Shown here: piece after piece, positions 1 through 64,000 of the stretch
Layout of the letters: each line of letters starts with the position of its first letter
Position numbering within the stretch: the first letter of the stretch is position 1
Assembly: GCF_020614395.1 (NCBI RefSeq)
Contig: NZ_CP085325.1
Location: 1 to 64,000, forward strand
Reading direction: 5' to 3'
Length of the DNA: 64,000 nt
From: Salarchaeum japonicum
GTDB lineage: Archaea; Halobacteriota; Halobacteria; Halobacteriales; Halobacteriaceae
The notes under the pieces: generated by a model
Seen by the model: the letters and a program-made list of their open reading frames with translations, nothing else
What the model was told of the DNA's origin: nothing
Database searches by the model: none
Program-made: the position numbers and the translations under genes

Positions 1-59
1 TCTCGTCTGTCCCGCCCAGCTTTTGCACTGAATCTCGCTGTTCAAGTCAGGGTGGTCGT

Positions 60-400
60 TCAACAACTGCAGATCACGTATAATTCGTAATTTACGAAAT
101 CTACGAAATAGACGCCTGACACAGATTTATGTGTGATCTCCGTGAATTACGAGATATGCCACCACTGATGTGGAACGGAAAACGAAGGGAGAGCCCGTTA
201 GTCTCGCAAGAAAGACCTATTCAATTCAGAGGCCATGATCGTAATGTGCACAAATTACGTCTAATTCGCGATGGTCGTGATTCTGGTGACTCTCGTCAAT
301 TGCGTACAACTCGTGATTTACGCAATTTGCAGAGTCGCCACATGATACGAAATATACGTAAATCACGGAATGCACGGACTATGTGTACCCCACGAGCTAG
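60..400. repeat. Candidate partition centromere (repeat array upstream of parA)
   Basis: AT-rich tract with no convincing gene. It carries a perfect odd palindrome at 84-98 (TTCGTAA T TTACGAA) and many variants of AATTACG/CGTAATT and TTACGCAA, for example near 147-160, 250-262, 318-336 and 346-366. Between about 250 and 340, TCG or GCG steps recur roughly every 10-11 bp, one helical turn, as in arrays bound by ribbon-helix-helix or ParB-like partners. The position directly before parA fits a parS/parC site. Role is inferred. Confidence 0.5.
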
Positions 401-423
401 CACGTCAATCAACGGTGATCGAG

Positions 424-1233
424 ATGGCGAATAGGCTCACAGTTGCGATGCAGAAGGGGGGCGTTGGGAAATCAACCACCACAATCAACGTCTGTGGAGC
501 GCTCGCGTGCGCAGAAGCGCTCGCCGACGAGAACGATGTCCTGCTCGTCGACGCTGATCCACAGGGGTTCGCCACAATCACACTCGGCTTCCGAGATTAT
601 TACGTGAGCGGTGACGCCGTCTCGTTGTACGACCTTATGCTCGATTTCGAGCGGTTTAGTGAGGTTAATGACATTATACAGTCACACGAGGAGTTCGATG
701 TCCTTCCTGCTCACGGGAGTAATTTCAAGCTCGAACGTGAACTCTGGTCGGCAAACCGGTCGCTCGAACGACTCGATATGATCCTTGATGAGGTCGAAAG
801 CGATTACGATTACATGCTAATCGATTCGCCACCGAATCTTGGACCACTCGCCGACGGAGCACTTCTCGCGGCAGAAAACGTTCTCTTTGTCTCGCGAGCG
901 GATTCGATCGCGACCTTCTCAATGAATCTCCTCACCCAGGAGATCACCCAGCTCGAACGAGAATTCCAGCGCGATATCGGCATCGTCGGCGCTGTCGTGA
1001 ACGCAGTGACGAGAAACAAAATCAGCGATGACCGCCTTGACTGGTTTTTGGATAACCTCGGCGAAGAGAACGTCTTCATCGTCCCAGAGACCGTCGCCAT
1101 CGAAGGGGCGTTCAACCAAGGACATTCAGTATACGAATTCGAGCCATCGAACCGCCACCGCAATCAGAAGGCCGAAGAAGTACGGGAGATCTACGACCGC
1201 CTCGCCGATCACGTGGAGGGACACTATGCCTGA
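424..1233 (+). CDS. parA: ParA-family partition ATPase
   Basis: A 269-residue Walker-type ATPase of the ParA/MinD superfamily, which segregates low-copy plasmids. The deviant Walker A motif KGGVGKST lies at residues 10-17. Walker A' (LLVDADPQG) follows near residue 40 and Walker B (DYMLIDSPPNLG) near residue 130. I chose the ATG at 424 because translation there gives the usual MANRLTVAMQKGG start; a longer reading from 370 adds residues read out of the upstream repeats. The stop overlaps the start of the next gene by 8 bases (ATGCCTGA), so the two are translationally coupled. With the repeat array upstream this forms a complete par locus. Confidence 0.95.
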   Translation: MANRLTVAMQKGGVGKSTTTINVCGALACAEALADENDVLLVDADPQGFATITLGFRDYYVSGDAVSLYDLMLDFERFSEVNDIIQSHEEFDVLPAHGSNFKLERELWSANRSLERLDMILDEVESDYDYMLIDSPPNLGPLADGALLAAENVLFVSRADSIATFSMNLLTQEITQLEREFQRDIGIVGAVVNAVTRNKISDDRLDWFLDNLGEENVFIVPETVAIEGAFNQGHSVYEFEPSNRHRNQKAEEVREIYDRLADHVEGHYA

Positions 1234-1696
1234 AGAAGACGACGACGCCCTTGGACAAATGCTCGGGGATCGAATCAAGGGGACCAAGGGTGACGCAGCG
1301 GATGAAGAGCGAGACACAGAGGAGCTCAGCAATGAAGTTGAAACAGAATCTGCCTCGGGTAGTGATACCAGCGGAGCAACGTCCCCAGACAATACGGAAT
1401 CTGCGCAAATTACGCAATCTACAGATGAGTCTTCTGAGGATGACGAAAATGGGAACGGGACAGAGTCAGAGACGGAAGAAGGCACCGTCCGGTCTCGCTC
1501 CCCGTTCCCGCTGTACGTGACTCCCGACTTGAAAGAGACTGTGCAGAATCGCTTCGAGAAGTTCAATGCTCAGCGGACACTAAACGATGAGGCTCAAGTC
1601 GAGAAACACAAGCACTTCATGGAGGGCTTGTTACGCGCTGGACTCGATCATCCTGAACTAGAAGAGTACGTCCTTGACGAATTCAAAGACGACTGA
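1226..1696 (+). CDS. Probable ParA partner / centromere-binding protein
   Basis: A 156-residue protein overlapping parA by 8 bases. Residues 1-90 are low-complexity and very acidic, rich in E, D, S and T. Residues about 92-156 look folded (a short RSPFPLYVTPDL strand, then helices rich in K, E and L). The position and coupling are those of a partition partner that binds the centromere, but I cannot assign a helix-turn-helix or ribbon-helix-helix by eye. Oddly, the coding sequence near 1393-1425 contains AATTACGCAATCT-like words resembling the centromere repeats upstream of parA. Confidence 0.75.
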   Translation: MPEEDDDALGQMLGDRIKGTKGDAADEERDTEELSNEVETESASGSDTSGATSPDNTESAQITQSTDESSEDDENGNGTESETEEGTVRSRSPFPLYVTPDLKETVQNRFEKFNAQRTLNDEAQVEKHKHFMEGLLRAGLDHPELEEYVLDEFKDD

Positions 1697-1783
1697 ACAC
1701 TAACTCGCTGGCTCACAGACCGAGTTTTTCTCTGATACGACTCAACCCCTTCTTCGGACCGATACATGGCCAGAGGTACGTAA

Positions 1784-2215
1784 TCAGAGCGAACGAGAAT
1801 CAGACGCAACCACACTGGCGAACGCGACGTTCTGTTGCACCTGCTCGATCTCCACGGTCGGCTGCTGGCCGGGTTGGGTATCGGGGACGATCACGACGTA
1901 GCCGCGGTCGACTTTCGCGATCCCGTCACCCTGATCACCGACCGTTTCGATTGTCACCTCGCGTACTTCACCCTCCTCAACAGGCGGCTCAGGAGATTCA
2001 CGCTGATGGTCAGGCTGGGCACGACCTGCGGACGCGGACTCGTGCTCATCCTGCGCCGACGTGGGTGCGTCGAAGACAGCGATCCGATACGTTTCTCCGA
2101 GAGAGACAGCGTCATAGCTGAGTTCTCCAGACGGAACCTCGAGAACGTATGTCCCGTCCCGCTCGTGAACAGTCGCGCTGAAAACAGAGCGAAGCGAGTC
2201 CGGAATTTCGACCAT
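1784..2215 (-). CDS. TRAM-domain protein
   Basis: A 143-residue protein. The C-terminal part (about 85-140) has the TRAM beta-barrel pattern: a GEVREVTIETVGDQGDG strand-turn, then GIAKVDRGYVVIVPDTQPGQ. TRAM domains bind RNA in tRNA-modifying enzymes and occur alone in haloarchaeal small proteins proposed as RNA chaperones. The N-terminal 80 residues are an acidic extension. A GTTAAGTT box about 30 bp before the ATG suggests a leaderless mRNA. Solo haloarchaeal TRAM proteins are common, so the call is secure; the target RNA is unknown. Confidence 0.85.
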   Translation of the reverse strand: MVEIPDSLRSVFSATVHERDGTYVLEVPSGELSYDAVSLGETYRIAVFDAPTSAQDEHESASAGRAQPDHQRESPEPPVEEGEVREVTIETVGDQGDGIAKVDRGYVVIVPDTQPGQQPTVEIEQVQQNVAFASVVASDSRSL

Positions 2216-2559
2216 TCGATAGTCTATACCTGGCTAGTAGAGAACTTAACTCCACGGAAGCGGCATAAGACAGTGACCTCCTGTACTGTCGGTTGTTCGG
2301 TCCACCACCTCGGGGGCAAGCCCCGTGTATCCGCCTCGGACCGCTTGTGAAGCCACCGTTCTGCCACTATTGAACCGTGAAATAATGTGGTCTTGTTCGT
2401 ACAGCCACATAGGAGCTACAAGCATCGCGTCGAAAGAAATTAACCAACACATCGACTCATCAGACAGTCTGTTGGTTAACGCCGTGAAATACGGTGGTCT
2501 CAAAAAGAATTCGAGAGGGTAACTGAATCACCGATCGGGACAGAGAATCCGACGACAGC
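2216..2559. other. Intergenic stretch with GC hairpin and operator copy 1
   Basis: No convincing gene. It holds operator-like inverted repeat copy 1 (2440-2479) and a CGGGG/CCCCG hairpin at 2311-2325. A 59-codon minus-strand reading from 2425 to 2246 lacks a recognisable family and is probably decayed sequence, possibly the end of a lost gene or element. Confidence 0.4.
2440..2479. promoter_or_regulatory. Operator-like inverted repeat, copy 1
   Basis: TTAACCAACA at 2440-2449 and TGTTGGTTAA at 2470-2479, 20-nt spacer. Lies 80 bp past the stop of the winged-helix gene at 2560 and 224 bp before the TRAM gene start. It is the only one of eight copies not close to a start codon. Confidence 0.8.
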
Positions 2560-2952
2560 CTACGAGTAAGCGTCGTTGAACTCCCGTTCACGGCGCATCA
2601 GCTCCTCGACACCGTGCTCGAGAATACCCCACCCCATTGCCGTCGGCCGATAGTACGTGTAAAAACCCTGGCTGTCGGCGGTCCGTCGCTGGCGCTTGTC
2701 GACAAGCCCGACGTCGACCAGTTCGTCGAGATGATAGTGGAAATTGTGAGATTCGACATCGACCGCGGTCTTGAGATCGGCAGCACTCAGTTCCTCATTG
2801 GCGACGAGCGTGCGGAGGATCCGGAACCGCGTCGGGTGGCCGATCGCCTGTTGCATCGCGAGGTACTCCTCGAGCGTCAGCCCGCTCTCTTCGGGAAGCG
2901 GCGGGTCCGGCTGACGAACCTCCTCTGTTGGCTGGCGATCGGTTTCGGACAT
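2560..2952 (-). CDS. ArsR-like winged-helix transcriptional regulator
   Basis: A 130-residue DNA-binding protein. Residues about 27-100 form a winged helix: AIGHPTRFRILRTLV, then ELSAADLKTAVDVESHNFHYHLDELVDVGLV and a wing ending YYRPTAMGW. There is no cysteine or histidine metal-site motif, so it is probably not a metal sensor. It is transcribed alone on the minus strand and operator copy 1 lies just beyond its stop. Whether it binds that repeat is untested; I mention it because it is one of several regulators here that could control the repeat family. Confidence 0.85.
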   Translation of the reverse strand: MSETDRQPTEEVRQPDPPLPEESGLTLEEYLAMQQAIGHPTRFRILRTLVANEELSAADLKTAVDVESHNFHYHLDELVDVGLVDKRQRRTADSQGFYTYYRPTAMGWGILEHGVEELMRREREFNDAYS

Positions 2953-3064
2953 TTGGGGGTGCCTCAGGTCCTACGTTGGGACGCCACCTACTTAGTCGTT
3001 CTCGACTAGAATATTCCTGAGAACACCGATATTTATATACTACCGTTGCGAATGAACGAGTCGA

Positions 3065-3733
3065 ATGCGGCAACGGATTATCGATAATCTCCCCCGTGCC
3101 GCCGGTGATTCAGATGCGCTCGCCCCAGTCCGGCGGGAACAGTTTCTCGTCTATCTGATGGGCCCATATCGGACATTCGACGTCGACGCGCTACTGCCGA
3201 CGGACGCCGATGTCGAAACCGATGCTCCATCGTTTGCGACGTGGGACGAGACCAGCGGCGAGCACGCCGAAGACGAGGTCTTGCGGCTCCTGCAGGAGAC
3301 GCGGGACTGCCTCCGCGACCGCGGGTTTAATGCCTTTCTCGCAATCGACGTCGGGATTCCGCTCGACGAGATGGATGCCGCCACACAGAGTATCGCCTTT
3401 GCGCAAGCGAGTAATGCAACGATCTTCATCGCTCCACAGGTCGGCGACAACCTCGGTGTCGGGATCGAGATCGGGAGCGTCCTCGAGGATATGCTGTCGA
3501 CAGCTGGAATGCAGGGGCCGGCGGCCGATGCAACGCCACCAACGCGTGCGCGACGGGTTATGGTCGCGACCGAACCATCGGTTCGAAGTGCGATGCTTGG
3601 CGCCGTCCACGCGCGCTGGGATGCCAGTGTCCGGACGTTCACCGATGCCGCGGACTGCTGTCGGCTCTGCGCACAGTTCTGTACCCACATTCAGAACGAG
3701 GAACTCTACGGCTCGCTCGACCGTCTGGACTGA
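3065..3733 (+). CDS. Haloarchaeal protein of unknown function, nucleotide-hydrolase/transferase-like fold possible
   Basis: A 222-residue protein. The N-terminal segment has YLMGPYRTFD (about 30-39), and the middle has a FLAIDVGIPLDEMDAATQSIAFAQASNATIFIAPQVGDNLGVGIEIGSV run (alternating strand and helix, about 96-140). This pattern recalls Rossmann-like nucleoside deoxyribosyltransferase or TIR-type proteins (a GPY/GPF loop and a late acidic motif), but I cannot prove it from the sequence. C-terminal residues CCRLCAQFC are cysteine-rich. It is divergent from the regulator at 2560, with about 110 bp between them that include a TTTATATAC box. Confidence 0.7.
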   Translation: MRQRIIDNLPRAAGDSDALAPVRREQFLVYLMGPYRTFDVDALLPTDADVETDAPSFATWDETSGEHAEDEVLRLLQETRDCLRDRGFNAFLAIDVGIPLDEMDAATQSIAFAQASNATIFIAPQVGDNLGVGIEIGSVLEDMLSTAGMQGPAADATPPTRARRVMVATEPSVRSAMLGAVHARWDASVRTFTDAADCCRLCAQFCTHIQNEELYGSLDRLD

Positions 3734-3811
3734 TCGGACTCGCGGTCACCCCGGGAAGACCTCTTCGCCGGAGCTGCTGCGAGAGTCACCCGAGAGCAAT
3801 ACTCATTGTAC

Positions 3812-4774
3812 TTATTGTACCTCAGAACCAGTTCGAAAGCTCGTGAGTTCGTCGATTCGGTCTTCCAAGTCTTCGATCTCACTGCGGAGGACATCTGCCT
3901 CCTCGCTTTCAGTGGCCGCGAGTCGGTCCTTCAATCCCTGCAATCGCGTCTCTTTCACGTCCTCGTTGACGTCGGCTTTCCTGACGTACGCCCGCTCTTC
4001 GATATCGTAGACGTCCTGCTCGTGGAGGTCAGTCACGTCAAGTGCGTCTTCGACCTTGTCCGGGTCGACGCCGAGGACACGATCCTGATCGATACCGGCG
4101 TCCTCCAACGCAGCGAGGACCTCTGTGTCGTCCTTCAGTGACTTCGACCGGCGCGAAGTTCGTTGGACGGAGCCGTACTGGGCATGAACTGGCTGGTCGT
4201 GATGGACTCGATCAAGGAGGGTATCGGCGATGTCTTTCCGAAGGTCGTTCGCGCCACGTTGCACATCCGAGAGTAGCGTGTAAAGATCGATGAGTGTCTC
4301 CGTATCCAGGGTGTCCATGCTGGTCGGATCGTGGCGTTCTAATTCATCAATCAACAGGAGTGCATCAGCATAGACGCCGACATCCGGCTCAGTTCTATCG
4401 TCAGTCTCGGTAGGGCCTTCACCAATCACCTGGGTGGCAGTCGGGGCGTCCGTTTCACCGAGGATCCCAGCGTCTTCGTCAATCTCGAATTGCGGATGAA
4501 GCGTTAGCACGGCCGCATAGGGTTCGGCATCCGGGGGAAGCCGGTCAAGTTCAAAGCCGCCACCCGCATCCTGAACGCGTCGATAGAGCGTTTCGAACTG
4601 GTCGCGCTGGAGCGGCTGAGAATCATCCGAGTCCAGAATTTCGATGATGACGCGGTATTCCTGTGAATCGGTAATACGAAACTGGGTGTGAGAAAGCGGT
4701 GTAATGAGAGTGGCCTCCGGAGAACGCTCCTCGGCCGCTTCGAGGAGCGTGTGCCAGTTCTCACTGAACGACAT
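3812..4774 (-). CDS. Hypothetical acidic protein with C-terminal coiled coil
   Basis: A 320-residue protein I do not recognise. Residues 1-100 look like a mixed alpha/beta domain (LLEAAEERSPEATLITPLSHTQFRIT, then YRVIIEILD). Residues 100-180 are an acidic linker and helix. Residues 210-275 contain helix-hairpin-helix-like text (ALEDAGIDQDRVLGVDPDKVEDALDVTDL), and residues 285-315 are a heptad-like coiled coil (LKDRLAATESEEADVLRSEI). No membrane segment or signal peptide is visible. It converges with the plus-strand gene at 3065, and a DNA- or protein-binding role is only a guess. Confidence 0.7.
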   Translation of the reverse strand: MSFSENWHTLLEAAEERSPEATLITPLSHTQFRITDSQEYRVIIEILDSDDSQPLQRDQFETLYRRVQDAGGGFELDRLPPDAEPYAAVLTLHPQFEIDEDAGILGETDAPTATQVIGEGPTETDDRTEPDVGVYADALLLIDELERHDPTSMDTLDTETLIDLYTLLSDVQRGANDLRKDIADTLLDRVHHDQPVHAQYGSVQRTSRRSKSLKDDTEVLAALEDAGIDQDRVLGVDPDKVEDALDVTDLHEQDVYDIEERAYVRKADVNEDVKETRLQGLKDRLAATESEEADVLRSEIEDLEDRIDELTSFRTGSEVQ

Positions 4775-5002
4775 ATCTATACTCTCGCTGCTGAGAGCTT
4801 AAAATCCCCAGTTCGCCCAGATTGCAGGGTGGTCAGAGCTGTCGACAGAAGCTCGTCATACTGGCGTACATCCCTATAGCGATCCACTCTCTCCGAACAA
4901 CTCATCAATACTGTCGGTACGCATACCCGCATCAACACCGAAGCGGACGAGCTGTCGCCGAAGCCACGCGCATACTTGTACGAACGGGTAGTAAAATCGG
5001 CT

Positions 5003-5305
5003 ATGACGGATGAGAATGAGCCGGTCCAGCATTGCACGGTGGATGAGCCGGTGAATCTCCCGACAGCACTCGAGGCAGCCGCAATCGAGTATCTCGACGT
5101 CGACGACCAGCGGACGATCGTGATCTATCAGCAGGCGATTCTGATGGTTATCGCCAGTAAGGGACAAGCAACGGCAGCGCGGGAATTTGCAGTCGAACTC
5201 TGGGAGGAGCCACCGGACGGCCTTCCTCGCGACCCGGATGATCTCATCACAGCATTCCTCGATGAGCTACTGGCGACCACCGATACAACTCGCGTTGAGT
5301 ACTGA
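5003..5305 (+). CDS. Small hypothetical acidic protein
   Basis: A 100-residue protein, mostly helical (LPTALEAAAIEYLDVDDQRTIVIYQQAILMVIASKGQATAAREFAVELWEE). No family recognised. A TTG codon in frame at 4976 would add nine residues; the ATG at 5003 is preferred. It stands alone about 110 bp before the large GHKL ATPase gene and could belong to the same cluster. Confidence 0.6.
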   Translation: MTDENEPVQHCTVDEPVNLPTALEAAAIEYLDVDDQRTIVIYQQAILMVIASKGQATAAREFAVELWEEPPDGLPRDPDDLITAFLDELLATTDTTRVEY

Positions 5306-5416
5306 ATTTCGTCTACTGTAGAAGGCTATGGACGAGAAGGATGTCCGAACTCAAGAAGGGAGCTATCGCGAAGTCTTATTCTATATGGTTCCCTTGTTGT
5401 TATTCACGATCATAAT

Positions 5417-7474
5417 ATGTCCCTCGAACGAACTGACATCCGGACTAATACTCCTCGTCTCATCGAACACATACGTGACAACTACGATGTCAGCCGACCA
5501 CCAACCATCGTTGAACCCATCCAGAACTCGCAGGACGAGTATGCAAACCAGATGGATGCAGGCACACTCGACGAGGGGCGAACGCTCCGCATCACGTTCC
5601 GCGTAAACGTCGACGAGCGTTACGCGGAGATTACCGACAACGCGGGCGGCATGTCGCGCGAGGTGATGGCCGACGTGGTCCCCGAGATCGACACGACCTC
5701 CGCAGAGAAAGCCAGCGGGAAGAACGTCGGCTCCGAGGGTCGCGGCCTGTTCGCCGTCGCCGCGAGCACCGAGAAGCTGTATATTGAGACGCTGAACACC
5801 GATGGCGAACGCCTTGCCACCATCCTCTTCCCGGAGGACGGCACCACACTCCCCGAGCCCGTGCCGCCCCGTGAGATCGCGGACGACCCCGAAGAGGACG
5901 TCATCCAAGACGCGCCCCAACTCGCCGGCCCGGAAGGAACGCTGCTGAAACTGGTCGGCCTCGAACAGAGCGCGCTCAATACGCTTTCCAACTGGGACGA
6001 AGTCGAACGCGTGCTGGCCGAGCTGTTCACACCACTGTTCAGCCGCGACGATGTCGAATTCGTCTACCTCGTGGAGGAGGACGGCGAGGTCCAGCGGCAC
6101 ACGCCCGACTTCCCGACGCTCGACGAGCTGATGGACGAGGAACTGAAGCGGATCGACGAGCACCCGTTCTCCATCGGTGACGACGAGTACGTGCTGAAGG
6201 ACGTCGTGTTCGGCCGGGCCGCCGGCGAGTACCCGTGGGACGGCATCGCGTTCTTCAAGGGCAACGACTACTTCGACGGCCCAGTCATGATGGTCGACAG
6301 CTACGAGCCGCACGTCTCCTCGATCTACAACGACGACCCGGAGATGATCGCCTGGTGTCGGATCGACGAGTGCGCCGAGCTCGAAGACCCGTCCCACCAG
6401 AAGCTCAACATCCGCAACCGGCAGACCGGACTCCGGAGCGTCACCCAGCAGGTGCACGCCAACCACTTCGCCGAGGAGAGCGCCTCGGACGAACAGGAGA
6501 TCAACCGGCTGCTGCGCGACACCGTCAACCAGGCCGTCGACAGCCTGAACGACGAATACTTCCAGGACTTCGTCAACCTCGCAGAACACGGCGCACTCAC
6601 CATCGACGAGGCCGGCAGCGAGGACCAGCTACGGTCCGATGACGACGGCTCGCTGCTCACGCTGAACCCGGAGGAATACCCGGAGTCGGTCGGCGACATC
6701 TCAATAGAGACGCGCGTGTACCCGCCCGAGACGCCCAGCGTGGACGAGTACGTCGTCCACGACATCACCGTCCGGGGCGATGAACTCGACACGGCCCTGC
6801 ACCTGGACGACGAGATACTGGTCTCGGCCATCCCGGATGAGATCCAGACCGCCGACTTCACCTGGGAGGCCGAGACGCCGGGCTGGTACCACATCACCGC
6901 CTCCATCTCCGGCGTCCCGGAGGACACCGACCCCGCGGACTGGACGCCGTCTGACGACGACGTGATCGACGAAGGGCTAATCATCCTGCCCGTCGACGTC
7001 GAGCCCCGTGGAAACCAGCCGCCGCAGGGTAACGGCCAGGGCGGCAGCGGCCCCGGCGGCGACAGCGGCGGTGACGGTAGCGACACCGGCGAGGACGGGG
7101 ACTCAGACGAGTCCGCGACCATCTTCAAGGAGATCAACGAGATCGCCGACCAAGACAGCCACATCTTCGCCGAGGCGTTCGTCGAGGGGGGCGGTGGGTT
7201 CACGGTGAACCTGAACAAGGCGCACCCGAAGTGGCGGGAGATCTACGAGACCGCGAGCCGCGAGGAGGACCGGAAGGAACAGCACCAAGAGTTCGGGTCG
7301 AAGAAGATCGCCCGCGCCATCATCGAGGAGCTGAAATTCGTCCAGCTGGAGGAGGCCGCCGAGGATGCCGACACGCGGGACGACCTGCTGGACGAGGCGT
7401 TCGACATCCGGCAGGAACACGAGGAGATCTATGCCGAACTGGAGAGCCACGTCGAGGAGATCGTCGTCGGGTAG
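5417..7474 (+). CDS. GHKL-family ATPase (MORC/Hsp90-like), stand-alone
   Basis: A 685-residue protein with an N-terminal GHKL (HATPase) fold. The Mg-binding motif VEPIQNSQDE puts Glu33 and Asn37 in place. The nucleotide loop is ITDNAGGMS (Asp74), and the lid loop is KNVGSEGRGLFAVAAS (105-116). A transducer-like middle region follows to about residue 390. A glycine/serine-rich linker sits at about 535-575, ending in an acidic helical C-terminal region. No nuclease domain is evident. GHKL ATPases of the MORC/MutL type have been reported in prokaryotic restriction-modification neighbourhoods, and the methyltransferase downstream fits that. A TATA-like CTATAT about 30 bp upstream suggests a leaderless start at 5417. 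Confidence 0.9.
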   Translation: MSLERTDIRTNTPRLIEHIRDNYDVSRPPTIVEPIQNSQDEYANQMDAGTLDEGRTLRITFRVNVDERYAEITDNAGGMSREVMADVVPEIDTTSAEKASGKNVGSEGRGLFAVAASTEKLYIETLNTDGERLATILFPEDGTTLPEPVPPREIADDPEEDVIQDAPQLAGPEGTLLKLVGLEQSALNTLSNWDEVERVLAELFTPLFSRDDVEFVYLVEEDGEVQRHTPDFPTLDELMDEELKRIDEHPFSIGDDEYVLKDVVFGRAAGEYPWDGIAFFKGNDYFDGPVMMVDSYEPHVSSIYNDDPEMIAWCRIDECAELEDPSHQKLNIRNRQTGLRSVTQQVHANHFAEESASDEQEINRLLRDTVNQAVDSLNDEYFQDFVNLAEHGALTIDEAGSEDQLRSDDDGSLLTLNPEEYPESVGDISIETRVYPPETPSVDEYVVHDITVRGDELDTALHLDDEILVSAIPDEIQTADFTWEAETPGWYHITASISGVPEDTDPADWTPSDDDVIDEGLIILPVDVEPRGNQPPQGNGQGGSGPGGDSGGDGSDTGEDGDSDESATIFKEINEIADQDSHIFAEAFVEGGGGFTVNLNKAHPKWREIYETASREEDRKEQHQEFGSKKIARAIIEELKFVQLEEAAEDADTRDDLLDEAFDIRQEHEEIYAELESHVEEIVVG

Positions 7475-7539
7475 AAGCTAATGACTAACTTCGTCGGTAG
7501 CGAACCGATGCATATGCACTGGAGGGACACCCCCACATC

Positions 7540-8283
7540 ATGAGCACAAAGGACACCTCCGAACTCATCTCGTTCGTCTACGACAAAGTGGCCGAAGAGG
7601 AGGTCTGGGAGGTAAAGATCGTTGAACGGCGCGTCCGGCGAGACACCGAGAAGCAGCTCGCGCTGAACCGGAGCAAGGACTTCTACGACGAGAGTGAGGA
7701 GGAGAACGAGGCGCGCATCGAGTTCACGGACGTTTTCGGCGACTTCCTGATCGCGGTCGATGATATCTCGGAGGAATACGAGCTGGGGAGCGTCGAGTGG
7801 CACTGGGAGGTCGGACGACTGCTCCACGAACGGGACGTGGTGAGCGAACTAAAACACGATTCACACCAGGCGCTCGGCGAGCTCATCCCGCGTGACGATG
7901 TCGATGGTGACACGCTCCTCACCGCGAACAACATCTACGAGCTGTTCCCCGACCGGGATTTGCCCGAGACCGACCGCGTCACGATGCTCGGGAAGCTGAA
8001 GTACAACGCCGACTCCGTCGACGACGCCCGGAATGTATTGGAGAACGCGCAGCAGGCCGGATTCGTCCCGATGAACCGGGAAATCCGCGTCTGGAAGGAT
8101 GTGAAGCCGAACCCGGAACTGGACGAGGTGGCAGCGCAGGTCAACCGCCGATTTCCGACGTACGACGACCCGAGCTCGAAGGTGAAGTTCGTAAGGCACG
8201 CGTACCACCTGTGTCGGGTCAACGACGGGAACATACCAGAAGACGACCAGATAGAGGCAGCGCTCAAAGAGCAAGAAGGATAG
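7540..8283 (+). CDS. Unknown helical protein of the GHKL/methyltransferase cluster
   Basis: A 247-residue protein without a recognisable motif. It is predicted helix-rich, with charged segments (KVAEEEVWEVKIVERRVRRDTEKQLALNR near the start). The C-terminal half resembles a helical bundle (LGKLKYNADSVDDARNVLENAQQAGFVP). It starts 65 bp after the GHKL ATPase stop, with GGAGGGA upstream of the ATG at 7540, and reads toward the methyltransferase. It may be a cofactor of the ATPase, a specificity or nuclease subunit too divergent to see, or an adaptor. Confidence 0.75.
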   Translation: MSTKDTSELISFVYDKVAEEEVWEVKIVERRVRRDTEKQLALNRSKDFYDESEEENEARIEFTDVFGDFLIAVDDISEEYELGSVEWHWEVGRLLHERDVVSELKHDSHQALGELIPRDDVDGDTLLTANNIYELFPDRDLPETDRVTMLGKLKYNADSVDDARNVLENAQQAGFVPMNREIRVWKDVKPNPELDEVAAQVNRRFPTYDDPSSKVKFVRHAYHLCRVNDGNIPEDDQIEAALKEQEG

Positions 8284-8436
8284 ACGGATGCCACGACCGC
8301 CACGACTTAACGTATCTGTTTTCTTCGTCGAGTGGGTCGTCGACTGGCCCCGTGGTGGCAAAACCATTATGTCGCCTCGCTTCGTCGAACGGAATGTCGA
8401 AGTCACTAAGTACGGGGACTGACCCAGGATTATACA

Positions 8437-9984
8437 ATGAGTGATGATGCATCTGGCGACTCTTCAATTTCCTACGACGATGTGGTTAGCGAGGCACTAG
8501 CGGAACGCGATCTTGATGAGGAGATCGACGCTCTCAGCAATATCTTATCCGAGAACCTTCTTGGCGACCGCAAGGCGCTTATCGAGAAGCAGATGCAGCT
8601 GGGCGGGTTCGAGGGGTCAGTCTCCAGCGCGTCCGATGTCCATGATATCAAGTCAGTATTCCAGGAGCACCCTGAGCAGGCGAAGGGGTTACTGGAGGAG
8701 CTGCAGGAGTTCTTCGATGAACTCCGGCGGGAGCCACCGTCACTCGATGAACTGAAGGTCGCGCAGGGACCGATCGGAGGGAAACCAGACGACGCGGAAC
8801 TTACGGTCCACCAGGCGGACGCGACAAAGATCGAGCCGGACGTGGACGCTGACCACGAACACGCGATCGATGTCGCACCGAACAGCGTCGACCTGATCAT
8901 CACGTCGCCGCCGTACTGGCAGAAGCGTGACTACGGGATCGAAGACCAGTTGGGACAGGAGGACTCGGCACAGGAGTACGTCGAGGACCTCGTGGCCGCG
9001 CTTGACAAGTGGCGGGAGTTCCTCCGGCCCGGCGGCTCGATCTTCCTGAACGTCGGGGATACGTACAAGCGCCGCAGCATCACCGGCATCCCAGGGATGT
9101 TCGTGCAGGAAGCCCGGAATGACGGCTGGACCATCCGGAACGAGATCGTCTGGGAGAAAAAGAACGGTATCCCGTCATCAGCGAAGGATCGACTGGCGAA
9201 CCGACACGAAGCGATCTTCCATCTGACCAACGATCGCGACTACTTCTACGACCTGTACGGGTACTCGAAGGCGTACGGCAACGGGTCGAACGGTGGCGAC
9301 GTCTGGGAGATCGCGCACGACCGGAACACCGGCGACCACCTGGCGCCGTTCCCGACCGACCTCGTCCGCCGGATCATCACGTTGGCGTGCCCGCCGGCTG
9401 TCTGTCCGGAGTGCGGCCACACTGCCGACCGAGAGTTGGAGCGCGACCCGATCAACCTCGACACGTCCCGGACACAGGCCAGGCGGGCGCTGGAGATCTA
9501 CAACGTGGCCAAAAACCGGGATAACTTCGAGGCGTACGAAGACGAGGACGGCGAGTACCGCTGGCGGCTGACATCCGGTGACGATACCATCACGGAGAGC
9601 GAGGAGGTGTACGATTCGGAACGTGCTGCCGAGGAGGCCATCGATAACGTTCAGCTGGAGAAGAAGCACCTCAACGCGATCCAGAAGGTCGGGATTTCTG
9701 ATGCCGGGAAGGCAAAGGAGTTCCAGGACGGCGCCGGTCGGAACGCCGAGGACGTGCAGGAACTGGCTGACAACGCGAAGAAGATCCTCGGCGGCTACTT
9801 CCGGGAGTTCACGTTCCCCAAGCCGACCACGAAGGGCTGGACGGACTGCGACTGCGAGGTCGACAAGCTTCCGGGCCTCGTGATGGACCCGTTCGCCGGG
9901 TCCGGGACCACGCTCGAAGCCGCGGACGAGCTCGGATACCGGGCCGTCGGCGTGGACCTGGACGACTCCCACTTCGATGGATGA
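8437..9984 (+). CDS. Beta-class DNA methyltransferase (N4-cytosine or N6-adenine) with an internal insertion
   Basis: A 515-residue SAM-dependent DNA methyltransferase. Catalytic motif IV, DLIITSPPYW, is at about 150-160. The SAM-binding motif I, DPFAGSGTT, is near 484-492. This IV-before-I order is typical of the beta class, and SPPY is common in N4-cytosine enzymes. Between motif IV and motif I a long insertion (about 323-470) starts with CPECGH and ends near CDCE, so the two cysteine pairs could close a zinc site around a target-recognition region. The N-terminal 120 residues are helical and unassigned. The protein ends about ten residues after the motif II-like VGVDLDDS. It has its own TATA-like GGATTATAC box just upstream. 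Confidence 0.9.
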   Translation: MSDDASGDSSISYDDVVSEALAERDLDEEIDALSNILSENLLGDRKALIEKQMQLGGFEGSVSSASDVHDIKSVFQEHPEQAKGLLEELQEFFDELRREPPSLDELKVAQGPIGGKPDDAELTVHQADATKIEPDVDADHEHAIDVAPNSVDLIITSPPYWQKRDYGIEDQLGQEDSAQEYVEDLVAALDKWREFLRPGGSIFLNVGDTYKRRSITGIPGMFVQEARNDGWTIRNEIVWEKKNGIPSSAKDRLANRHEAIFHLTNDRDYFYDLYGYSKAYGNGSNGGDVWEIAHDRNTGDHLAPFPTDLVRRIITLACPPAVCPECGHTADRELERDPINLDTSRTQARRALEIYNVAKNRDNFEAYEDEDGEYRWRLTSGDDTITESEEVYDSERAAEEAIDNVQLEKKHLNAIQKVGISDAGKAKEFQDGAGRNAEDVQELADNAKKILGGYFREFTFPKPTTKGWTDCDCEVDKLPGLVMDPFAGSGTTLEAADELGYRAVGVDLDDSHFDG

Positions 9985-9999
9985 CCACTCCATGAGACC

Positions 10000-10602
10000 A
10001 TGACAGAATACGTATTGACCGAAGAGGCGGTCCGCGACTGTATCGACGAGCTGGTGGAGCTCCCAGTCCACCGCCACTTCCCGGGGTACCTGTGCCTGGT
10101 CCGCGAGGCTGGACAGGAGGGGCGGACGACAGGGCTTGATTTCAACTATGACGAGTTCTTCGACGCGTTCTTCCGTGTCGCTGACGGCGATAAGCCGTAC
10201 TTCGTCCCGTTCAAGGAGGCTGATGACCCGAACTGGCCGACACTCCGGTTCAACGAGAACGTCGCCGGGACGTACGCACAGTCCTCCCTGCGCGATACCT
10301 CGCCGCTCCGGGACGTGGCGAACGTCGACGGGTCGGGGCACGGAGCGACATGGACGCTCGTCGATGAGCACTGGATCCCGGCATGCACGCATTTCTGCAA
10401 CAGTACGCAGATCCCGGTCGAGGCGTTGGCCGGGTTCCTGTTCCGGGACTACGCATTCAGTGCCCATGCGCCGGACGGGAACACGCTGGTCGATGCGTTC
10501 TGTGAGGAGTTCTACTACGGGCGAGCGTCGGACGAGTTCCAGCACCTGTACGAGATGGGCGCGGTAGACATCGGTTCGGAGGATTTCACAGAACATGAGT
10601 GA
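10000..10602 (+). CDS. Unknown protein, methyltransferase cluster
   Basis: A 200-residue protein starting 15 bp after the methyltransferase stop, and overlapping the next gene by 8 bases (ATGAGTGA). It is rich in aromatic residues and His/Cys (HRHFPGYLCLVREAG near the start; HWIPACTHFCNS near 122-133). No known motif was found. Tight coupling to both neighbours implies co-expression and probably a shared complex. The Cys/His pairs could bind metal, but spacing does not match a named finger. Confidence 0.75.
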   Translation: MTEYVLTEEAVRDCIDELVELPVHRHFPGYLCLVREAGQEGRTTGLDFNYDEFFDAFFRVADGDKPYFVPFKEADDPNWPTLRFNENVAGTYAQSSLRDTSPLRDVANVDGSGHGATWTLVDEHWIPACTHFCNSTQIPVEALAGFLFRDYAFSAHAPDGNTLVDAFCEEFYYGRASDEFQHLYEMGAVDIGSEDFTEHE

Positions 10603-11071
10603 CCAGAGCCGACTCGGCGACCAGAATCGTATCCGGTCCGCGGGGAAGGTCCGGCGGCTATCGCTGGACGACCTCGGAATCCCGCTGACCGATGAGAGCG
10701 AGAGCCGTGCGGAGAAACTGCTGCAGGCGGCCGAGGACGTTGCCCCGAACACTGTCGGGGACGGTCCGGACCGTGGTGCCGCGGTGATGACGGCGGGCGG
10801 CGCGATCTATGCTGCGGCCCGGATTGAGACGCCGGACCAGCGGCAGACCAGCCACGAGCTGGAGCTGGCGGTGAAGATGGCGCTGTCGGATGGTGCCGGC
10901 CGCATCATCGAGGCGACCGTCGTGTCCGAAGAGGAGCCGGTGTCGGTGTGCGGCGATTGCCGCGAGCTCGTTGCGGCGTTCGCGAACGAGGACGCGGTCA
11001 TCCATGGCGTGGTGGATGGCGACGAGGTGTTCGCGGCGACGGTCGGGGAGCTGCTTCCGGACGAACTGTAG
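10595..11071 (+). CDS. Cytidine-deaminase-fold protein with displaced catalytic glutamate
   Basis: A 158-residue protein. Residues about 65-150 line up with cytidine deaminases: GGAIYAAARIET, then SHELELAVKMALSDG, then EEPVSVCGDCRELVAAF. The zinc ligands His and the CGDC cysteines are present. Aligned by the SDG that follows, the usual (C/H)AE reads HEL: the catalytic glutamate position holds leucine, with glutamates one residue to either side. It could therefore be a zinc-binding but inactive or re-registered relative of CDA. It overlaps the upstream unknown gene, so it belongs to the methyltransferase operon. A base-modifying or nucleotide-sensing role in the cluster is inference. Confidence 0.75.
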   Translation: MSDQSRLGDQNRIRSAGKVRRLSLDDLGIPLTDESESRAEKLLQAAEDVAPNTVGDGPDRGAAVMTAGGAIYAAARIETPDQRQTSHELELAVKMALSDGAGRIIEATVVSEEEPVSVCGDCRELVAAFANEDAVIHGVVDGDEVFAATVGELLPDEL

Positions 11072-11117
11072 GACGCCCGAAATTCTCAAACCACGCCGGG
11101 ACGAATTACCTGTAGAC

Positions 11118-11468
11118 ATGGGTACCTCCGTGCGGCCCTACGGAGATGGAGTGTTGGTCTATGAGCCGGTGTATAGCTGGATTACTAGAACAGCAGATAT
11201 CATCGGGATGTACCTAGATCTCCCCGTCTCAATTGGGTTACCGCTCGCGTCGGAGATGGCCTGGGACGAGGTTGTTGGTGGCGTCGGAGTCTCGATATCT
11301 ATTGTGGGGATGGCTCAGTTACTGCTGATGAAGCTATCTGGTCGGCTCTATCGAGGTGTCAGGCAACGTGTTGGACCGATGGAGATGGAGATCGCGATGT
11401 CCCCTGACGCCCCGACAGAGACTGAGGATGGCATGATCGGTCAGGTTATCTCTGCGGAGACGGTGTGA
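11118..11468 (+). CDS. Small membrane-associated protein, GHKL cluster
   Basis: A 116-residue protein starting 46 bp after the deaminase-like gene. One probable membrane helix, VVGGVGVSISIVGMAQLLLM (about 54-73), and a more weakly hydrophobic stretch before it (ADIIGMYLDLPVSIGLPLA). The C-terminus is acidic and cytoplasmic by the positive-inside rule (RLYRGVRQR follows the helix). No family recognised. A membrane effector or anchor would fit a defence cluster, but that is speculation. Confidence 0.6.
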   Translation: MGTSVRPYGDGVLVYEPVYSWITRTADIIGMYLDLPVSIGLPLASEMAWDEVVGGVGVSISIVGMAQLLLMKLSGRLYRGVRQRVGPMEMEIAMSPDAPTETEDGMIGQVISAETV

Positions 11469-11511
11469 CCGCGGCCAGTTGATAGAGGGTATCCCAATTG
11501 CTGGCTCCGGG

Positions 11512-12864
11512 TTATTCGACCATACAGTAGTCCGATACGTCCAGCTGATCTAATTTCTGATAGAACGCATCCCTGGCCTGGTCATCGACGAGTGCGTCCT
11601 CTATCGGGAGTCCTCCATCGAGTAGTGACGTGTTGGAGTCCATCCAGGCGAATATGATGATCGCAAGGCGGAGTATCTTCCAGAGATCTGACTGTAGGGG
11701 GCTAGGTTCACGGTCCACGTGGCCGCCGTGGGCCCACTGATTGCGGAGTTCATATCCTTCCTCGATCTTCTGAGCGACCGTGAGCGGATCGAGTCCATCG
11801 ACCGTGTTCCCGATGAGGAACCCGGCGTACCGCGGGACATCGTTACTTGGAGTAGTGCCGCTCGTGTGCTGGACGAACAGTGATTCCAGCCCCATGATGG
11901 CCGATGTGACGCTATTCTGGGGGAGACCTAGGGCTCGGATCGACCGGCCGTAATGGCAGGTCGCGACGTCCACGGGCGGCTTGAAATTGTATGGTATCGA
12001 CCACGGGTGCGAGAACTCGCGGGTCGTTGGCTCGTGAAACGGCCGCAATAGGGACAGCGTGTTCTCGACTTGCCCGCTGTTCGCCTCCGTGAGTTCTGCT
12101 TCAAGGGAAGCAGTTTCACCTCTGAAACGGTGCCCGAGCTTATGCATATCGTAGCTGATCGGCTTTAGATAGAACTGGGGGACACGGATCCACCCGCCCA
12201 GTGAGAGTCCGAGGGCGACCGTATACAGGTTGATGCCTTTGTCAGGCATTCTTGCGAGCACGTCGTTCTGCGTGTATTCGACCCGGAGGTACGAGTTATG
12301 GAACAACTCGTGGGCCTCGATCAGTGCTGCGGGCTTCCCAGCGTCCTCCTCGGCAAGGACTTCGCCTGCACGGAAACTCCGCGCTTCGACCCCATCGGAT
12401 ACCTGGACCGCGTCACCTTCGACCTGCAGGCCGTACAGGATCGCGATATACTCCCCCTTGCTCTGTCCGTGAAGATCCGCAACGACGTTGGAGTATACCC
12501 GATCCAACTCGGAGTCATACGAATCGATTCGCTCCCCTGTCTTCCCGAACGCATCGATCAGTAGCCGCTTGAGGTACCCGTAGCGGATCTCCCTGTCGTA
12601 CTCGTCCTCCAGATGGGATCTGAACGCAGCCGCCGCCTCTACGTCGGAAATCCAGTCGATCTCCGAGAGCGCTTGGCCGAGGTCTGGGCGTTCGACGGCC
12701 TTGAACGTCGCTTCATCATCTTCATCAGATTGAAGCTGCCAGACCTGTTTCTCGGGCAACTGGACATCCTGGAGTTCAGCCGCGGCCGACTCCAGCAGCT
12801 CCTCCACTAACCGCCTCAATTTCTCGTCCCGATCACCGACTTCACTGAAATCGGAGATGTCCAT
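11512..12864 (-). CDS. HEPN-domain protein (ApeA/Apea-like)
   Basis: A 450-residue protein. The C-terminal third (about 310-430) is a helical HEPN domain: SVTSAIMGLESLFVQHT, a middle helix, then YELRNQWAHGGHV, which holds the R-x4-H pair (about 373-378) of HEPN ribonucleases. The N-terminal 300 residues are a divergent alpha/beta region as seen in Apea-type proteins. HEPN RNases are standard abortive-infection effectors. It is the only minus-strand gene in the 5.4-15.6 kb cluster, inserted between its membrane protein and the second GHKL gene, and divergent from the latter with about 65 bp between starts, so the two may share regulation. Confidence 0.85.
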   Translation of the reverse strand: MDISDFSEVGDRDEKLRRLVEELLESAAAELQDVQLPEKQVWQLQSDEDDEATFKAVERPDLGQALSEIDWISDVEAAAAFRSHLEDEYDREIRYGYLKRLLIDAFGKTGERIDSYDSELDRVYSNVVADLHGQSKGEYIAILYGLQVEGDAVQVSDGVEARSFRAGEVLAEEDAGKPAALIEAHELFHNSYLRVEYTQNDVLARMPDKGINLYTVALGLSLGGWIRVPQFYLKPISYDMHKLGHRFRGETASLEAELTEANSGQVENTLSLLRPFHEPTTREFSHPWSIPYNFKPPVDVATCHYGRSIRALGLPQNSVTSAIMGLESLFVQHTSGTTPSNDVPRYAGFLIGNTVDGLDPLTVAQKIEEGYELRNQWAHGGHVDREPSPLQSDLWKILRLAIIIFAWMDSNTSLLDGGLPIEDALVDDQARDAFYQKLDQLDVSDYCMVE

Positions 12865-12929
12865 CTGGGCTGTTCGACACGTTCTAGCGGGCGGAATTTA
12901 AGTTGTGCTAGTGACTTTCTCCACATAAC

Positions 12930-15575
12930 ATGGCTAAATCAGGGGCCTCGTCCGACGCCGAAGAACCGGATCGGGGCGATCTCGCCGGGTTCGTTTCTGA
13001 GGCGGAACGCGAGCATGAGTTTCAGATCGAGATCAGCTACGACATCCTCCGGCAGGTCTCGTCGCAGCTCTATACGAACCCGCGCCGAGCGATTGAGGAA
13101 CTGGTGTGTAACAGTTACGACGCGGCAGCGACCGAGTGCTTCGTTTCGACGCCGGAGACGACGGACGACATCCTGCAGGTGCTGGACAACGGCGTCTCGA
13201 TGGACAAGGACGAGATGGAGATCCTCTGGGAGGTGGCCGGAGGTTCCAAGAAAGAACTGGCGGAACAGGGCGAGGAGCGGGTGATCGACGCGGGCGACAT
13301 CGAAGGACGGCGACAGATCGGACGGTTCGGGGTCGGGAAGCTAGCAGCGTTCGCGCTGGGGAACGAACTGACGCACGTGGCCACGAAAGACGGCGTCACA
13401 CGGATCATCTCGGTTAGGCAGGAAGATATCGAGGGTCATGACGTCGGCAATCCGCCCGAGGCCGAGATCTACCGGATGGACGAGGACGAGGCCCGCGACT
13501 ATCTCGGTGCGTATCTGGATGGCCTACCCGACCCGTGGGACCAGAACTGGGACAGCTGGACGCTGGCTGTCGTCGATGATGTTGACGAGGACAGCTCGGG
13601 CCGGGACCTGAAGCCGGAGTACCTCGACCGGATGATCCGGACCGCCATCCCGCGTTCGGCCAACTTCGTCGTCCACCGGAACGGGCAGAAGGTGGAGCCG
13701 CGGGACTACCCGGACGAGCACTACGCACACATCGAGAATCTGGCGAAGGACGAGGACGCCCGCGAGAAGGTCGAAGAGGGGCTGAAACAGTTCTGGGTGG
13801 ACTGGAGCGAGGAGTACGACGAGGCCGACGACGTTCCCGAGGAGAAATACGAGCTCGATATCGTCCAGATCAATCCCTACGAGGAATCGGACGGGGACAT
13901 CGATGACGACGATGTTGAGAGCAAGGACGCGGATGAAACCGAGGAGGACGATACCGAAGCAGATGATGGCGAAGAGGAAGCCGGCGACGAGGAAGTCAGT
14001 AACGAGGAGTTCGGGGCTGAGGTCGCCGCCGTCGAAGTTGACGACCTCGGCCCCGTCGTTGCCCGGGGAACGATCTACAAGGAGCTACTGACCCGTGATA
14101 AGCTTGAGGATCGGAACCTCCACGATTACGGGTTCAAAGTCAGGGTCCGGGGGAAGCTGCTGAACCGCGGGGATCCTCTGTTCGGCACCCGGGACAAGGT
14201 CTACCAGTGGTTCAAACGGTTCCACGGCGAGTTCGAGATCCCCGGACTCGATGAAGCGATCCTCGTACAACGGGACTCCGTCCGTGAGGGCCTGAAGCCC
14301 GAGCTGAGCCGAACGGTGATGGAGAGCTTCTTTAGTGTACTACGAAGCCGAGCTGTCGAGGCGAAACAAGAAGAGGAGGAGGAATACGACCCAGAAGAGT
14401 TCGGGCACCGCCTCCATTCAATCTCGCCGCACAAAGCGCCCCAGGCACTGGAGGGGCTCGCGAACCGTGACGACACCGATTACCCCCGGGGTGGATGGAA
14501 GGACGTCGATATCCACCTTGCAGAACACGGCCGTGACGGGGACGCAGTGGACTACCACGACGGCACCATTTACGTCAATACCGACCACCCGCTATTCCGG
14601 TCGCTGGAAGCTGATGACATGCCGAGCGAACTGGTCAAAGTCGTCGGAGAGGCGCTCGCGGGCAACCTCATCGCCTCTGGCTATCTGTCCTACAAGGACG
14701 TCCGGGAAGACCTGGTCGACGACAGCATCGATATCTCCGAGGACGCGCTCAGGACCGCTTCCCGGTACCTCGAAGACCCGATCGAGTATTACAAGGAACA
14801 GATCAAGACGGCGTCGCACGAGGGAGATGACCCCTTCGAGCAAGCGATTGTCGACGCGCTAACCCATATCGGCATCGAGGCCGAGCACTACGGCGACTCC
14901 GGCGACTCGGACGCGATCATCACATTCGGAATCCAAGGCGGCGAACAATTCAAAATCTCACTTGAGGCGAAAGGGAAAGAAGAAGGTGCTGTCGACCACT
15001 CGGACGCTGAATTCTCAACGGCTCTTGAACATATGGACCACGACGACTGTGACCACACGGTGTTCGTCGCACGAGAGTTCCAGCTCAACGGGCCGCCAGG
15101 CGTGGAGGATAGCAAACTCTTGAAGCAGTTCCGGAGGCACGATGACCTCACGCTGTTGACTGTAGAGGCGATCCAGGAGATGTTGGACCGGCACGCAGAC
15201 CGCGGATTCAGCCACGAGCGGATTAAGAACATCATGACGACGGACGCTGAGCCGGGTAATGGAGAGCTATTGGACGTGATTGAGGAGGAATGGAACGAGA
15301 TGCCTGAGGAGACCGGGGTTATGCGGACGGTCTTGGAAGAGGCTAGACAGCAGTTCCTCGATGAAACAGTCGACGCGCCGGACATTGGGATGGTGCGCGG
15401 TGCGCTACGTGCCAAGGGGAAAGATTCTATCGACAAAGACACAATCCGAACCGCTTTGAGGATCGCCCAGGCGGATACCGGGATGGTGAGTTTCAATCCC
15501 GACGACAATTCGTTCTCTATCAACCAGAAGCCGGAACAGATCCTGCAAGAGATGGATCAAAGTGGAAACAACTAA
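12930..15575 (+). CDS. GHKL ATPase fused to a PD-(D/E)XK nuclease-like domain
   Basis: An 881-residue multidomain protein. N-terminal GHKL ATPase: RRAIEELVCNSYDAA (Glu57, Asn61), QVLDNGVSM (Asp86), and lid GRFGVGKLAAFALG (131-144). A very acidic insert occurs at about 325-365. A transducer/linker runs to about 630. Then a nuclease-like domain: PFEQAIVDALTHIGIEAEHYG, an aspartate in DSDAII near 661, and the LEAKGK (E-x-K) near 678-683, the PD-(D/E)XK arrangement. Residues about 780-870 are helical and possibly winged-helix. An ATP-driven clamp with its own nuclease is a plausible restriction effector, with the methyltransferase at 8437 as protector. Confidence 0.9.
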   Translation: MAKSGASSDAEEPDRGDLAGFVSEAEREHEFQIEISYDILRQVSSQLYTNPRRAIEELVCNSYDAAATECFVSTPETTDDILQVLDNGVSMDKDEMEILWEVAGGSKKELAEQGEERVIDAGDIEGRRQIGRFGVGKLAAFALGNELTHVATKDGVTRIISVRQEDIEGHDVGNPPEAEIYRMDEDEARDYLGAYLDGLPDPWDQNWDSWTLAVVDDVDEDSSGRDLKPEYLDRMIRTAIPRSANFVVHRNGQKVEPRDYPDEHYAHIENLAKDEDAREKVEEGLKQFWVDWSEEYDEADDVPEEKYELDIVQINPYEESDGDIDDDDVESKDADETEEDDTEADDGEEEAGDEEVSNEEFGAEVAAVEVDDLGPVVARGTIYKELLTRDKLEDRNLHDYGFKVRVRGKLLNRGDPLFGTRDKVYQWFKRFHGEFEIPGLDEAILVQRDSVREGLKPELSRTVMESFFSVLRSRAVEAKQEEEEEYDPEEFGHRLHSISPHKAPQALEGLANRDDTDYPRGGWKDVDIHLAEHGRDGDAVDYHDGTIYVNTDHPLFRSLEADDMPSELVKVVGEALAGNLIASGYLSYKDVREDLVDDSIDISEDALRTASRYLEDPIEYYKEQIKTASHEGDDPFEQAIVDALTHIGIEAEHYGDSGDSDAIITFGIQGGEQFKISLEAKGKEEGAVDHSDAEFSTALEHMDHDDCDHTVFVAREFQLNGPPGVEDSKLLKQFRRHDDLTLLTVEAIQEMLDRHADRGFSHERIKNIMTTDAEPGNGELLDVIEEEWNEMPEETGVMRTVLEEARQQFLDETVDAPDIGMVRGALRAKGKDSIDKDTIRTALRIAQADTGMVSFNPDDNSFSINQKPEQILQEMDQSGNN

Positions 15576-16065
15576 TATAAACAAACAATCACGAGTGCTC
15601 TGTATTGGAAAATAAAGTATACGGGACGCCAAATGGTCATGAAACAGTAGGACTCTTACCTCCAGTACAACAAGCAGGACCCCCCATCACACTCGCCTAC
15701 GAAGCAAGCGAAGCACACGACTATCGTACTAATGGACACAGTTCGTTCGCGCTGTCGAAAGTGTCCCCTCACAACTCAGCTGGGATCAAACGTGATTTGT
15801 CGGGAACTCGCTGAGCACGAGAACGGAATCAGACAGCGTATAAAAACTAGCAAGAACGAGGAGTCAGCCATCAATAGATAGTGGTGGCACCACTACGCTT
15901 TCCAGAATATCGGTGACGCGAGCTTCTGGACAGTCGCCTCTATCGATTTGTTGTGTGATCAACTACCACAATCTGTAGACTCACCTCTATCGACTTGTTC
16001 CTGTCACCGATGGAGCTGAGTCATCGACAACACCCTCACCCCTATCGACTTGTTCGATGAACACC
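15576..16065. other. Origin flank (left) with three iterons
   Basis: No gene is evident in these 490 bp. The right part carries three direct copies of the origin repeat; the left part (15576-15930) shows no recognisable element. Confidence 0.6.
15938..16055 (+). repeat. Origin iterons, left cluster (3 copies)
   Basis: Three plus-oriented copies of the consensus CACCCCTATCGAYTTGTTC: 15938-15952 (CTCTATCGATTTGTT), 15982-16000 (CACCTCTATCGACTTGTTC) and 16037-16055 (the best copy, ending 11 bp before the orc gene's stop). Inferred Orc1/Cdc6 binding boxes. Confidence 0.8.
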
Positions 16066-17391
16066 CTACTGATTGAGTTGTGCATTCACGACGGTGCGGA
16101 GTTCGTCATTGTGGACATCATCAAGTCGTGAATCCTCTCGAAGCGTCTCGATGATAGTCTCCGGATTCTCACCAAACGTGAACTCGAGGTAGCTGCCTGA
16201 GTGTGGACCCTGACTCTTCCGCTCTGTCTCGACTAACGAATACGTCGTAAGTTCCTTCATTTTGTTCACGTACGTCTCCTGGTGGTACTGGTCCGAATCC
16301 AGGGTACCCGTCAAGTACTGATACACCCGGTAACCAATCGGGCTCTTTGCTGCACCAGTTCCGGCCTCACGGGCCACAGCTGCAGTCGCGAACAGACAGA
16401 GCTTCTTCTGCGTACTAATCCCACGTGTCACCTCCAACACGCGGTTCTTTTCAACCTTATCTTGGGCCTCTCGAACGTGCTCTTCACGGACTTTGTCTGC
16501 ACCTGTTTTTTCTGCAATCGACCCCGCTGTTCGCATCAAGTCGATTGCCTTCCGGGCATCCCCGTTGGTTTGGGCGGCGAATGCTGCTGCGAGCGGGATG
16601 ACGTCATCGCTGAGTGCATCCTCGTGAAAAGCGTCTTCCCGAGCCCGGAGAATCTCCCGGAGTTGGTTGGCGTCATAGTCACTAAAGTGAACGTCCTCGG
16701 GAGTGAACGAGCTGAGAGCGCGACTTCCCACACTCTCCATCATCTTCGTGTCGTTCGTGATGGCAGTAACAGAAACTTGGGCGGTGATCTCATCGGTGCT
16801 TCCAGCACGAGAGAGCTGATAGAGAAGGCGGGAGAAGGCTGGTTCGTCCTTGTCGCGACGACCGACGAGCATGTCGAGTTCATCGAGAATGAATACGACT
16901 GTATCGTAGTGGTCGTTGATCAGACGGTAGAGTTCGCGCCATTTTTTCTTGTTTGGAACCCCGTGTTCCGGAACGTCGACACTCGTTCCGATGTCGTTCG
17001 CCACCTTTCGTGCAAGTTCGTAGACGGCTGCACCGAGGGTGCCCACGTTCTGGCAGTTCATCTGGATGACACCGAACCGGATGTCACGACTCTCACAGAG
17101 TTCGACGATGTTCTGACAGACGGCGTTGATGATGAGCGATTTCCCGGTCCCAGAGGGGCCATAGAGGAGAAGGTTCGGCGGTCGTTCGTTACTTATTGCG
17201 ACACGGAGGTGCTGAGTAATATCGGTGAGTTGGGTGTCACGACCGACGATACGTTCTTCGTCGACGATCTCGTTCGGTTCGAGGAGTGACCGGTTCTTGA
17301 TGAGACTCGCGGCTTCTTCCTGCTCGAGAATGAGATCTTTGATAGAACCCGTGGACTCGGAGGTTTCCTCGGGACCAGGATCCGTGGGCAT
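16066..17391 (-). CDS. orc: Orc1/Cdc6 replication initiator
   Basis: A 441-residue AAA+ initiator that recognises the plasmid origin and recruits the helicase. Walker A is GPSGTGKS (about 78-85) and Walker B is VVFILDELDML (about 162-172). Sensor 1 is VTAITND and sensor 2 is NGDARKAIDLMR; a winged helix occupies roughly 330-441. The ATG at 17391 is preferred over an in-frame GTG at 17403 because a TTTTAGTATCC box lies about 27 bp upstream, giving a leaderless transcript. Iterons with the same consensus flank the gene on both sides, the usual cis-linked arrangement of haloarchaeal orc genes and their origins. Confidence 0.95.
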   Translation of the reverse strand: MPTDPGPEETSESTGSIKDLILEQEEAASLIKNRSLLEPNEIVDEERIVGRDTQLTDITQHLRVAISNERPPNLLLYGPSGTGKSLIINAVCQNIVELCESRDIRFGVIQMNCQNVGTLGAAVYELARKVANDIGTSVDVPEHGVPNKKKWRELYRLINDHYDTVVFILDELDMLVGRRDKDEPAFSRLLYQLSRAGSTDEITAQVSVTAITNDTKMMESVGSRALSSFTPEDVHFSDYDANQLREILRAREDAFHEDALSDDVIPLAAAFAAQTNGDARKAIDLMRTAGSIAEKTGADKVREEHVREAQDKVEKNRVLEVTRGISTQKKLCLFATAAVAREAGTGAAKSPIGYRVYQYLTGTLDSDQYHQETYVNKMKELTTYSLVETERKSQGPHSGSYLEFTFGENPETIIETLREDSRLDDVHNDELRTVVNAQLNQ

Positions 17392-17565
17392 ACCGGGACA
17401 CACTCTATCAGGATACTAAAAGATTCCCCTGTCGATTTCTTTTCTATCGGTATGACGTTCAGAACCAGGATATCGGAGGGTTACACCGTTGTCCTCTGCG
17501 GCCCCCGACGATTTGTTAGGACCCCTTCGTCTCGACCGATCCAGGAGAACTCCCGAACACCCTCT

Positions 17566-17917
17566 CACCCCTATCGATTTGTTCTAACCAATACGGAGGG
17601 TAGGGTGAGAGAATTCCCGAACGGGCTAACGCTCCATCTACGTCACGATTAGCACGGGATCGAGAGCTGCTTTCATCTTCTCTTTCTCTTCTTTCTAGTT
17701 CTAGCTACTATCTAGCTAGTAGAACACACGTCTATCGATTTGTTCTAACTGCTCTTATTCGCTCTATTCTCCTCCTGATAGAGTATTTAAACAAGGGTCG
17801 AGAAACCAAGGGACGAAGACCAGGATCGGGCTGCTTGTACACTGTGGTGAGAGGTGTCTTGTTGTTCCTTCTGTTTCTTCGGCTAACTATTCTACACTCT
17901 TCCCTATCGATTTGTTC
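17566..17917 (+). repeat. Origin iterons, right cluster, plus-oriented (3 copies)
   Basis: Copies at 17566-17584 (CACCCCTATCGATTTGTTC), 17730-17745 (GTCTATCGATTTGTTC) and 17902-17917 (CCCTATCGATTTGTTC). A weaker variant occurs near 17425-17440. Confidence 0.85.
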
Positions 17918-18052
17918 AATCCTCTCTCTGTACACCGATTATAACAAGAATCGAGCTAATAAAGGTGGATTTAGCCGAAGGATATTATTCTGATGAACCA
18001 TATCCACCTCGGTTCCCCGTGATTGACTCCCCCTCCCCACCCTTTCTCGTTA

Positions 18053-18296
18053 GAACAAATCGATAGGGGTGGGTGTGTGGTCCTGGCGACACGGTCGCGG
18101 TGAATCAACCCGGCTACGTGTAGGAGCGGTCCTATGCTCAATCTTGATCAGAGATGGAAACCCCTCACTAGGGCGGAGAAGGAACTTCTCTCCACTGGTT
18201 CAATACCGATCTCCTGTGGGTGACTCCTCGCTAAACAAATCGATAGAGGTGACCCTCTGCATGCAGGTGGTTTTGTTGAACAAGTCGATAGGGGTG
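18053..18296 (-). repeat. Origin iterons, right cluster, inverted (3 copies)
   Basis: Reverse-complement copies at 18053-18071 (GAACAAATCGATAGGGGTG), 18234-18251 (AACAAATCGATAGAGGTG) and 18278-18296 (GAACAAGTCGATAGGGGTG). They face the plus-oriented set, as at bidirectional archaeal origins. Confidence 0.85.
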
Positions 18297-18500
18297 CGTC
18301 TCTTCGATATCGAAATAAGAGTGCGATTTTTCAGCTCCTGTATTCGGATCTCCGACCGAATCGACAAGACTGAGGACATCAAACGATACGGGACCGATGC
18401 GAGTCCACTCCACGACTTGAGCGCTGACAGCTTTCTTCTTTCATTTTGTAGACGGGGATACTTTTGAACAACTGGCCGTCCAACTCAAACGCTATTTCGC

Positions 18501-18824
18501 TTATTCGTCGGGACTGACGGGGCTTTTATATTTGGACCGGATCTTTTCTCCTTCTCTCCACTGCCAGTAGTAGTAGCGATTGTCGTTGATCTCCTTGATC
18601 GTGATCGTCGCCTTCGCCGGCACGTCGTCCGGAAGGTCATCGGGTCGCTCCTCAACGTCGTCTTCGTCCGATTCCTTCTCAAGACGGGCTTCCCGTTCCT
18701 TGTGTTCGGCTAGCCCCTCAGCGTAGCGGGCTACGTCCCGAAGCTGCTCCGGCGAGGCCTCGTTGAGAGTGTCGACTAATTCGGCTGGAAGTCCTGCCGG
18801 CGGGGTCGGTGGCTCGTAGGGCAT
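18501..18824 (-). CDS. Hypothetical protein with YYYWQWREG C-terminal motif
   Basis: A 107-residue protein. Residues 1-50 are helical (LPAELVDTLNEASPEQLRDVARYAEGLAEHKEREARLE), 51-72 are acidic, and the end reads ITIKEINDNRYYYWQWREGEKIRSKYKSP. The last segment resembles short haloarchaeal proteins with a YYY-WREG-K motif of unknown function. The ATG is preceded by GAGGTGA at a good distance, and operator copy 2 ends just 16 bp before the start, so the promoter is inside the repeat. Confidence 0.75.
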   Translation of the reverse strand: MPYEPPTPPAGLPAELVDTLNEASPEQLRDVARYAEGLAEHKEREARLEKESDEDDVEERPDDLPDDVPAKATITIKEINDNRYYYWQWREGEKIRSKYKSPVSPDE

Positions 18825-18840
18825 CGACTGTCACCTCGTA

Positions 18841-18881
18841 TTAACCAACAGAAGCCATCAATCCATAATTCTGTTGGTTAA
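18841..18881. promoter_or_regulatory. Operator-like inverted repeat, copy 2
   Basis: TTAACCAACA at 18841-18850 and TGTTGGTTAA at 18872-18881, 21-nt spacer. On the minus strand a GAATTATGG sequence lies between the arms where a TATA box would be, and the downstream arm falls at the expected transcription start of the gene at 18824. Confidence 0.85.
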
Positions 18882-19708
18882 TAACGTCGATTCGACTCGG
18901 TCGGGAGTCGACCGTCCGGGCGGGGAACCCGCCCCTGCTTGATTTCGTGGTCCACCCGGCGGATGTGTTTGCAGCCGCCTTCGGGAGCTCGCTGCTGCCA
19001 ATCCGGACAGGTGCAGGATTCGCTGATCACGTCGACTTCGTACCAGTTCCCCGACGCTGACCGAACTTCGTAGCGACCGCCTTTTTCGAGCAGCGAGACC
19101 TCCATTGCTTCGTCGACGGCGCGTCGGGTTCGCGGTTCGAGGTCCGCACGCTGGTTCGAGTGCTTCGTGACGACCATCCGGTCGCGAACATCGCCAGTCC
19201 GCCCACCGTCCGGCGCAACGGGGGCGGCTGGATCCTGGTGCCGATCTTGAAGGAGTTCCTCAACCGGATGGCCCTCCGGCCAGCGATAGTGGACTTCACA
19301 GCGCTCGCGATAGTCGTAGGAGCCACAGGCTGTGGCGTTCCCAGCCCACACGCGCCACGCGCCGAGGGCAGCCATCACGTCGACGACCACCCGTGGGACG
19401 ATTTCGTACTCGTCGGGGTAGAAGATTCGGAAGCGGGTACACCCCTCTCGCGGTGGGACGTCGTCCCACCACTCGACGTCATTACCCCAACTGTCGAACA
19501 TCGCTTCGTCCGCTCCGTACCCGACGGTTACGCCGTCGATTTCGGGCACGTCCGCAGCTGTCTCGTCAGACTCGCCTTCGAGCAGCCGAAGGACGCCGTA
19601 CCGCAGGTACTCGTGCGCTGTCTGATCCGTCGATCGCGCTATCTGGTCGTGTTGTTCTGCAACTCGTTCCGCCTCGTTGAGGACAGCGGATAGATACGGT
19701 TCACACAT
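18878..19708 (-). CDS. SWIM zinc-finger protein
   Basis: A 276-residue protein. The C-terminal CTCPDWQQRAPEGGCKHI (about 234-251) is a SWIM-type zinc finger (CxC...CxH), a DNA- or protein-binding module. The N-terminal 150 residues include FRIFYPDEYEIVPRVVVDVMAALGAWRVW and a GSYDYRERCEVHYRWPEG segment, unassigned but aromatic-rich. Haloarchaeal plasmids often carry such proteins. Operator copy 3 lies 51 bp before the start and a GC hairpin lies between; the gene's stop overlaps operator copy 2, which serves the next gene. Confidence 0.8.
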   Translation of the reverse strand: MCEPYLSAVLNEAERVAEQHDQIARSTDQTAHEYLRYGVLRLLEGESDETAADVPEIDGVTVGYGADEAMFDSWGNDVEWWDDVPPREGCTRFRIFYPDEYEIVPRVVVDVMAALGAWRVWAGNATACGSYDYRERCEVHYRWPEGHPVEELLQDRHQDPAAPVAPDGGRTGDVRDRMVVTKHSNQRADLEPRTRRAVDEAMEVSLLEKGGRYEVRSASGNWYEVDVISESCTCPDWQQRAPEGGCKHIRRVDHEIKQGRVPRPDGRLPTESNRRY

Positions 19709-19727
19709 AGTTCGTAGAGGCGTGACT

Positions 19728-19751
19728 GCGCCTCCGCCCCTCGGCGGGCGC
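19728..19751 (-). promoter_or_regulatory. Leader GC hairpin 1
   Basis: GCGCC/GGCGC arms around a C/G-rich loop, 19 nt before the SWIM gene start; one of a family of fifteen. Confidence 0.5.
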
Positions 19752-19759
19752 TGATAGAC

Positions 19760-19800
19760 TTAACCAACGAAATACCGTCTTACTGCCAGCTGTTGGTTAA
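19760..19800. promoter_or_regulatory. Operator-like inverted repeat, copy 3
   Basis: TTAACCAACG at 19760-19769 (one mismatch) and TGTTGGTTAA at 19791-19800, 21-nt spacer; between the ArdC-like gene's stop and the SWIM gene's start. Confidence 0.85.
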
Positions 19801-19817
19801 CTAGAAGAACCGCGTGT

Positions 19818-20747
19818 TCAGCCCTCTACAACCGTGTCGATGATCTCCTGTGCGGTCGAACTGATCCGCCCGAGACGCTCCTGAATGCCCTCTGCATCGT
19901 CGTCCTGCCACGCGGCAAGATAGAACGCTGATCCGCTCGTATCCAGGTTGAAATACCGCCCGACGATGTACGCAACGGCTTCCGCTTCGACCTCGCGTTT
20001 TGCACGCTCGGGTTCGTCGTCGACATCGAAATGAAGCAGTGCGTGGGCGTACTCGTGAATCAGCGTCACCGCGAGATCGGCCTGATTTGAGCGAGCTTTC
20101 GCTTCGACGACGGGTTGGCACTCGTCGAGATTCCGGTGTTTGCAGACGCCTTTCGCGTCGCCATGCTCCCACTCAGCAGCGTCGACGACACGGACGTCGA
20201 TATCGAGCGTAGTTGCTGCATCGAGGAGTGCTGGCACCAGGTCGTCGGCGTCACCAGTTGCCTCGGTTTCCAACTCGGGGAGCGGTTCGCCCTCGGTTTG
20301 AGACACATCGAAGACTGCCGTTGGTTTGAATCCAACCAGTCCTTCGGACCACTCCTCGGCCGGTGTCTCGTCGTAGTCACAGTCGCTTTGCTCGTGGTAA
20401 CTCGGTGAGTTCTCGCACTCAGGGCACTGCTTCGTAATAATGGGTGCCCAGATCCAGATCGCCTGTTCGCCCTCTTGGACGTGCCGGTCGAACTCCGACC
20501 GCCACGTATTGTAGCCCGCTACGCGGGTTGCCTCGGGACACTGGAGCTTGATCAAGAGGGTGTTGCGATGGGAGTAGTCGTGGAATCGGGACTGGACATC
20601 GAGCCACTCCTGGAACTGTTGGCTGGCTTTTGCCTCGTCGACGTCTGCGACGAGCTCGTCGATCCAGTCTTCGATGGTACTGTGCATCTCGTCGTGTCGG
20701 GTGTCGGTCTCCTCGAACGAGACCTTCGACTCGCTGGCTGTCATCAT
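19818..20747 (-). CDS. ArdC-like antirestriction protein (ssDNA-binding plus metallopeptidase-like domain)
   Basis: A 309-residue protein. The N-terminal part (about 20-115: WIDELVADVDEAKASQQFQEWLDVQSRFHDYSHRNTLLI, then YNTWRSEFDRHVQEGEQAIWIWAP) matches the ArdC N-terminal ssDNA-binding domain. The C-terminal part has VTLIHEYAHALLHF (HExxH zinc-peptidase motif) and a later EVEAEAVAYIVGRYF glutamate helix, as in ImmA/IrrE-type peptidases. ArdC-type proteins protect incoming conjugative DNA from restriction. I start at the ATG 20747, preceded by GGTGTGATG, rather than the upstream GTG at 20759. Confidence 0.9.
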   Translation of the reverse strand: MMTASESKVSFEETDTRHDEMHSTIEDWIDELVADVDEAKASQQFQEWLDVQSRFHDYSHRNTLLIKLQCPEATRVAGYNTWRSEFDRHVQEGEQAIWIWAPIITKQCPECENSPSYHEQSDCDYDETPAEEWSEGLVGFKPTAVFDVSQTEGEPLPELETEATGDADDLVPALLDAATTLDIDVRVVDAAEWEHGDAKGVCKHRNLDECQPVVEAKARSNQADLAVTLIHEYAHALLHFDVDDEPERAKREVEAEAVAYIVGRYFNLDTSGSAFYLAAWQDDDAEGIQERLGRISSTAQEIIDTVVEG

Positions 20748-20798
20748 GGATTGCATCACACCAAGTACGACGACGTCTCCGAGAAGTCAGGACGCGCC

Positions 20799-20815
20799 GC
20801 GCCCCTCGGGGGCGC
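20799..20815 (-). promoter_or_regulatory. Leader GC hairpin 2
   Basis: GCGCCCC-TCG-GGGGCGC, 7-bp perfect arms, 51 nt before the ArdC-like start. Confidence 0.55.
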
Positions 20816-20859
20816 ACGATAAACATCGGCGCGACTTCGGGGGGTTTAGATCGGGGCTG

Positions 20860-21207
20860 CTATCGGAGCGCTGCTTTCTCGTCAGCGAAGCCGACCGTGA
20901 CGAGGTACTCGAGGAACGCGTCGAACTGGTCGACATCGCTCGGCGTGTCCGTCGCGAGGTGTCGAACCCACTCGATCGCCCACTGGAACGCGGGATCGGT
21001 TCCGCCCTTGCCATGTATATACCACCAGCGGGCGGCCTTCAGGACGACGAGCGGATTCGTCGGCGGTTGCTCGCTTGCGAGTCCACGAGTGATCGATCGG
21101 ATTTCCTCGGGTACCTCAGCGGGGTCGACCTCGCCTGATTGGGTGTTCGATACGTCGACTGGAATATCGTCGATCGAGACATCGTTCGGACGCTGTTGTT
21201 GACTCAC
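20860..21207 (-). CDS. Small plasmid protein of unknown function
   Basis: A 115-residue protein starting at a GTG preceded by AAGGTGAT. The N-terminal 50 residues are acidic and disordered; the rest is helical with LVVLKAARWWYIHGKGGTDPAFQWAIEWVRHLATDTP and DQFDAFLEYLVTVGFADEKAALR. No known family. It lies between the ArdC-like and DUF6610-like genes in a minus-strand series. Confidence 0.75.
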   Translation of the reverse strand: MSQQQRPNDVSIDDIPVDVSNTQSGEVDPAEVPEEIRSITRGLASEQPPTNPLVVLKAARWWYIHGKGGTDPAFQWAIEWVRHLATDTPSDVDQFDAFLEYLVTVGFADEKAALR

Positions 21208-21248
21208 GGAAAATCACCTTCTCGGAGGACTTTTTGGATCGAGCCCTC

Positions 21249-21262
21249 GCCCCCTCCGGGGC
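21249..21262 (-). promoter_or_regulatory. Leader GC hairpin 3
   Basis: GCCCC/GGGGC arms, preceded on the coding strand by TTTTTCGC; between the stop at 21283 and the GTG start at 21207. Confidence 0.55.
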
Positions 21263-21282
21263 GCGAAAAACCACTCGTAGCG

Positions 21283-22284
21283 TCACGCCGGTGGAATGTA
21301 CACGCTCTGCTCGCCGGCGATCTCCTCGAGGTTGTTCCGATGGCGATGCGAGAAGTAGCACTCGTAGCTGCAGTAGCCACAGAGCACGCCGGTATCATAC
21401 TCCGCGATGAAGGGACCGCGCCGAGTCGTCCAGACGTTCGCTTCACATTCGGTACACGCAGCACTATCGAGGTCGGTTGGTGACGGCCCCTCGTACTCGA
21501 TTTCGAGGATGTCGCTATGTGGCGCTGAGTCAGGCCAGACGCCGTGGGACTGCCAGAAGGCCTTGATGCGGGCGAGACTGTGTCGCACCGTCTTCCGAAC
21601 TGTGACGTGGGAGGCGTCACGACCGCTATCATCCCAGCCGTCAGCCGTCCAGAACTCCCCGAACTGCGCGCCGCGATGCAGCCCGTTCCAATCGAGGCCG
21701 ACGATGTCGGCTGGTGGCTCGTCGGTGAGTGTCGGCCTGGTCAGCTGTCGAATGGCGTCGAGCTGCTTGGGCGGACTCCCACCGAGGATGTGGACGCGCC
21801 GCCCTCTCCAATCGGTTGGGTCGGAGAACTCGTGCGCCAGGCGATCGGCGTACCCTCGCGAATAGCCGAGGATGATATCATCTGGGATCGTGTCAATCAC
21901 CGCTTGGGATTTCGGGACGATGATGACCTCGGCATCGGGAAAGCTGTCCTGAATCTCACGAGCAGCAGCGATGTGGGCGTCAACGTCAGTAGGTTCGTAG
22001 ATGTCGCCGATGACACCGACCTGTGGCTCGTACTCGAAGAACCGCTCGACGAATCGATCCAGATCGGGGTTCTGGAAGTCGTTGTCGAGCATCCCGACGG
22101 GGAGGGTGAGATTCTGATATTGGGTCTCCTGATACCCGCAGTCCTCCCGAAAGCCGGGAAGGAAACCGAGCTCATAGGCCTCCAGAGTGAACGGCGCTCG
22201 ATGGAGGAACGCCACGATGTCGGCTTGTCTGGCGGCAGCGATGTCGCTCGCCGTGCTGGCGCTGGAGCTCAGCTCGAGGGACAT
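21283..22284 (-). CDS. DUF6610-like haloarchaeal protein (possible TGT/TIM-barrel relative)
   Basis: A 333-residue protein. Alternating strands and helices run through residues 20-240: VGVIGDIYEPTDVDAHIAAAREIQDSFPDAEVIIVPKSQAVIDTIPDDIILGYSRGYADRL, then RRVHILGGSPPKQLDAIRQL and DIVGLDWNGLHRGAQFG. The ILGG and late D-x-N-G loops recall tRNA-guanine transglycosylase-like barrels, but this is by eye only. The C-terminus has two cysteine pairs, CTECEA and CGYCSYEC, a likely zinc site. I start at ATG 22284 because upstream sequence is operator copy 4 and a hairpin. The name DUF6610 is from memory. Confidence 0.7.
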   Translation of the reverse strand: MSLELSSSASTASDIAAARQADIVAFLHRAPFTLEAYELGFLPGFREDCGYQETQYQNLTLPVGMLDNDFQNPDLDRFVERFFEYEPQVGVIGDIYEPTDVDAHIAAAREIQDSFPDAEVIIVPKSQAVIDTIPDDIILGYSRGYADRLAHEFSDPTDWRGRRVHILGGSPPKQLDAIRQLTRPTLTDEPPADIVGLDWNGLHRGAQFGEFWTADGWDDSGRDASHVTVRKTVRHSLARIKAFWQSHGVWPDSAPHSDILEIEYEGPSPTDLDSAACTECEANVWTTRRGPFIAEYDTGVLCGYCSYECYFSHRHRNNLEEIAGEQSVYIPPA

Positions 22285-22319
22285 GATTGGAGTTACGAGG
22301 CCGCTGTTGGCCGCCCCGC

Positions 22320-22334
22320 GCCCCTTCTGGGGGC
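22320..22334 (-). promoter_or_regulatory. Leader GC hairpin 4
   Basis: GCCCC/GGGGC arms, 35 nt before the start at 22284, downstream of operator copy 4. Confidence 0.5.
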
Positions 22335-22357
22335 CTGACAAACCGAGGTACAGTCTG

Positions 22358-22399
22358 TTAACCAACAACAGGGAAACTTATGCGGGGATTGTTGGTTAA
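22358..22399. promoter_or_regulatory. Operator-like inverted repeat, copy 4
   Basis: TTAACCAACA at 22358-22367 and TGTTGGTTAA at 22390-22399, 22-nt spacer with CATAAG inside on the minus strand. Confidence 0.85.
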
Positions 22400-22408
22400 G
22401 GACAGGAC

Positions 22409-22501
22409 TTACTCTTCGTCGTCAGTGGTCCCCTCCTCTCGAAGAGCCTCCACCCCTTTGGGGCCGACACAAACAACTCTCCGGACGATGACGCCCCGCC
22501 T
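22409..22501 (-). pseudogene. Possible gene remnant at the edge of the metal island
   Basis: A 30-codon minus-strand reading that begins just after a TAG and has no good start. It ends VVCVGPKGVEALREEGTTDDEE at a TAA, which looks like the acidic C-terminus of a haloarchaeal protein. Its upstream part would have been replaced by the metal genes. Alternatively chance. Confidence 0.25.
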
Positions 22502-22536
22502 CTAATAGAGATAAAACCGATACAACAGTTACCGTA

Positions 22537-22776
22537 ATGGTCATCCCCCGCGAGTGTTTACAGGCCCGTATGGAGCGAAAGACGATCGCCGTCATCGGGA
22601 TGTCGTGCAACGGGTGCGAACAGAACGTGGAGACCGCCCTGCGAAACCTCGATGGTGTAAATCGGGTCGAGGCCGACCACGACGCTGACACGGTCGACGT
22701 CGTCCTCAAGGATGGAGTCTCAGACGACGACGTGAACGCGGCAATCGAACAGGCTGGCTATGACGTAAAGGCTTAA
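22537..22776 (+). CDS. CopZ-like heavy-metal-binding (HMA) chaperone
   Basis: A 79-residue HMA domain with the metal motif GMSCNGC (cysteines at 24 and 27), the usual ferredoxin-like pattern and a closing [11 protein letters not shown]. It would carry Cu(I) or another soft metal to the P1B ATPase encoded convergently. A GATAAAAC box about 25 bp upstream of ATG 22537 suggests a leaderless start there; an ATG at 22570 gives the more usual MERKTIAV start. Its TAA overlaps the ATPase stop by two bases, end to end. Confidence 0.9.
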
Positions 22777-25049
22777 TCGGCTGTCACTCGGCCGTCTCCA
22801 CGCTCGCCGTCGGTGCGTTCTTTGAGAGCGAATTCGGTGTTGACACCCTCACCGGAGAGGAGCTGACCAGCGAAGCTGTTGGCGAGGACGGCCGAGACGG
22901 ACAACACCATCGCAAGCATCGCGAACACCGGGTGAACGAGCCCCGTGGTCGCGGCGGCGACGCCGATGCCGTTGAACGCAAAGGCCGTCACGAGATTCTG
23001 GCGAGTCTTTCGATAGCTCTCGTTCCCGATCTCATAGGCGTCCATCACGCCGCCGAGCCGGTCACCCATCAGGACGATGTCCGCCGATTCGATGGCGATG
23101 TCGGTCCCGGCGCCGATGGCGATGCCGATGTCCGCCTGTGTGAGTGCCGGCGCGTCGTTGATGCCGTCGCCGACCATCGCCACGCGGTGGCCGGCTTCCT
23201 GCAGGCGACCGATCTCCTCGCGTTTCTCGTCGGGCAACACGTCGGCCATGACGCGGTCGATACTGACCTCCTCGGCGACCGCGTTCGCGGTGCGCTCGTT
23301 GTCCCCGGTGATCATCACGGGCGTAATGCCGGCGTCGCGAATCCGCCGGATGGTCTCGGCGGCGTCTGCTTTGATTTCGTCACCGATGCCGATCAGGCCG
23401 AGTAGGTCACCGTGACGAACAACTCCGGCAACGGTGAGGCCGCGGCCCTGAAGTCGCTCAATATCGTCGCTCCTCTTCGAAAGGTCAATCCCCTCATCGC
23501 TGAGCCATCCGGGTTTCCCGACCAACACGTCGTCGCTGCCGACGATCGCTCGGACGCCCTTGCCGGTCACCGAGTCAAAGACGTCGGGATCCGCGTACTC
23601 GACATCTCGCTCGTCAGCGAACTCGAGGATCGCATCGGCGAGCGGGTGTTCGGAGAAGGCCTCCGCGCTGGCCGCCGTCGCGAGTACGTCTTCCTCGTCG
23701 GCGTTGAACCCGACGACCGCACTGACGGCGGGTTCGCCGACGGTGATCGTGCCGGTCTTGTCCAGCACGATGTGGTCGACGTCGGGGAAAATCTGGAAGG
23801 CGTCGCCGGAGCGCATCAAGATGCCACGGTTCGCTGCCTTCCCGCCACCCCGAATCAGGGCGAGCGGTGTTGCCATCCCAAGCGCACACGGATAGCCGAG
23901 GACGAGGACCGCCAGCGCTGCGAACGCCCCTCGCTGGACATTGGGGTCTGCCCCCCACGCGAGCGGTGCGACCACCCAGAAGAGGAACGAGAGCGCGGCA
24001 ATCGTCAAGACGCCTGGGACGAAGTACTTGAGGACGCGGTCGGCGAGCTGGATAATGCCGGGTTTCATCGCCCGCGCCTCCTCGATCTCGCGTGCCACCT
24101 GATTCAGGAACGCGTCCTCCCCGGTTGCAGTCACCTCGATAAGCAGCGTCCCGGTCTCGTTGACGCTGCCACCGATCACCGTGTCGCCGACCGTTTTCTC
24201 CTCGGGGATGGACTCACCGGTGGCAACCGACTCGTCGACCGTGGACTCTCCCTCGACGACCATCCCATCGACGGGGATGTTCTCGCCAGGCTTGACCCGG
24301 ACGTAGTCGCCGACGTTGAGGTCGTCGAGGGGGACTTCCTCGACGTCACCGTCATCACTGACGCGGCGTGCCGTGTCGGGCTGGAGGTCGAGAAGGCCTT
24401 GGACGGCTTGGGAAGCCCGCGTGCGGACGATGAGGCTGGTGTACTCCGAGAGGATGTGGTAGGTGGTGATGAACACGGCGACGGCGAAGAAGTGGACGGT
24501 CGGGAAGCTCGGGAAGACAAACAGGCCGAGTAACCCCCCGAGGAGCCCGGCGAAGGCGCCCGCTTCTAGGAGGACGTGCTGGTTGAAGATCCTCCGACGA
24601 AGGCTCTGGAACGCCTTCTGTTTGATGTAGCGCCCGGGACCGAACATCGTCCCGAGCGCTAGCCCCAGCGTCACCAGGTCCATCGCGAGCGATGCCGACT
24701 CGAAGCGTCCCATTACGAGAATCATCCACCCCATCAGGGCTGCGACAACGAGAGATGCGCCGCCAGCGATGAGGAGACGCCGCTTCCCGTCGGTGAGTTC
24801 GGCCTGCTGCTGCTCGTATCGTTTTGCCTTGTCCGGATCTCGGATGGTGTAGCCGAGGTCCCGGAGTGTGTCCTTCACCGCCACCTCGCTCAGGCGGTCA
24901 TCGTCGTACTGGACGAGTACCTCCTCGTGGGCGAGACTCACGTCGACGTCCTCGACGCCGTCGGTCCGGGCGTAGGCCTTCTCGATGCTCTCGGCACAGA
25001 ACGAGCAGGACATTCCCCCGACGTTGAATTGTTCGTGTGTCGTTCCCAT
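22773..25049 (-). CDS. P1B-type heavy-metal ATPase with a YPC (not CPC) transport motif
   Basis: A 758-residue membrane pump, copper-efflux-like in layout. N-terminal HMA domain with GMSCSFC (15, 18), about eight membrane helices, TGES actuator loop, phosphorylation motif DKTGT near 431, HP motif (SEHPLAD) and GDGIND. The transport-site motif reads [11 protein letters not shown] near 385 where Cu and Zn pumps have CPC. One membrane cysteine ligand is therefore missing, so specificity may differ from CopA. It sits with the HMA chaperone and, divergently, a winged-helix regulator at 25181. Confidence 0.9.
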
Positions 25050-25180
25050 CGTGAGTGGTGGTTATCGCGCGACGCGGAAAATCATTACGACAATAATTAT
25101 AGCGGTATCAAAGTCCTAATACCGATGTCGGGAGAGTGGCGTTACTCTTACTGTCGTTGTTCGCCTATCTCCTCACAAGA

Positions 25181-25735
25181 ATGGCGCTCCTCGAATCTGA
25201 TGTGCCGATCCGCGAAGTCGTGACGACAGACCCGGAAAAAGCGAAGGCGCTGGAGAACGACGTCCGGGCGAAGATCCTCGATATGCTCGCGACCGATGAA
25301 CTGACGATCGAGGAGATTCACGACGAACTGCATCGTCGCGGCGAGGAGAAGGCGGAAACAACGGTCCGCCACCACGTGAATGTCCTGAAGGACGCGGGGA
25401 TGGTTGAGATCGCCCGTCTCGAGGAAGCTGGTGGGGGGACGCGGAAGTACTACAAGTCGAACACGCGAGTCTTCTCGTACGAGCTCCCGGAGGGTGCCGA
25501 CGAAACCCTTGCAGGGGCGCAGTCCACCGCATCCGAGGAGCTGACATCCCTCATCGAGACGTTGTACGCGGACCACGGTACTGAGATCGAGGCGGTCGCC
25601 CGCGAGATGAAACCCTGTGAATACTGCGATACCCAGCACTACGAGGAGTTCATCGTTCGCGAACTTTTGAACCGTGCCCTCATCGAACTGGGCGAGAGCG
25701 GCACGCTCGAGGACGTGTTCTCGACCGACGACTGA
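25181..25735 (+). CDS. Winged-helix regulator with cysteine motif (metal sensor candidate)
   Basis: A 184-residue regulator. An ArsR-type winged helix at about 10-75: VRAKILDMLATDELTIEEIHDELHRRG, then TTVRHHVNVLKDAGMVEIARL and a wing GGTRKYYKSN. The C-terminal region has KPCEYCDTQHYEE (CxxC plus His), a plausible Cu or soft-metal site. It is divergent from the P1B ATPase at 22773, and the roughly 130 bp between them contain a CAATAATTATAG box. I use ATG 25181; an in-frame GTG at 25136 would add a hydrophobic 15-residue extension. Confidence 0.85.
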   Translation: MALLESDVPIREVVTTDPEKAKALENDVRAKILDMLATDELTIEEIHDELHRRGEEKAETTVRHHVNVLKDAGMVEIARLEEAGGGTRKYYKSNTRVFSYELPEGADETLAGAQSTASEELTSLIETLYADHGTEIEAVAREMKPCEYCDTQHYEEFIVRELLNRALIELGESGTLEDVFSTDD

Positions 25736-25737
25736 CC

Positions 25738-27192
25738 TCACTCGATACAGCAGCTCATTTTGGACGTATCCCGACGGAACGCCTGACAGGCCTGCTTGAA
25801 CGCCTCGGAGAACGTCGGGAACGGGTGGACAGTATCGATGATGTCGTCGACGGTCAGTCCGAACCTCACAGCCAGCGTGGCTTCCATAATCATGTCGGCG
25901 GCACGCGGCCCGACCATGTGGACACCGACGATTTCGTCGGTCTCGTGGTGTTTGACGACCTGGACGAGGCCGTCAGTATTCTTCACGGCTTTCGCCCGCG
26001 GCACGTCCGCCATCTGGACGGTCCGGCACGAACAGGTGCCGTGCTCGTCCATATACTCGAGTTCGGTCGTCCCGACGGCGGCGACTTCGGGGCTGGTGAA
26101 CACGACTGCGGGGACTGCATCGTAGTCGATGCTGACGCCCTCGTTGCCGAAGGCATTCTTGACGGCGTGATTGCCCTCCTTGGCGGCGACCGTCTCCAGT
26201 TCGGGCTCGCCGATCACGTCGCCCGCCGCGTAGATGTCGGGATTCGTCGTCTGGAAGTACTCGTCGACACGAATCGTTCCATCGGGGTTCGTTTCGACCC
26301 CTACCGTTTCGAGACTGATCTCCTCGCTGTTGGGCTGGACCCCGGTCGCGACGAACAGCGCGTCGCCGGTGACCGTTCGCTCAGTGCCGTCGACGGTTGT
26401 TTCGACGGCGACGCCCGACTGGATCGCTTCGGCGCCGCCGTCAGCTGCTGGCCTGCGGACGCGCCGGAAGTCGTTATCGGTGAGTATCTCGATGCCTTCC
26501 TCATCGAATGCACGCTGCATCTCGCGACCAAGTTGGCCTTCCATGTCCGAGAGGACGCGCTCGGAGCGCTGGAGAATCGTCACGTCGACGCCGACACGGT
26601 GGAGGATCTGGCCCCACTCCAGCGCGATGTACCCACCACCGAGCATTAGGATACTCTCGGGGAGGTCGCGCTCCTCGAGGATGGTTTCGCTCGTGTAGTA
26701 ATCGACCTCCTCGAGGCCGTCGATGGGCGGCGCCCACGGTGAACTGCCAGTCGCGACGAGCGCCTTCTCTCCAGTAATGCGCGCGCCCTCGTCGGCGCCG
26801 TCGACGACCTCGATGGTTGTGTCGTCGACCAGCTGGCCGTACCCCTCGTAGATGTCGGTCTCGAAGTGCTCGGCGACATCGACGTAATTCTCCCGCCGGA
26901 ATCCCTCGACGAGGTCGTCGGTCCCGTCGAGTGCGTCGGCCCAGTCGACAGTCGGTTCCTCAGGGTATCGAACGGCGTCGAAGGGATTCTCCGACGCTGC
27001 AGCGCCGCTCTCGGCGACGGCAAGCAGATGCTTACTCGGGACACAGCCGACGTTCACGCAGGTTCCGCCGATGGGCAAGCCGGTGTTCACCATCGCCGTC
27101 GAGAGGTCCCGTCGGCTCGCTTCAGTGATCGCGGCGAAAGCTGCGGCGCCACCGCCGAGAATCACGAGATCATAGTCGGATGTGTGAGTCAT
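25738..27192 (-). CDS. merA: Mercuric reductase (MerA)
   Basis: A 484-residue flavin disulfide oxidoreductase reducing Hg(II) to Hg(0). FAD-binding GGGAAAFAA is near the start. The redox disulfide is GTCVNVGCVPSK (about 43-54); the NAD(P)H site is GGGYIALEWG, followed by an ATGVQPN segment and AAGDVIG. The C-terminal SKMSCCIE has the vicinal cysteine pair that distinguishes MerA from lipoamide dehydrogenase. No N-terminal HMA domain. TATAAGAA lies about 27 bp before the ATG, indicating a leaderless mRNA. Divergent from the HxlR-type regulator at 27271; an AACTT...AAGTT inverted repeat lies between them. Confidence 0.93.
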   Translation of the reverse strand: MTHTSDYDLVILGGGAAAFAAITEASRRDLSTAMVNTGLPIGGTCVNVGCVPSKHLLAVAESGAAASENPFDAVRYPEEPTVDWADALDGTDDLVEGFRRENYVDVAEHFETDIYEGYGQLVDDTTIEVVDGADEGARITGEKALVATGSSPWAPPIDGLEEVDYYTSETILEERDLPESILMLGGGYIALEWGQILHRVGVDVTILQRSERVLSDMEGQLGREMQRAFDEEGIEILTDNDFRRVRRPAADGGAEAIQSGVAVETTVDGTERTVTGDALFVATGVQPNSEEISLETVGVETNPDGTIRVDEYFQTTNPDIYAAGDVIGEPELETVAAKEGNHAVKNAFGNEGVSIDYDAVPAVVFTSPEVAAVGTTELEYMDEHGTCSCRTVQMADVPRAKAVKNTDGLVQVVKHHETDEIVGVHMVGPRAADMIMEATLAVRFGLTVDDIIDTVHPFPTFSEAFKQACQAFRRDTSKMSCCIE

Positions 27193-27270
27193 CTATACCG
27201 AAACTTTACGACGGGAAGTTCTTATACTCCAGAGTCCGAAGCTATAGAGTAGGTTGGAGGCCACGAAGCT

Positions 27271-27615
27271 ATGGCAGATACTACTTCACCGGCGCCAACG
27301 TGCGATGTTGAGGGGACGTGCTATTGTCCGCTCACAGGAGTTATCGACACGTTGAGCCGAAAATACGCGATGCAACTCGTCAGTATCATCGGCGCACACG
27401 ATTCGCTGCGGTTCGCGGAGATCGAGGCGCACCTCCCTACAGCGAGCACGTCGACAATCTCGAAACGCCTCGACGAATTCGAGGAGGCAGGGATCGTCTC
27501 ACGGACGCAGTACAACGAAATTCCGCCACGCGTCGAATACGCGCTAACTGACGAAGGGGATGAGATTCGTTCGAGATTAGAACCCCTTCTTGAGTGGGCG
27601 ACGGCGAACTCCTGA
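27271..27615 (+). CDS. HxlR/ArsR-type winged-helix regulator
   Basis: A 114-residue winged-helix protein of HxlR type: CPLTGVIDTLSRKYAMQLVSIIG, then LRFAEIEAHLPTASTSTISKRLDEFEEAGIVSRTQYNEIPPRVEYALTDEG. The N-terminus has CDVEGTCYCPL, three cysteines in nine residues, which could sense metal or thiol stress. It is divergent from merA across 78 bp and is the obvious candidate to control it. Confidence 0.88.
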   Translation: MADTTSPAPTCDVEGTCYCPLTGVIDTLSRKYAMQLVSIIGAHDSLRFAEIEAHLPTASTSTISKRLDEFEEAGIVSRTQYNEIPPRVEYALTDEGDEIRSRLEPLLEWATANS

Positions 27616-27716
27616 CGTACGGATTCCAGTGAATTTCATCCCACATTTGAGGCTACTCCATTCAGGTGGGGGTGTTAGCCCCAAGACTATCCTTTCTTCG
27701 TGTGCTACTGTGACGC

Positions 27717-28271
27717 ATGATAAACGAGGGAGCGTCTGCACCGTCATTCACTCTTCCAGGTCTCCGTGACGGAGAACAAACCGAGTACAGCTTGGATGAG
27801 ACAACTGCGGATGATCGGGCTGCGTTGCTAGTTTTTTACCCATTTGATTTCAGTCCTGTTTGTACAAACGAACTGTGTGCGATCCGCGATGCAGAGTGGT
27901 TTCAGCTGACGCCGGCGCTCGATGTCTGGGCAATTTCTGGGGACAGCGTCTACGCCCACCGAGCATTCGCCGAGGAATACGGCATCAATTTCCCGTTACT
28001 TAGTGATAGTTCCGGGCGGGTTGCCGAGTCATATGATGTCTGTTATGACGAATGGGAGAACCACGAGCGCGTTCCACAGCGTGCCGTGTTCCTCATCGAT
28101 TCGGAGCAAACGATTCGATACGCTTGGGCCACAGAAGATGCACTCGAGAAGCCGGATTTCTTCCCGGTTAAAGACGCTCTTGATACGCTGGAAGCGGAAC
28201 GCGATGAATTCGGTCCTGATGATGTCGAATTAGTCGTCGAATATAACGAGGAACCGGAACCGCTCACGTAA
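27717..28271 (+). CDS. Peroxiredoxin (AhpC/TSA family)
   Basis: A 184-residue thiol peroxidase. The peroxidatic cysteine lies in FDFSPVCTNELC (about 45-56) after YPF; a second cysteine is in DVCYDEW (near 104), a candidate resolving residue. The C-terminal tail is acidic. It follows the metal-resistance genes by about 100 bp, has its own upstream sequence, and probably serves in oxidative defence linked to metal stress. Confidence 0.9.
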   Translation: MINEGASAPSFTLPGLRDGEQTEYSLDETTADDRAALLVFYPFDFSPVCTNELCAIRDAEWFQLTPALDVWAISGDSVYAHRAFAEEYGINFPLLSDSSGRVAESYDVCYDEWENHERVPQRAVFLIDSEQTIRYAWATEDALEKPDFFPVKDALDTLEAERDEFGPDDVELVVEYNEEPEPLT

Positions 28272-28313
28272 ACGGCTGTTTGAGGACAGTTTCAGTGAAC
28301 GCCGCTCCGACAA

Positions 28314-29474
28314 TCAGCCCATCGCCTCTTGGAACCGCTCACGCAGCGCATCTTCACGCTCCTCGAACTGGTCGACCTTCTCCTGTAGATCATCGCTGAC
28401 GCGCTCGATGCTCGCGAGCGCACGCTCGCCGGCGAGCGACGCCTGCGACCCGTCGTCGCCGTCCGCCTCGAGCTGCTCCTCGTAGGCTCGCTCGACGCGC
28501 TCGATGGTACCCTCGGGGTTGAACAGGATGTCGTTGGCCGTGCGGACGTAGCCGTCCAGCGACGCACCCTCCTTGCCCTGGAAGAAGTGAGTGAGCGCGT
28601 ACGTCGCGCCGGAGTGCAGCGTCCACATATCGATCTCGAACGGCGACGCAGCGTTCGCCTCGGCATCCTCGGCAGCACGCTCTGCGAGATAGTCCGGGAA
28701 TCCCAGCAGGCTGTAAAACTCGGTGACGGTGAACGGGAGCTCGGAGAACTCGAGATCGATCTCCTGCGCATCTCGGATGAATTCGAAGAGGTCGTCGGCG
28801 ACGAGTTCGACCTGGGCGAGAATCTCCTCCCACCAGGTCCGGAAGTCCCGAACGTCCCCGACGTGCTTGATGACTTCCTTGTCGGTGAGCGAGCGCATCG
28901 AATTCGAGCAGTACCCGTCCTGAGCGAATCCCTCGACGTAGACGGCGTGCTCACCGAAGAAGTCGTAGCCGGAGGTCACGCCCATCGTGATCGGGTCTGA
29001 CCGCCCGGGCAGCCGGACTTCGAGGCCGTCGAACATCACGTCCATATGGACCTCGCCGCCGCCCCGGTAGCGCCGGATCTCGCCGAACATCACGTTCCCG
29101 AGCGGCGACCCGTCGATGGTCTCCTCGCGAAGGACCTCTTCCAAGGGCCTGTACACATCCACCGGGTTGATGATCGCGTAACTGTCCGTGGGGACGTGAA
29201 ATAGTGGGTCTGCGTCGGGCTCGCCGTCTGTCGCGTGGTCGCGCGCTCTTGTCGGCTCGACCAGGGCGTTGAAGCGCTCCGTTTCGACCCACTCGTCGGA
29301 GTAGGGATTCCGGTATGCGACTGTCGTCTCGACGGCCTGCGGGAGGTCACGAATCGTCTCGGCGAAGGACTTCGGTTCGTCGACCGTTTTCTTCCGGCGG
29401 TACCAGTCGGGTAGTTCTGTATCGGTTCGTCCGTCGACGCCAGCGAACACGGTTCTGGATTCTGGGTCTTTCAT
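28314..29474 (-). CDS. DUF932-like plasmid protein
   Basis: A 386-residue soluble protein. Segments such as YAIINPVDVYRPLEEVLRE, VMFDGLEVRLPGRSDPITMGVTSGYDFFGEHAVYVEGFAQDGYCSNSM and a TDKEVIKHVG helix recall the DUF932 family of phage and plasmid proteins. The last 60 residues form a coiled coil (LAGERALASIERVSDDLQEKVDQFEERE). I use ATG 29474, which has GAGGTGA eight bases before it, over the upstream GTG at 29483. Operator copy 5 and hairpin 5 lie upstream. Function unknown; often linked to DNA transfer or replication modules. Confidence 0.7.
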   Translation of the reverse strand: MKDPESRTVFAGVDGRTDTELPDWYRRKKTVDEPKSFAETIRDLPQAVETTVAYRNPYSDEWVETERFNALVEPTRARDHATDGEPDADPLFHVPTDSYAIINPVDVYRPLEEVLREETIDGSPLGNVMFGEIRRYRGGGEVHMDVMFDGLEVRLPGRSDPITMGVTSGYDFFGEHAVYVEGFAQDGYCSNSMRSLTDKEVIKHVGDVRDFRTWWEEILAQVELVADDLFEFIRDAQEIDLEFSELPFTVTEFYSLLGFPDYLAERAAEDAEANAASPFEIDMWTLHSGATYALTHFFQGKEGASLDGYVRTANDILFNPEGTIERVERAYEEQLEADGDDGSQASLAGERALASIERVSDDLQEKVDQFEEREDALRERFQEAMG

Positions 29475-29531
29475 TGCAGTCACCTCGAAATCGAATTCGT
29501 CGCTCGCGACGGCGCTCTCATCACGCGCCCT

Positions 29532-29550
29532 GCGCCCCTCTCACGGGCGC
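29532..29550 (-). promoter_or_regulatory. Leader GC hairpin 5
   Basis: GCGCCC/GGGCGC, 6-bp perfect arms, preceded on the coding strand by TTGTTTTTGC; between operator copy 5 and the start at 29474. Confidence 0.6.
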
Positions 29551-29564
29551 AAAAACAACCACTC

Positions 29565-29605
29565 TTAACCAACGCCCCGCCCACGAATCCAGTACTGTTG
29601 GTTAA
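29565..29605. promoter_or_regulatory. Operator-like inverted repeat, copy 5
   Basis: TTAACCAACG at 29565-29574 (one mismatch) and TGTTGGTTAA at 29596-29605, 21-nt spacer; 90 bp before the start at 29474. Confidence 0.85.
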
Positions 29606-29645
29606 ACATCTGGACGGTCTCGACACCTGGCTTCGGCTCTTCAAT

Positions 29646-30182
29646 TCACTCGTCGGCGTGGCGTCGACGGCGCACCTGTTCAGGATTCGGCACCCACGGA
29701 TGTGCGTCCCAGCAGTGCAGGGCGTGCTCTTGTGCCGTGTCGAACAGCGCCTCACACGACCCACACTCGTAGGCGGTGTCGGACCACGGTTCCGTGACGA
29801 ACATCGCCGTCACCGTCGATCTGACTGGATCTGGTGCGGCCGACCGCTGAACGTAATCATAGCCGATCACTGTCCGTCGACGAAGCGCCGACTGTGCCAG
29901 CCGTTCGGGCCGGTCTGCTGGGAGATACACCCAGCGGACGAACGCCTCTTCTGAGTCCTTCGCCGAGGGTTGAAGGATGAACCATCGGTTGTGCTCGTCG
30001 CGGAACAGATACCGCTCAGTGCCCCGGTTCTGGAGATAGAGCGGATCACCACGACCGGGAATCAGCCGAAGTCCCACTGACGGCGAGATCGGGGTGAGGA
30101 GTCGCTCTTCCAGTGAGAGCGAGCCGGACTCTCCGGATGATGTCTCGCTCTCGAAGTCATCAAGCGTCGCTTCGCCAGTCAT
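29646..30182 (-). CDS. Hypothetical protein with C-terminal C2H2-like finger
   Basis: A 178-residue protein. Core residues 30-130 form a beta-rich domain (GLRLIPGRGDPLYLQNRGTERYLFRDEHNRWFIL). The C-terminus has YECGSCEALFDTAQEHALHCWDAHPW: CxxC followed by two histidines, a C2H2-like finger. The ATG at 30182 overlaps the stop of the 51-residue gene upstream (ATGA), fixing this start. Confidence 0.78.
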   Translation of the reverse strand: MTGEATLDDFESETSSGESGSLSLEERLLTPISPSVGLRLIPGRGDPLYLQNRGTERYLFRDEHNRWFILQPSAKDSEEAFVRWVYLPADRPERLAQSALRRRTVIGYDYVQRSAAPDPVRSTVTAMFVTEPWSDTAYECGSCEALFDTAQEHALHCWDAHPWVPNPEQVRRRRHADE

Positions 30183-30334
30183 GATTCGCCGGGATTCGTC
30201 TCGTCTGTGTCTTTCCCAGCTGTTCGCTCGTGCCGGTCGTTGTATCGCTTGAGTTCTCGGCCGATGCACTCCAGCGCCGTGACAGCGCGTTCGATGAGCT
30301 GGTACGTTGCTCGCGAAAGTCGGAATTTCTCCAT
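30179..30334 (-). CDS. Tiny hypothetical protein in an overlapping operon
   Basis: A 51-residue protein beginning MEKFRLSRATYQLIERAV and ending TNPGES. Mostly one long helix with basic and acidic faces (LECIGRELKRYNDRHERT). Its ATG overlaps the previous stop (TGATG) and its TGA overlaps the next ATG, so all three genes are translationally coupled. This tight packing is the main support for it being real. Confidence 0.65.
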   Translation of the reverse strand: MEKFRLSRATYQLIERAVTALECIGRELKRYNDRHERTAGKDTDETNPGES

Positions 30335-31029
30335 CAGTTGGCCTCCTCTGGCTCGACGAGGTCGTTACTCTCAGCGACGAGTGCCTGAACGGCAGAGACA
30401 GGGTCGTTCTCGACCGGAAGTGTTCGATGGTCAAGCGGGGCGGGATACGCCCGGTCCCCCTGCGCACAAAGTATGATCAACCACTCTTCGCTCCCTTTGG
30501 CGCGGACGACGTAGTGGTCGATATCTCGACGTTGGAAGACTGTCCGATCTGTCCGGCTCACCGCACTCCAATTCGCCGGCAGTGACGATGACGGCGCCCC
30601 ACCATCTGGCGTGAGTGCTCGGTACTCTTCGAATTCGGCGAGTGCCGCCTCGATATCCTCCCCGGTGAGGTGCCAGCAGTCGGCCGGGCCATCACACACC
30701 AGCTGACTGACCACGTCGTTGCGGAACTGGATGTAGTGTTGCTGGGCGACAGTTTCGTTGTCGGTGTAATCGAGGAGGAGCACACAGGCGAGCTGTGCCG
30801 GTCCGCTTCCCGTATAGCCCCAGTCGAATTCCGCCGGGCTATGCCGCACGAGACCGAGACTTCGATTTGGGGAGAGGCGTTCGTGTGCGGTGAGGTTCAG
30901 GACCACTGGCGTTCCGTCGACACGCATTCCGACGTACTCAACGCAGTCTGCACTCGCCTGCCATCGCTCACTCGCATCCTGTACGACTGCTCGTGGGTCG
31001 GTAGTCGAATTCATCTCCATCGGTTGCAT
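30334..31029 (-). CDS. DUF6166-like haloarchaeal protein (paralog 1)
   Basis: A 231-residue protein. Residues 30-130 match the paralog at 32100: YVGMRVDGTPVVLNL, LSPNRSLGLVRHSPAEFDWGYTGSGPAQLACVLLLDYTDNE, and a WHLTGEDIEAAL end. This is the pattern I know as DUF6166. A C-terminal extension absent from the paralog (about 140-231) contains VFQRRDIDHYVVRAKGSEEWLIIL and resembles a separate small domain. First of three overlapping genes running to 29646. Function unknown. Confidence 0.78.
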   Translation of the reverse strand: MQPMEMNSTTDPRAVVQDASERWQASADCVEYVGMRVDGTPVVLNLTAHERLSPNRSLGLVRHSPAEFDWGYTGSGPAQLACVLLLDYTDNETVAQQHYIQFRNDVVSQLVCDGPADCWHLTGEDIEAALAEFEEYRALTPDGGAPSSSLPANWSAVSRTDRTVFQRRDIDHYVVRAKGSEEWLIILCAQGDRAYPAPLDHRTLPVENDPVSAVQALVAESNDLVEPEEAN

Positions 31030-31050
31030 GCGGGCGTTCGGATTCCCCGC

Positions 31051-31064
31051 ACCCTGCTGGGGGT
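31051..31064 (-). promoter_or_regulatory. Leader GC hairpin 6
   Basis: Short ACCC/GGGT stem preceded by TTTTTCGAC on the coding strand, 21 nt before the start at 31029. Confidence 0.45.
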
Positions 31065-31176
31065 CGAAAAACTACCACCGGCTATTAGCCCCTCAGCGTC
31101 GCTTCAAAATTAGAATTCAGACTATTATAGTCCAGACTACAACAATTCATCAGACAATCAATCGATAGAGGCAAGT

Positions 31177-31476
31177 CTATTCTTCGAAGAGACAGCGAGC
31201 GGCTGCATCGTCGCCAGTGAGGGTCTGCTGATCCTCGTCCGTATCAGCGAAGAGTGTTGACTGATCTCCCTCGGATGTTTGCTCAACTTCGGGTCGATCG
31301 TCGACGCCGAACTCACTCGCCTCGGGGTGATCAAGACGCGAATCCCGGTCACGATGATCCACGTCAGCGCCGAAGTCCTCAAGCGAGGTCTCGACGCTTG
31401 TTTCGGTTACTTCGAGTTGACCATCGTCACCGAATGCGGTCTGTCGTTGAATCTCGATCTCTGGTCGATCGCTCAT
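31177..31476 (-). CDS. Acidic low-complexity plasmid protein
   Basis: A 99-residue, strongly acidic protein (RPEIEIQRQTAFG, then many D, E, S and T) with a short ordered end (AAARCLFEE). No family recognised. I start at ATG 31476, which has GGAGG about ten bases upstream, inside the 3' arm of leader hairpin 7; an upstream TTG at 31533 would run through the hairpin. Confidence 0.65.
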   Translation of the reverse strand: MSDRPEIEIQRQTAFGDDGQLEVTETSVETSLEDFGADVDHRDRDSRLDHPEASEFGVDDRPEVEQTSEGDQSTLFADTDEDQQTLTGDDAAARCLFEE

Positions 31477-31483
31477 CTGGATT

Positions 31484-31505
31484 GAGCCTCCACCCACCGA
31501 GGCTC
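31484..31505 (-). promoter_or_regulatory. Leader GC hairpin 7 overlapping a ribosome-binding site
   Basis: GAGCCTC/GAGGCTC, 7-bp perfect arms. On the coding strand the downstream arm GGAGGCTC contains the likely Shine-Dalgarno GGAGG of the gene at 31476, so the stem would mask it. Confidence 0.65.
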
Positions 31506-31529
31506 CGACAGACACCTCCGGGCGTTGGG

Positions 31530-31751
31530 TCAATCGTCTTGTGCGCGGAGTTCGCTGGCCCGCTGTTCAAGCCGGCGGAGGATTTGGACCCGTTGCTGAT
31601 TCGCGTTCTCGTAGGCGACGCAGGCTCGCAGCGTCTCCATATCGTTGATCGTCACGATACCAGCGTTGATGAGTCGCGTATTCGGGGGCTCGAGCCGTTG
31701 TTCTGGCGAAAGATCGCTTGTGTCTGTTGTTTGACCGTCTGGATTGCTCAC
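31530..31751 (-). CDS. Small hypothetical protein with helical end
   Basis: A 73-residue protein, GTG start at 31751 (MSNPDGQTTD after initiation) preceded by GGCGGAGGCGA. The C-terminal 45 residues are helical: LINAGIVTINDMETLRACVAYENANQQRVQILRRLEQRASELRAQ. No family recognised. Reading further upstream would translate the hairpin, so the GTG is preferred. Confidence 0.65.
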   Translation of the reverse strand: MSNPDGQTTDTSDLSPEQRLEPPNTRLINAGIVTINDMETLRACVAYENANQQRVQILRRLEQRASELRAQDD

Positions 31752-31757
31752 TGATAA

Positions 31758-31781
31758 TCGCCTCCGCCACTGCTGAGGCGA
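31758..31781 (-). promoter_or_regulatory. Leader GC hairpin 8 overlapping a ribosome-binding site
   Basis: TCGCCTC/GAGGCGA, 7-bp perfect arms, preceded by TTTTTTG on the coding strand. The downstream arm carries GGAGG six to ten bases before the GTG at 31751. Confidence 0.65.
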
Positions 31782-31800
31782 CAAAAAACGGCCCTCGTCG

Positions 31801-32076
31801 TTACCCGTCTTCTTCGGGTTGGATTTGGCGAGCGTCCTCTGCGAGATCGTGGATGTATTCTCTGAGGGTTTCCATGTCCTCGCGAGCGTCTTCGAGGGTC
31901 TTGCCTTTCGCTTTCGCGATTACCTCGTCCTGATCTCTGGTACCGGTTCCACGCTTGAGCTTTATGGTGAGGGAGACGCCGACGTCACTGCGTTCGACGT
32001 ACTCCGTTCGTGTCGTCTGTTCGCTCGATTCAGCCGATTCGCCATCCGTACGAGATGGTTGGGTATGTTCTGACAT
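31801..32076 (-). CDS. DUF7389-like small protein
   Basis: A 91-residue protein: acidic N-terminus, then SDVGVSLTIKLKRGTGTRDQDEVIAKAKGKTLEDAREDMETLREYIHDLAEDARQIQP, a strand-rich and helical core I associate with the haloarchaeal family DUF7389. Starts 23 bp after the stop of the DUF6166-like gene, so probably one transcript. Function unknown. Confidence 0.78.
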   Translation of the reverse strand: MSEHTQPSRTDGESAESSEQTTRTEYVERSDVGVSLTIKLKRGTGTRDQDEVIAKAKGKTLEDAREDMETLREYIHDLAEDARQIQPEEDG

Positions 32077-32099
32077 GGGTTACTTTCGGTGATTGGTAT

Positions 32100-32501
32100 T
32101 TAGATGGACGGTGCGGCTGGCTCGCCGGGTGTTTCGTGAAGGACTGCGTCGATCTCGGGCCCGGTGAGTCGCCAGCTTCCAGCAGACCCAGCACAGTCCA
32201 GTTGGCTCACGACCTCGGTTTTGAACTCCTGGTAGTGGTCGAGGGCGAACGCCTCGTCTCCCGTGTAGTCGAGGAGGAGTGCGAGCGCGAGTTGTGCCGG
32301 ACCACTACCACCATATCCCCATTCGAATCCCGAGGGACTGTGATTCACCAGCGCGAGACTCCGCTCTGGTGTGAGCCGTTCTTGGCCGGGACGTTTCTCA
32401 ACGATAGCCTGCCCGCTCTGCCGATATCCGACGTAGGCGATGTCGCAGTCGCTCGCTGGGCGTGTCTGTTCAATCGAGTGTGTGTCGCTAGGTCTACTCA
32501 T
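32100..32501 (-). CDS. DUF6166-like haloarchaeal protein (paralog 2)
   Basis: A 133-residue protein, colinear with residues 25-130 of the protein at 30334: IAYVGYRQSGQAIVEK, LTPERSLALVNHSPSGFEWGYGGSGPAQLALALLLDYTGDEAFALDHYQEFKTEVVSQL, SWRLTGPEIDAVLHE. It lacks the C-terminal extension of paralog 1. Two copies within 2 kb suggest duplication or cassette-like acquisition. Function unknown. Confidence 0.8.
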   Translation of the reverse strand: MSRPSDTHSIEQTRPASDCDIAYVGYRQSGQAIVEKRPGQERLTPERSLALVNHSPSGFEWGYGGSGPAQLALALLLDYTGDEAFALDHYQEFKTEVVSQLDCAGSAGSWRLTGPEIDAVLHETPGEPAAPSI

Positions 32502-32529
32502 CGGTCTGTTCGGGAGCTACTCGTTCGAG

Positions 32530-32553
32530 CACCCCCGCACCCCTCAGGGGGTG
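32530..32553 (-). promoter_or_regulatory. Leader GC hairpin 9
   Basis: CACCCCC/GGGGGTG, 7-bp perfect arms around GCACCCCTCA, preceded by GTTTTT on the coding strand; 28 nt before the start at 32501. Confidence 0.65.
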
Positions 32554-32580
32554 AAAAACAGTCCCAGGGACTGCTTGCCC

Positions 32581-32976
32581 CTACGCGAGATGGGAGATAT
32601 CGGCTGGTTCGTCGACATCGTCGAACTCGCCTCGTTCGACCGGCTGCCAGTCATCACCGGGTGCTGGACTCCACCAGTCGACCTTGTAGGCACCTGGTGC
32701 GCCGAGGATCTTCACCCGTGCCGAGCCGTCAGGCAGATCACGACGGAGCTTCTCGTCGACGTGAAGGTTCCACGTCGAGTCGGTGTCGAAGCACGCGAGT
32801 ACGGCCTCCTCGTAGCCACGGTCTTCTCTGGATTCCCGGAGGATGACCTGCGTGTTGCAGTTCTTGCAGAACACTCCCTCGAAGGGAATGTGACTGAATA
32901 TCTCGTGCCCGCAGACGGGACACCAGAGGAACTCGAATAGTGCTTCTCTGTGGCGGTCGATGACTTCCAGACTCAT
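32581..32976 (-). CDS. Zinc-ribbon hypothetical protein
   Basis: A 131-residue protein. The N-terminal part has FLWCPVCGHEIFSHIPFEGVFCKNCNTQVIL, a double CxxC zinc ribbon. The C-terminal part (ARVKILGAPGAYKVDWWSPAPGDDWQPVERGEF) is a small beta-rich domain. I use ATG 32976, about 48 bp after a TTTATTTT box; a longer frame from 33111 would overlap the upstream gene by 58 bp. Role unknown. Confidence 0.7.
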   Translation of the reverse strand: MSLEVIDRHREALFEFLWCPVCGHEIFSHIPFEGVFCKNCNTQVILRESREDRGYEEAVLACFDTDSTWNLHVDEKLRRDLPDGSARVKILGAPGAYKVDWWSPAPGDDWQPVERGEFDDVDEPADISHLA

Positions 32977-33053
32977 CTGTGGATCTGGCCCGATTGAGAC
33001 GGGCCACCCATTCCGGCCCAAAATAAACGTCACCGTAGACCCGCACCAATCAA

Positions 33054-33419
33054 TCAGCGCTCGGCGCCGTACACGATTCTCGAGGATGCTTCGTACCCAC
33101 AGCTCCGACACTCGAACCAGCGCTGAACCTTCGCGCCGTCAGCCGTTTTCCCACCGATTGCTACATCGCTGTTCGGACACTCGGGACAACTCAGTTCGGG
33201 CGCTGGCCGTTTCCGGAGATCGTCACGGAACGATTTCGCATCCTTCGTCTCGTACCCCCGCGACCACACCGGGTAGCCGTCGACGAGGATTACGCCACGC
33301 CACTTGTAGCGGTACGAGCCCGGGGCTCGGTGTAAGACAGCCCGAGCGCCGGTCTCCGTATTCCGGTATGCGAGTGTGGGCGTGCGGCTCTCGCGCTTCC
33401 AATTTGTGATCCGGGACAT
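33054..33419 (-). CDS. Zinc-ribbon hypothetical protein
   Basis: A 121-residue protein. Residues 1-70 are beta-rich with conserved-looking aromatic and basic residues (SYRYKWRGVILVDGYPVWSRGYETKDAKSFRDDLRKRP). The end has CPECPNSDVAIGG and then WFECRSCGYEA, four cysteines of a zinc ribbon. It starts three bases after the stop of the gene at 33423, so co-translated. Confidence 0.72.
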   Translation of the reverse strand: MSRITNWKRESRTPTLAYRNTETGARAVLHRAPGSYRYKWRGVILVDGYPVWSRGYETKDAKSFRDDLRKRPAPELSCPECPNSDVAIGGKTADGAKVQRWFECRSCGYEASSRIVYGAER

Positions 33420-33422
33420 CTG

Positions 33423-33914
33423 TTAGAAGTGGACGTCGGCGGGCACGATCCAGAGCTCCTCGCTCTCCTCCAGCACTCGATCCAGCTGCTCACGGTGACG
33501 GATACCGTTCCCATATTCGTTGTACAGGAAGATTGTTGGCCCGTCGTAGGCACCGACCTGGTGGAACGCGTGCCGAGCGAGATCTTCGTCGCGCATGATC
33601 TCCTCATCGGAGAGTTCGTCAAGTGCTTCCCTCACCCGTTCGAGATTCCGATCGAACTCCTCTTTCGTCGCCTCCCAGCCACGCTCAAGCAGGTCTTGGC
33701 CGTCATCGGAGTCGACGGGCACCGCGGTCGGGAGATCTCCCCATCGCGCCTTCCCCGCAACGGACGTGTCCTCCTCGTCGAAGGTCACATAGTAGTCGAA
33801 GACGGCGCCGGCATGTGGGTCCGCGCCGACCAGGCGATCGAACACCGTCTTTCCGGTGACCAGCGCGTCGTCGTGCGTCGATGCCTCTACCAGTGCGTAA
33901 ATCACCATATGCAT
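33423..33914 (-). CDS. Hypothetical protein sharing a domain with the gene at 42412
   Basis: A 163-residue protein. It begins MHMVIYALVEASTHDDALVTGKTVFDRLV and ends TIFLYNEYGNGIRHREQLDRVLEESEELWIVPADVHF. The same two blocks (HIVVEASTFYGAVAKG... and TTFLYEETGSGVRSEDRLVSL...DDLWLVPAISL) occur inside the 295-residue protein at 42412, so they define a shared domain of unknown function. I use ATG 33914, preceded by GAGGTG at a good spacing, over in-frame upstream codons. Confidence 0.75.
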   Translation of the reverse strand: MHMVIYALVEASTHDDALVTGKTVFDRLVGADPHAGAVFDYYVTFDEEDTSVAGKARWGDLPTAVPVDSDDGQDLLERGWEATKEEFDRNLERVREALDELSDEEIMRDEDLARHAFHQVGAYDGPTIFLYNEYGNGIRHREQLDRVLEESEELWIVPADVHF

Positions 33915-34274
33915 CTCGAACACCTCGAAACGCCGACGCATCGGGAGTGATTGCTCGCTCGCTCCTGCTGCGCCGGCACCCATCGCCGGTGCAATAACAA
34001 ACACGGCTCTCATGAGAACTCATAACTGATGATTGGCATCTGAGGCTGTGTGAATGGCTGAACGTAGTATGAGTGGCTTGAGCTATATTGGGTGTGTGAT
34101 TGATTAGAACAGAAGGGAACTTTTACGGCTGAATGTGTTTGGAATGAAATGAGGATCGCAACCAAATCGGACTTCTCCTCAACACAGTACTGCTGTTTTC
34201 GATTCTAAGTAGTTCCAAATACAAAACCAGATACCTGAAAGCAGTCGATCCTACGCGATTTCACCCGGAACGCG
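33915..34274. other. Intergenic stretch before the aconitase island
   Basis: No gene seen. Holds leader hairpin 10 near 33970 and a lower-GC tract (34020-34250) containing CATGAGAACTCAT, a partial inverted repeat; probably promoter for the minus-strand genes below 33914 and the downstream end of the aconitase gene. Confidence 0.5.
33970..33992 (-). promoter_or_regulatory. Leader GC hairpin 10
   Basis: GCGCCGGC/GCCGGTGC, 8-bp arms with one mismatch, preceded by TTGTTATTGC on the coding strand; 55 nt before the start at 33914. Confidence 0.5.
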
Positions 34275-37091
34275 TCACGAGTCGGTCAGAAGTTGCCGAA
34301 GCACGTAGTGCAGGATACCGCCGTGTTCAACATATCGCACACCGGCGGGCGTCCCGACCTGGGCCGTCACCGGGAACTCGACCGACGACCCGTCCGACCG
34401 CTCCGCAGTCACCGTCAACTCGGCCATCGGCTCCAGCCCGTCGTCCAACCCGTAGATAGCGAAGACTTCTGACCCGTCTAGTCCGAGCGCTTCACACGAG
34501 TCGCCGTCCTGGAACTGCAACGGCAGCACGCCCATCCCGACGAGATTGTCCCGGTAGATGCGCTCGTAGCTCTCGGCGATGGTTGCGCGAACGCCGAGGA
34601 GGTCGGTTCCCTTCGCCGCCCAGTCACGACTCGAGCCGGTTCCGAACTCCTCGCCCGCCATCACGACGAGGGGCGTCCCCTCCTCGTGGTAGCGCTGGCT
34701 GGCCTCGAACACGGTCGTCTGCTCGTCCGTCGGCTGGTGAATCGTGTAGCCGCCTTCGACGTCGTCGAGCATCTGGTTCTCGATGCGGACGTTGGCGAAC
34801 GTCCCCCGCATCATCACCTCGTGGTTGCCCCGGCGGGCACCGTACGTGTTGAACTCGTGAGGCTCGACACCGTGGTCCATCAGCCACTGCCCGGCGGGGA
34901 GGTCCGAGCCGAACGGTCCTGCGGGGCTGATGTGGTCGGTCGTCACCGTATCACCCAGTGTCAACAGACACCGTGCATCCTCGACGTTGGAGACGCTAGG
35001 TTTCTCCAGTGGGAAGTCCTTGAAAAACGGCGGTTCCCGGATGTACGTCGAGTCCTCGTCCCACTCGTAGACCTCGCCAGTCGGCGCATCCAACGCCTCC
35101 CATCGTTCGTCGCCCTCGAACACGGAGGCGTACTTCTCCTCGAACATCGACGGGTCGACGAAGTCGTGGACGGCTTCGTGGATCTCGTCGCTGTCCGGCC
35201 AGAGGTCCGACAGATAGACCGGGTTGCCGTCCTCGTCGTACCCCAGCGGGTCGTGCTCCAGATCGATGTCCATCCGACCGGCCAGCCCGTATGCCACCAC
35301 CAGCGGTGGGCTGGCGAGGTAGTTCGCCCGCACTTTTGGATGGATGCGTGCCTCGAAGTTCCGATTCCCGGAGAGTACGCTCGTCGTCCAGAGGTCGTGT
35401 TCGTCGATCGCGGTCTCAATCGGTTCGGGGAGTGGCCCTGCGTTTCCGATGCAGGTCGTACAGCCGTAGCCCACGACGTTGTAACCCAGGTCTTCGAGGT
35501 ACGGCAAGAGTCCCGATGCTTCGAGGTACTGGGTGACGACGCGGCTGCCGGGTGCGAGGCTGGTCTTGACGTAGTCCGGGACGTCGAGGCCGCGCTCGAC
35601 GGCGTTCTTCGCCAGGAGCCCGGCTGCCAGCATCACGGACGGATTTGACGTGTTCGTACAGCTGGTGATGGCGCTAACGACGACGCTCCCGTGCCCGATC
35701 TCGATTTCGTTGCCGTCGAGGTTCACTGTAGCGCGCTTCGTGAGGGGTCCCAGATTCTGTTTTTCAGTGTCGCCCGCTTGTTGAACGCCGCCGTCAGTTC
35801 GTTCGGCGTCGGTTGGTTCTCCGGTCAACTCGGCCTGGGTGTTGCCGCCCTCTCCGAGCCACCGGGCCAGCGCCTCCTCATCGATTTCATCGAGGGCTTC
35901 TTCGAACTCGCCGTGGAGTAATTCCCGGAAGTGGGTTCGCATGTCACCCATCTCGACGCGGGACTGGGGTTTCTTGGGGCCGGCGAGACTCGGCGTCACG
36001 GTCGAGAGGTCCAGTTCGACTGTCTCGGTGTACTCGGGGTTCTGCTCACCGAACAGCCCCTGGGCGTCCAGGTAGTTCCGGACGAGTTCGATGTGTTTCT
36101 CGTCGCGGCCCGTCAGTTCGAGGTAGTCGAGGGTGGCCTCGTCGACGGGGAACATGCTGATGGTCGAGCCCTGCTCGGGGGCCATATTGGCGATGGTCGC
36201 CCGGTCAGGGACGGTCAGCGTCTCCACGGCGGGGCCGTAGAACTCGACGAATCGGTCGACGACGCCGACGTCCCGGAGCAGTTCGGTGACGTGCAGTACG
36301 AGGTCGGTCGCTGTCGCACCCTCGGGGAGTTCACCCGTAAGTTTGACGCCGACGACTTCGGGGAGGTTCATCGTGATGGGCTGGCCGAGCATCGCGGCTT
36401 CGGCCTCGATGCCACCGACGCCCCAGCCGACGACGCCGATGCCGCCGATCATCGGCGTGTGACTGTCCGTGCCGACGAGCGTGTCCGGAAGCAGCCAGTT
36501 CTCGCCGTTCTGCTCGCGTTCGTGGACGACCTGCCCGAGATACTCTAGGTTCACCTGGTGAACAATTCCCGTTCCAGGTGGGACGACGCTGAAGTCGTCG
36601 AAGGCGTTTTGCGCCCACTTCAGTGCCCGGTACCGTTCGCTGTTGCGCTCGTACTCCAGTTCGACGTTCTTCTCGTAGGCGTCCTCGCTACCGAAGTAGT
36701 CCACTTGGACGCTGTGGTCGATCACGAGGTCGATGGGCACCTCGGGTTCGACGAGAGTTGGGTCGCGGTCCTTGCGGTCGACGGCCGACCGGAGCGCCGC
36801 GAGGTCTACGACGGCAGGGACGCCTGTGAGGTCCTGGAGGATGACCCGGGACGGCTGGAACGGAATGTCGGCGTCGGAAACGTCCGGTTGCCAGCCAGCG
36901 AGGTCACGGATGTCGTCCTCGGTAATGTCCTCCCCATCGGCGTTTCGGAGGACGGATTCGAGCATGACACGGATGCTAACCGGGAGTTTATCAAGTTCAC
37001 AGAGGCCTTCCTCTTCGAGGACGGTGAGGTCGGCCATCTTGTAGGTCGTTCCATCGGCTTCGAACTCGCGGATCGCATTGAAGGGGTTCAT
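34275..37091 (-). CDS. acnA: Aconitate hydratase (AcnA type)
   Basis: A 938-residue aconitase that isomerises citrate to isocitrate in the TCA cycle. The 4Fe-4S ligands are visible as SAITSCTNTSNPSVM and CTTCIGNAGP; the swivel domain follows (LGDTVTTDHISPAGPF; GEEFGTGSSRDWAAKG). Length and order match bacterial and archaeal AcnA/IRP1. An acidic insert (about 410-440, GEPTDAERTDGGVQQAGD) is haloarchaeal in style. A central-metabolism enzyme on a mobile plasmid is unusual. A GGAATACTTCAA sequence overlaps its start region and resembles the palindrome before the neighbouring Zn/Cd pump, so shared control is possible. Confidence 0.95.
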   Translation of the reverse strand: MNPFNAIREFEADGTTYKMADLTVLEEEGLCELDKLPVSIRVMLESVLRNADGEDITEDDIRDLAGWQPDVSDADIPFQPSRVILQDLTGVPAVVDLAALRSAVDRKDRDPTLVEPEVPIDLVIDHSVQVDYFGSEDAYEKNVELEYERNSERYRALKWAQNAFDDFSVVPPGTGIVHQVNLEYLGQVVHEREQNGENWLLPDTLVGTDSHTPMIGGIGVVGWGVGGIEAEAAMLGQPITMNLPEVVGVKLTGELPEGATATDLVLHVTELLRDVGVVDRFVEFYGPAVETLTVPDRATIANMAPEQGSTISMFPVDEATLDYLELTGRDEKHIELVRNYLDAQGLFGEQNPEYTETVELDLSTVTPSLAGPKKPQSRVEMGDMRTHFRELLHGEFEEALDEIDEEALARWLGEGGNTQAELTGEPTDAERTDGGVQQAGDTEKQNLGPLTKRATVNLDGNEIEIGHGSVVVSAITSCTNTSNPSVMLAAGLLAKNAVERGLDVPDYVKTSLAPGSRVVTQYLEASGLLPYLEDLGYNVVGYGCTTCIGNAGPLPEPIETAIDEHDLWTTSVLSGNRNFEARIHPKVRANYLASPPLVVAYGLAGRMDIDLEHDPLGYDEDGNPVYLSDLWPDSDEIHEAVHDFVDPSMFEEKYASVFEGDERWEALDAPTGEVYEWDEDSTYIREPPFFKDFPLEKPSVSNVEDARCLLTLGDTVTTDHISPAGPFGSDLPAGQWLMDHGVEPHEFNTYGARRGNHEVMMRGTFANVRIENQMLDDVEGGYTIHQPTDEQTTVFEASQRYHEEGTPLVVMAGEEFGTGSSRDWAAKGTDLLGVRATIAESYERIYRDNLVGMGVLPLQFQDGDSCEALGLDGSEVFAIYGLDDGLEPMAELTVTAERSDGSSVEFPVTAQVGTPAGVRYVEHGGILHYVLRQLLTDS

Positions 37092-37265
37092 TATTGTGGA
37101 ATACTTCAAACGGAGTAACGGTTATTCTTGTCCCCGTTCTCGGGAGACGGGATTCGAGCAGTTGGACCTGCCCGAAGGGGTTCAGAGAGCTCGTTGCTCT
37201 CGCGTTCGACGAGTGGTACAGTTCTGCATAAGGTGGCACTGCCTTCCTCGCCAGTGTTCATGGGT

Positions 37266-39671
37266 TCAGGCACCCGTTTCTTGGCCAGTCTTACTGTCCA
37301 TGCGTTCAGGCGCGATTCGTGACAACCGCATCGCGTTCCCGGTGACGCCGAGGCTCATCCCCATGTCGCCGACGATGACCGCGACCGCGACGCTCACCAG
37401 TCCCAGCGGGACGCCGAGTGCAAGCAGGGCCTTCACGCCGAGGCTCGACCAGATGTTCTGGCGGATCACGCCGTTCGCCGTGTGCGACAGCCCGTAGAGA
37501 TACGGCAGCTTGCTGATGTCGTCGCCCATCAGCGCGATGTCGGCGGTCTCGATTGCGGTGTCCGTTCCGGCCGCGCCCATCGCGATGCCGACCTCAGCGG
37601 TCGCCAGCGCGGGCGCGTCGTTGATGCCGTCGCCGACCATCGCCACGTCGCCGTACTCCGCCTGTAACGCCTCCACGGCATCGACCTTCTCGTCGGGCAA
37701 TAGTTCTGCGCGATACTCGTCGACGCCGACCTGTTCGGCGATCGCACGGGCCGTCCCCTCGTTGTCGCCGGTCAGCATCACGACGTGCGCGACGCCGAGT
37801 TCGTGCAGCCGTGCGACCGCCCGTTCGGCGGCCGGCCGCACCTCGTCGGCAATGGCGATAATGCCGATCAATTCGGTATCCGTGCCGACGAGGACGACCG
37901 TCTTCCCCTCATTCTCGAACCGCGAGATCGCGCCGTCCTCGAGGTCGGCACAGTCCTCGCGTTCGCACTGCTCGTGGGCCACTTCGGCGACTGCGCCGCC
38001 GTCGGCACGGAGGTGGGCGTGCGACAGGTCGAAACCCAACTCCTCGAAGAGGGCGGGCTTGCCTGCATAGTACGTCTCGCCGTCGATGTCTGCGCTGATC
38101 CCCTTTCCGGTGATGCTCTCGAATTTCTCGATACTCGGCACGTCATCGCCGGCATCCTTTTCGGCGCGTTCGAGTATCGCCTCGGCGATTGGGTGTTCGC
38201 TTCGCTGCTCGAGTGCAGCCGCGTGCTGGAGTACCGTCTCGTCGTTCGTACCGCCAAGCGCTACGACGTCCGTGACCGCGAGTTCGCCCTTGGTGAGGGT
38301 ACCAGTCTTGTCGAGGGCGATGGCGTCCACCTCGCCCATCGCTTCGAGGTGGTTGCCGCCTTTGATGAGGACACCGTTCTTCGCGGCACTGGTGATCCCC
38401 GACACCACGGAGACTGGGGTCGAGATGACAAACGCACACGGGCAGGCGATCACCAGCAGAGTAAGCCCCCGAATGAACCACGCCTGCCAGTCGCCCGCGA
38501 AGGTGAACCCGTAACCGGCTAGGTCCACCGACACCGGATCAGCGATAACCAGCGGCGGGATAGCGGCGGTCAGGATTGCCAGCACGACGACGAGGGGTGT
38601 GTAGTAGCCGGCGAACTGGTCGACGAACTGCTCGGACTCGGTCTTCTTCGCCTGTGCGCCCTGCACCATCTCGATGATCTGCGAGAGCGTCGACTCCGAG
38701 GCGGCCGAAGTGGCCTCGAACTCGAGGTATCCTTCCTCGTTGATGCTGCCCGCGTACACTTCGTCGCCGGCAGCCTTGTCGACGGGGACGCTCTCGCCCG
38801 TGATCGGCGACTGGTCGACTGCACTCTCGCCTTCGATGACCGTCCCGTCGAGCGGAATCTTGTCACCGGGGCGAACAACCACGGTCTCGCCCACCTCCAC
38901 CTCCTCGGCGGGCACCGTGACTTCCTCACCATCGCGAAGGACGGTCGCCTCGTCGGGCGAGAGTTCCATCAGCTCGCGCAGGGAGTCCCGTGCCCTGTCC
39001 ATCGCATAGTCCTCGAGCAGCTCGGCGATGCTGAATAGGACGGCCAGCGTCGCCGCCTCGACGAAGTAGCCGATACCGGTCGCGGCGATGATGGCCGTCC
39101 CCATTAGCAGGTCGATGTCCAGACTCCGGTTCTTCGCGGAGTAGTACCCGCTACGGACGACCGGGATGCCACTGGCCGCGACGGCGCCGAGGAACAGGAC
39201 ATCTGCGATGTGGAGCGGGTACTCGAGGACACTTGCGATGGCGATGTTCTGTCCTGCGAGGAAGAACTCGAAGAGGAGCCCGACGGTGAGGAACGCCGCG
39301 CCGAGCCACGTCTTCTTCGCGCGAGGACTCGTCCAGACCTCCGATGGTGGTGCGATGTCGACGCCATCGGCCGCCTGGTTGTCCTCATCATCGCCCTCGG
39401 CGTCCGAGCCCCCGACGACCTCGTAGCCGGCGCCTTCAATCGCCTTGACGACGTCGGCTTCGCTAGTCCGATCAGGGTCGTACGTGACGTTGGCTGTGCC
39501 GGTGGTCGGCTGGAGCGTGACGTCAGTAATGCCGTCGACACGCTGGAGGCTCTTGTTCACCTTTTGGGCGCAAGAGGGACAGTCCATCTCGGGAACGGCG
39601 AGGCGGGCGGTCAGCTCACGTCGCTGTCCGCCGCCGCTCGTTCCTCCTGCTGCGTCCGGATTCTCTGTCAT
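37266..39671 (-). CDS. Zn/Cd/Pb-type P1B ATPase
   Basis: An 801-residue P1B-type pump. N-terminal HMA with VPEMDCPSCAQK (31, 34), eight membrane helices, transport motif ACPCAFVISTP near 412, DKTGT near 454, SEHPIAEAI and [11 protein letters not shown]. The CPC plus HMA pattern fits the ZntA/CadA class. The nucleotide-binding domain carries an unusual cysteine-rich insert, HEQCEREDCADLEDG (about 569-583), which could be an extra metal site. Its promoter contains the palindrome at 39708-39723 and the regulator gene at 39732 lies directly upstream on the same strand. Confidence 0.92.
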   Translation of the reverse strand: MTENPDAAGGTSGGGQRRELTARLAVPEMDCPSCAQKVNKSLQRVDGITDVTLQPTTGTANVTYDPDRTSEADVVKAIEGAGYEVVGGSDAEGDDEDNQAADGVDIAPPSEVWTSPRAKKTWLGAAFLTVGLLFEFFLAGQNIAIASVLEYPLHIADVLFLGAVAASGIPVVRSGYYSAKNRSLDIDLLMGTAIIAATGIGYFVEAATLAVLFSIAELLEDYAMDRARDSLRELMELSPDEATVLRDGEEVTVPAEEVEVGETVVVRPGDKIPLDGTVIEGESAVDQSPITGESVPVDKAAGDEVYAGSINEEGYLEFEATSAASESTLSQIIEMVQGAQAKKTESEQFVDQFAGYYTPLVVVLAILTAAIPPLVIADPVSVDLAGYGFTFAGDWQAWFIRGLTLLVIACPCAFVISTPVSVVSGITSAAKNGVLIKGGNHLEAMGEVDAIALDKTGTLTKGELAVTDVVALGGTNDETVLQHAAALEQRSEHPIAEAILERAEKDAGDDVPSIEKFESITGKGISADIDGETYYAGKPALFEELGFDLSHAHLRADGGAVAEVAHEQCEREDCADLEDGAISRFENEGKTVVLVGTDTELIGIIAIADEVRPAAERAVARLHELGVAHVVMLTGDNEGTARAIAEQVGVDEYRAELLPDEKVDAVEALQAEYGDVAMVGDGINDAPALATAEVGIAMGAAGTDTAIETADIALMGDDISKLPYLYGLSHTANGVIRQNIWSSLGVKALLALGVPLGLVSVAVAVIVGDMGMSLGVTGNAMRLSRIAPERMDSKTGQETGA

Positions 39672-39707
39672 CACGTCACGGTAGGAGCGGGAGTTCGATA
39701 TGTCTTT

Positions 39708-39723
39708 GTTGGAATATTCCAAC
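39708..39723. promoter_or_regulatory. Perfect 16-bp palindrome, candidate metal operator
   Basis: GTTGGAATATTCCAAC lies between the regulator's stop and the pump's start (ATG 39671); a CATATCG box about 25 bp before the ATG is the probable promoter. The palindrome sits just upstream of it, where an activator or repressor would bind. Confidence 0.65.
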
Positions 39724-39731
39724 TACGGCCC

Positions 39732-40478
39732 TCAGTGGGATGCCAGCCGTTCTTCCGCTACCCGCTCGCCGGCGACATGTTGCTTCGCCAAATGTTCTTC
39801 CGCCCGACGGAGTCGGTAGGTGAGTGTTGACCGTGGCACGTCGAGATGCTCTGCGAGTTCTCCAACATCGACCTCGCGGGGTGATTCGTAGTAGCCGTGT
39901 TCGACGGCGGCCTGGAGAGCAGCCTCTTGGGCTGGAGGCAATCCACTTGGTGTTCCGTCGCTTCCCCTAGCTGATGTTGTGTCCGCTGTGCGGAGCATCT
40001 CCATCTGGGCGCACTCCCCGACGGCGACTTTGAGAGCGTCGAAGAACGCCGCCACGTCGCCATCGCCGGAGTGGATGAGTCGCCACGTGTAGTGGCGGCC
40101 CTCGTGACGAGTCTCGAACAGCACGCCGTCGCCGAGGTGGTCGCGAGCGATGTGGGGGACTGAGGCGCAGGTCGGAGTGCGCTCCCAATCTGAGTAGAGG
40201 ATGAGCGCGTTGTCCGTGCGGTCGAGGACGCGGGTGGTCTGTGTGGCGTTGCAGTCCTCGGTGGCGAGACAGTCAGCGTAGTAGTCGCCGTTGAGAAAGG
40301 CGTCCTCGATGGCGTTGAGCGCCTCAGGCGTACCGGTGGCATGGTCGACCCGCCAGAGACGCTCGGCAGTGGCGTGCAGCGAGAGCGAGCGAACGCGAGC
40401 GTCGGGGTGGTCGGCGAGGGCGTCCGCCACCCTGTTGCAGCCGGGCTCGTATTCGAGAGCGAAGACGAGTTCGCGCAT
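39732..40478 (-). CDS. Bat-type (HTH_10) transcriptional regulator, probable metal sensor
   Basis: A 248-residue haloarchaeal regulator. The C-terminal HTH_10 domain has GLPPAQEAALQAAVEHGYYESPREVDVGELAEHLDVPRSTLTYRLRRAEEHL. The N-terminal sensor region has cysteines in CNRVADALADH, ADCLATEDCNATQ, TCASV and GECAQM that could bind Zn or Cd. It precedes the P1B pump on the same strand and likely controls it through the palindrome at 39708. I use ATG 40478 (MRELVFALEYEPG, the usual family start); another ATG lies at 40511. Confidence 0.85.
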   Translation of the reverse strand: MRELVFALEYEPGCNRVADALADHPDARVRSLSLHATAERLWRVDHATGTPEALNAIEDAFLNGDYYADCLATEDCNATQTTRVLDRTDNALILYSDWERTPTCASVPHIARDHLGDGVLFETRHEGRHYTWRLIHSGDGDVAAFFDALKVAVGECAQMEMLRTADTTSARGSDGTPSGLPPAQEAALQAAVEHGYYESPREVDVGELAEHLDVPRSTLTYRLRRAEEHLAKQHVAGERVAEERLASH

Positions 40479-40539
40479 ACCCCGTCTAAGGCCTGCTACG
40501 ACATAACCCATGGCCTGCAGCGTTATCGACCAGTAGATC

Positions 40540-40824
40540 TCAGATTACGTCGTCAGGGTCGTGAACTTCCTGCATTCGCTGTGCTTCGGCCGCGTATTGC
40601 TCCTGGAGGTCGGGGTCATCGACCATGCCAAGATTGCCGGGTTCAGCATCGACTGCTGCTGTCGTATCTCGGACGTCGGTGAAGGACGTGAGTGCGCGTT
40701 CCTTCCGATAGTACTGTTCTCCATCGGGTGTTGCGTAGGTGAGGATGATCAGGTTCTGCTCGTCATCGGAGTACGTCCGTTCGACAAGCCAAACACGAAC
40801 GTCATCTTCAGACTGATTTGACAT
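40540..40824 (-). CDS. Small hypothetical plasmid protein
   Basis: A 94-residue protein: VRVWLVERTYSDDEQNLIILTYATPDGEQYYRKERALTSFTDVRDTTAAVDAEPGNLGMVDDPDLQEQYAAEAQRM. A small beta-rich domain and helical end. No known family. Begins 37 bp after the DUF6735-like gene's stop. Confidence 0.7.
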   Translation of the reverse strand: MSNQSEDDVRVWLVERTYSDDEQNLIILTYATPDGEQYYRKERALTSFTDVRDTTAAVDAEPGNLGMVDDPDLQEQYAAEAQRMQEVHDPDDVI

Positions 40825-40861
40825 ACTTAGACATCCCCCGATATCCACTAAGGGATTGGTG

Positions 40862-41524
40862 TTACGGCTTGCCGAGACTCGCTGTCTCGAAGGGTGATTC
40901 TCCGGTCGGAATGAGCAGCTCCTGTCGGTCTCCGACTCGCTCGGCCAGCTTCCGTTTCAGATACTGTCTCGCCGTCGACGGCGTGAAGACGCCCTTGTCG
41001 AGCATATCGCCGATGACGTCTTTGAGGGCCGCGAACTGGCCCTGCAGGTGGCCGTCGCCGACCGGCTCGCCGTCGTACCAACGCACCGTCGCGAGCGCAC
41101 CGTTCCCGACCGTCTCTCCCTGTTCGACTGTCTCCGAATCGTACTGCAGGCCGAACCACAGCGTCCGATAGGCGGTCACCTCGAACGTCGTCGACACCAC
41201 GAAGAACGCCTCGTGGTGGAGATAGTCGAGATGGTCCGCGACGATCTCGTCGAGCGTGAGCCCGGTGGCGCGGGGCTTCAGCTCCACGACCGTCGACGGC
41301 CGATCTTCGCCAGCGAGGTAGCCGTCGACCGCATCTGTCTCGAGGCCATCGGCTAACTCCGCCAGCAGCTGTTTCGCCCACTTGGAGTCGGTGTCTTCGC
41401 CACCGAACGGTGTTTCGGCCGATATTCGGTGTTTGAGCTTGAGATTCGCAGCACCCCAATGAGAGTAGTGGAGCGTGTACTGTCCGTCTGTCCGTTCGTA
41501 CGCAACGAGTGCGCGGTGACCCAT
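40862..41524 (-). CDS. DUF6735-like haloarchaeal protein
   Basis: A 220-residue protein starting MGHRALVAYERTDGQYTLHYSHWGAANLKLKHRI, a pattern I associate with DUF6735. A middle region VVELKPRATGLTLDEIVADHLDYLHHEAFFVVSTTFEVTAYRTLWFGL follows, and a C-terminal helical segment KDVIGDMLDKGVFTPSTARQYLKRKLAER. It occurs widely on haloarchaeal plasmids; function unknown. GAGGTGAT lies before the ATG. Confidence 0.78.
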   Translation of the reverse strand: MGHRALVAYERTDGQYTLHYSHWGAANLKLKHRISAETPFGGEDTDSKWAKQLLAELADGLETDAVDGYLAGEDRPSTVVELKPRATGLTLDEIVADHLDYLHHEAFFVVSTTFEVTAYRTLWFGLQYDSETVEQGETVGNGALATVRWYDGEPVGDGHLQGQFAALKDVIGDMLDKGVFTPSTARQYLKRKLAERVGDRQELLIPTGESPFETASLGKP

Positions 41525-41561
41525 CGAGCAATCACCTCACGGGGCGACCGCGACTGGATCG

Positions 41562-41580
41562 CCCCGCACCCCTCCCGGGG
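41562..41580 (-). promoter_or_regulatory. Leader GC hairpin 11
   Basis: CCCCG/CGGGG arms around CACCCCTCC, preceded by TTTGTTCGT on the coding strand; 37 nt before the start at 41524. Confidence 0.55.
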
Positions 41581-41591
41581 GACGAACAAAG

Positions 41592-41972
41592 CTACTCGTC
41601 GATCGGGTCGGGTGAACTGAGGTCCGCGTGGAGGACTTCGCCGTCGCGAACGACGTACCGCTTGGCCAGGACTGGGAAGCGGCACTTGGTAAATCCGGCT
41701 GTCTGGATGTCGAATTCTTCGTTCGGTTCGAGATACTCCGCGAGCGACCGGAGGAACTCGTGGGTGACGATGCCACCGTCGTAGTCAGGAAGTCCGTTCT
41801 CACGAGCCTCGTACACTTCGAAGCTGTCGTAGCCCCAGATGATCAGTTCGCCGTCGTCGTCCACCTCCCAGTTGAGCGTCCCGAAGCAGTGGTTCTCACA
41901 GAGTTCGCGGACTGCCTGTGGGTCTGTTACGAGCGCGCCGGTCGATGTCGTTGCGGCTTGGAGTATTGCCAT
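41592..41972 (-). CDS. Hypothetical plasmid protein
   Basis: A 126-residue protein: LCENHCFGTLNWEVDDDGELIIWGYDSFEVYEARENGLPDYDGGIVTHEFLRSLAEYLEPNEEFDIQTAGFTKCRFPVLAKRYVVRDGEVLHADL. Mixed alpha/beta with four aromatic-rich strands; no motif recognised. Part of the minus-strand array separated by hairpins. Confidence 0.73.
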   Translation of the reverse strand: MAILQAATTSTGALVTDPQAVRELCENHCFGTLNWEVDDDGELIIWGYDSFEVYEARENGLPDYDGGIVTHEFLRSLAEYLEPNEEFDIQTAGFTKCRFPVLAKRYVVRDGEVLHADLSSPDPIDE

Positions 41973-41996
41973 GGATTGTTCTCGGGAGCTGTCTCG

Positions 41997-42021
41997 CGCC
42001 CCCGCACCCCTTCAGGGGGCG
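41997..42021 (-). promoter_or_regulatory. Leader GC hairpin 12
   Basis: CGCCCCC/GGGGGCG, 7-bp perfect arms around GCACCCCTTCA, preceded by TTGTT on the coding strand; 24 nt before the start at 41972. Confidence 0.65.
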
Positions 42022-42078
42022 AACAACCGTTCACGCTGTGACGGCCACAGGACGCTGAGCTGCCGACGCGTCGAGCTG

Positions 42079-42267
42079 TCAGGATTCTCTGTTGACGTCA
42101 CCGTCCCCTGTCGTATTCGGTTGGGTGAGAACATCCACCTGCTCGAGGAGCGTCGTCGCGGTGCTAATTCGCTCTCGATCAGCGGGCCCCAATTGGTCGG
42201 CGTCGATACTGGAGAGGCTGCTAAGCGCGCGGTGGAGTCGATAGCCAGGGGTGTCTCGTGGGTCCAT
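42079..42267 (-). CDS. Small hypothetical protein
   Basis: A 62-residue, helical and acidic protein (LHRALSSLSSIDADQLGPADRERISTATTLLEQVDVLTQP). The ATG at 42267 is preceded by GGAGGCGCACAC, with GGAGG in hairpin 13. Support is positional (operator copy 6, hairpin, ribosome site) and compositional; no family. Confidence 0.6.
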   Translation of the reverse strand: MDPRDTPGYRLHRALSSLSSIDADQLGPADRERISTATTLLEQVDVLTQPNTTGDGDVNRES

Positions 42268-42271
42268 GTGT

Positions 42272-42294
42272 GCGCCTCCGCCAATTCTCGGCGC
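42272..42294 (-). promoter_or_regulatory. Leader GC hairpin 13 overlapping a ribosome-binding site
   Basis: GCGCC/GGCGC arms, preceded by GTTTTTCG on the coding strand; the downstream arm includes GGAGGCGC four bases before the ATG at 42267. Confidence 0.6.
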
Positions 42295-42357
42295 CGAAAA
42301 ACACCGGCGGGCAGTCAGCAGGTGTGGTATCGTCGGGTGGTCGCGAGCTGGCTTCTG

Positions 42358-42398
42358 TTAACCAACAACTCCGAGCCGACACCAGGATTGTTGGTTAA
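42358..42398. promoter_or_regulatory. Operator-like inverted repeat, copy 6
   Basis: TTAACCAACA at 42358-42367 and TGTTGGTTAA at 42389-42398, 21-nt spacer; 90 bp before the start at 42267 and just after the stop at 42412. Confidence 0.85.
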
Positions 42399-42411
42399 TT
42401 TGACGTTGTCT

Positions 42412-43299
42412 TTACTGACCGGCTTCGGGTTCGGGCCCGTAGCGTGGCGTGCCGCACCGCTGACAGCCCCACATTGGCTGCCCGGTCCACTCGTCATCGG
42501 GGACCGCCTCGAATTCGCGAAAACGATGCTTAGTCTCCCGACCACACTCCCGACACTCGAGGTGAATTCTGTTTGGGCGCTCGCGTCGTGACTGTTCGGT
42601 ATCAGTTTTGTCAACGGATTCCTGGAGCGAAATCGCTGGCACCAGCCAGAGGTCGTCGTCTGCGTCCTCACGGAGGCTTACAAGACGATCTTCGGAGCGA
42701 ACCCCACTCCCGGTTTCCTCATAGAGAAACGTCGTGTGCTCGCCGTCGTGACGGGGCTGCGTCGTCTCTGTCCACGCCGTCCGCTCACGAGCAGCCGCGA
42801 GCAGCTGATTACCACATTCAGACGTGACTCGTGTCGCCGAGGGGAGCGAGGGCCACTGATCGACAAGCTGTGGGGCCGGTTCCTCGTCGAGATCGTAGAT
42901 TAGCTTGCAGTCATCGACTACTGGGTCATCATCTCCCTTCGCGAGGAGGGTGGCCGCAGCAGATCCCTTCGCGACGGCGCCGTAGAACGTCGACGCCTCA
43001 ACGACTATGTGGATGATATGGAGGAGAGTCTGTTCATCAGTCGATGTGTCCTGATCGTCGGCTGCTTCGAGATGGTTGGTGAGACAGAACCGGCACTTCG
43101 ACTGGCCAGCGGGGATCGACGCTCCACAGGAATCGCACTCGGTCTCACCTTCTGTCGGGTCGTCTGGATAGCCCGCGTCGACGCCACCAGAGCGTTGCCG
43201 CCGGGGCTCGCCACTACTACTGGCGAGTTGATCGTCGGGAACGTGGGTCGCTTCGCCGAGCGGTCGGAGGACTTCGTAGTCGGCGTACTGGTCGGTCAT
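42412..43299 (-). CDS. Multi-zinc-ribbon protein sharing a domain with the gene at 33423
   Basis: A 295-residue protein. Residues 55-75 hold CDSCGASIPAGQSKCRFC, a zinc ribbon. Residues about 90-230 hold the domain shared with the 163-residue protein at 33423 (LLHIIHIVVEAST...; TFLYEETGSGV...; DDLWLVPAISL). The end holds CRECGRETKHRFREFEAVPDDEWTGQPMWGCQRCG, a second ribbon of the type seen in haloarchaeal DUF7838-like proteins. Probable nucleic-acid or protein binder. ATG 43299 has no Shine-Dalgarno and is probably leaderless. Confidence 0.75.
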   Translation of the reverse strand: MTDQYADYEVLRPLGEATHVPDDQLASSSGEPRRQRSGGVDAGYPDDPTEGETECDSCGASIPAGQSKCRFCLTNHLEAADDQDTSTDEQTLLHIIHIVVEASTFYGAVAKGSAAATLLAKGDDDPVVDDCKLIYDLDEEPAPQLVDQWPSLPSATRVTSECGNQLLAAARERTAWTETTQPRHDGEHTTFLYEETGSGVRSEDRLVSLREDADDDLWLVPAISLQESVDKTDTEQSRRERPNRIHLECRECGRETKHRFREFEAVPDDEWTGQPMWGCQRCGTPRYGPEPEAGQ

Positions 43300-43398
43300 A
43301 GGGTGATCTGGCCGTATCATGCTTCGTCTTCGGATTTAAACAATGGCTCTCACATCAATCAGACAACAAAATACAACCGAAAATCAGCAGTGTGGGCG

Positions 43399-44325
43399 TT
43401 AGACAGCCAGTTCGTCCAGCGCGTCGCGGTGGGTTCGCACGGTGACCACCGAGACGTTCGCAACGTCGGCGACGTCCGACTGGGTAAGCCACCGTCCGTC
43501 TTCGCGCCCGGCCTTGTACAGACAGGCTGCGGCGAATCCGGATGGTCGAACCCCCGTGGTTGCTCCGGTCGATTCGGATGCTTCCGCCAGCTGCCGAGCC
43601 CGCTGCCGGATCTGATCGGAGACGTCAAGCTCCGAGGCCAACCGCGGAACGAACGCACTGGGCGTCACGGGTTGGGCCGGCAGGCCAAGTTCCGTATTCA
43701 GCGTCGTGTATGCGTTCGTCACCCGCGATTGCTCGACGCGCGCCGACTCGGTGATGTCGTTGAGCGTTCGCGGCCGCCCGTTACACCGACACGCTCCGTA
43801 GACACTCGCGGCGGCCATCGCCTCGATTGAGCGGCCCTGCAGGAGGTCCTCGTTCTGGGCACTCCGGAAGAGCTGGCAGGCCTGGTCACGGATCGTCTCG
43901 GATAGTTCGAGCGTACTACTGATCCGGCGGACTTCACTGAGTCCGTGTGCAAGGTTGCGTTCGGCTTTCGACTGAAACCGCCCACGCGTCTGTTCACGGC
44001 GCATCCGGAACAGCCGGCGTCGCTTCTGCTCGGAGAGGCTGTTCCCGTTTGCATCGGTCCCGTGGCCGATCTCCGTCGACAACCCACGATCGTGCCGCGC
44101 TGCCGTCAACGGAGCGCCTGTGCGCTCGCGCTCATCTTCGTCGAACGCTCGCCACTCTGGCCCGTGGTCGATCCGCTGGTCATCGATGACGAGCCCACAC
44201 TCCTCGCAGATGGTTTCGACTGCGTTGGTAGTGACCCGCCCGTCGCATTCGGGGCACTGGTTAGGGTTCGACTCCGTCTGACCGTCCTCGTCGAAGCTCG
44301 TTTCGTAGATGTCTCTGATTGCCAT
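43399..44325 (-). CDS. tfb: Transcription initiation factor B (TFB)
   Basis: A 308-residue TFIIB homologue that places RNA polymerase on TBP-bound promoters. The zinc ribbon has C24, C27, C40 and C43 (CPECDGR...CEECG). B-reader/linker text is WRAFDEDERERTGAPLTAARHDRGLSTEIG, followed by two cyclin repeats (SEVRRISSTLELSETIRDQACQLFRSA; RLASELDVSDQIRQRARQLAEAS). Haloarchaea have several TFBs and plasmid copies can redirect transcription. The leader contains hairpin 14. Confidence 0.95.
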   Translation of the reverse strand: MAIRDIYETSFDEDGQTESNPNQCPECDGRVTTNAVETICEECGLVIDDQRIDHGPEWRAFDEDERERTGAPLTAARHDRGLSTEIGHGTDANGNSLSEQKRRRLFRMRREQTRGRFQSKAERNLAHGLSEVRRISSTLELSETIRDQACQLFRSAQNEDLLQGRSIEAMAAASVYGACRCNGRPRTLNDITESARVEQSRVTNAYTTLNTELGLPAQPVTPSAFVPRLASELDVSDQIRQRARQLAEASESTGATTGVRPSGFAAACLYKAGREDGRWLTQSDVADVANVSVVTVRTHRDALDELAV

Positions 44326-44366
44326 GGATACTCACGAGGGGACTCACGTGGATCGCGTCTCTCGGA

Positions 44367-44391
44367 GTGCCCCTCACCTATCAGGGGGCAC
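44367..44391 (-). promoter_or_regulatory. Leader GC hairpin 14
   Basis: GTGCCCC/GGGGCAC, 7-bp perfect arms around TCACCTATCAG; 41 nt before the tfb start. The GTGTGTATGT stretch before it replaces the usual T-run. Confidence 0.6.
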
Positions 44392-44550
44392 ATACACACC
44401 ACACGGGACAGCGCTGACACTGATGGGCTGCGGTGGCGAAAGCCCGGCCGCGAAACGGCGCGTGAGCGCCGTGAGCAGCCCGGACCGTGGAGGTGGTGGG
44501 AGGTGGCGGTGACCGCGTACACACCAGCAAAAAAGGGGTGCGCCGACCGG

Positions 44551-45447
44551 CTATTCCCACCACCGACCGCGCTCAGGGAACATAATGGTGCTCCACCCAG
44601 TGACAGCCAGTGAGACGCGCCCCTCGTACCAGTTCCGGGCTACCTTGTGAATACGCACCTGCTCGCCCTCTTCAATCCACGGCGCATCTGATTTCTCCCA
44701 GATCGTCACCTTCGTTTTTCCACTGTCGTCTGCGATCAGCCCGACTTGAGCGATGGCCGGCGAGTCCGCATCCCAGAGTACTTCCACTCGACCCTCGATG
44801 CTCACCTCTTTGCGATTGACGTCCTCGAGCTTCCCAATGGGGATCACCGTCCCAGGCGCCGTCTGCAACTCCTCGAACACCCCGACGACTGCACTCGTTA
44901 GGTCTTTCCCACCGACGACGGCTTCACCCAACCGCCGGCCAATCGCTGCTCGCGACCAGCCATCCAGCTTCTCCGCCAGTCGCATCGACTGCTTGTTCAC
45001 CGCCGCCAACTGCTCCTGCGTGAGCTCTGCACGAGGATCGTCTCGCTCCGGGTCAGCCATCGGATTCACGCTCGCTGCCCGCTTCTGGAACTTCACACGC
45101 CGCTCAGCGCTTCGCTTCGCTGCGATGTCTCGCGTCCGCTTCGCACGCCCCTCCTGCTGACTGAGTTCTGCCTGGGCACTGATGTGTTCCAACTCGGCCT
45201 CTCGTGCCTTGATGCGCTCTTCCTGTTCGAGGGTCTTCCCGAACATGTGATCCGGGCCTTCCTCGACGCGCGCGTCTGGGTGGTTGGAATCGACTTTGGC
45301 CTGGACTTCCATGTCGACCGTCGCCCGGAACTCCGGGGTCTCGTCGACGACTTCGAAGCCGTCCTCGCCGATCTCGACGTCATCGTGTTTCTCGAAAGCC
45401 TGTTCATCGACCGAAACCTCATTACCGAAGACGTTCTTACTCGACAT
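44551..45447 (-). CDS. RPA-like single-stranded DNA-binding protein (OB fold)
   Basis: A 298-residue protein. Residues 205-298 are an OB fold like archaeal RPA: VIPIGKLEDVNRKEVSIEGRVEVLWDADSPAIAQVGLIADDSGKTKVTIWEKSDAPWIEEGEQVRIHKVARNWYEGRVSLAVTGWSTI. Residues 80-140 are a basic coiled coil (QEERIKAREAELEHISAQAELSQQEGRAKRTRDIAAKRSAERR), and the N-terminal 70 are acidic. It probably coats ssDNA in plasmid replication or transfer. The gene is followed at its start side by the palindrome-rich GC tract at 45.45-46.14 kb. Confidence 0.85.
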   Translation of the reverse strand: MSSKNVFGNEVSVDEQAFEKHDDVEIGEDGFEVVDETPEFRATVDMEVQAKVDSNHPDARVEEGPDHMFGKTLEQEERIKAREAELEHISAQAELSQQEGRAKRTRDIAAKRSAERRVKFQKRAASVNPMADPERDDPRAELTQEQLAAVNKQSMRLAEKLDGWSRAAIGRRLGEAVVGGKDLTSAVVGVFEELQTAPGTVIPIGKLEDVNRKEVSIEGRVEVLWDADSPAIAQVGLIADDSGKTKVTIWEKSDAPWIEEGEQVRIHKVARNWYEGRVSLAVTGWSTIMFPERGRWWE

Positions 45448-45540
45448 TGGAGTTCAGCTCCTGAAGGCGCTCACGCGCCCGACACCGCGATGCTACAACA
45501 TCGCGGATTTCCTCGACGACAACGACCGACAGAACCATCT

Positions 45541-45595
45541 GCGCGCTCTCGCTCGCGCCTTCGCGAGCGCCCTGTGGGCGCGAGCGAGAGCGCGC
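45541..45595. repeat. Long perfect inverted repeat
   Basis: Arms GCGCGCTCTCGCTCGCGCC (45541-45559) and its exact complement at 45577-45595, 19 bp each, loop 17 nt. The loop holds TCGCGA, a smaller palindrome. Confidence 0.9.
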
Positions 45596-46048
45596 CCGAG
45601 GCGGACGATCATCCAGCACCGCGCGCCGACCCGCCCGGAGCGAGCGGCCAGCGGGATATGCCCGCTCGTGTCCGGCCCGATGTGCGGGTCCGTGTCCAGG
45701 GCGACTGTCGCCGAGAACGCGCGCCGCGGTGTGGCGCGCGACAGCGCAGGCGGCACAAAGCGCTGGAACGCGAAAGCCCGCAAGGGGCGCAACCGACGGG
45801 GATACCCGCTGGCGCCGAGGGCACATCCATTTTAGCCCGGAACGGGCGCGGGCGGTGCGGAGAGCGCCCGCAGGCCCGGAATGGTCGGTCGCGAGCGACG
45901 CGGAGGGCGGAACGCGGCGAGCGGTGCGGGCCATAACGGACACATCTGTCCACCCAGCCGCGACACTCAGCGACCCAACTACTGCCCTGGCGGACTCAGA
46001 AAGGGCGAGGCCGTCTCGGTCACCGGGAAAGCAGGCTCTCCCGAGCTA

Positions 46049-46068
46049 ACGGGCGGCGCGCCGCCCGT
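46049..46068. repeat. Perfect 20-bp palindrome
   Basis: ACGGGCGGCGCGCCGCCCGT, with no spacer, in the same GC-rich tract, about 110 bp before the toxin-antitoxin operon start. Confidence 0.9.
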
Positions 46069-46180
46069 GAACGGCCGAGGGCCTTCATCGTGTTGCTCAC
46101 CCAGCAACCTCAGCTGAGTCAGTCATACTCGTTGCGAGATAGCGAAGTTATTTAAATATCGGTTCGTATCTACGCAACAG

Positions 46181-47104
46181 ATGCTTACCGAAGGCGAGGT
46201 TCGCGCGCTCACCGTCCTTCACGGTGAGCAGACAGTCTCCGAATTTGCGACCCAGCTGGACCGCAGTCTCAGCTACACGTCTGAACTTGTCGATCGTCTC
46301 GAAGCGACCGGACTCGTCGAGACGCGTCGACAAGGGAAAACAAAGCAGATCCGGCCATCGGACGCGAAAGCACTCGAACTCCTCGCAGACATCACCCAAG
46401 AGTATTCGCACATCGACTGGCCTGAACTGTTGTCGGGTGCGACGCTCCGCGTTCTCTACTATCTTGAAACACCGCGGGTCGTAATGGAGCTCGCACGCCG
46501 GGCCAACATTCACAGGAGTACCGTCCATCGCGCCCTCGATCCACTTCAGCATCGAGGGATCATCTACGAAACTGACGAGGATGCATATGTGCTGAACGAG
46601 GGATTCGAACAACTGAGTACGCTTGCTCGGGAACTCGTTCACCACGACCATCGCCAGACCGTCGAACAACACACCGACACCTACACGATTCTCTGGGAGT
46701 CACTCGACGAGTTCCTCGTCCAGACCGCAGATGAGATTACCGCCGAGGACTTCCTTTCGACGGGGCCAGAGCGTTTCCAGACCTACGACCTGCCCCTTCT
46801 GGCCCGCGACCGTCGGTACTATTTCCATTCAGAGACGATGAATGATCTCTCGCCGGCGATGCTGTGCTGTCATATGCTCGTAATCGATTCGGGCGCACGT
46901 ACCCAGTCATACTGTCTGCTCCTGCTCAGCCACGTTGACGTCGACCGTGACGAACTGCGTGACCAGGCCACAAAGTACGGCGTCGACGATCTCGTCGAGG
47001 ACTTGCTCACGTATCTCGACACGAGTGGCGAGGAGCGGGCATCTCGACTTCCCGAGTGGGAAGAGTTCCAAGAATTGGCTGCGGACTACGGGGTGTCAGC
47101 ATGA
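46181..47104 (+). CDS. Winged-helix protein, probable antitoxin/regulator of a toxin-antitoxin pair
   Basis: A 307-residue protein with two winged helices: EGEVRALTVLHGEQTVSEFATQLDRSLSYTSELVDRLEATGLVETRR (1-55) and ATLRVLYYLETPRVVMELARRANIHRSTVHRALDPLQHRGIIYE (87-130). The C-terminal half is unassigned and cysteine-containing (MLCCHML). Its stop overlaps the nucleotidyltransferase start (ATGA), an arrangement like AbiEi/AbiEii. ATG 46181 follows an AT-rich TTATTTAAATAT promoter. Confidence 0.82.
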   Translation: MLTEGEVRALTVLHGEQTVSEFATQLDRSLSYTSELVDRLEATGLVETRRQGKTKQIRPSDAKALELLADITQEYSHIDWPELLSGATLRVLYYLETPRVVMELARRANIHRSTVHRALDPLQHRGIIYETDEDAYVLNEGFEQLSTLARELVHHDHRQTVEQHTDTYTILWESLDEFLVQTADEITAEDFLSTGPERFQTYDLPLLARDRRYYFHSETMNDLSPAMLCCHMLVIDSGARTQSYCLLLLSHVDVDRDELRDQATKYGVDDLVEDLLTYLDTSGEERASRLPEWEEFQELAADYGVSA

Positions 47105-47913
47105 GGGCGCGATTCGACAGTTCGTACATTCGGTCGGAACTCGAGCGCATCGGCGAGCAGCTAGACGACCCACTCACTGTCTTCTTGATCGGCGGTGGGG
47201 CAATGGCGTTCCAGGATCTCAAGACCACTACCAAGGATATCGATCTCATCGTCGCATCCGGTGATGACCTCGGGCAGCTCCAAGCAGTACTGCTCGAACT
47301 TGGTTACGATATCGTTCGGGAACCGGACGAAGAATACGAAGCGCTCGGTGCTCAGCGAATCCTCGAGAACGATGATGGGTGTCGAATCGACATCTTTCAC
47401 CAGCAGGTAATCGATAAACTGGTTCTTTCTGACGGGATTCGGAAGCGTAGCGAGCGGTACCTCAACCCCAGCAACTTGGTGGTCGAACTCGTGAGCCCAG
47501 AGGACATCTTCCTATTCAAGGCGGTCGCCGGACGGGTGGACGATATCGAAGATATGTTTTCGCTGCTGCAGACTGACCTCGATTTCGACGTCGTCGAAGC
47601 AGAACTCGCCGCGCAGATCGACCTCTTGGATCAAGAGCTATTCGTAACATACGTGAACGAGGCGTTGGCCGATCTCACCGAGCAACACAACGTGAGGACA
47701 CCCCTGCATGAGCCGGTCGCGGAGATTACAGAGCGCGTATACGAGGAACTCGAAGTGCTTCACGCCCTCGACGAACCGAAATCTATGCCTGCCCTCCAGC
47801 AGGAACTCGATTACACCACGGTTGAATTACAGGATATCGTGAGTCGTCTCGAGGAGAAAGACGCAGTCAAGGGAACCGCTGATCGCATCGAGCGTCTTTC
47901 GACGACGATCTGA
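47101..47913 (+). CDS. Nucleotidyltransferase-fold toxin candidate (AbiEii/DUF6036-like)
   Basis: A 270-residue protein. The GG-x(n)-DxD catalytic motif is FLIGGGAMAFQDLKTTTKDIDLIV (about 28-51, with Asp46 and Asp48), and a third acidic residue is in GCRIDIFHQQV (near 98). The C-terminus (about 220-265) is helical with a winged-helix look. Family members in AbiE-type systems act as nucleotidyltransferase toxins on tRNA; coupling to the upstream winged-helix gene supports a toxin-antitoxin pair that also stabilises the plasmid. Confidence 0.82.
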   Translation: MRARFDSSYIRSELERIGEQLDDPLTVFLIGGGAMAFQDLKTTTKDIDLIVASGDDLGQLQAVLLELGYDIVREPDEEYEALGAQRILENDDGCRIDIFHQQVIDKLVLSDGIRKRSERYLNPSNLVVELVSPEDIFLFKAVAGRVDDIEDMFSLLQTDLDFDVVEAELAAQIDLLDQELFVTYVNEALADLTEQHNVRTPLHEPVAEITERVYEELEVLHALDEPKSMPALQQELDYTTVELQDIVSRLEEKDAVKGTADRIERLSTTI

Positions 47914-47972
47914 CGGCGAGGGATACCGGAATCTATGGCGTAATGCCAAGCGGTGCGGCTTATTGGATACTT

Positions 47973-47992
47973 TCCCTATCCATGGATAGGGA
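47973..47992. terminator. Perfect 20-bp palindrome after the nucleotidyltransferase gene
   Basis: TCCCTATCCATGGATAGGGA, no spacer, 60 bp past the stop. It lies in the convergent space before the gene at 48079; it could end transcription or bind a protein. Confidence 0.45.
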
Positions 47993-48078
47993 GACTCCCC
48001 ATTAGTCGCGGTCAAGCGCGACGTCGACTTCGTCAACGAGGTCCTCCATGGAAACGGTGTAAGCGTCGGCAACATGTC

Positions 48079-48402
48079 TCACTCAACGAGATGCTCATCG
48101 AGGTCGTGCGTCCAGTACGTCGCGGGCCCGCCAGGACTACATCGCGCACACAGCTGCAGCGGCCCCTCGAGATGGCCGAGTTCCACACGGAAGCGCGTGA
48201 GCGCCGCGAGAGCGTCGACGACGAGCCCACAGCCATCGCAGGCGTCGCGATCGCGCTCGTCGGGATCCGGCTCCATCTGGATCGCGCAGTCGACGCAGAT
48301 AGGGTGGGTGACCCGCTCATCTTCCCCCCAGGTGTGGGCGTCGCCAGTCTCGGTGCTGGGCGGAGCGTCGCAGAACGCACACCCTGTAAGCGTCTGCTGC
48401 AT
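48079..48402 (-). CDS. Four-CxxC zinc protein
   Basis: A 107-residue protein with CAFC, CVDC, CDGC and CARC pairs, enough for two zinc ribbons (positions about 8-11, 36-39, 55-58, 87-90). No other domain. It overlaps the upstream gene's stop (TAATG). Similar small zinc-ribbon proteins are common on haloarchaeal plasmids; role unknown. Confidence 0.78.
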   Translation of the reverse strand: MQQTLTGCAFCDAPPSTETGDAHTWGEDERVTHPICVDCAIQMEPDPDERDRDACDGCGLVVDALAALTRFRVELGHLEGPLQLCARCSPGGPATYWTHDLDEHLVE

Positions 48403-48692
48403 TACTCCGCCTCCGCGTCGGCGTCGCGGCCGGCCGTCCAGCCACGGTGGAAGACGGCCAATTGCGTCGTCGAGTCGAAGGTAGTAACACTCGGCTCGTG
48501 AACGAGAACGCGATCCTCGGGAACGGGTGTGACGACGTCCGCGTCGATGAGGTCGTCGACTAGGCTGCGGGCCGTTGCGTCGTCGACGTCCGCGGTCGCG
48601 ACGCTCGCGGCGTCACGGTCCTGTGCGAGGAGTTCGGTTTCGAGCTGTTCGTGGTCGGCACTCGTGTCGTCGTGAGGATCGGGACCAGCCAT
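48402..48692 (-). CDS. Small acidic hypothetical protein
   Basis: A 96-residue protein: ETELLAQDRDAASVATADVDDATARSLVDDLIDADVVTPVPEDRVLVHEPSVTTFDSTTQLAVFHRGWTAGRDAD. A likely winged-helix-like core (helix, helix, two strands) without a named family. Operator copy 7 is 169 bp upstream; it is co-translated with the zinc protein. Confidence 0.7.
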   Translation of the reverse strand: MAGPDPHDDTSADHEQLETELLAQDRDAASVATADVDDATARSLVDDLIDADVVTPVPEDRVLVHEPSVTTFDSTTQLAVFHRGWTAGRDADAEAE

Positions 48693-48861
48693 GGTGAATC
48701 ACGCCGCGCACGCTCTCGCGCGCTGCACGCCTCCCGGCGCCGATAAACAGCCCAGTCGGAGGGCGTCAGTCCGACCCTGGGTCGCGATACTCGAAAACGG
48801 CAACGTCGCGGAGGGATAGGGCGGTGGGCGGGGGTTGAGGGAATGAATTCTGGCAACGTCG

Positions 48862-48903
48862 TTAACCAACACTTCGACAGAACTGGTCCCGAGTGTTGGT
48901 TAA
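48862..48903. promoter_or_regulatory. Operator-like inverted repeat, copy 7
   Basis: TTAACCAACA at 48862-48871 and TGTTGGTTAA at 48894-48903, 22-nt spacer; ten bases past the stop at 48913. Confidence 0.85.
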
Positions 48904-48912
48904 GAGTGTGGC

Positions 48913-49353
48913 CTATGGAGTCCGGAGTTCCTGAACCGGCTTCACGTTGAACGTGTCCGGCTCGCTGGCTGCTGCTTCTCGTGTGCGTTCCGCTTGTGAG
49001 GCTGCCGACCGGGTGAGCTGGGTGACGAGTTCGTCGCGAACGATCTCCCGAGGAACGGTTGTCTCGTGCCAGCCCAGCCGGGCGTCGAAGTGCCGCTTTT
49101 GGAACTGCTCGCTGACGTCGTCGACGGCGACGTACTGCGTGCGGTTTGTCCCCCGGACCTGGTGGGTGACGACGACTGCCCCCACGTGCTCGTGCGTCAG
49201 CTCGATTAGGGCACACTCCACGAGCGCGACGAGCGACGCGTGATCGCGGTCGTTCGGGATCGCCACCTCGAGGTCTGCCCACGGAGCCTCCCCGTCGGAG
49301 TTGGTTGCTGCTTGCTGTACCGTCTGCGTTTGGGTCGTACGTTCCGAAGCCAT
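48913..49353 (-). CDS. Hypothetical plasmid protein
   Basis: A 146-residue protein. Residues 25-75 (ADLEVAIPNDRDHASLVALVECALIELTHEHVGAVVVTHQVRG) and 78-118 (QYVAVDDVSEQFQKRHFDARLGWHETTVPREIVRDELVTQLTRSA) look like one mixed alpha/beta domain; the end is a basic-acidic helix. No family recognised. It follows the primase gene by 75 bp with hairpin 15 between. Confidence 0.7.
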   Translation of the reverse strand: MASERTTQTQTVQQAATNSDGEAPWADLEVAIPNDRDHASLVALVECALIELTHEHVGAVVVTHQVRGTNRTQYVAVDDVSEQFQKRHFDARLGWHETTVPREIVRDELVTQLTRSAASQAERTREAAASEPDTFNVKPVQELRTP

Positions 49354-49378
49354 CGTCTATCGGGGGCACGTGATGTAC

Positions 49379-49397
49379 CCCGCCGCCCCCTGGCGGG
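49379..49397 (-). promoter_or_regulatory. Leader GC hairpin 15
   Basis: CCCGCC/GGCGGG arms, extendable to ACCCCGCC with a bulge; 25 nt before the start at 49353. Confidence 0.5.
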
Positions 49398-49427
49398 GGT
49401 GACAGACGTGCCGCTGCGGTCGCAACG

Positions 49428-50681
49428 CTACTTGGACCGACCGCCGAATAACCGACCCAACAGTGAGGATGACTCTGACTCACTACTGTTCTCACTCGTA
49501 GTAGCGGCGTGCTCGCCCTGGCACTCCTCCTCCTGGCCACGGGTGGCGAGTTCGTCAGTGAGTCGCTTGACCTCCGCTTCGAGAGCGTCGATGCGCTCGG
49601 TTTTCTCCGTGAGTGTCGCCTCGAGCTCGTCGACGCGGTCGCTCAAGATCTGGTTCTTCTCGGCGAGATACGCGCGACTCCGCTCCGAGTCAGCAGCGCC
49701 GACGTCTGGCGACGATGTGGCGGGGATCTCGTCCGCGGTATCGTCGCCGGCGTCCGGGTCGTAGAACTCCGAAGTAGTCGCAATTGCTCGCTCGATGGTC
49801 TTCTCCCCATACGTCGACCCATCAGCGTAGTGGACCTCGTCCCACTTCTCCCGAAGCAATCCTGACTGGCGAAACAGGTGATCCATCTGCGTCCGGTCGC
49901 CACCGGTCCAGAACGCCAGCAGACAGCACAGCGCCATGTCGGCCTCGGACTGGCTGTCGTAGCCGGCTGTGTTCCCGTTCCAGAGCCGCTCGAACTTCTC
50001 GCCGTTCGATGCATTCCGCGCTTTCTCGAGGAGGTCCTCGTCTTCGAGGTCGACGTCAACGCCGGCTGCACCGGTCGTCGGTGACTCGTCGTCAGCGCTA
50101 CCACGCTGTTCGGACTCTGCTGCCGTGTCACGCTCTGTCTCCTGAACGTACTCACGGTGAATCGCTCTGAGCGCGTCCTGTCGACGTGCGACGCACGTTG
50201 GTGTCCGCTCGACGTGATCGCCAGTGACGGTGAAAAATCGTGCCGTGTCGTACAGTTCGATGCTCCCGCGACGGTTCCGCCCCTCGGGAAGTTCGCCCCT
50301 GATGAGGACGTGATAGCCGGTGCCGGACGGTGACACCTCCGTATAGGAGTCGAGGCGCTCGATGATGTCTAGTGCCGCGTCGTCGACGTCGCCGGTTTCA
50401 GGATCACGGCAGTCGTCCAGGTCGACACCGACGATGGGATCGTCGTCGGTAAACACGAACCCAACGCCATCGGCGTGTGCCGTCTCGGTGTAGTCGAGCG
50501 CTGTCTCGAAGCTCGCCCAGGTCTCCGACTCTGTTGATGACGCGAACCCCCCACCTCCCGGCGTCACCGGAATCTTCGTCGACTTGCCGTCCCGCTCCTC
50601 TTCGCGCCAGCACACCCACTGGTCCCGTTCGCGTAGCGTCTCCGGAATCGCCTCCGATTCGTCGATACTACTCTCACTCAT
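49428..50681 (-). CDS. AEP-type primase-polymerase (PrimPol) with coiled-coil tail
   Basis: A 417-residue protein. N-terminal archaeo-eukaryotic primase domain: GVGFVFTDDDPIVGVDLDDC (metal-binding Asp87/Asp89/Asp90), SPSGTGYHVLIRG (His124) and a third acidic motif in IELYDTARFFTVTG (near 145). A middle domain (210-300, NASNGEKFERLWNGNTAGYDSQSEADMALCCLLAFWTGGDRTQMDHLFRQSG) matches the helical region found after such primases in phage NrS-1-like proteins. Residues 335-390 are a coiled coil. It would prime the plasmid or the transferred strand. No helicase domain is attached. The start at 50681 follows a promoter region with TTGCCGTAAC repeats. Confidence 0.9.
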   Translation of the reverse strand: MSESSIDESEAIPETLRERDQWVCWREEERDGKSTKIPVTPGGGGFASSTESETWASFETALDYTETAHADGVGFVFTDDDPIVGVDLDDCRDPETGDVDDAALDIIERLDSYTEVSPSGTGYHVLIRGELPEGRNRRGSIELYDTARFFTVTGDHVERTPTCVARRQDALRAIHREYVQETERDTAAESEQRGSADDESPTTGAAGVDVDLEDEDLLEKARNASNGEKFERLWNGNTAGYDSQSEADMALCCLLAFWTGGDRTQMDHLFRQSGLLREKWDEVHYADGSTYGEKTIERAIATTSEFYDPDAGDDTADEIPATSSPDVGAADSERSRAYLAEKNQILSDRVDELEATLTEKTERIDALEAEVKRLTDELATRGQEEECQGEHAATTSENSSESESSSLLGRLFGGRSK

Positions 50682-51069
50682 CCTCACATAGCACCTCGCA
50701 TGGCTCTCACTGGCTCTGAGCCAGCACAGACTTCACGCTGCTCTGCGTGTCGATCCAATCCCTTGGTCCCAACGGGGAACCCCCGTTCTATCCTAGTTGG
50801 TTTTTGCCGTAACAGATCATTCAAATCAGTGAAATCCTGGGTCTGAGGCTCCCGATACGTGCATACAGCAAAATCTCTCCAGAATGCTTGTGTTACGGCA
50901 TTTCGGTTGGTTGCCGTAACCCCTCTCCGTCTGCTGATTTCGGTGCTGCGGAGACGATATGCCTCGATGTTTCCGTAACGCGAGAGGCATTTCCTGTTAT
51001 GCAAACTCAAATTTACATTTACGATATATTTGGCGCTGAGTGTGGATTGCATTGTATTCCCCTCCAGAT
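50682..51069. promoter_or_regulatory. PrimPol promoter region with TTGCCGTAAC repeats
   Basis: A stretch of 388 bp without a gene. Repeat copies: TTGCCGTAAC at 50804-50813, its inverse GTTACGGCA at 50892-50900 facing a second TTGCCGTAAC at 50911-50920, and TTTCCGTAAC at 50970-50979. An operator for primase control is inferred. Confidence 0.55.
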
Positions 51070-54000
51070 CTATTCTGATTTGAGTGCAAGCCCCTCGTAG
51101 TATCGAACAGAGTCGCCGTTCTCATTGTCTGTGTTCCGCTCGAACGTGACATAGTTCCCGAGGCGACGGCCGAACCAGGGTTTGCTATCTGTATCAATCC
51201 CGTGAGCCTCAGCCCACTGCTCGTAGATTTCGTAGACATCTCCGGCGGCTACTCTGCTTTCCGGATCTTCGACGAGGTGTGTCTCTGCGAATCGCTCAAC
51301 AACCGCCTCTGGATCCTCAGCAATATCGTCAATCGATGGCTGAGGCGCCTGCTGAATATGGTCTGCCTGTTCTCCTGTCGTTTCTTCGCACCCACTTGTG
51401 GTGACGGTATCGAGTAAGGTGTCCATCGAGTACGTACCGTCAGTATCGTACACGACCGGGTTGCCTTCTTCAGGGAGAATGACGATAGCGTACGACGTGG
51501 GGCTATAATCGGGTGTCTGGAGTTCGGCTTCGGGGACGAATGGCTTCTTGATACGCACCCAGTCGCCCTCGAACGCCGATTTCGTCTCGTAGATGTGTTG
51601 CTCACCGTGCTCGTATACGACGTACTCGTCGGCAGCGTGGTCGTAGCTGTAGATGGCCGGAACACGATCTTTCGAGAGTTTTCCAAGCGACGGGAGGCGG
51701 ATGTGTTCCGTCCCGCTGGCATCACGAAGGATGATCTCATCGCCATCACGCTGCCAGATGTTCTGAGTCCCGTTCTCGTCGTCGGTCGCCGGTCGGACGG
51801 CCGTCACTCCACCTTCTTCGGTCGCTCCACCGTTGAACGTGAGATTCGAGTCAGTCGTGTAGAACCGTGTCTCACCATTCTGGAGTGTGCGAACGGGTGG
51901 TGTGAGAATGCCGTCGACACGCTCGGCCCACTCAGTTTCGTCGTTTCCTGGTCGAACGACAAACAGCGGGATATCCCCTGCTTCTTGGGCTTTCCGGAGA
52001 TTCGTGAGCACCTTCGCGGGATTCTCGGGTGTCGTCGTTTCGACTTCGATGGCGAATCGGTCGGAAACGTCGGGGTGGCTCGCCCTCGCGTCAGGTTTCT
52101 CGCTGCCATCCTGTGCGAGGATCGAGACGGTGAAACCGAGTGCAGTGAGTTCTTCTTCGATCTGAAGGAGTGCTGCGTCGTGGGCACTCCCACCGGCGGC
52201 CTGCACGCCACCAGTATCGGGTGTCGCGACCTTTTCTCCGGCGTCAGTGAGCCGGATGCGGAGCTCGTCGGCGTCGATATCGACGGTCGTATCGAGGTAT
52301 CGTGATCGTTCGCGAATGTCCGCGAGTGCATCATACGATGGCGGCTCGGCGTCGACGTCGTCAAAGAGGCGTCTGAGTTCGTCGTCAACCGCTTCAACGG
52401 CCACCCAACCGTTCTCCTCACGGCATCCTTCTCGAAGCTGGAGACTCCGGACCACCGTCGCAATCGCGACGTCCAGGTCGTCGCTCGCGATATCGAGCAC
52501 TCCGTGTCCGTCGGTCGGTGTTCTCGTTGTTGAGGCGTCTGTTGCAGCCGGCACGCCGTGTTCCTCGCTGATGTTCTCGTGCATCGAGGAGAGTGTCTCA
52601 GTGAACTGCTCCTCTTCACGCTCTGTGAGCGGAGATTCGCTCTCGGGGTGGCCCGGTGGAATCGGGAGTGGTTCGAGACTGAACGGATACGGCCCCGTTT
52701 CACCGAACGTCGGGCTTGGCAGGCTGGCGATCCACTCCCCTCGTGGCAACGAACGAATCCGATTGGCGAAATCCGCGGGGTCCATCTCTTCGTGGGCCAT
52801 CGCTCGCGCCAGTTCCCGGTCGACGTTGATTTTCCCGATGAGTGAACTGCCGATGTTGTTCAGAGCATTCAGGTAGATCTTCCGCCCACCTTCAGCCTCC
52901 ATCTGTTCGGGGAACTGCATCGACAGGCCAACAGAGAGCCGGAATCCCCGGCCTTTCTCGAGGAGATCATTCATGATGTCGGAGACTACGACCGACGCTG
53001 CCTCGTCGACGAGCAAGTTCACGACGTAGTCGTCCGAGTGCTGGGAGAGGGCCTGTTTGCGGTCCTTGAGAGCTGCATCGAGATTGGTCAGGATCACACC
53101 AGTCATGATCCGGGCAGCGTCGTCGCGGAGATCTCCGAGGTCGAAGAGGATGACCGTATCCTCGTCGAGGACATCCCGAAAGTCGAACTGGTTCTCGGTA
53201 TTGTTGAAGATCTGCCGCAGGTGCGTATCCTGTGAGATGTAGGCGAGACGGTTTCCGACACCCCCCATCACGTTCGCGAAGGTGTTCGAATCTAACTGGA
53301 GTTGCCGTCGAATCGTCCGCGTGACTTCCTCGTCGCTCGACCGTGGGGCGTCGCCGATGTTCTCGTTCGGTGGCCCGGCCTCCCAGAGCTGGTCGACGAC
53401 GTGTTCGAGCTGTCGGTGGGCAAAGTAATCCGTCGACGCTCGGTAGAGCCCGTTCTCACGCCCGTATTCCTCGTCGAACAGTGCCTTGATGAGTGTCTTG
53501 ATGAGAGTTGGAGCCACAGTCGCCCGCTCGTAGCGGTCGGTTCCCATCACGAGCTTCAAAATCTCTTCGTAGTGGTCGGCCTTCCGTTGGACGGCGTCTT
53601 CGCGGCGCCGTCCGCTCTCCATCGACGGTTCGAGATCGAAAAACGAGAACCCGGGGAGGACGTCCGGAATCGGGAAGTGGACGACGTTCTCTTCGAGGTC
53701 GGTCATTCCGAACCGACGCGCGTGAGCCCGCATGTAATTCTGGGCCATATCGTCGTTTTTCGGGATGATGAGGATCGTCGGCCCCTCGGTGTTGTCGTAC
53801 AGCGACAGCATATCGTTGATGAGGGCTTTCGACTTCCCAGAGCCGGTTGTTCCGAACCGGCCGTAATGAGTGGGCAGCAGTCCGGGTGGAATGTGTGTCG
53901 GCTCGTCTTCGGCCTCGCCGGTGTCGTCGAGGGCATACCCGATTGCCATCCCGTCTCGGAACTCACTCATGAGGTCTTGGTGCGGACGGGGCAACGGATT

Positions 54001-55365
54001 CCGACTCTGCTGTTCCGCACGCGTCCCCCGTGTCCCCTCGACAGTAAGCTGTTCCGAGGAGGGGACGAGTACGAAGTGCGCGAGTTCTCGGCCGCTCAGG
54101 ACGAACTCCGGTCGGGTCTTTCCACGGCCAGTCGTGATCTCACGATCCAAGAGCCGCTGCAGCGCCGCTCGGGCGTTTCGTTCTTTCGTGGCTGCCCGGA
54201 AGCCGCTGTTGCGTACCCGTTCGGCCGCAACCTGGTAGTACGGTCCATCAAGCGGGTCGAATACCGGGACAAGTGATTGCATCCGCTCATCGAGTTCACC
54301 GCGACCGTCGTCACCGGATGGAATCCCGATTGCTCGGACATTCGCAGTGAACGACCGCTTCGGATTTTTCGCCTCAATCGCCTCGACACGTTTTGCAACC
54401 GCATCGCTCAGCTGGTTTCTGTCCCGGCTCTCCGACTGATCGTCGAGTTCGAAAAGGGAGCCAATAATTTCCTGAGCGAGTGTGTCTCGTCCGTCGATGA
54501 CGTCCTCCTTGCGAAGGTCGGCATCGGACTGCCAGCTCTCGCGTCGTTGGAAGACGACCTGGAACGCTACTGGTGCTGTCGCCTCCATCAGATGGTCGAC
54601 GAGTGACGCGAGCGCACCTCCTGGCTGATCGACGGCTGGGAGTTCTGCTTCGTCGTCGGCAGTAACTGGCAAGAGTGAGGTCATCCAGTCTTGCTTCCGA
54701 GTCGCCGACCCTTGCCACCGTACGCCGAGTGGGGAGACGGATTCGGTCGCTGGCCGTGCGAGTATCGTCCCCTCCGATGTTACCGTTGGTTTGGCAAGCG
54801 TGGTGAGTGGCTCATCCTCAGGAATCGCATCTGGTGGGGCGAGTTCGAGGGCAGTATCACCAATCTCGATGAAGTGGTCGGCAGACTGGTCACCGACTGT
54901 TCCTCCATCCGCGACTGATTCGGCGTCTGCTGGCCCCGCTTGTTTGTTGTCGTCAGTGCCACGTTCGTATTGCTCGTCAGGGCCGAACTCATACCTGAGC
55001 CCGCCCGAGTTATACTGCTCGACGAATGTCTCTCGGTCGAATTCGACAGGCTGCACGAGTCGGGATGCGACGTCGACCTCGGTACGCTCGATGTCGAACG
55101 TCTCGGGATAGACCGACTGGAGCCGCTTCTCAAGGGTATCTAGATGGTCGTCGGCACCGTAGTAGAATTCGACGGGGTCATCTGCCCCCTCGCTCAGCGC
55201 GAGAAATTCGAATTGTATCGGTGTGTCGCTATGTAGCGGATTGAGTTTGTCAACTAGCCCTGTCGAGTCCGTTGAGGTCAGTTTGTGGAGGCTCTCCAGT
55301 GCCTGCGGCAGACGCTCCGGATTGAGGCGTTCGGAGGTTGGCGTCACGCGAAGATACTCACGCAT
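51070..55365 (-). CDS. Type IV coupling ATPase fused to nuclease-like and primase-type C-terminal domains
   Basis: A 1431-residue protein. A VirD4/TraD- or HerA-like ATPase core: Walker A GRFGTTGSGKSKALIND near 505 and Walker B NLLVDEAASVV near 785, preceded by about 480 residues of mixed alpha/beta. Around 1070-1130 lies ALLQIEEELTALGFTVSILAQ then SDRFAIEVETTTPENPAKVLTNLRKAQEAGDIPLFVV, which resembles a PD-(D/E)XK nuclease fold with E-x-E. The last 80 residues (VYEIYEQWAEAHGIDTDSKPWFGRRLGNYVTFERN... YYEGLAL) match the C-terminal module of P4/D5-type primase-helicases. The start at 55365 overlaps virB4 by eight bases and has GGAGGTG. Such a fusion would link DNA pumping to end processing. Confidence 0.85.
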   Translation of the reverse strand: MREYLRVTPTSERLNPERLPQALESLHKLTSTDSTGLVDKLNPLHSDTPIQFEFLALSEGADDPVEFYYGADDHLDTLEKRLQSVYPETFDIERTEVDVASRLVQPVEFDRETFVEQYNSGGLRYEFGPDEQYERGTDDNKQAGPADAESVADGGTVGDQSADHFIEIGDTALELAPPDAIPEDEPLTTLAKPTVTSEGTILARPATESVSPLGVRWQGSATRKQDWMTSLLPVTADDEAELPAVDQPGGALASLVDHLMEATAPVAFQVVFQRRESWQSDADLRKEDVIDGRDTLAQEIIGSLFELDDQSESRDRNQLSDAVAKRVEAIEAKNPKRSFTANVRAIGIPSGDDGRGELDERMQSLVPVFDPLDGPYYQVAAERVRNSGFRAATKERNARAALQRLLDREITTGRGKTRPEFVLSGRELAHFVLVPSSEQLTVEGTRGTRAEQQSRNPLPRPHQDLMSEFRDGMAIGYALDDTGEAEDEPTHIPPGLLPTHYGRFGTTGSGKSKALINDMLSLYDNTEGPTILIIPKNDDMAQNYMRAHARRFGMTDLEENVVHFPIPDVLPGFSFFDLEPSMESGRRREDAVQRKADHYEEILKLVMGTDRYERATVAPTLIKTLIKALFDEEYGRENGLYRASTDYFAHRQLEHVVDQLWEAGPPNENIGDAPRSSDEEVTRTIRRQLQLDSNTFANVMGGVGNRLAYISQDTHLRQIFNNTENQFDFRDVLDEDTVILFDLGDLRDDAARIMTGVILTNLDAALKDRKQALSQHSDDYVVNLLVDEAASVVVSDIMNDLLEKGRGFRLSVGLSMQFPEQMEAEGGRKIYLNALNNIGSSLIGKINVDRELARAMAHEEMDPADFANRIRSLPRGEWIASLPSPTFGETGPYPFSLEPLPIPPGHPESESPLTEREEEQFTETLSSMHENISEEHGVPAATDASTTRTPTDGHGVLDIASDDLDVAIATVVRSLQLREGCREENGWVAVEAVDDELRRLFDDVDAEPPSYDALADIRERSRYLDTTVDIDADELRIRLTDAGEKVATPDTGGVQAAGGSAHDAALLQIEEELTALGFTVSILAQDGSEKPDARASHPDVSDRFAIEVETTTPENPAKVLTNLRKAQEAGDIPLFVVRPGNDETEWAERVDGILTPPVRTLQNGETRFYTTDSNLTFNGGATEEGGVTAVRPATDDENGTQNIWQRDGDEIILRDASGTEHIRLPSLGKLSKDRVPAIYSYDHAADEYVVYEHGEQHIYETKSAFEGDWVRIKKPFVPEAELQTPDYSPTSYAIVILPEEGNPVVYDTDGTYSMDTLLDTVTTSGCEETTGEQADHIQQAPQPSIDDIAEDPEAVVERFAETHLVEDPESRVAAGDVYEIYEQWAEAHGIDTDSKPWFGRRLGNYVTFERNTDNENGDSVRYYEGLALKSE

Positions 55366-57565
55366 CGTCGCCACCTCCCGTTTCGCCGCCATCAGTCTCT
55401 GTTGGCGTCCGCTCAGATTGGAGTTGTCCGTTGTCAGTCCCTCGGCGTTCAATCTCGTCTTGGAACGCCTGCACGTCCGCGTCCACGGCGTTCTCACCAG
55501 TCCCGGGGAGTGAGGATCGCCGTTGCTCGGTTGGCTCGAAGTCGATGACTTGCTTCTCTTTGGGCATCGCTTTGACCTGGATGCCGCGCCACTCGCCGTC
55601 GACGCCCACCAGCGCCTCGGAGAAGCCGGCGTCCTCGTTACCAGGAACGGCGTCCTGGACGAACCGCATCTGTGCGTAGTTCAGACCGAACTCGTCGGCC
55701 CACTCCTCGTCCATCCCGTCGAGGCGGTGGAACTGCTTGACCGCACACTGGTCCAGAATCGCCTCGGATTCGGCGTGCTCGAAGAACTCGTCGACGGTCT
55801 GCGTGACCAGCCGGATCGAGAGGTCGTGATGCCGGTGGTGGCGGAACACTGTCTCGAGGAACGCCAGACTCGCGGCGTCCTGCATGATGTAGCGCGCCTC
55901 GTCGATGTAGAACACGACCTCCTTCTCCGAGACCTTCGCTCGCTCGTAGACCAGCGAGATGAGCAGCTGCATGGTCAGCGCCGTACTGCTGTCGACGCTC
56001 CCCTCCTGCTGGGCGAGGTCGAGATAGATGACCTTCTCGTCCCGGATGTCGAAGTCGGATTCCTGGCCGAGGTTGGCGTGGCGACCGTCGTCCTCGAAGG
56101 GACGGAGCTGATCGAGCAGCCACGTTGCGTTCTCTTTGATCTTCCCCGCCTCCTCGTCGGACCGGACGACGAACTCCTCGGGGTCGTCGACCATATCTTC
56201 GAACACGTCCATCATCTCGCGGATGGTCGGACTCGGATTGCTGTGCGTCGAGATGTCGTCGGTGATCCCGTTGCGCTGGTAGGCACGTTTGAGGGCGAGT
56301 TCGAGCGTGGTGCGCCGATCTCCCAGTGAGATACCCCGGAGGGCGAAGAAGTTCGTGAGGAAGCTCATCGCGTCGTCGAGTTTCTCGTTGAACGGGCTCG
56401 CGTCCTCACCCATCGCCCGCTGGACGTGTTCGGGCGTCTCGCGGATTTCCAGCGGATTCAGACCGAGCGTCCCGCCAACCGTGATCCGCTTGGCGTCGAG
56501 CGCCTCTGAGACGCCGGCCCAGTTGTTCAATGGTTCGAGGATGATGCCGATGCGGTCCTTGCTCTGCTCAATCGACCGGATGAAGTTCTGCTTCGAACTG
56601 AACGACTTTCCCGACCCGGTGTCGCCGACGGTGAACATCGCGTACCCGTTATCTCGCGCAAACGGGTCGATGACCACGGGGCTCTGGTTGTCCTTGTGGA
56701 TCCCGAACTCGACGCCGCCCTCCTCGAGAATCGTCGCGTTGTGCGGCGAGGACAGCAACGCGCCGACGGCGCCGCCGAGTGCGATCGACGTCCGGCCGAA
56801 CTCGTTGTCGCCGATGGGCGCGGCGGACTGGAGGGCGAGATCCTGGCGACAGATGGCCGTCTTCGGCGTGAGGTTCGCCGGGTCGTCCCGGAGCGCACTC
56901 TTGACCGTCTGGACGGCGTCTCTGAGGTCGTCTTTCTCGTCGGCCCGCACGGTGATGAACATCCCTTGGTCGAAGACGTTCGCGCCGTTCTCGACGGCCT
57001 TGTACGTCGCTGCAGCCTCGTTGGCGCGTTCCTGTAGGTAGGCACTCCGGATACTCTGTTCGAGGTCAGCGTCCACCTGAAGGTCGTCAGCGATGTCCTG
57101 CAGTTCGTTCCGGGCCCGCTCCTGATTTTTCGGCGTGATATGGGCCGTCAGATCGAACTGGACGTCGGTCATCTCGAAGAGGTCGCTCAGATACCCGTCG
57201 TTGGGATAGTCGGCATAGTTAGCGATGTACAGCGTCGACGTCCACTGCTCACCGACCTGTGCGGCTCGCGTTTCCCACTCAATCGCCGCCGGCGCGGTCA
57301 CCGTCTTGTGTGACTCGGAGATGTCGTCGAGGAGCTGGCGTTCGGCCTCGCCTTCTTCGAGTGTCTCCTCGTCGAGGACATCGGTAAAGTCCACGTCTGG
57401 TTCATCATCCGCAGTGAAGCGGTCCCAGAGGTACTTACTGCCGACGCCAAGGCCGAGACCCACTGCAAGGGCTAGTACTGCACTCTCTGCTGGTGTCAGA
57501 TTCTGGAGCCACCCGGCGACGGAGCCAAGCGCGCCACCATCAGTCTGGAGGATCACGTTACGCAT
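55358..57565 (-). CDS. VirB4/TraC-type secretion ATPase
   Basis: A 735-residue conjugation ATPase. A membrane helix near residues 25-45 (ESAVLALAVGLGLGVGSKYLW), a VirB4 N-terminal domain, Walker A FTVGDTGSGKSFSS near 317, Walker B EVVFYIDEARYIM near 553, and a Q-H-R-type end (RHHDLSIRLVTQTVDEFF). It energises DNA or protein export through the type IV channel. It overlaps both neighbours by eight bases (ATGCGTAA and ATGCGTGA), the tightest part of the transfer operon. Confidence 0.92.
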   Translation of the reverse strand: MRNVILQTDGGALGSVAGWLQNLTPAESAVLALAVGLGLGVGSKYLWDRFTADDEPDVDFTDVLDEETLEEGEAERQLLDDISESHKTVTAPAAIEWETRAAQVGEQWTSTLYIANYADYPNDGYLSDLFEMTDVQFDLTAHITPKNQERARNELQDIADDLQVDADLEQSIRSAYLQERANEAAATYKAVENGANVFDQGMFITVRADEKDDLRDAVQTVKSALRDDPANLTPKTAICRQDLALQSAAPIGDNEFGRTSIALGGAVGALLSSPHNATILEEGGVEFGIHKDNQSPVVIDPFARDNGYAMFTVGDTGSGKSFSSKQNFIRSIEQSKDRIGIILEPLNNWAGVSEALDAKRITVGGTLGLNPLEIRETPEHVQRAMGEDASPFNEKLDDAMSFLTNFFALRGISLGDRRTTLELALKRAYQRNGITDDISTHSNPSPTIREMMDVFEDMVDDPEEFVVRSDEEAGKIKENATWLLDQLRPFEDDGRHANLGQESDFDIRDEKVIYLDLAQQEGSVDSSTALTMQLLISLVYERAKVSEKEVVFYIDEARYIMQDAASLAFLETVFRHHRHHDLSIRLVTQTVDEFFEHAESEAILDQCAVKQFHRLDGMDEEWADEFGLNYAQMRFVQDAVPGNEDAGFSEALVGVDGEWRGIQVKAMPKEKQVIDFEPTEQRRSSLPGTGENAVDADVQAFQDEIERRGTDNGQLQSERTPTETDGGETGGGDDA

Positions 57566-58679
57566 CGTGTGGGTCCTCCCGGCGCGAGTGGCCGATGATC
57601 GATTGGTCGCGAACGACACGTTCCGCCTCGTCGTAGTCATGTTCGCGGCCGTTCCAGAAGTCCATATTCAGGACGAACAGCTCGACCGTGCTGAGTCGAC
57701 GTGCGGACCACCCCGACGCCTGCTGGATGAACTCGGAGCGAACATCATTCACGCGACTGTCGAGCTTCTCGAACATCTGCGCACGACGTTCGACGTCGGT
57801 GAGGTCCTCGCGGCGGGTGACGAACGGGTTGAACAGGAAGCCGATGACCGGGAACTGGGTCAGCTTCTCGGCGGGGGTGCCCTCGTCACGGAAGCGGTCG
57901 TACACTTCTATCGGGCTGACTTCAACGCCGATGTAGTACCGGACCTGCTGAATGCCCCGGTCACGCATCTCCTTCGGCCGTGTTTCCCGATATTCTTCGA
58001 GGAGTTCCCGGAAAATCGGGTTCTCCGTGACGTCTTCGTCAGTGAGTCGATCCTCGATGGTCTCAGTGATCTGCTCGACTGGGAAAGAGCGGGTTGTGGC
58101 GTGGAGTTTGAGCTTCGAGTCCAGCTCTTTGTTAGCGAACTCTTCGCCGGCGTCCTGCAGCTGCGCCCAGTCGTCGGACATCGCGAAGTCCATATTGGCC
58201 GGATCGATCTCGATGAACGCCTCCATCGCGCCGTCTTCACGCTGGATAGCACCAGCGCCCGGCCACGCTCGCTTGATGTTCGTGAGGTCCTGCGTTCGCT
58301 CGTCCGGCTTGAACGGCGTGTAGTTCGCGAGTCCGCCTTGGTTGCGCTCTGTCTCGTTGGTACTCGTGTCGGCGTCGGCGGGCGCACTGAACGTGACCTG
58401 AGGCCGTTTGAGGTATCGATAGACGTCTTTGGTCCACGTCCAGGCATTCAGGTGGGTTGGTGAGACGTAGATGACGGCGACGCCAAAGCCAAGCCCGCCA
58501 GCAACGAACGGGAGAGCCAGTGATTCGATCCCGGTGAGGCCCGCGATAAACAGCCCAATAATGGGGAAGGCGATGAGCATGCCGACGTCCCCTTCCTCGA
58601 TATTGAGATACGGGATGCGGCTCTCCTCGCCGAACTGATCCATGATGCGCCGTGCGGCCGCGTCTTGATCTGCTGACAT
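57558..58679 (-). CDS. VirB3/PrgI-like membrane component
   Basis: A 373-residue protein. N-terminal RIPYLNIEEGDVGMLIAFPIIGLFIAGL and then LALPFVAGGLGFGVAVIYVSPTHLN are two membrane helices in the PrgI/VirB3 layout, followed by ALNAWTWTKDVYRYLKRPQVTFSAP. The long C-terminal part resembles a VirB4 N-terminal domain (MDFAMSDDWAQLQDAGEEFANKELDSKLKLHATTRSF), as in archaeal and firmicute VirB3-VirB4 units. It precedes virB4 with an eight-base overlap. Confidence 0.85.
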   Translation of the reverse strand: MSADQDAAARRIMDQFGEESRIPYLNIEEGDVGMLIAFPIIGLFIAGLTGIESLALPFVAGGLGFGVAVIYVSPTHLNAWTWTKDVYRYLKRPQVTFSAPADADTSTNETERNQGGLANYTPFKPDERTQDLTNIKRAWPGAGAIQREDGAMEAFIEIDPANMDFAMSDDWAQLQDAGEEFANKELDSKLKLHATTRSFPVEQITETIEDRLTDEDVTENPIFRELLEEYRETRPKEMRDRGIQQVRYYIGVEVSPIEVYDRFRDEGTPAEKLTQFPVIGFLFNPFVTRREDLTDVERRAQMFEKLDSRVNDVRSEFIQQASGWSARRLSTVELFVLNMDFWNGREHDYDEAERVVRDQSIIGHSRREDPHDA

Positions 58680-58681
58680 TG

Positions 58682-59797
58682 TTAGTGGATTCCTCGATCA
58701 AACTCCATCCCACGGTCGTCACTCGCCGATTCCGCTGTCGCTCCACCTGGGTCGTTCTCTGTTCGACGGTACGACGGCGTGCCGCCATCGTTTCCTCCAT
58801 GCCCACCGCGGGCAGCCGCTTTTTGCGCGACGGCATGACCGGCAGCGGCTTTCGGCCCCCACCGAGCGGCGGTCGTCGCGACGCCGGCGCCACCGACGTA
58901 GGCTCCAGCGGCGACACCGCCAACGAGTGCTACGCCTTTCGTCGCACCGCCGACGACTTTGGCCGTCAACGGGGTCGCGTATTTGAACGTCTTCCACGTG
59001 ATGTAGAGGGCGACCAGCGGAAGAGACGCAGCGACGAGATATTTGAGGAATGCTGTTCCTGGTGTGAGCGTTCCACCGCTGTAGATCAAGTCGTACCCCT
59101 TGAGGACCATCGCTGCCGGGAGCGGGAGGACAGCCAACGGGACAAACCGTTTGCAAAACCCCATCGCGATATCGGATACGACCGGAATATTTCCGTAGGC
59201 CAGTGCAAATGCAATCGGCATTCCGTACAGGTAGACATACAGCAGAATCATCCGGATGTAGAACAGCGCCTCCAACGCCCACATCGAGATTCCACCAATC
59301 ACGGCAAACAATAATCCCAGCCCTGGGTTTGTGATAGATACTTCCAAGAATCCAATCATCGCCTCCGTAACCGAGGAAAGCTCCGGCATCAGGGCGATAG
59401 TGAATCCGTCAACGAGGTAGAGCGCGAGAGTCCCAATCCAGTACCACGTAATGATTAGAAAAGCACCGACCCAGGCCGTTTTCTTCGTTTTTCGGGCTTC
59501 GTAGGTACTTCCAATATTGAAGATCCGAACCGTGTGACGGCCCTGAACGCTCATCACAAGGAGCAAGAGGGCAACTAGCATGATTTCGCCGCCGATGAGA
59601 GCATCGTGAATCGCTGGCCAGGGTGCATTGGTCGGTTCACCGAAGACAAAAGCTCCGTTCGTCTCTGGAGTAGGTGTCCCGAACATTCCCTCAGTCAGAG
59701 TTTCATACCCTGATCTGAGACCGTCCATGAACAGCCCAATGAACCACTCAACGACGCCCTTGATACCCTCAAGGACGACATCAATGAGATCGACCAT
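58682..59797 (-). CDS. VirB6/TrbL-like multispanning membrane protein
   Basis: A 371-residue protein. Six to seven membrane helices between residues 70 and 300 (GGEIMLVALLLLVMSVQG; VGAFLIITWYWIGTLALYLVDG; LGLLFAVIGGISMWALEALFYIRMILLYVYLYGMPIAFALAYG; KYLVAASLPLVALYITWKTF), then a Gly/Ala-rich region and a hydrophilic tail. This is the VirB6-like channel component. Its stop is two bases from the start of the VirB3-like gene. Confidence 0.82.
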   Translation of the reverse strand: MVDLIDVVLEGIKGVVEWFIGLFMDGLRSGYETLTEGMFGTPTPETNGAFVFGEPTNAPWPAIHDALIGGEIMLVALLLLVMSVQGRHTVRIFNIGSTYEARKTKKTAWVGAFLIITWYWIGTLALYLVDGFTIALMPELSSVTEAMIGFLEVSITNPGLGLLFAVIGGISMWALEALFYIRMILLYVYLYGMPIAFALAYGNIPVVSDIAMGFCKRFVPLAVLPLPAAMVLKGYDLIYSGGTLTPGTAFLKYLVAASLPLVALYITWKTFKYATPLTAKVVGGATKGVALVGGVAAGAYVGGAGVATTAARWGPKAAAGHAVAQKAAARGGHGGNDGGTPSYRRTENDPGGATAESASDDRGMEFDRGIH

Positions 59798-59799
59798 CG

Positions 59800-60636
59800 T
59801 TATACCTCAGTGATCGTGACCTCACAATCAGTCATATCGTCGGAACCAGTGTATTGAACGTTGTAGGTGCTTGAGACCTGATTTCCACCGACCCGTGTCT
59901 CAACGATAACAGTAAACTGGCCACTATTCCCGTCTGGGGAGCATCCCATCCCGTCCTCAGTTTCTGTACCGAACGGGAACGAATTACTGAACAGGTCGGC
60001 CGTCTCGCCGGGGGAAACTACTACCCGGTCGGTTTCGTGCATTCCACTGCCTCTGGGGTTCTCAATTGGATTGGGAACGTCCCCGGAGAAGATTAGTTCA
60101 GTTATCGCTTCCGGACCGCTTCCTGTGTTCTCTACCGTAACGAATGCCTCGCCATTCTTGATCCGGTCTGTCTCGCTCTCACCATAGACTTCGTCCCACG
60201 GCTTATCTGGGTTATTCCGATAGAGTCCGACATCCTGTATCTGGATCTCTGGACGCAGTTCAGTCGTGGTCTCAACTACTGTCTCCTCGCCTTTCAACGC
60301 GAGTACGCGGTACTCACCGGGCGCATACGCGGTGCCGATCTCGAACGAGACCTGCTGAGCACCCGCGGCTACGTCACGTTTCCCGAATAACTCGCCGTTC
60401 GGTTGGATGAGGTTGACCTGGTCGACGTCGGCCTCTTCGGAGAGTTCGACGACGAGTGCTGTTCCCTCAATAGTGATACGCGTGAGTGGACCTTTGCCAT
60501 CTGGAGAGGTCGTTCCGTCACCAGGCGTCCCAGAACCGCCATTGTCGTTCAGACAGCCAGCGACGCTCATGAGGGCAGCACCTGCGACTGTTCGGAGGGC
60601 GGTTCGCCGACTGATGTGTGGGTGGTTTCTAGTCAT
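59800..60636 (-). CDS. Tat-exported lipoprotein of the transfer operon
   Basis: A 278-residue protein. The N-terminus has RRTALRTVAGAALMSVAGCL: a twin-arginine signal with a lipobox cysteine near 31. After a Gly/Thr linker come two beta-sandwich-like modules (ALVVELSEEADVDQVNLIQPNGELFGKRDVAAGAQQVSFEIGTAYAPGEYRV; AFVTVENTGSGPEAITELIFSGDVPNP), CARDB/FxLYD-like. It sits outside the membrane, perhaps bracing the secretion channel. Packed between the surface protein and VirB6-like genes with two-base gaps. Confidence 0.88.
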   Translation of the reverse strand: MTRNHPHISRRTALRTVAGAALMSVAGCLNDNGGSGTPGDGTTSPDGKGPLTRITIEGTALVVELSEEADVDQVNLIQPNGELFGKRDVAAGAQQVSFEIGTAYAPGEYRVLALKGEETVVETTTELRPEIQIQDVGLYRNNPDKPWDEVYGESETDRIKNGEAFVTVENTGSGPEAITELIFSGDVPNPIENPRGSGMHETDRVVVSPGETADLFSNSFPFGTETEDGMGCSPDGNSGQFTVIVETRVGGNQVSSTYNVQYTGSDDMTDCEVTITEV

Positions 60637-60638
60637 GA

Positions 60639-62375
60639 CTACGGGTTCCGTTGGAAGATGTCTTCTGGACCGAGCATTCGGAGAAGTCGCTTGCCAGCGT
60701 AGAACATCACAACAAACGGGATGAGCTGCCAGCCGACCTCGAAAATGAACGCGAACCAACCGTCGATGGTGCCAAGCGGGTGCCAGCGAGCAGTTGCCAT
60801 CGCACTCACGTATGCGGGGTCGTGCCCGAGCCACGAACCCGGATGGTACCGAGCCGTGTAGATACCCGGCTTGTCGATCGTCACAATCGCTACCCCGGAG
60901 GCGTTGGTCTCAACACGTTGCTCCGCGATGGTGATGTACCCGTTGCGAGTGTTCCCGCCGATTGGATATCGTCGGTCGGGATCGCTGAGCACGATTGGTG
61001 CGCCGGTCTCGTTATCCCGGAGCTCGATGCGGAGTGTGGCCTGGCTTTCGTTCTGCTGGAGCACCTCAACAGTCAGATTACTGCGCCGGAGCTGCCGCTC
61101 TGAGCTAGCGTCAGGTGCCACAATCGAGGCGTTCACGCCCCGCACGATCCCCGCTACCTGGAGCGCGTCGCGGTCGACGTTCTCCGCGCGAACCGCAACA
61201 CCGTACGTCGTCGTGTACGACTGGTTGACGATGTCGATGTTGATGTTCTCACCGAGCGTGCCGACCGGAGACGGTCGGTCAATGCCCCAGGTGTCGATGA
61301 TCTCTGGGCCATCGCGAACTGGTTCAGCCCTCGGGCCGATCCGCGATGGATATGCATGGACGTACACGGGAATTGCGTCAGACTCGACGGTGGCGCTGTC
61401 GGTCCGGTTCGACCTGACGAGGGTATCCCAATTGGAGTTCCGAGCGGTGTAGAACCGCCAGACGCCACGCACTCGTGCGCTTCCATTCTCCGTCAGCGTG
61501 TACCCCTGCCACGGTCGAGACTGGAAAATGGCCACACCGGCGTCACCATTGGGATACTCGGCGTAGTAGGGGTACGCTGAGAGGTCGTAGATCTCGACGG
61601 CGATCGAATCCGAGACGTTGAGCGACTCGGTTCGGTACGTGACCTCGACATCGGTCTCGTCGCCTCGGTCGATTCGCGTGGTCTTCTTCAGCCGGACGCT
61701 GATCTCGGCTTCAAGCGTGAGGTTTGCACTCCAATCATCCTCGATCTGGTAGTCGAGGGCCGGCGTGTGCGAGCCGTCACGCTCGACGATGGTTTCGCCG
61801 TCCTTCTGCAATCGAACCTCCTCGACCTCGTTGCTCGCGAGCGACCACTCGATCGTCGTGTTCCCCGAAGAGCTGCCGTTCGGGACGCGAACGCGATAGT
61901 CGACGAGCCCCCGCATCGTGCCGTTCGGCGCGATATAGAGCGGCGTATCACCCGACTCCAAGTGACCTCGCGTCGACGGCTGCACTGCGAATACCGTGGC
62001 GTGGGCGTCCTCGATAAACACGCCATCTTCGAGCGACGCGTGGCGCGGATGCACGGACGTATCCGACCCACCGGCTTCGAGATCAGCGAAGTCGTTTCGC
62101 GTCCACGTTGCAGCTGTCGCCGGCGGGCGCGTGAACGTGATGTCCGTCCCGTTTGCGAGCTGGTGCATCGCGGTCCGGCTCTCGCCGTAGCGCTGCTGGT
62201 ACTCCTCTTGGCTGATGTAGTTGTCCGCGTCGCGAGACCACAGCGTCGCTGATTCATTCTCAGTGAGCCCATTCCCCTCCGTGCCTGGCCGTGGCGGGCT
62301 TGCAGTAACGAGACCCGTGACTAGGCTCGTCACGAACAGGGCGGCCATTAGCACGGAGAGCTCTCGTTGTGTCAT
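60639..62375 (-). CDS. Large surface protein of the transfer operon
   Basis: A 578-residue protein. N-terminal signal peptide (LSVLMAALFVTSLVTGLVTASPP). A long extracellular part rich in NxS/T sequons and beta strands (GVIRGVNASIV, LTLEAEISVRLKK, NRTDSATVESDAIPVYVHAYP), then a C-terminal membrane helix IFEVGWQLIPFVVMFYAGKRLLRML with a basic tail. It may contact the recipient cell. Its role in mating is inferred from the neighbours. Confidence 0.82.
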   Translation of the reverse strand: MTQRELSVLMAALFVTSLVTGLVTASPPRPGTEGNGLTENESATLWSRDADNYISQEEYQQRYGESRTAMHQLANGTDITFTRPPATAATWTRNDFADLEAGGSDTSVHPRHASLEDGVFIEDAHATVFAVQPSTRGHLESGDTPLYIAPNGTMRGLVDYRVRVPNGSSSGNTTIEWSLASNEVEEVRLQKDGETIVERDGSHTPALDYQIEDDWSANLTLEAEISVRLKKTTRIDRGDETDVEVTYRTESLNVSDSIAVEIYDLSAYPYYAEYPNGDAGVAIFQSRPWQGYTLTENGSARVRGVWRFYTARNSNWDTLVRSNRTDSATVESDAIPVYVHAYPSRIGPRAEPVRDGPEIIDTWGIDRPSPVGTLGENINIDIVNQSYTTTYGVAVRAENVDRDALQVAGIVRGVNASIVAPDASSERQLRRSNLTVEVLQQNESQATLRIELRDNETGAPIVLSDPDRRYPIGGNTRNGYITIAEQRVETNASGVAIVTIDKPGIYTARYHPGSWLGHDPAYVSAMATARWHPLGTIDGWFAFIFEVGWQLIPFVVMFYAGKRLLRMLGPEDIFQRNP

Positions 62376-62403
62376 GGGGGCTCGCGACGGGGGTGGTAGT
62401 CGC

Positions 62404-62826
62404 CTACCAGGGGGCGAGGTCGACGCACTGCGCCAGCGGGAGGTTCATCATCGACCCAGCGACGGTGTAGAGTGGGCCGAGGGCGACGAGGACGACCGCG
62501 GACTTCATCGCCGACCGTTTGTGCCGCTTGAGGCCCTTCTTCTGCTCGGGCGTGATCGTGAACATCTCGATAAGGGAGTCAGCCTGCCACACGACTGCGA
62601 GGCCGACAATGCCTAGCGCCGTGGTAAGCTGGAAGAAACCCTCGATCATGCCGGGAAGGTTGTCCGCACTACAGACGGCATTCGTCTGTGCGGCGGCGGG
62701 TCCCACAGCGAACAGGCTCAGGGCGACGACGATGAACATAGCTTGCCTGGGAAGCCTACTCGATGCCGTGGACTGGCTGTCGGGGCGATTCGAAGCCGTC
62801 TCGGAGGGCGTATTGTCCTGTGACAT
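62404..62826 (-). CDS. VirB2-like pilin candidate
   Basis: A 140-residue protein. A signal-like helix AMFIVVALSLFAVGPAAAQTNAVC, then two membrane helices (GMIEGFFQLTTALGIVGLAVVW; SAVVLVALGPLYTVAGSMM) separated by a basic loop KKGLKRHKR. The layout is that of VirB2/TrbC pilin precursors. Cysteines 52 and 135 could pair. It starts the cluster of membrane genes in the operon. Confidence 0.72.
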   Translation of the reverse strand: MSQDNTPSETASNRPDSQSTASSRLPRQAMFIVVALSLFAVGPAAAQTNAVCSADNLPGMIEGFFQLTTALGIVGLAVVWQADSLIEMFTITPEQKKGLKRHKRSAMKSAVVLVALGPLYTVAGSMMNLPLAQCVDLAPW

Positions 62827-62832
62827 AGCGGG

Positions 62833-63081
62833 TTACTCCTCTGCGTCGTCGACGAGTGCTTTCAGATCAGCGTAGCGGTTGGTCTCGTCGACGATCTCGT
62901 CTTTCGTGTAGCCCTGTTCGCGAGCCCGTTCGAAGAGATCTCGAAGCTCGTCAGGGTCAACGTCGCGAAGCTCCATCTCATCTCGGAGGGCGCGGCGGTA
63001 GAGGGCGGACCCGTTGATATGGCTGTTCCACGTCAGGTACAGGTCATCGATGTCTTCGATGGTGACTGCCCGTGTGATCAT
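62833..63081 (-). CDS. Small helical protein of the transfer operon
   Basis: An 82-residue protein, all helix: MITRAVTIEDIDDLYLTWNSHINGSALYRRALRDEMELRDVDPDELRDLFERAREQGYTKDEIVDETNRYADLKALVDDAEE. No family. First gene of the operon after operator copy 8 (147 bp upstream); ends six bases before the pilin-like start. Confidence 0.7.
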   Translation of the reverse strand: MITRAVTIEDIDDLYLTWNSHINGSALYRRALRDEMELRDVDPDELRDLFERAREQGYTKDEIVDETNRYADLKALVDDAEE

Positions 63082-63228
63082 ATGTGCGGGGTGGGTATGC
63101 ACCGGTTGAGCCCCGGTCCATGGTGGTGCGATAGCTAGAAGATCGGTATATGCTTTCTGGCCACCAACTGGCGCAAAAATCTAAAGTAAATTATAACCGG
63201 ATAGCTCGTTCACCTCGCAAGGGGACGG

Positions 63229-63269
63229 TTAACCAACAATGGGGCTAGATTCCGTTGTCTGTTGGTTAA
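63229..63269. promoter_or_regulatory. Operator-like inverted repeat, copy 8 (transfer-operon promoter)
   Basis: TTAACCAACA at 63229-63238 and TGTTGGTTAA at 63260-63269, 21-nt spacer. It precedes the secretion operon; a TTATAATTTACTTTAG box lies between it and the first gene. Confidence 0.88.
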
Positions 63270-63283
63270 GGTTAGGATGGCCT

Positions 63284-63466
63284 CTACTCGAGTTCCACGA
63301 CCTCTCCACGCCCGTTGTCAAGGATTTCTCGCACCTCGGCCAAGCGTTCTTGACCCTCCTCGTGGAGCCTTGTCCCTTCATCGAGATCACACTCATCCGC
63401 ATCGAGCTGCTCAATGATTTCTTCGACACGGGTCAGCCGGTCGTGAATCTCTTGGTCGTTTGCCAC
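63284..63466 (-). CDS. xseB: Exonuclease VII small subunit (XseB)
   Basis: A 60-residue XseB-like protein: DRLTRVEEIIEQLDADECDLDEGTRLHEEGQERLAEVREILD, the two-helix pattern of the family. It starts at GTG 63466, after GGGGGTGAT, three bases past the xseA stop. It would pair with XseA to form exonuclease VII. Confidence 0.85.
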   Translation of the reverse strand: MANDQEIHDRLTRVEEIIEQLDADECDLDEGTRLHEEGQERLAEVREILDNGRGEVVELE

Positions 63467-63468
63467 GC

Positions 63469-64000
63469 TCAGATCACCCCCAACCAAAGCCCAGTGATAG
63501 CCAACAACAGCAACAACAGCACAGCGATTGCGGCCTTGTAATAGACCGGCGGGAGGCCCTCGGGTACGGCCGCCTCGTCGACTGCTTCGGCAAGCTCCCG
63601 TTCATGTTCGTGCTCTTGCTGGAAGGTCTCGTACGCGGCGTCGAGTTGCTGTGCCAGCGGCTTGACTTCGCCCGCCAAGAACTCCTCGCGGGAATTCACG
63701 ATATACTCACCGGCGGCCGTCGGCGTGATCGTTGCCACATCCGCGACCTGATCGGCGATTAACCGGTCGTCAGTATGCCCGATCGCCGTGACGATCGGGG
63801 TGTTTGCGGTGAAGATAGCTTCCGAGACCCGCTCGGTGTTGAACGCCTGGAGGTTCGAATCGCTCCCGCCACCGCGACCGACGATAATCGCGTCGACGTC
63901 CTCGGAGCGGTCCAGATGGTGGATGCCGTTCGCGATGGATGTGGGCGACTCCGACCCTTGGACGGTGGCGTCCTTCACCAGGATGTCGACGGTAGGGTCC
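63469..64000 (-). CDS. xseA: Exonuclease VII large subunit (XseA), partial
   Basis: C-terminal 176 codons of XseA; the start lies beyond the window. The frame is open to 64000 (DPTVDILVKDATVQG at the edge). Family signatures: DAIIVGRGGGSDSNLQAFN, VTAIGHTDDRLIADQVADVATITPTAAGE. The usual long C-terminal coiled coil is short, and the protein ends in a hydrophobic helix, YKAAIAVLLLLLLAITGLWLGVI, suggesting membrane anchoring. Exonuclease VII digests ssDNA; next to a conjugation operon it may process transferred strands. Confidence 0.88.
   Translation of the reverse strand, partial: DPTVDILVKDATVQGSESPTSIANGIHHLDRSEDVDAIIVGRGGGSDSNLQAFNTERVSEAIFTANTPIVTAIGHTDDRLIADQVADVATITPTAAGEYIVNSREEFLAGEVKPLAQQLDAAYETFQQEHEHERELAEAVDEAAVPEGLPPVYYKAAIAVLLLLLLAITGLWLGVI

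Follow-up and report, generated by a model that had tools for sequence, protein, structure and literature searches.

How conjugative elements of archaea choose and process the DNA that they transfer is an open question, and a relaxase has not been recognised in the known ones (PMC9905601, PMC12857230). The question is raised again by a gene in the first 64,000 nucleotides of the Salarchaeum japonicum contig NZ_CP085325.1 (the window), in whose product an earlier note had seen a coupling ATPase fused to nuclease-like and primase-type modules, possibly substituting for a relaxase.

The motor and its neighbourhood

The fusion of motor, nuclease-like and D5-type modules was borne out as a single open reading frame (Table 1), beginning at an ATG from which the homologues align. 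A GTG at 55497 is a possible alternative start, but the overlap with the VirB4 gene would be larger and the homologue alignment begins at the ATG. The protein consists of a VirD4/HerA-like motor followed by a winged helix, a nuclease-like domain, a β-rich part and a C-terminal D5 domain, an architecture that is kept in the homologues. Both Walker motifs of a RecA-type motor are present and (near-)invariant among 37 diverse homologues. The motor may have the VirD4/TrwB fold, as opposed to that of VirB4 or HerA: Pfam matches to TraG-D_C and DUF87 are weak and below the cut-off, and an AlphaFold model of a motor with the B-type C-terminus described below has a mean pLDDT of 35. A PDB profile search with the motor returned a weak helicase match only. 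Orthologues bear NCBI annotations for TraM recognition or conjugative DNA transfer.

As in a coupling protein, the gene is encoded with VirB4 and channel genes. Homologues are present in 259 of 392 haloarchaeal genomes, beside VirB4, VirB6 and VirB3-like genes, and the motor family is present in most haloarchaeal genera sampled. The earlier note was right in seeing a fusion, which is no rarity but the norm across haloarchaeal T4SS-like clusters, where it occurs with two C-terminal types. A viral role, in packaging or as part of a provirus, is unlikely, the IMG/VR scans being without any relative.

In agreement with the note, no canonical relaxase is visible in the window, nor did the remainder of the 135 kb replicon yield one above cut-off. 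Profiles PF03432, PF01076, PF13814 and PF08751 gave no match above cut-off in the genome of origin, no HUH relaxase was found in the window or elsewhere on the replicon at the sensitivity applied, and no Rep or relaxase family was among the up to 25 families listed for the scanned plasmid proteins. PF03432 produced three borderline matches in 30 carrier genomes.

Table 1. Features of the motor gene and its surroundings (coordinates in the window)
Feature	Coordinates	Strand	Basis
NrS-1-type primase-polymerase with HBD, without helicase or D5 part	49428..50681	-	PDB 6a9w E 4.6e-37; DxD and SGxGxH kept; NrS-1 HBD 110 bits
Inverted repeat CCRAC-N22-GTYGG, conserved; candidate core of the origin	50769..50800	-	sole copy in own genome
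Iterons GTTACGGCA/TGCCGTAAC; 3 exact TTACGGCA copies and variants	50805..50980	-	repeat analysis
Coupling-protein-like ATPase	51070..55365	-	single ORF, 1431 aa, ATG at 55365
C-terminal D5/RFX-type winged helix, residues 1344-1431	51073..51336	-	Pox_D5 33/33; pLDDT about 80-88; RFX-DBD 1dp7 TM 0.87
Protein part of exchanged specificity cassette, residues 1261-1431	51073..51585	-	window comparison of motors
β-rich domain of no known family, approximately residues 1160-1285	51511..51888	-	strands in low-confidence model
Nuclease-like domain, about residues 1055-1150	51916..52203	-	H1062, D1092, E1107-x-E1109 invariant columns
Winged-helix-like segment, about residues 960-1045	52231..52488	-	alignment; in A type by position
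Walker B region VNLLVDEA, residues 782-789	52999..53022	-	E788, A789 invariant
Walker A GTTGSGKS, residues 505-512	53830..53853	-	G508, G510, K511, S512 invariant
VirB4-like ATPase	55358..57640	-	profile match and conserved position
VirB3/PrgI-like membrane protein (putative)	57558..58679	-	position and sequence; kept upstream of VirB4
VirB6/TrbL-like channel protein	58682..59797	-	PF19590 460.8 bits
Surface-type protein, conserved in cluster	60639..62375	-	conserved neighbourhood
Small two-helix protein, VirB2/CedA1-like by position (putative)	62404..62826	-	conserved neighbourhood

The C-terminal modules

The C-terminus had been read as the end of a P4/D5-type primase. The D5-type module stands, but the primase step does not belong to it: the end is, on the structural model, a winged helix of the sequence-specific type with the RFX fold, and the primase is the product of the next gene. 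The Pox_D5 score of the protein itself is 18.5 bits, under the cut-off of 21.4; all 33 homologues match this profile (best 2e-8) and 31 of the 33 match the primase C-terminus TIGR01613. Foldseek with the confidently modelled end retrieved the DNA-binding domains of RFX1 and RFX5 (TM 0.81-0.87), profile and fold thus agreeing on a D5_C/RFX winged helix. The structure prediction proposed for the C-terminal region succeeded in part, the AlphaFold model of residues 955-1431 having a mean pLDDT of 50, with a confident winged helix at the D5 end as its sole usable part and about 30 in the nuclease part. The RFX-type fold, that of a sequence-specific DNA binder, was counted in favour of the explanation preferred below.

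Further upstream, the segment 'EVETTT' had been taken for a PD-(D/E)xK-like nuclease. The segment and its acidic residues were borne out, H1062, D1092 and E1107-x-E1109 being invariant in 33 homologues, but the lysine of the motif did not, a glutamate standing in its place; it is possibly a BamHI-like variant of PD-(D/E)xK. The nuclease-like modules of the two C-terminal types, A with the D5 end and B without it, are homologous (hhalign E 4e-6, score 40.2 against a maximum of 18.5 in 100 shuffles); an early comparison with few B sequences was blank and became significant once diverse B sequences were added. In the low-confidence model of the B-type motor and C-terminus, the order of secondary structure fits an αβββαβ core. 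The match of the domain to HSDR_N_2 is weak, and HSDR_N_2 matches in long open reading frames proved unrelated to the motor family. A relation to Hjc was rejected as not significant, since 5 of 50 shuffles were equally good in spite of the right register. Nuclease activity is therefore predicted from the conservation of the motif and the homology of the two C-terminal types. The winged-helix segment that precedes this domain has a B-type equivalent with weak matches to the PadR and eS10 winged helices, and the β-rich domain accompanies A-type C-termini.

Iterons, inverted repeat and primase

Between the motor and primase genes, directly upstream of the latter, lie iterons above shuffle level and the inverted repeat CCRAC-N22-GTYGG, which together form a candidate origin of about 200-300 bp 3' of the motor gene. 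In 8 cells both arms of the repeat have changed and still pair, a result that none of 500 shuffles reproduced. A scan of 392 genomes gave 81 matches to the core and about 5 to its reversed control; most of the core matches have a D5 end about 200-270 bp upstream and a primase directly downstream. Sites without any nearby motor also exist, as expected of cis-acting origins. Within the core an inner hairpin folds most favourably, yet it is the outer repeat that is conserved and not this hairpin. An Rfam search at the site returned nothing, and the open reading frame at 50684-51052 is probably no gene: it overlies the iterons, and their sequence is replaced in relatives. B-type loci have no clear iteron array after their primase genes.

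The D5 end and the iteron type are exchanged together as one cassette. For motors that share 80% identity or more across residues 1-1330, no window as far as residue 1260 predicted the iteron type (AUC 0.41-0.57), whereas residues 1261-1380 predicted it perfectly (AUC 1.00); the boundary is sharp and lies close to residue 1260. The identity of D5 ends is 0.79 or higher when the iteron type is shared and no higher than 0.39 when it differs, and in distant motor pairs the D5 window still reached 0.87 against 0.32-0.73 for other windows. The iteron types include a GTTACGGCA type and a TGGGTGGAA type. However, the D5 end and the iterons are adjacent in the DNA, so that a single pair of crossovers could move both, and co-exchange alone is no proof of binding.

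The proposed link with a replication enzyme found its counterpart in the adjoining gene, which encodes an NrS-1-type primase-polymerase with the AEP catalytic DxD, SGxGxH and the HBD. Downstream of A-type motors this gene is present in 48 of 49 loci and PriS in none, while B-type motors accompany PriS-type primase genes, a co-occurrence of C-terminal and primase types that is newly described here, as are the iterons with their inverted repeat and the joint exchange of D5 end and iteron type. On the VirB4 tree, used in place of the motor tree, the two types switch jointly at 5 supported points, in the same direction in 5/5 (p = 0.0625); on the motor tree just 2 independent pairs occur and co-switching is too clustered to test.

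A proposed mechanism and its alternatives

We propose, at about even chances, that a T4SS-like transfer system of haloarchaea, working without a relaxase, has this protein as its coupling ATPase, and that origin recognition is part of the same protein. The C-terminal D5/RFX winged helix would bind the plasmid-specific iterons 3' of its own gene and in this way load the motor on the plasmid that encodes it. The adjoining CCRAC-N22-GTYGG would be the constant part of the origin, at which the nuclease-like domain would nick or cut, and the motor would pass the DNA to the VirB4/VirB6 channel while the adjacent primase would prime the complementary strand. Iteron binding by the D5 end is likely; cleavage by the nuclease-like domain, the transfer-origin function of the site and the form of the strand transferred are what we infer. 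More tentative, and in our estimate somewhat doubtful, is the strict statement that one polypeptide reads the origin through D5/RFX on exchangeable iterons, cuts at the constant inverted repeat, pumps the DNA and hands it to a cognate primase, all without a relaxase. What is added to the idea of a relaxase substitute is that the motor could recognise the plasmid directly, its D5 end and the iterons being exchanged as one cassette, and that the candidate origin contains a conserved inverted repeat.

The main rival, which we consider distinctly unlikely, is that the site serves vegetative replication as an origin like those of P4 and pRN1. The D5/RFX domain, iterons, inverted repeat and primase-polymerase would then make up a replication module, with the motor standing in for the missing SF3 helicase and the transfer link secondary. 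Iterons, a primase and a winged helix also describe such an origin, the helicase and D5 parts absent from the primase-polymerase sit on the motor, and at one locus a lone D5 reading frame, iterons, core and primase-polymerase lie apart from a B-type motor; in pRN1 and P4, too, the replication protein bears a winged helix at its C-terminus and works close to the gene that encodes it, on repeats or a stem-loop (PMC4234260). Nevertheless, the replicon has its own, separate Orc1/Cdc6 gene 34 kb from the site, the module is tied to VirB4/VirB6 genes, orphan sites occur on large replicons without the primase, and B-type clusters of the same T4SS lineage have neither site nor primase-polymerase. A role of the D5 end and the iterons in regulation or partition, in which the domain would repress or activate the primase operon with the iterons as operators, is very improbable: RFX domains are transcription-factor domains and the iterons directly precede the primase gene, but the place of the domain on the motor and the orphan iteron-plus-core sites without primase would stay unexplained.

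Cleavage by the motor itself would fail if the nuclease-like domain were catalytically dead or structural and another enzyme, so far unrecognised, did the nicking, either the host HerA-NurA or a divergent Rep, for instance Rep-Arvir; we regard this as unlikely. The glutamate in place of the lysine, the E-A-I/V of two B-type members at the motif and the poor AlphaFold confidence favour this, yet the H, D and E residues are kept in A-type and B-type motors as well as in free-standing copies of the module, BamHI is active with a glutamate at the lysine position, and the matches listed for plasmid proteins include no Rep or relaxase family. HerA-NurA has been proposed for Ced/Ted (PMC9905601), and Rep-Arvir nucleases are present in archaeal plasmids (PMC13107129).

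The preferred explanation, origin recognition by the motor itself, thus names a candidate origin, the domain that would read it, an exchangeable specificity and candidate catalytic residues, and each of its steps is testable in laboratory haloarchaea. Recognition by Streptomyces TraB goes through a C-terminal winged helix, which is FtsK-gamma-like, that of the haloarchaeal motor being RFX/D5; TraB resembles FtsK, needs no other known T4SS subunits and moves double-stranded DNA, and it is not known to have a nuclease-like domain or a primase partner. With no relaxase involved, it finds its own plasmid through the 8-bp TRS in clt, and clt-like sites occur elsewhere too (PMC4170104, PMC12857230); the haloarchaeal motor would read short repeats of its plasmid in a similar way, as predicted from the joint exchange of D5 end and iterons. 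With VirD4/TraG of MPF_FATA and archaeal T4SS the protein shares the motor class and the VirB4 and VirB6 neighbourhood, but classical coupling proteins meet a relaxase-DNA complex, whereas this motor carries the nuclease-like and D5 parts in its own chain and no relaxase was found; in pT33-3 and the Sulfolobus conjugative plasmids, VirB4/VirD4 systems of archaea, a relaxase has not been recognised either (PMC12857230). The P4, NrS-1 and pRN1 primase-helicases combine a primase with a D5-type winged helix that acts on iterons or a stem-loop, and the neighbour gene is NrS-1-type, but in the haloarchaeal locus two genes share the modules, no SF3 helicase is present and a T4SS-type motor bears the winged helix. 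In HerA-NurA, finally, a motor from this superfamily acts together with a nuclease, although NurA is separate and has an RNase H fold, whereas the haloarchaeal nuclease-like part is PD-(D/E)xK-like and fused, with free-standing versions in existence.

Architecture of the motor and its C-terminal types

The earlier note had described a fusion of a coupling ATPase, a nuclease-like part and a D5-type end, and all three are indeed present in one intact reading frame (the motor; see table), whose first 8 bases, counted from the ATG, also belong to the end of the VirB4 gene. The contig totals 135,207 bp, the window being its first 64 kb. According to the homologue alignment, residues 1–935 comprise a long N-terminal region followed by the motor proper with invariant Walker motifs; TraG-D_C and DUF87 are detected weakly with Pfam, and annotations of orthologues name conjugative transfer or TraM recognition. 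A homology search located homologues in 259/392 genomes of the class, and 179 plasmid records carry one (178 labelled non-mobilisable by MOB-suite); thus the same fusion, which the note had suggested looking for in other haloarchaea, is the usual architecture of this family and not the oddity of a single plasmid. No relatives were found in IMG/VR.

Features of the Salarchaeum japonicum replicon discussed in the text
Feature	Position	Strand	Remarks
Orc1/Cdc6-type initiator	16066-17403		Same replicon, 34 kb from transfer module; Cdc6_C 44.8 bits
NrS-1-type primase-polymerase gene	49428-50681		Next gene after motor; PDB 6a9w, E 4.6e-37
Core	50788-50802		Single copy in S. japonicum genome
Motor ORF	51070-55365	minus	Intact, 1431 residues from ATG
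Exonuclease VII large-subunit homologue	63469-64000, on to 64521 of the replicon (L064:3472-4521)

Two C-terminal types can be distinguished. In type A, to which the window protein belongs, the motor leads into a winged-helix-like segment, then the nuclease-like domain, a beta-rich stretch and finally the D5 end; type B has no D5 end, its motor being joined to a PadR/eS10-like winged helix plus nuclease-like domain. All 33 type A sequences, down to 37% identity, share H1062, D1092, E1107 and E1109; their counterparts in 29 diverse type B modules are an H, a D and one E that never vary and a second E of the pair that rarely does. When the profiles are compared, 86 columns of the two modules align in register (E 4e-6) with a score of 40.2; 100 column shuffles gave 18.5 at most. 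The pattern, in which a PD precedes the ExE strand and E stands in the place of K, resembles that of PD-(D/E)xK nucleases; BamHI also has E for this K. The PD-(D/E)XK-like segment of the note has its conserved H, D and ExE, but K is replaced, both AlphaFold models are poor in this region, and matches to HSDR_N_2 and Hjc are weak or not significant, so that the nuclease fold is putative. Judging from sequence, we consider a catalytic role for this domain more probable than not. The B-type module is also found in chromosomal ATPases of 1150–1300 residues and alone, in ORFs of about 270–310 residues (free-standing winged-helix-nuclease modules at L118–L123, one of 377). Two B-type members (L107, L110) show E-A-I/V replacing E-x-E, their partner being a longer NrS-1-type primase-polymerase of 730 residues.

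The P4/D5-type primase module proposed for the C-terminus stands as far as profiles are concerned, since Pox_D5 matches 33/33 type A homologues and the P4-type primase C-terminus 31/33. The D5 end is modelled with good local confidence, and its best Foldseek match is the X-box-bound RFX DNA-binding domain (TM 0.87), followed by RFX5 (TM 0.81), with a viral primase-polymerase ranking lower. By these matches the D5 end is a DNA-binding domain of sequence-specific type and not a catalytic part of a primase.

Iterons, inverted repeat and exchange of the D5 end

Iterons lie between the motor stop and the primase start, of type GTTACGGCA in the window and TGGGTGGAA, CCCCTGACC, GTTACGACA or GTCCAGGCA in relatives, with 4–6 copies vs a shuffle maximum of 3 for most loci. 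A 122-residue ORF (50684-51052) overlapping them is probably not a gene, unrelated iterons taking its place in close relatives. About four bases past the iterons there is an inverted repeat of constant length, CCRAC-N22-GTYGG, whose third pair is G-C instead of A-T in seven sequences and whose outer pair switches to A-T once; the 8 double-changed cells were reached by 0/500 shuffles. Covariation of this kind would suit a hairpin, or a site in duplex DNA bound by a dimer. Core matches number 81 in 392 genomes vs about 5 for a reversed control. In our own grouping of 25 sites, fetched because listed motors were not adjacent, ten have a type A nuclease-D5 ORF 200–270 bp upstream and a primase-polymerase directly downstream, four retain a D5 ORF, three only a primase or a piece of it, five are orphan iteron-plus-core sites, and three, having no inverted repeat, seem to be chance matches. 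Orphan iteron-plus-inverted-repeat sites on large replicons, with no motor or primase nearby (L193–L196, L211), are candidates for mobilisation in trans.

For motors sharing at least 80% identity over residues 1–1330, the iteron type is not predicted by identity in windows up to residue 1260 (AUC 0.41–0.57), whereas windows from residue 1261 onward are perfect predictors: D5 domains share at least 79% identity within an iteron type and at most 39% between types. For pairs below 70% identity the D5 window still gives an AUC of 0.87, and on the right the exchange ends after the iterons and before the constant core. D5 end and iterons could travel together through linkage alone, but such sharp limits, and an association that still holds in distant pairs, would be expected of a DNA-binding domain and its target. 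Very probably, the D5 domain reads the iterons.

Primase, cassette exchange and relaxase

The replication step envisaged in the note is represented by a separate gene, the primase-polymerase, which keeps the catalytic DxD, SGxGxH and HBD without a helicase or D5 part. It lies downstream in 48 of the 49 type A loci with enough sequence, with PriS in none. Type B loci have PriS-type or primase-associated genes in 20/36, primase-polymerase in 3/36 and neither in 13/36, these last mostly chromosomal. On the VirB4 tree the C-terminal and primase types switch jointly at five supported points (concordance 5/5, sign test 0.0625), the motor tree providing two independent pairs only; in one pair VirB4 is 97% identical, yet motor C-halves and primases differ, with the breakpoint within the motor gene. 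The motor C-terminal half and the primase thus behave as one cassette for DNA processing, exchanged while the channel module stays constant. At L197 (6602-16944) a B-type motor and its PriS genes precede an isolated D5 ORF, iterons, core and primase-polymerase, an arrangement such as would arise if a B cassette had landed upstream of what is left of an A-type locus. In a second lineage (L198, L203, L207, L208, L215–L217, L111) the motor is divergent and, in most members, seems to be encoded by two ORFs; the nuclease-beta-D5 end is kept, and members other than L111 also retain core site and primase-polymerase.

In searches for a relaxase, PF03432, PF01076, PF13814 and PF08751 gave nothing over cut-off in the S. 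japonicum genome. Thirty carrier genomes contain three borderline PF03432 matches only, none adjoining the motor gene, and Pfam scans of 60 large replicon ORFs include no relaxase or Rep family among the best 25 of 28 families per scan. The exonuclease VII homologue just past the T4SS-like cluster is unusual company on an archaeal plasmid, and the rest of the replicon (L064–L067) encodes its own TBP and TFB, several heavy-metal P-type ATPases, copper oxidases, an ArsP permease and aconitase.

A probable origin, of transfer or replication

The site is quite probably an origin of some kind. The main rival to a transfer origin is a replication origin like those of P4 and pRN1, where a winged-helix primase protein acts on repeats or on a stem-loop close to the gene that encodes it; we incline slightly towards transfer. 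Replacement of the relaxase by the nuclease-like domain is a more tentative proposal, a little under an even chance. A structural study and a review describe archaeal conjugative plasmids as having no recognised relaxase, their mechanism being open (PMC9905601, PMC12857230), and we found no description of this motor architecture, its iterons or the exchange in the openly accessible literature, the range searched. The most economical reading of motor, site and primase is that the motor would use its D5/RFX domain to recognise the plasmid that encodes it, at the iterons 3' of its gene; close to the constant repeat the nuclease-like domain would open the DNA, and the primase would restore the second strand. 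Such recognition at iterons would be akin to that of Streptomyces TraB, which assembles at clt repeats.
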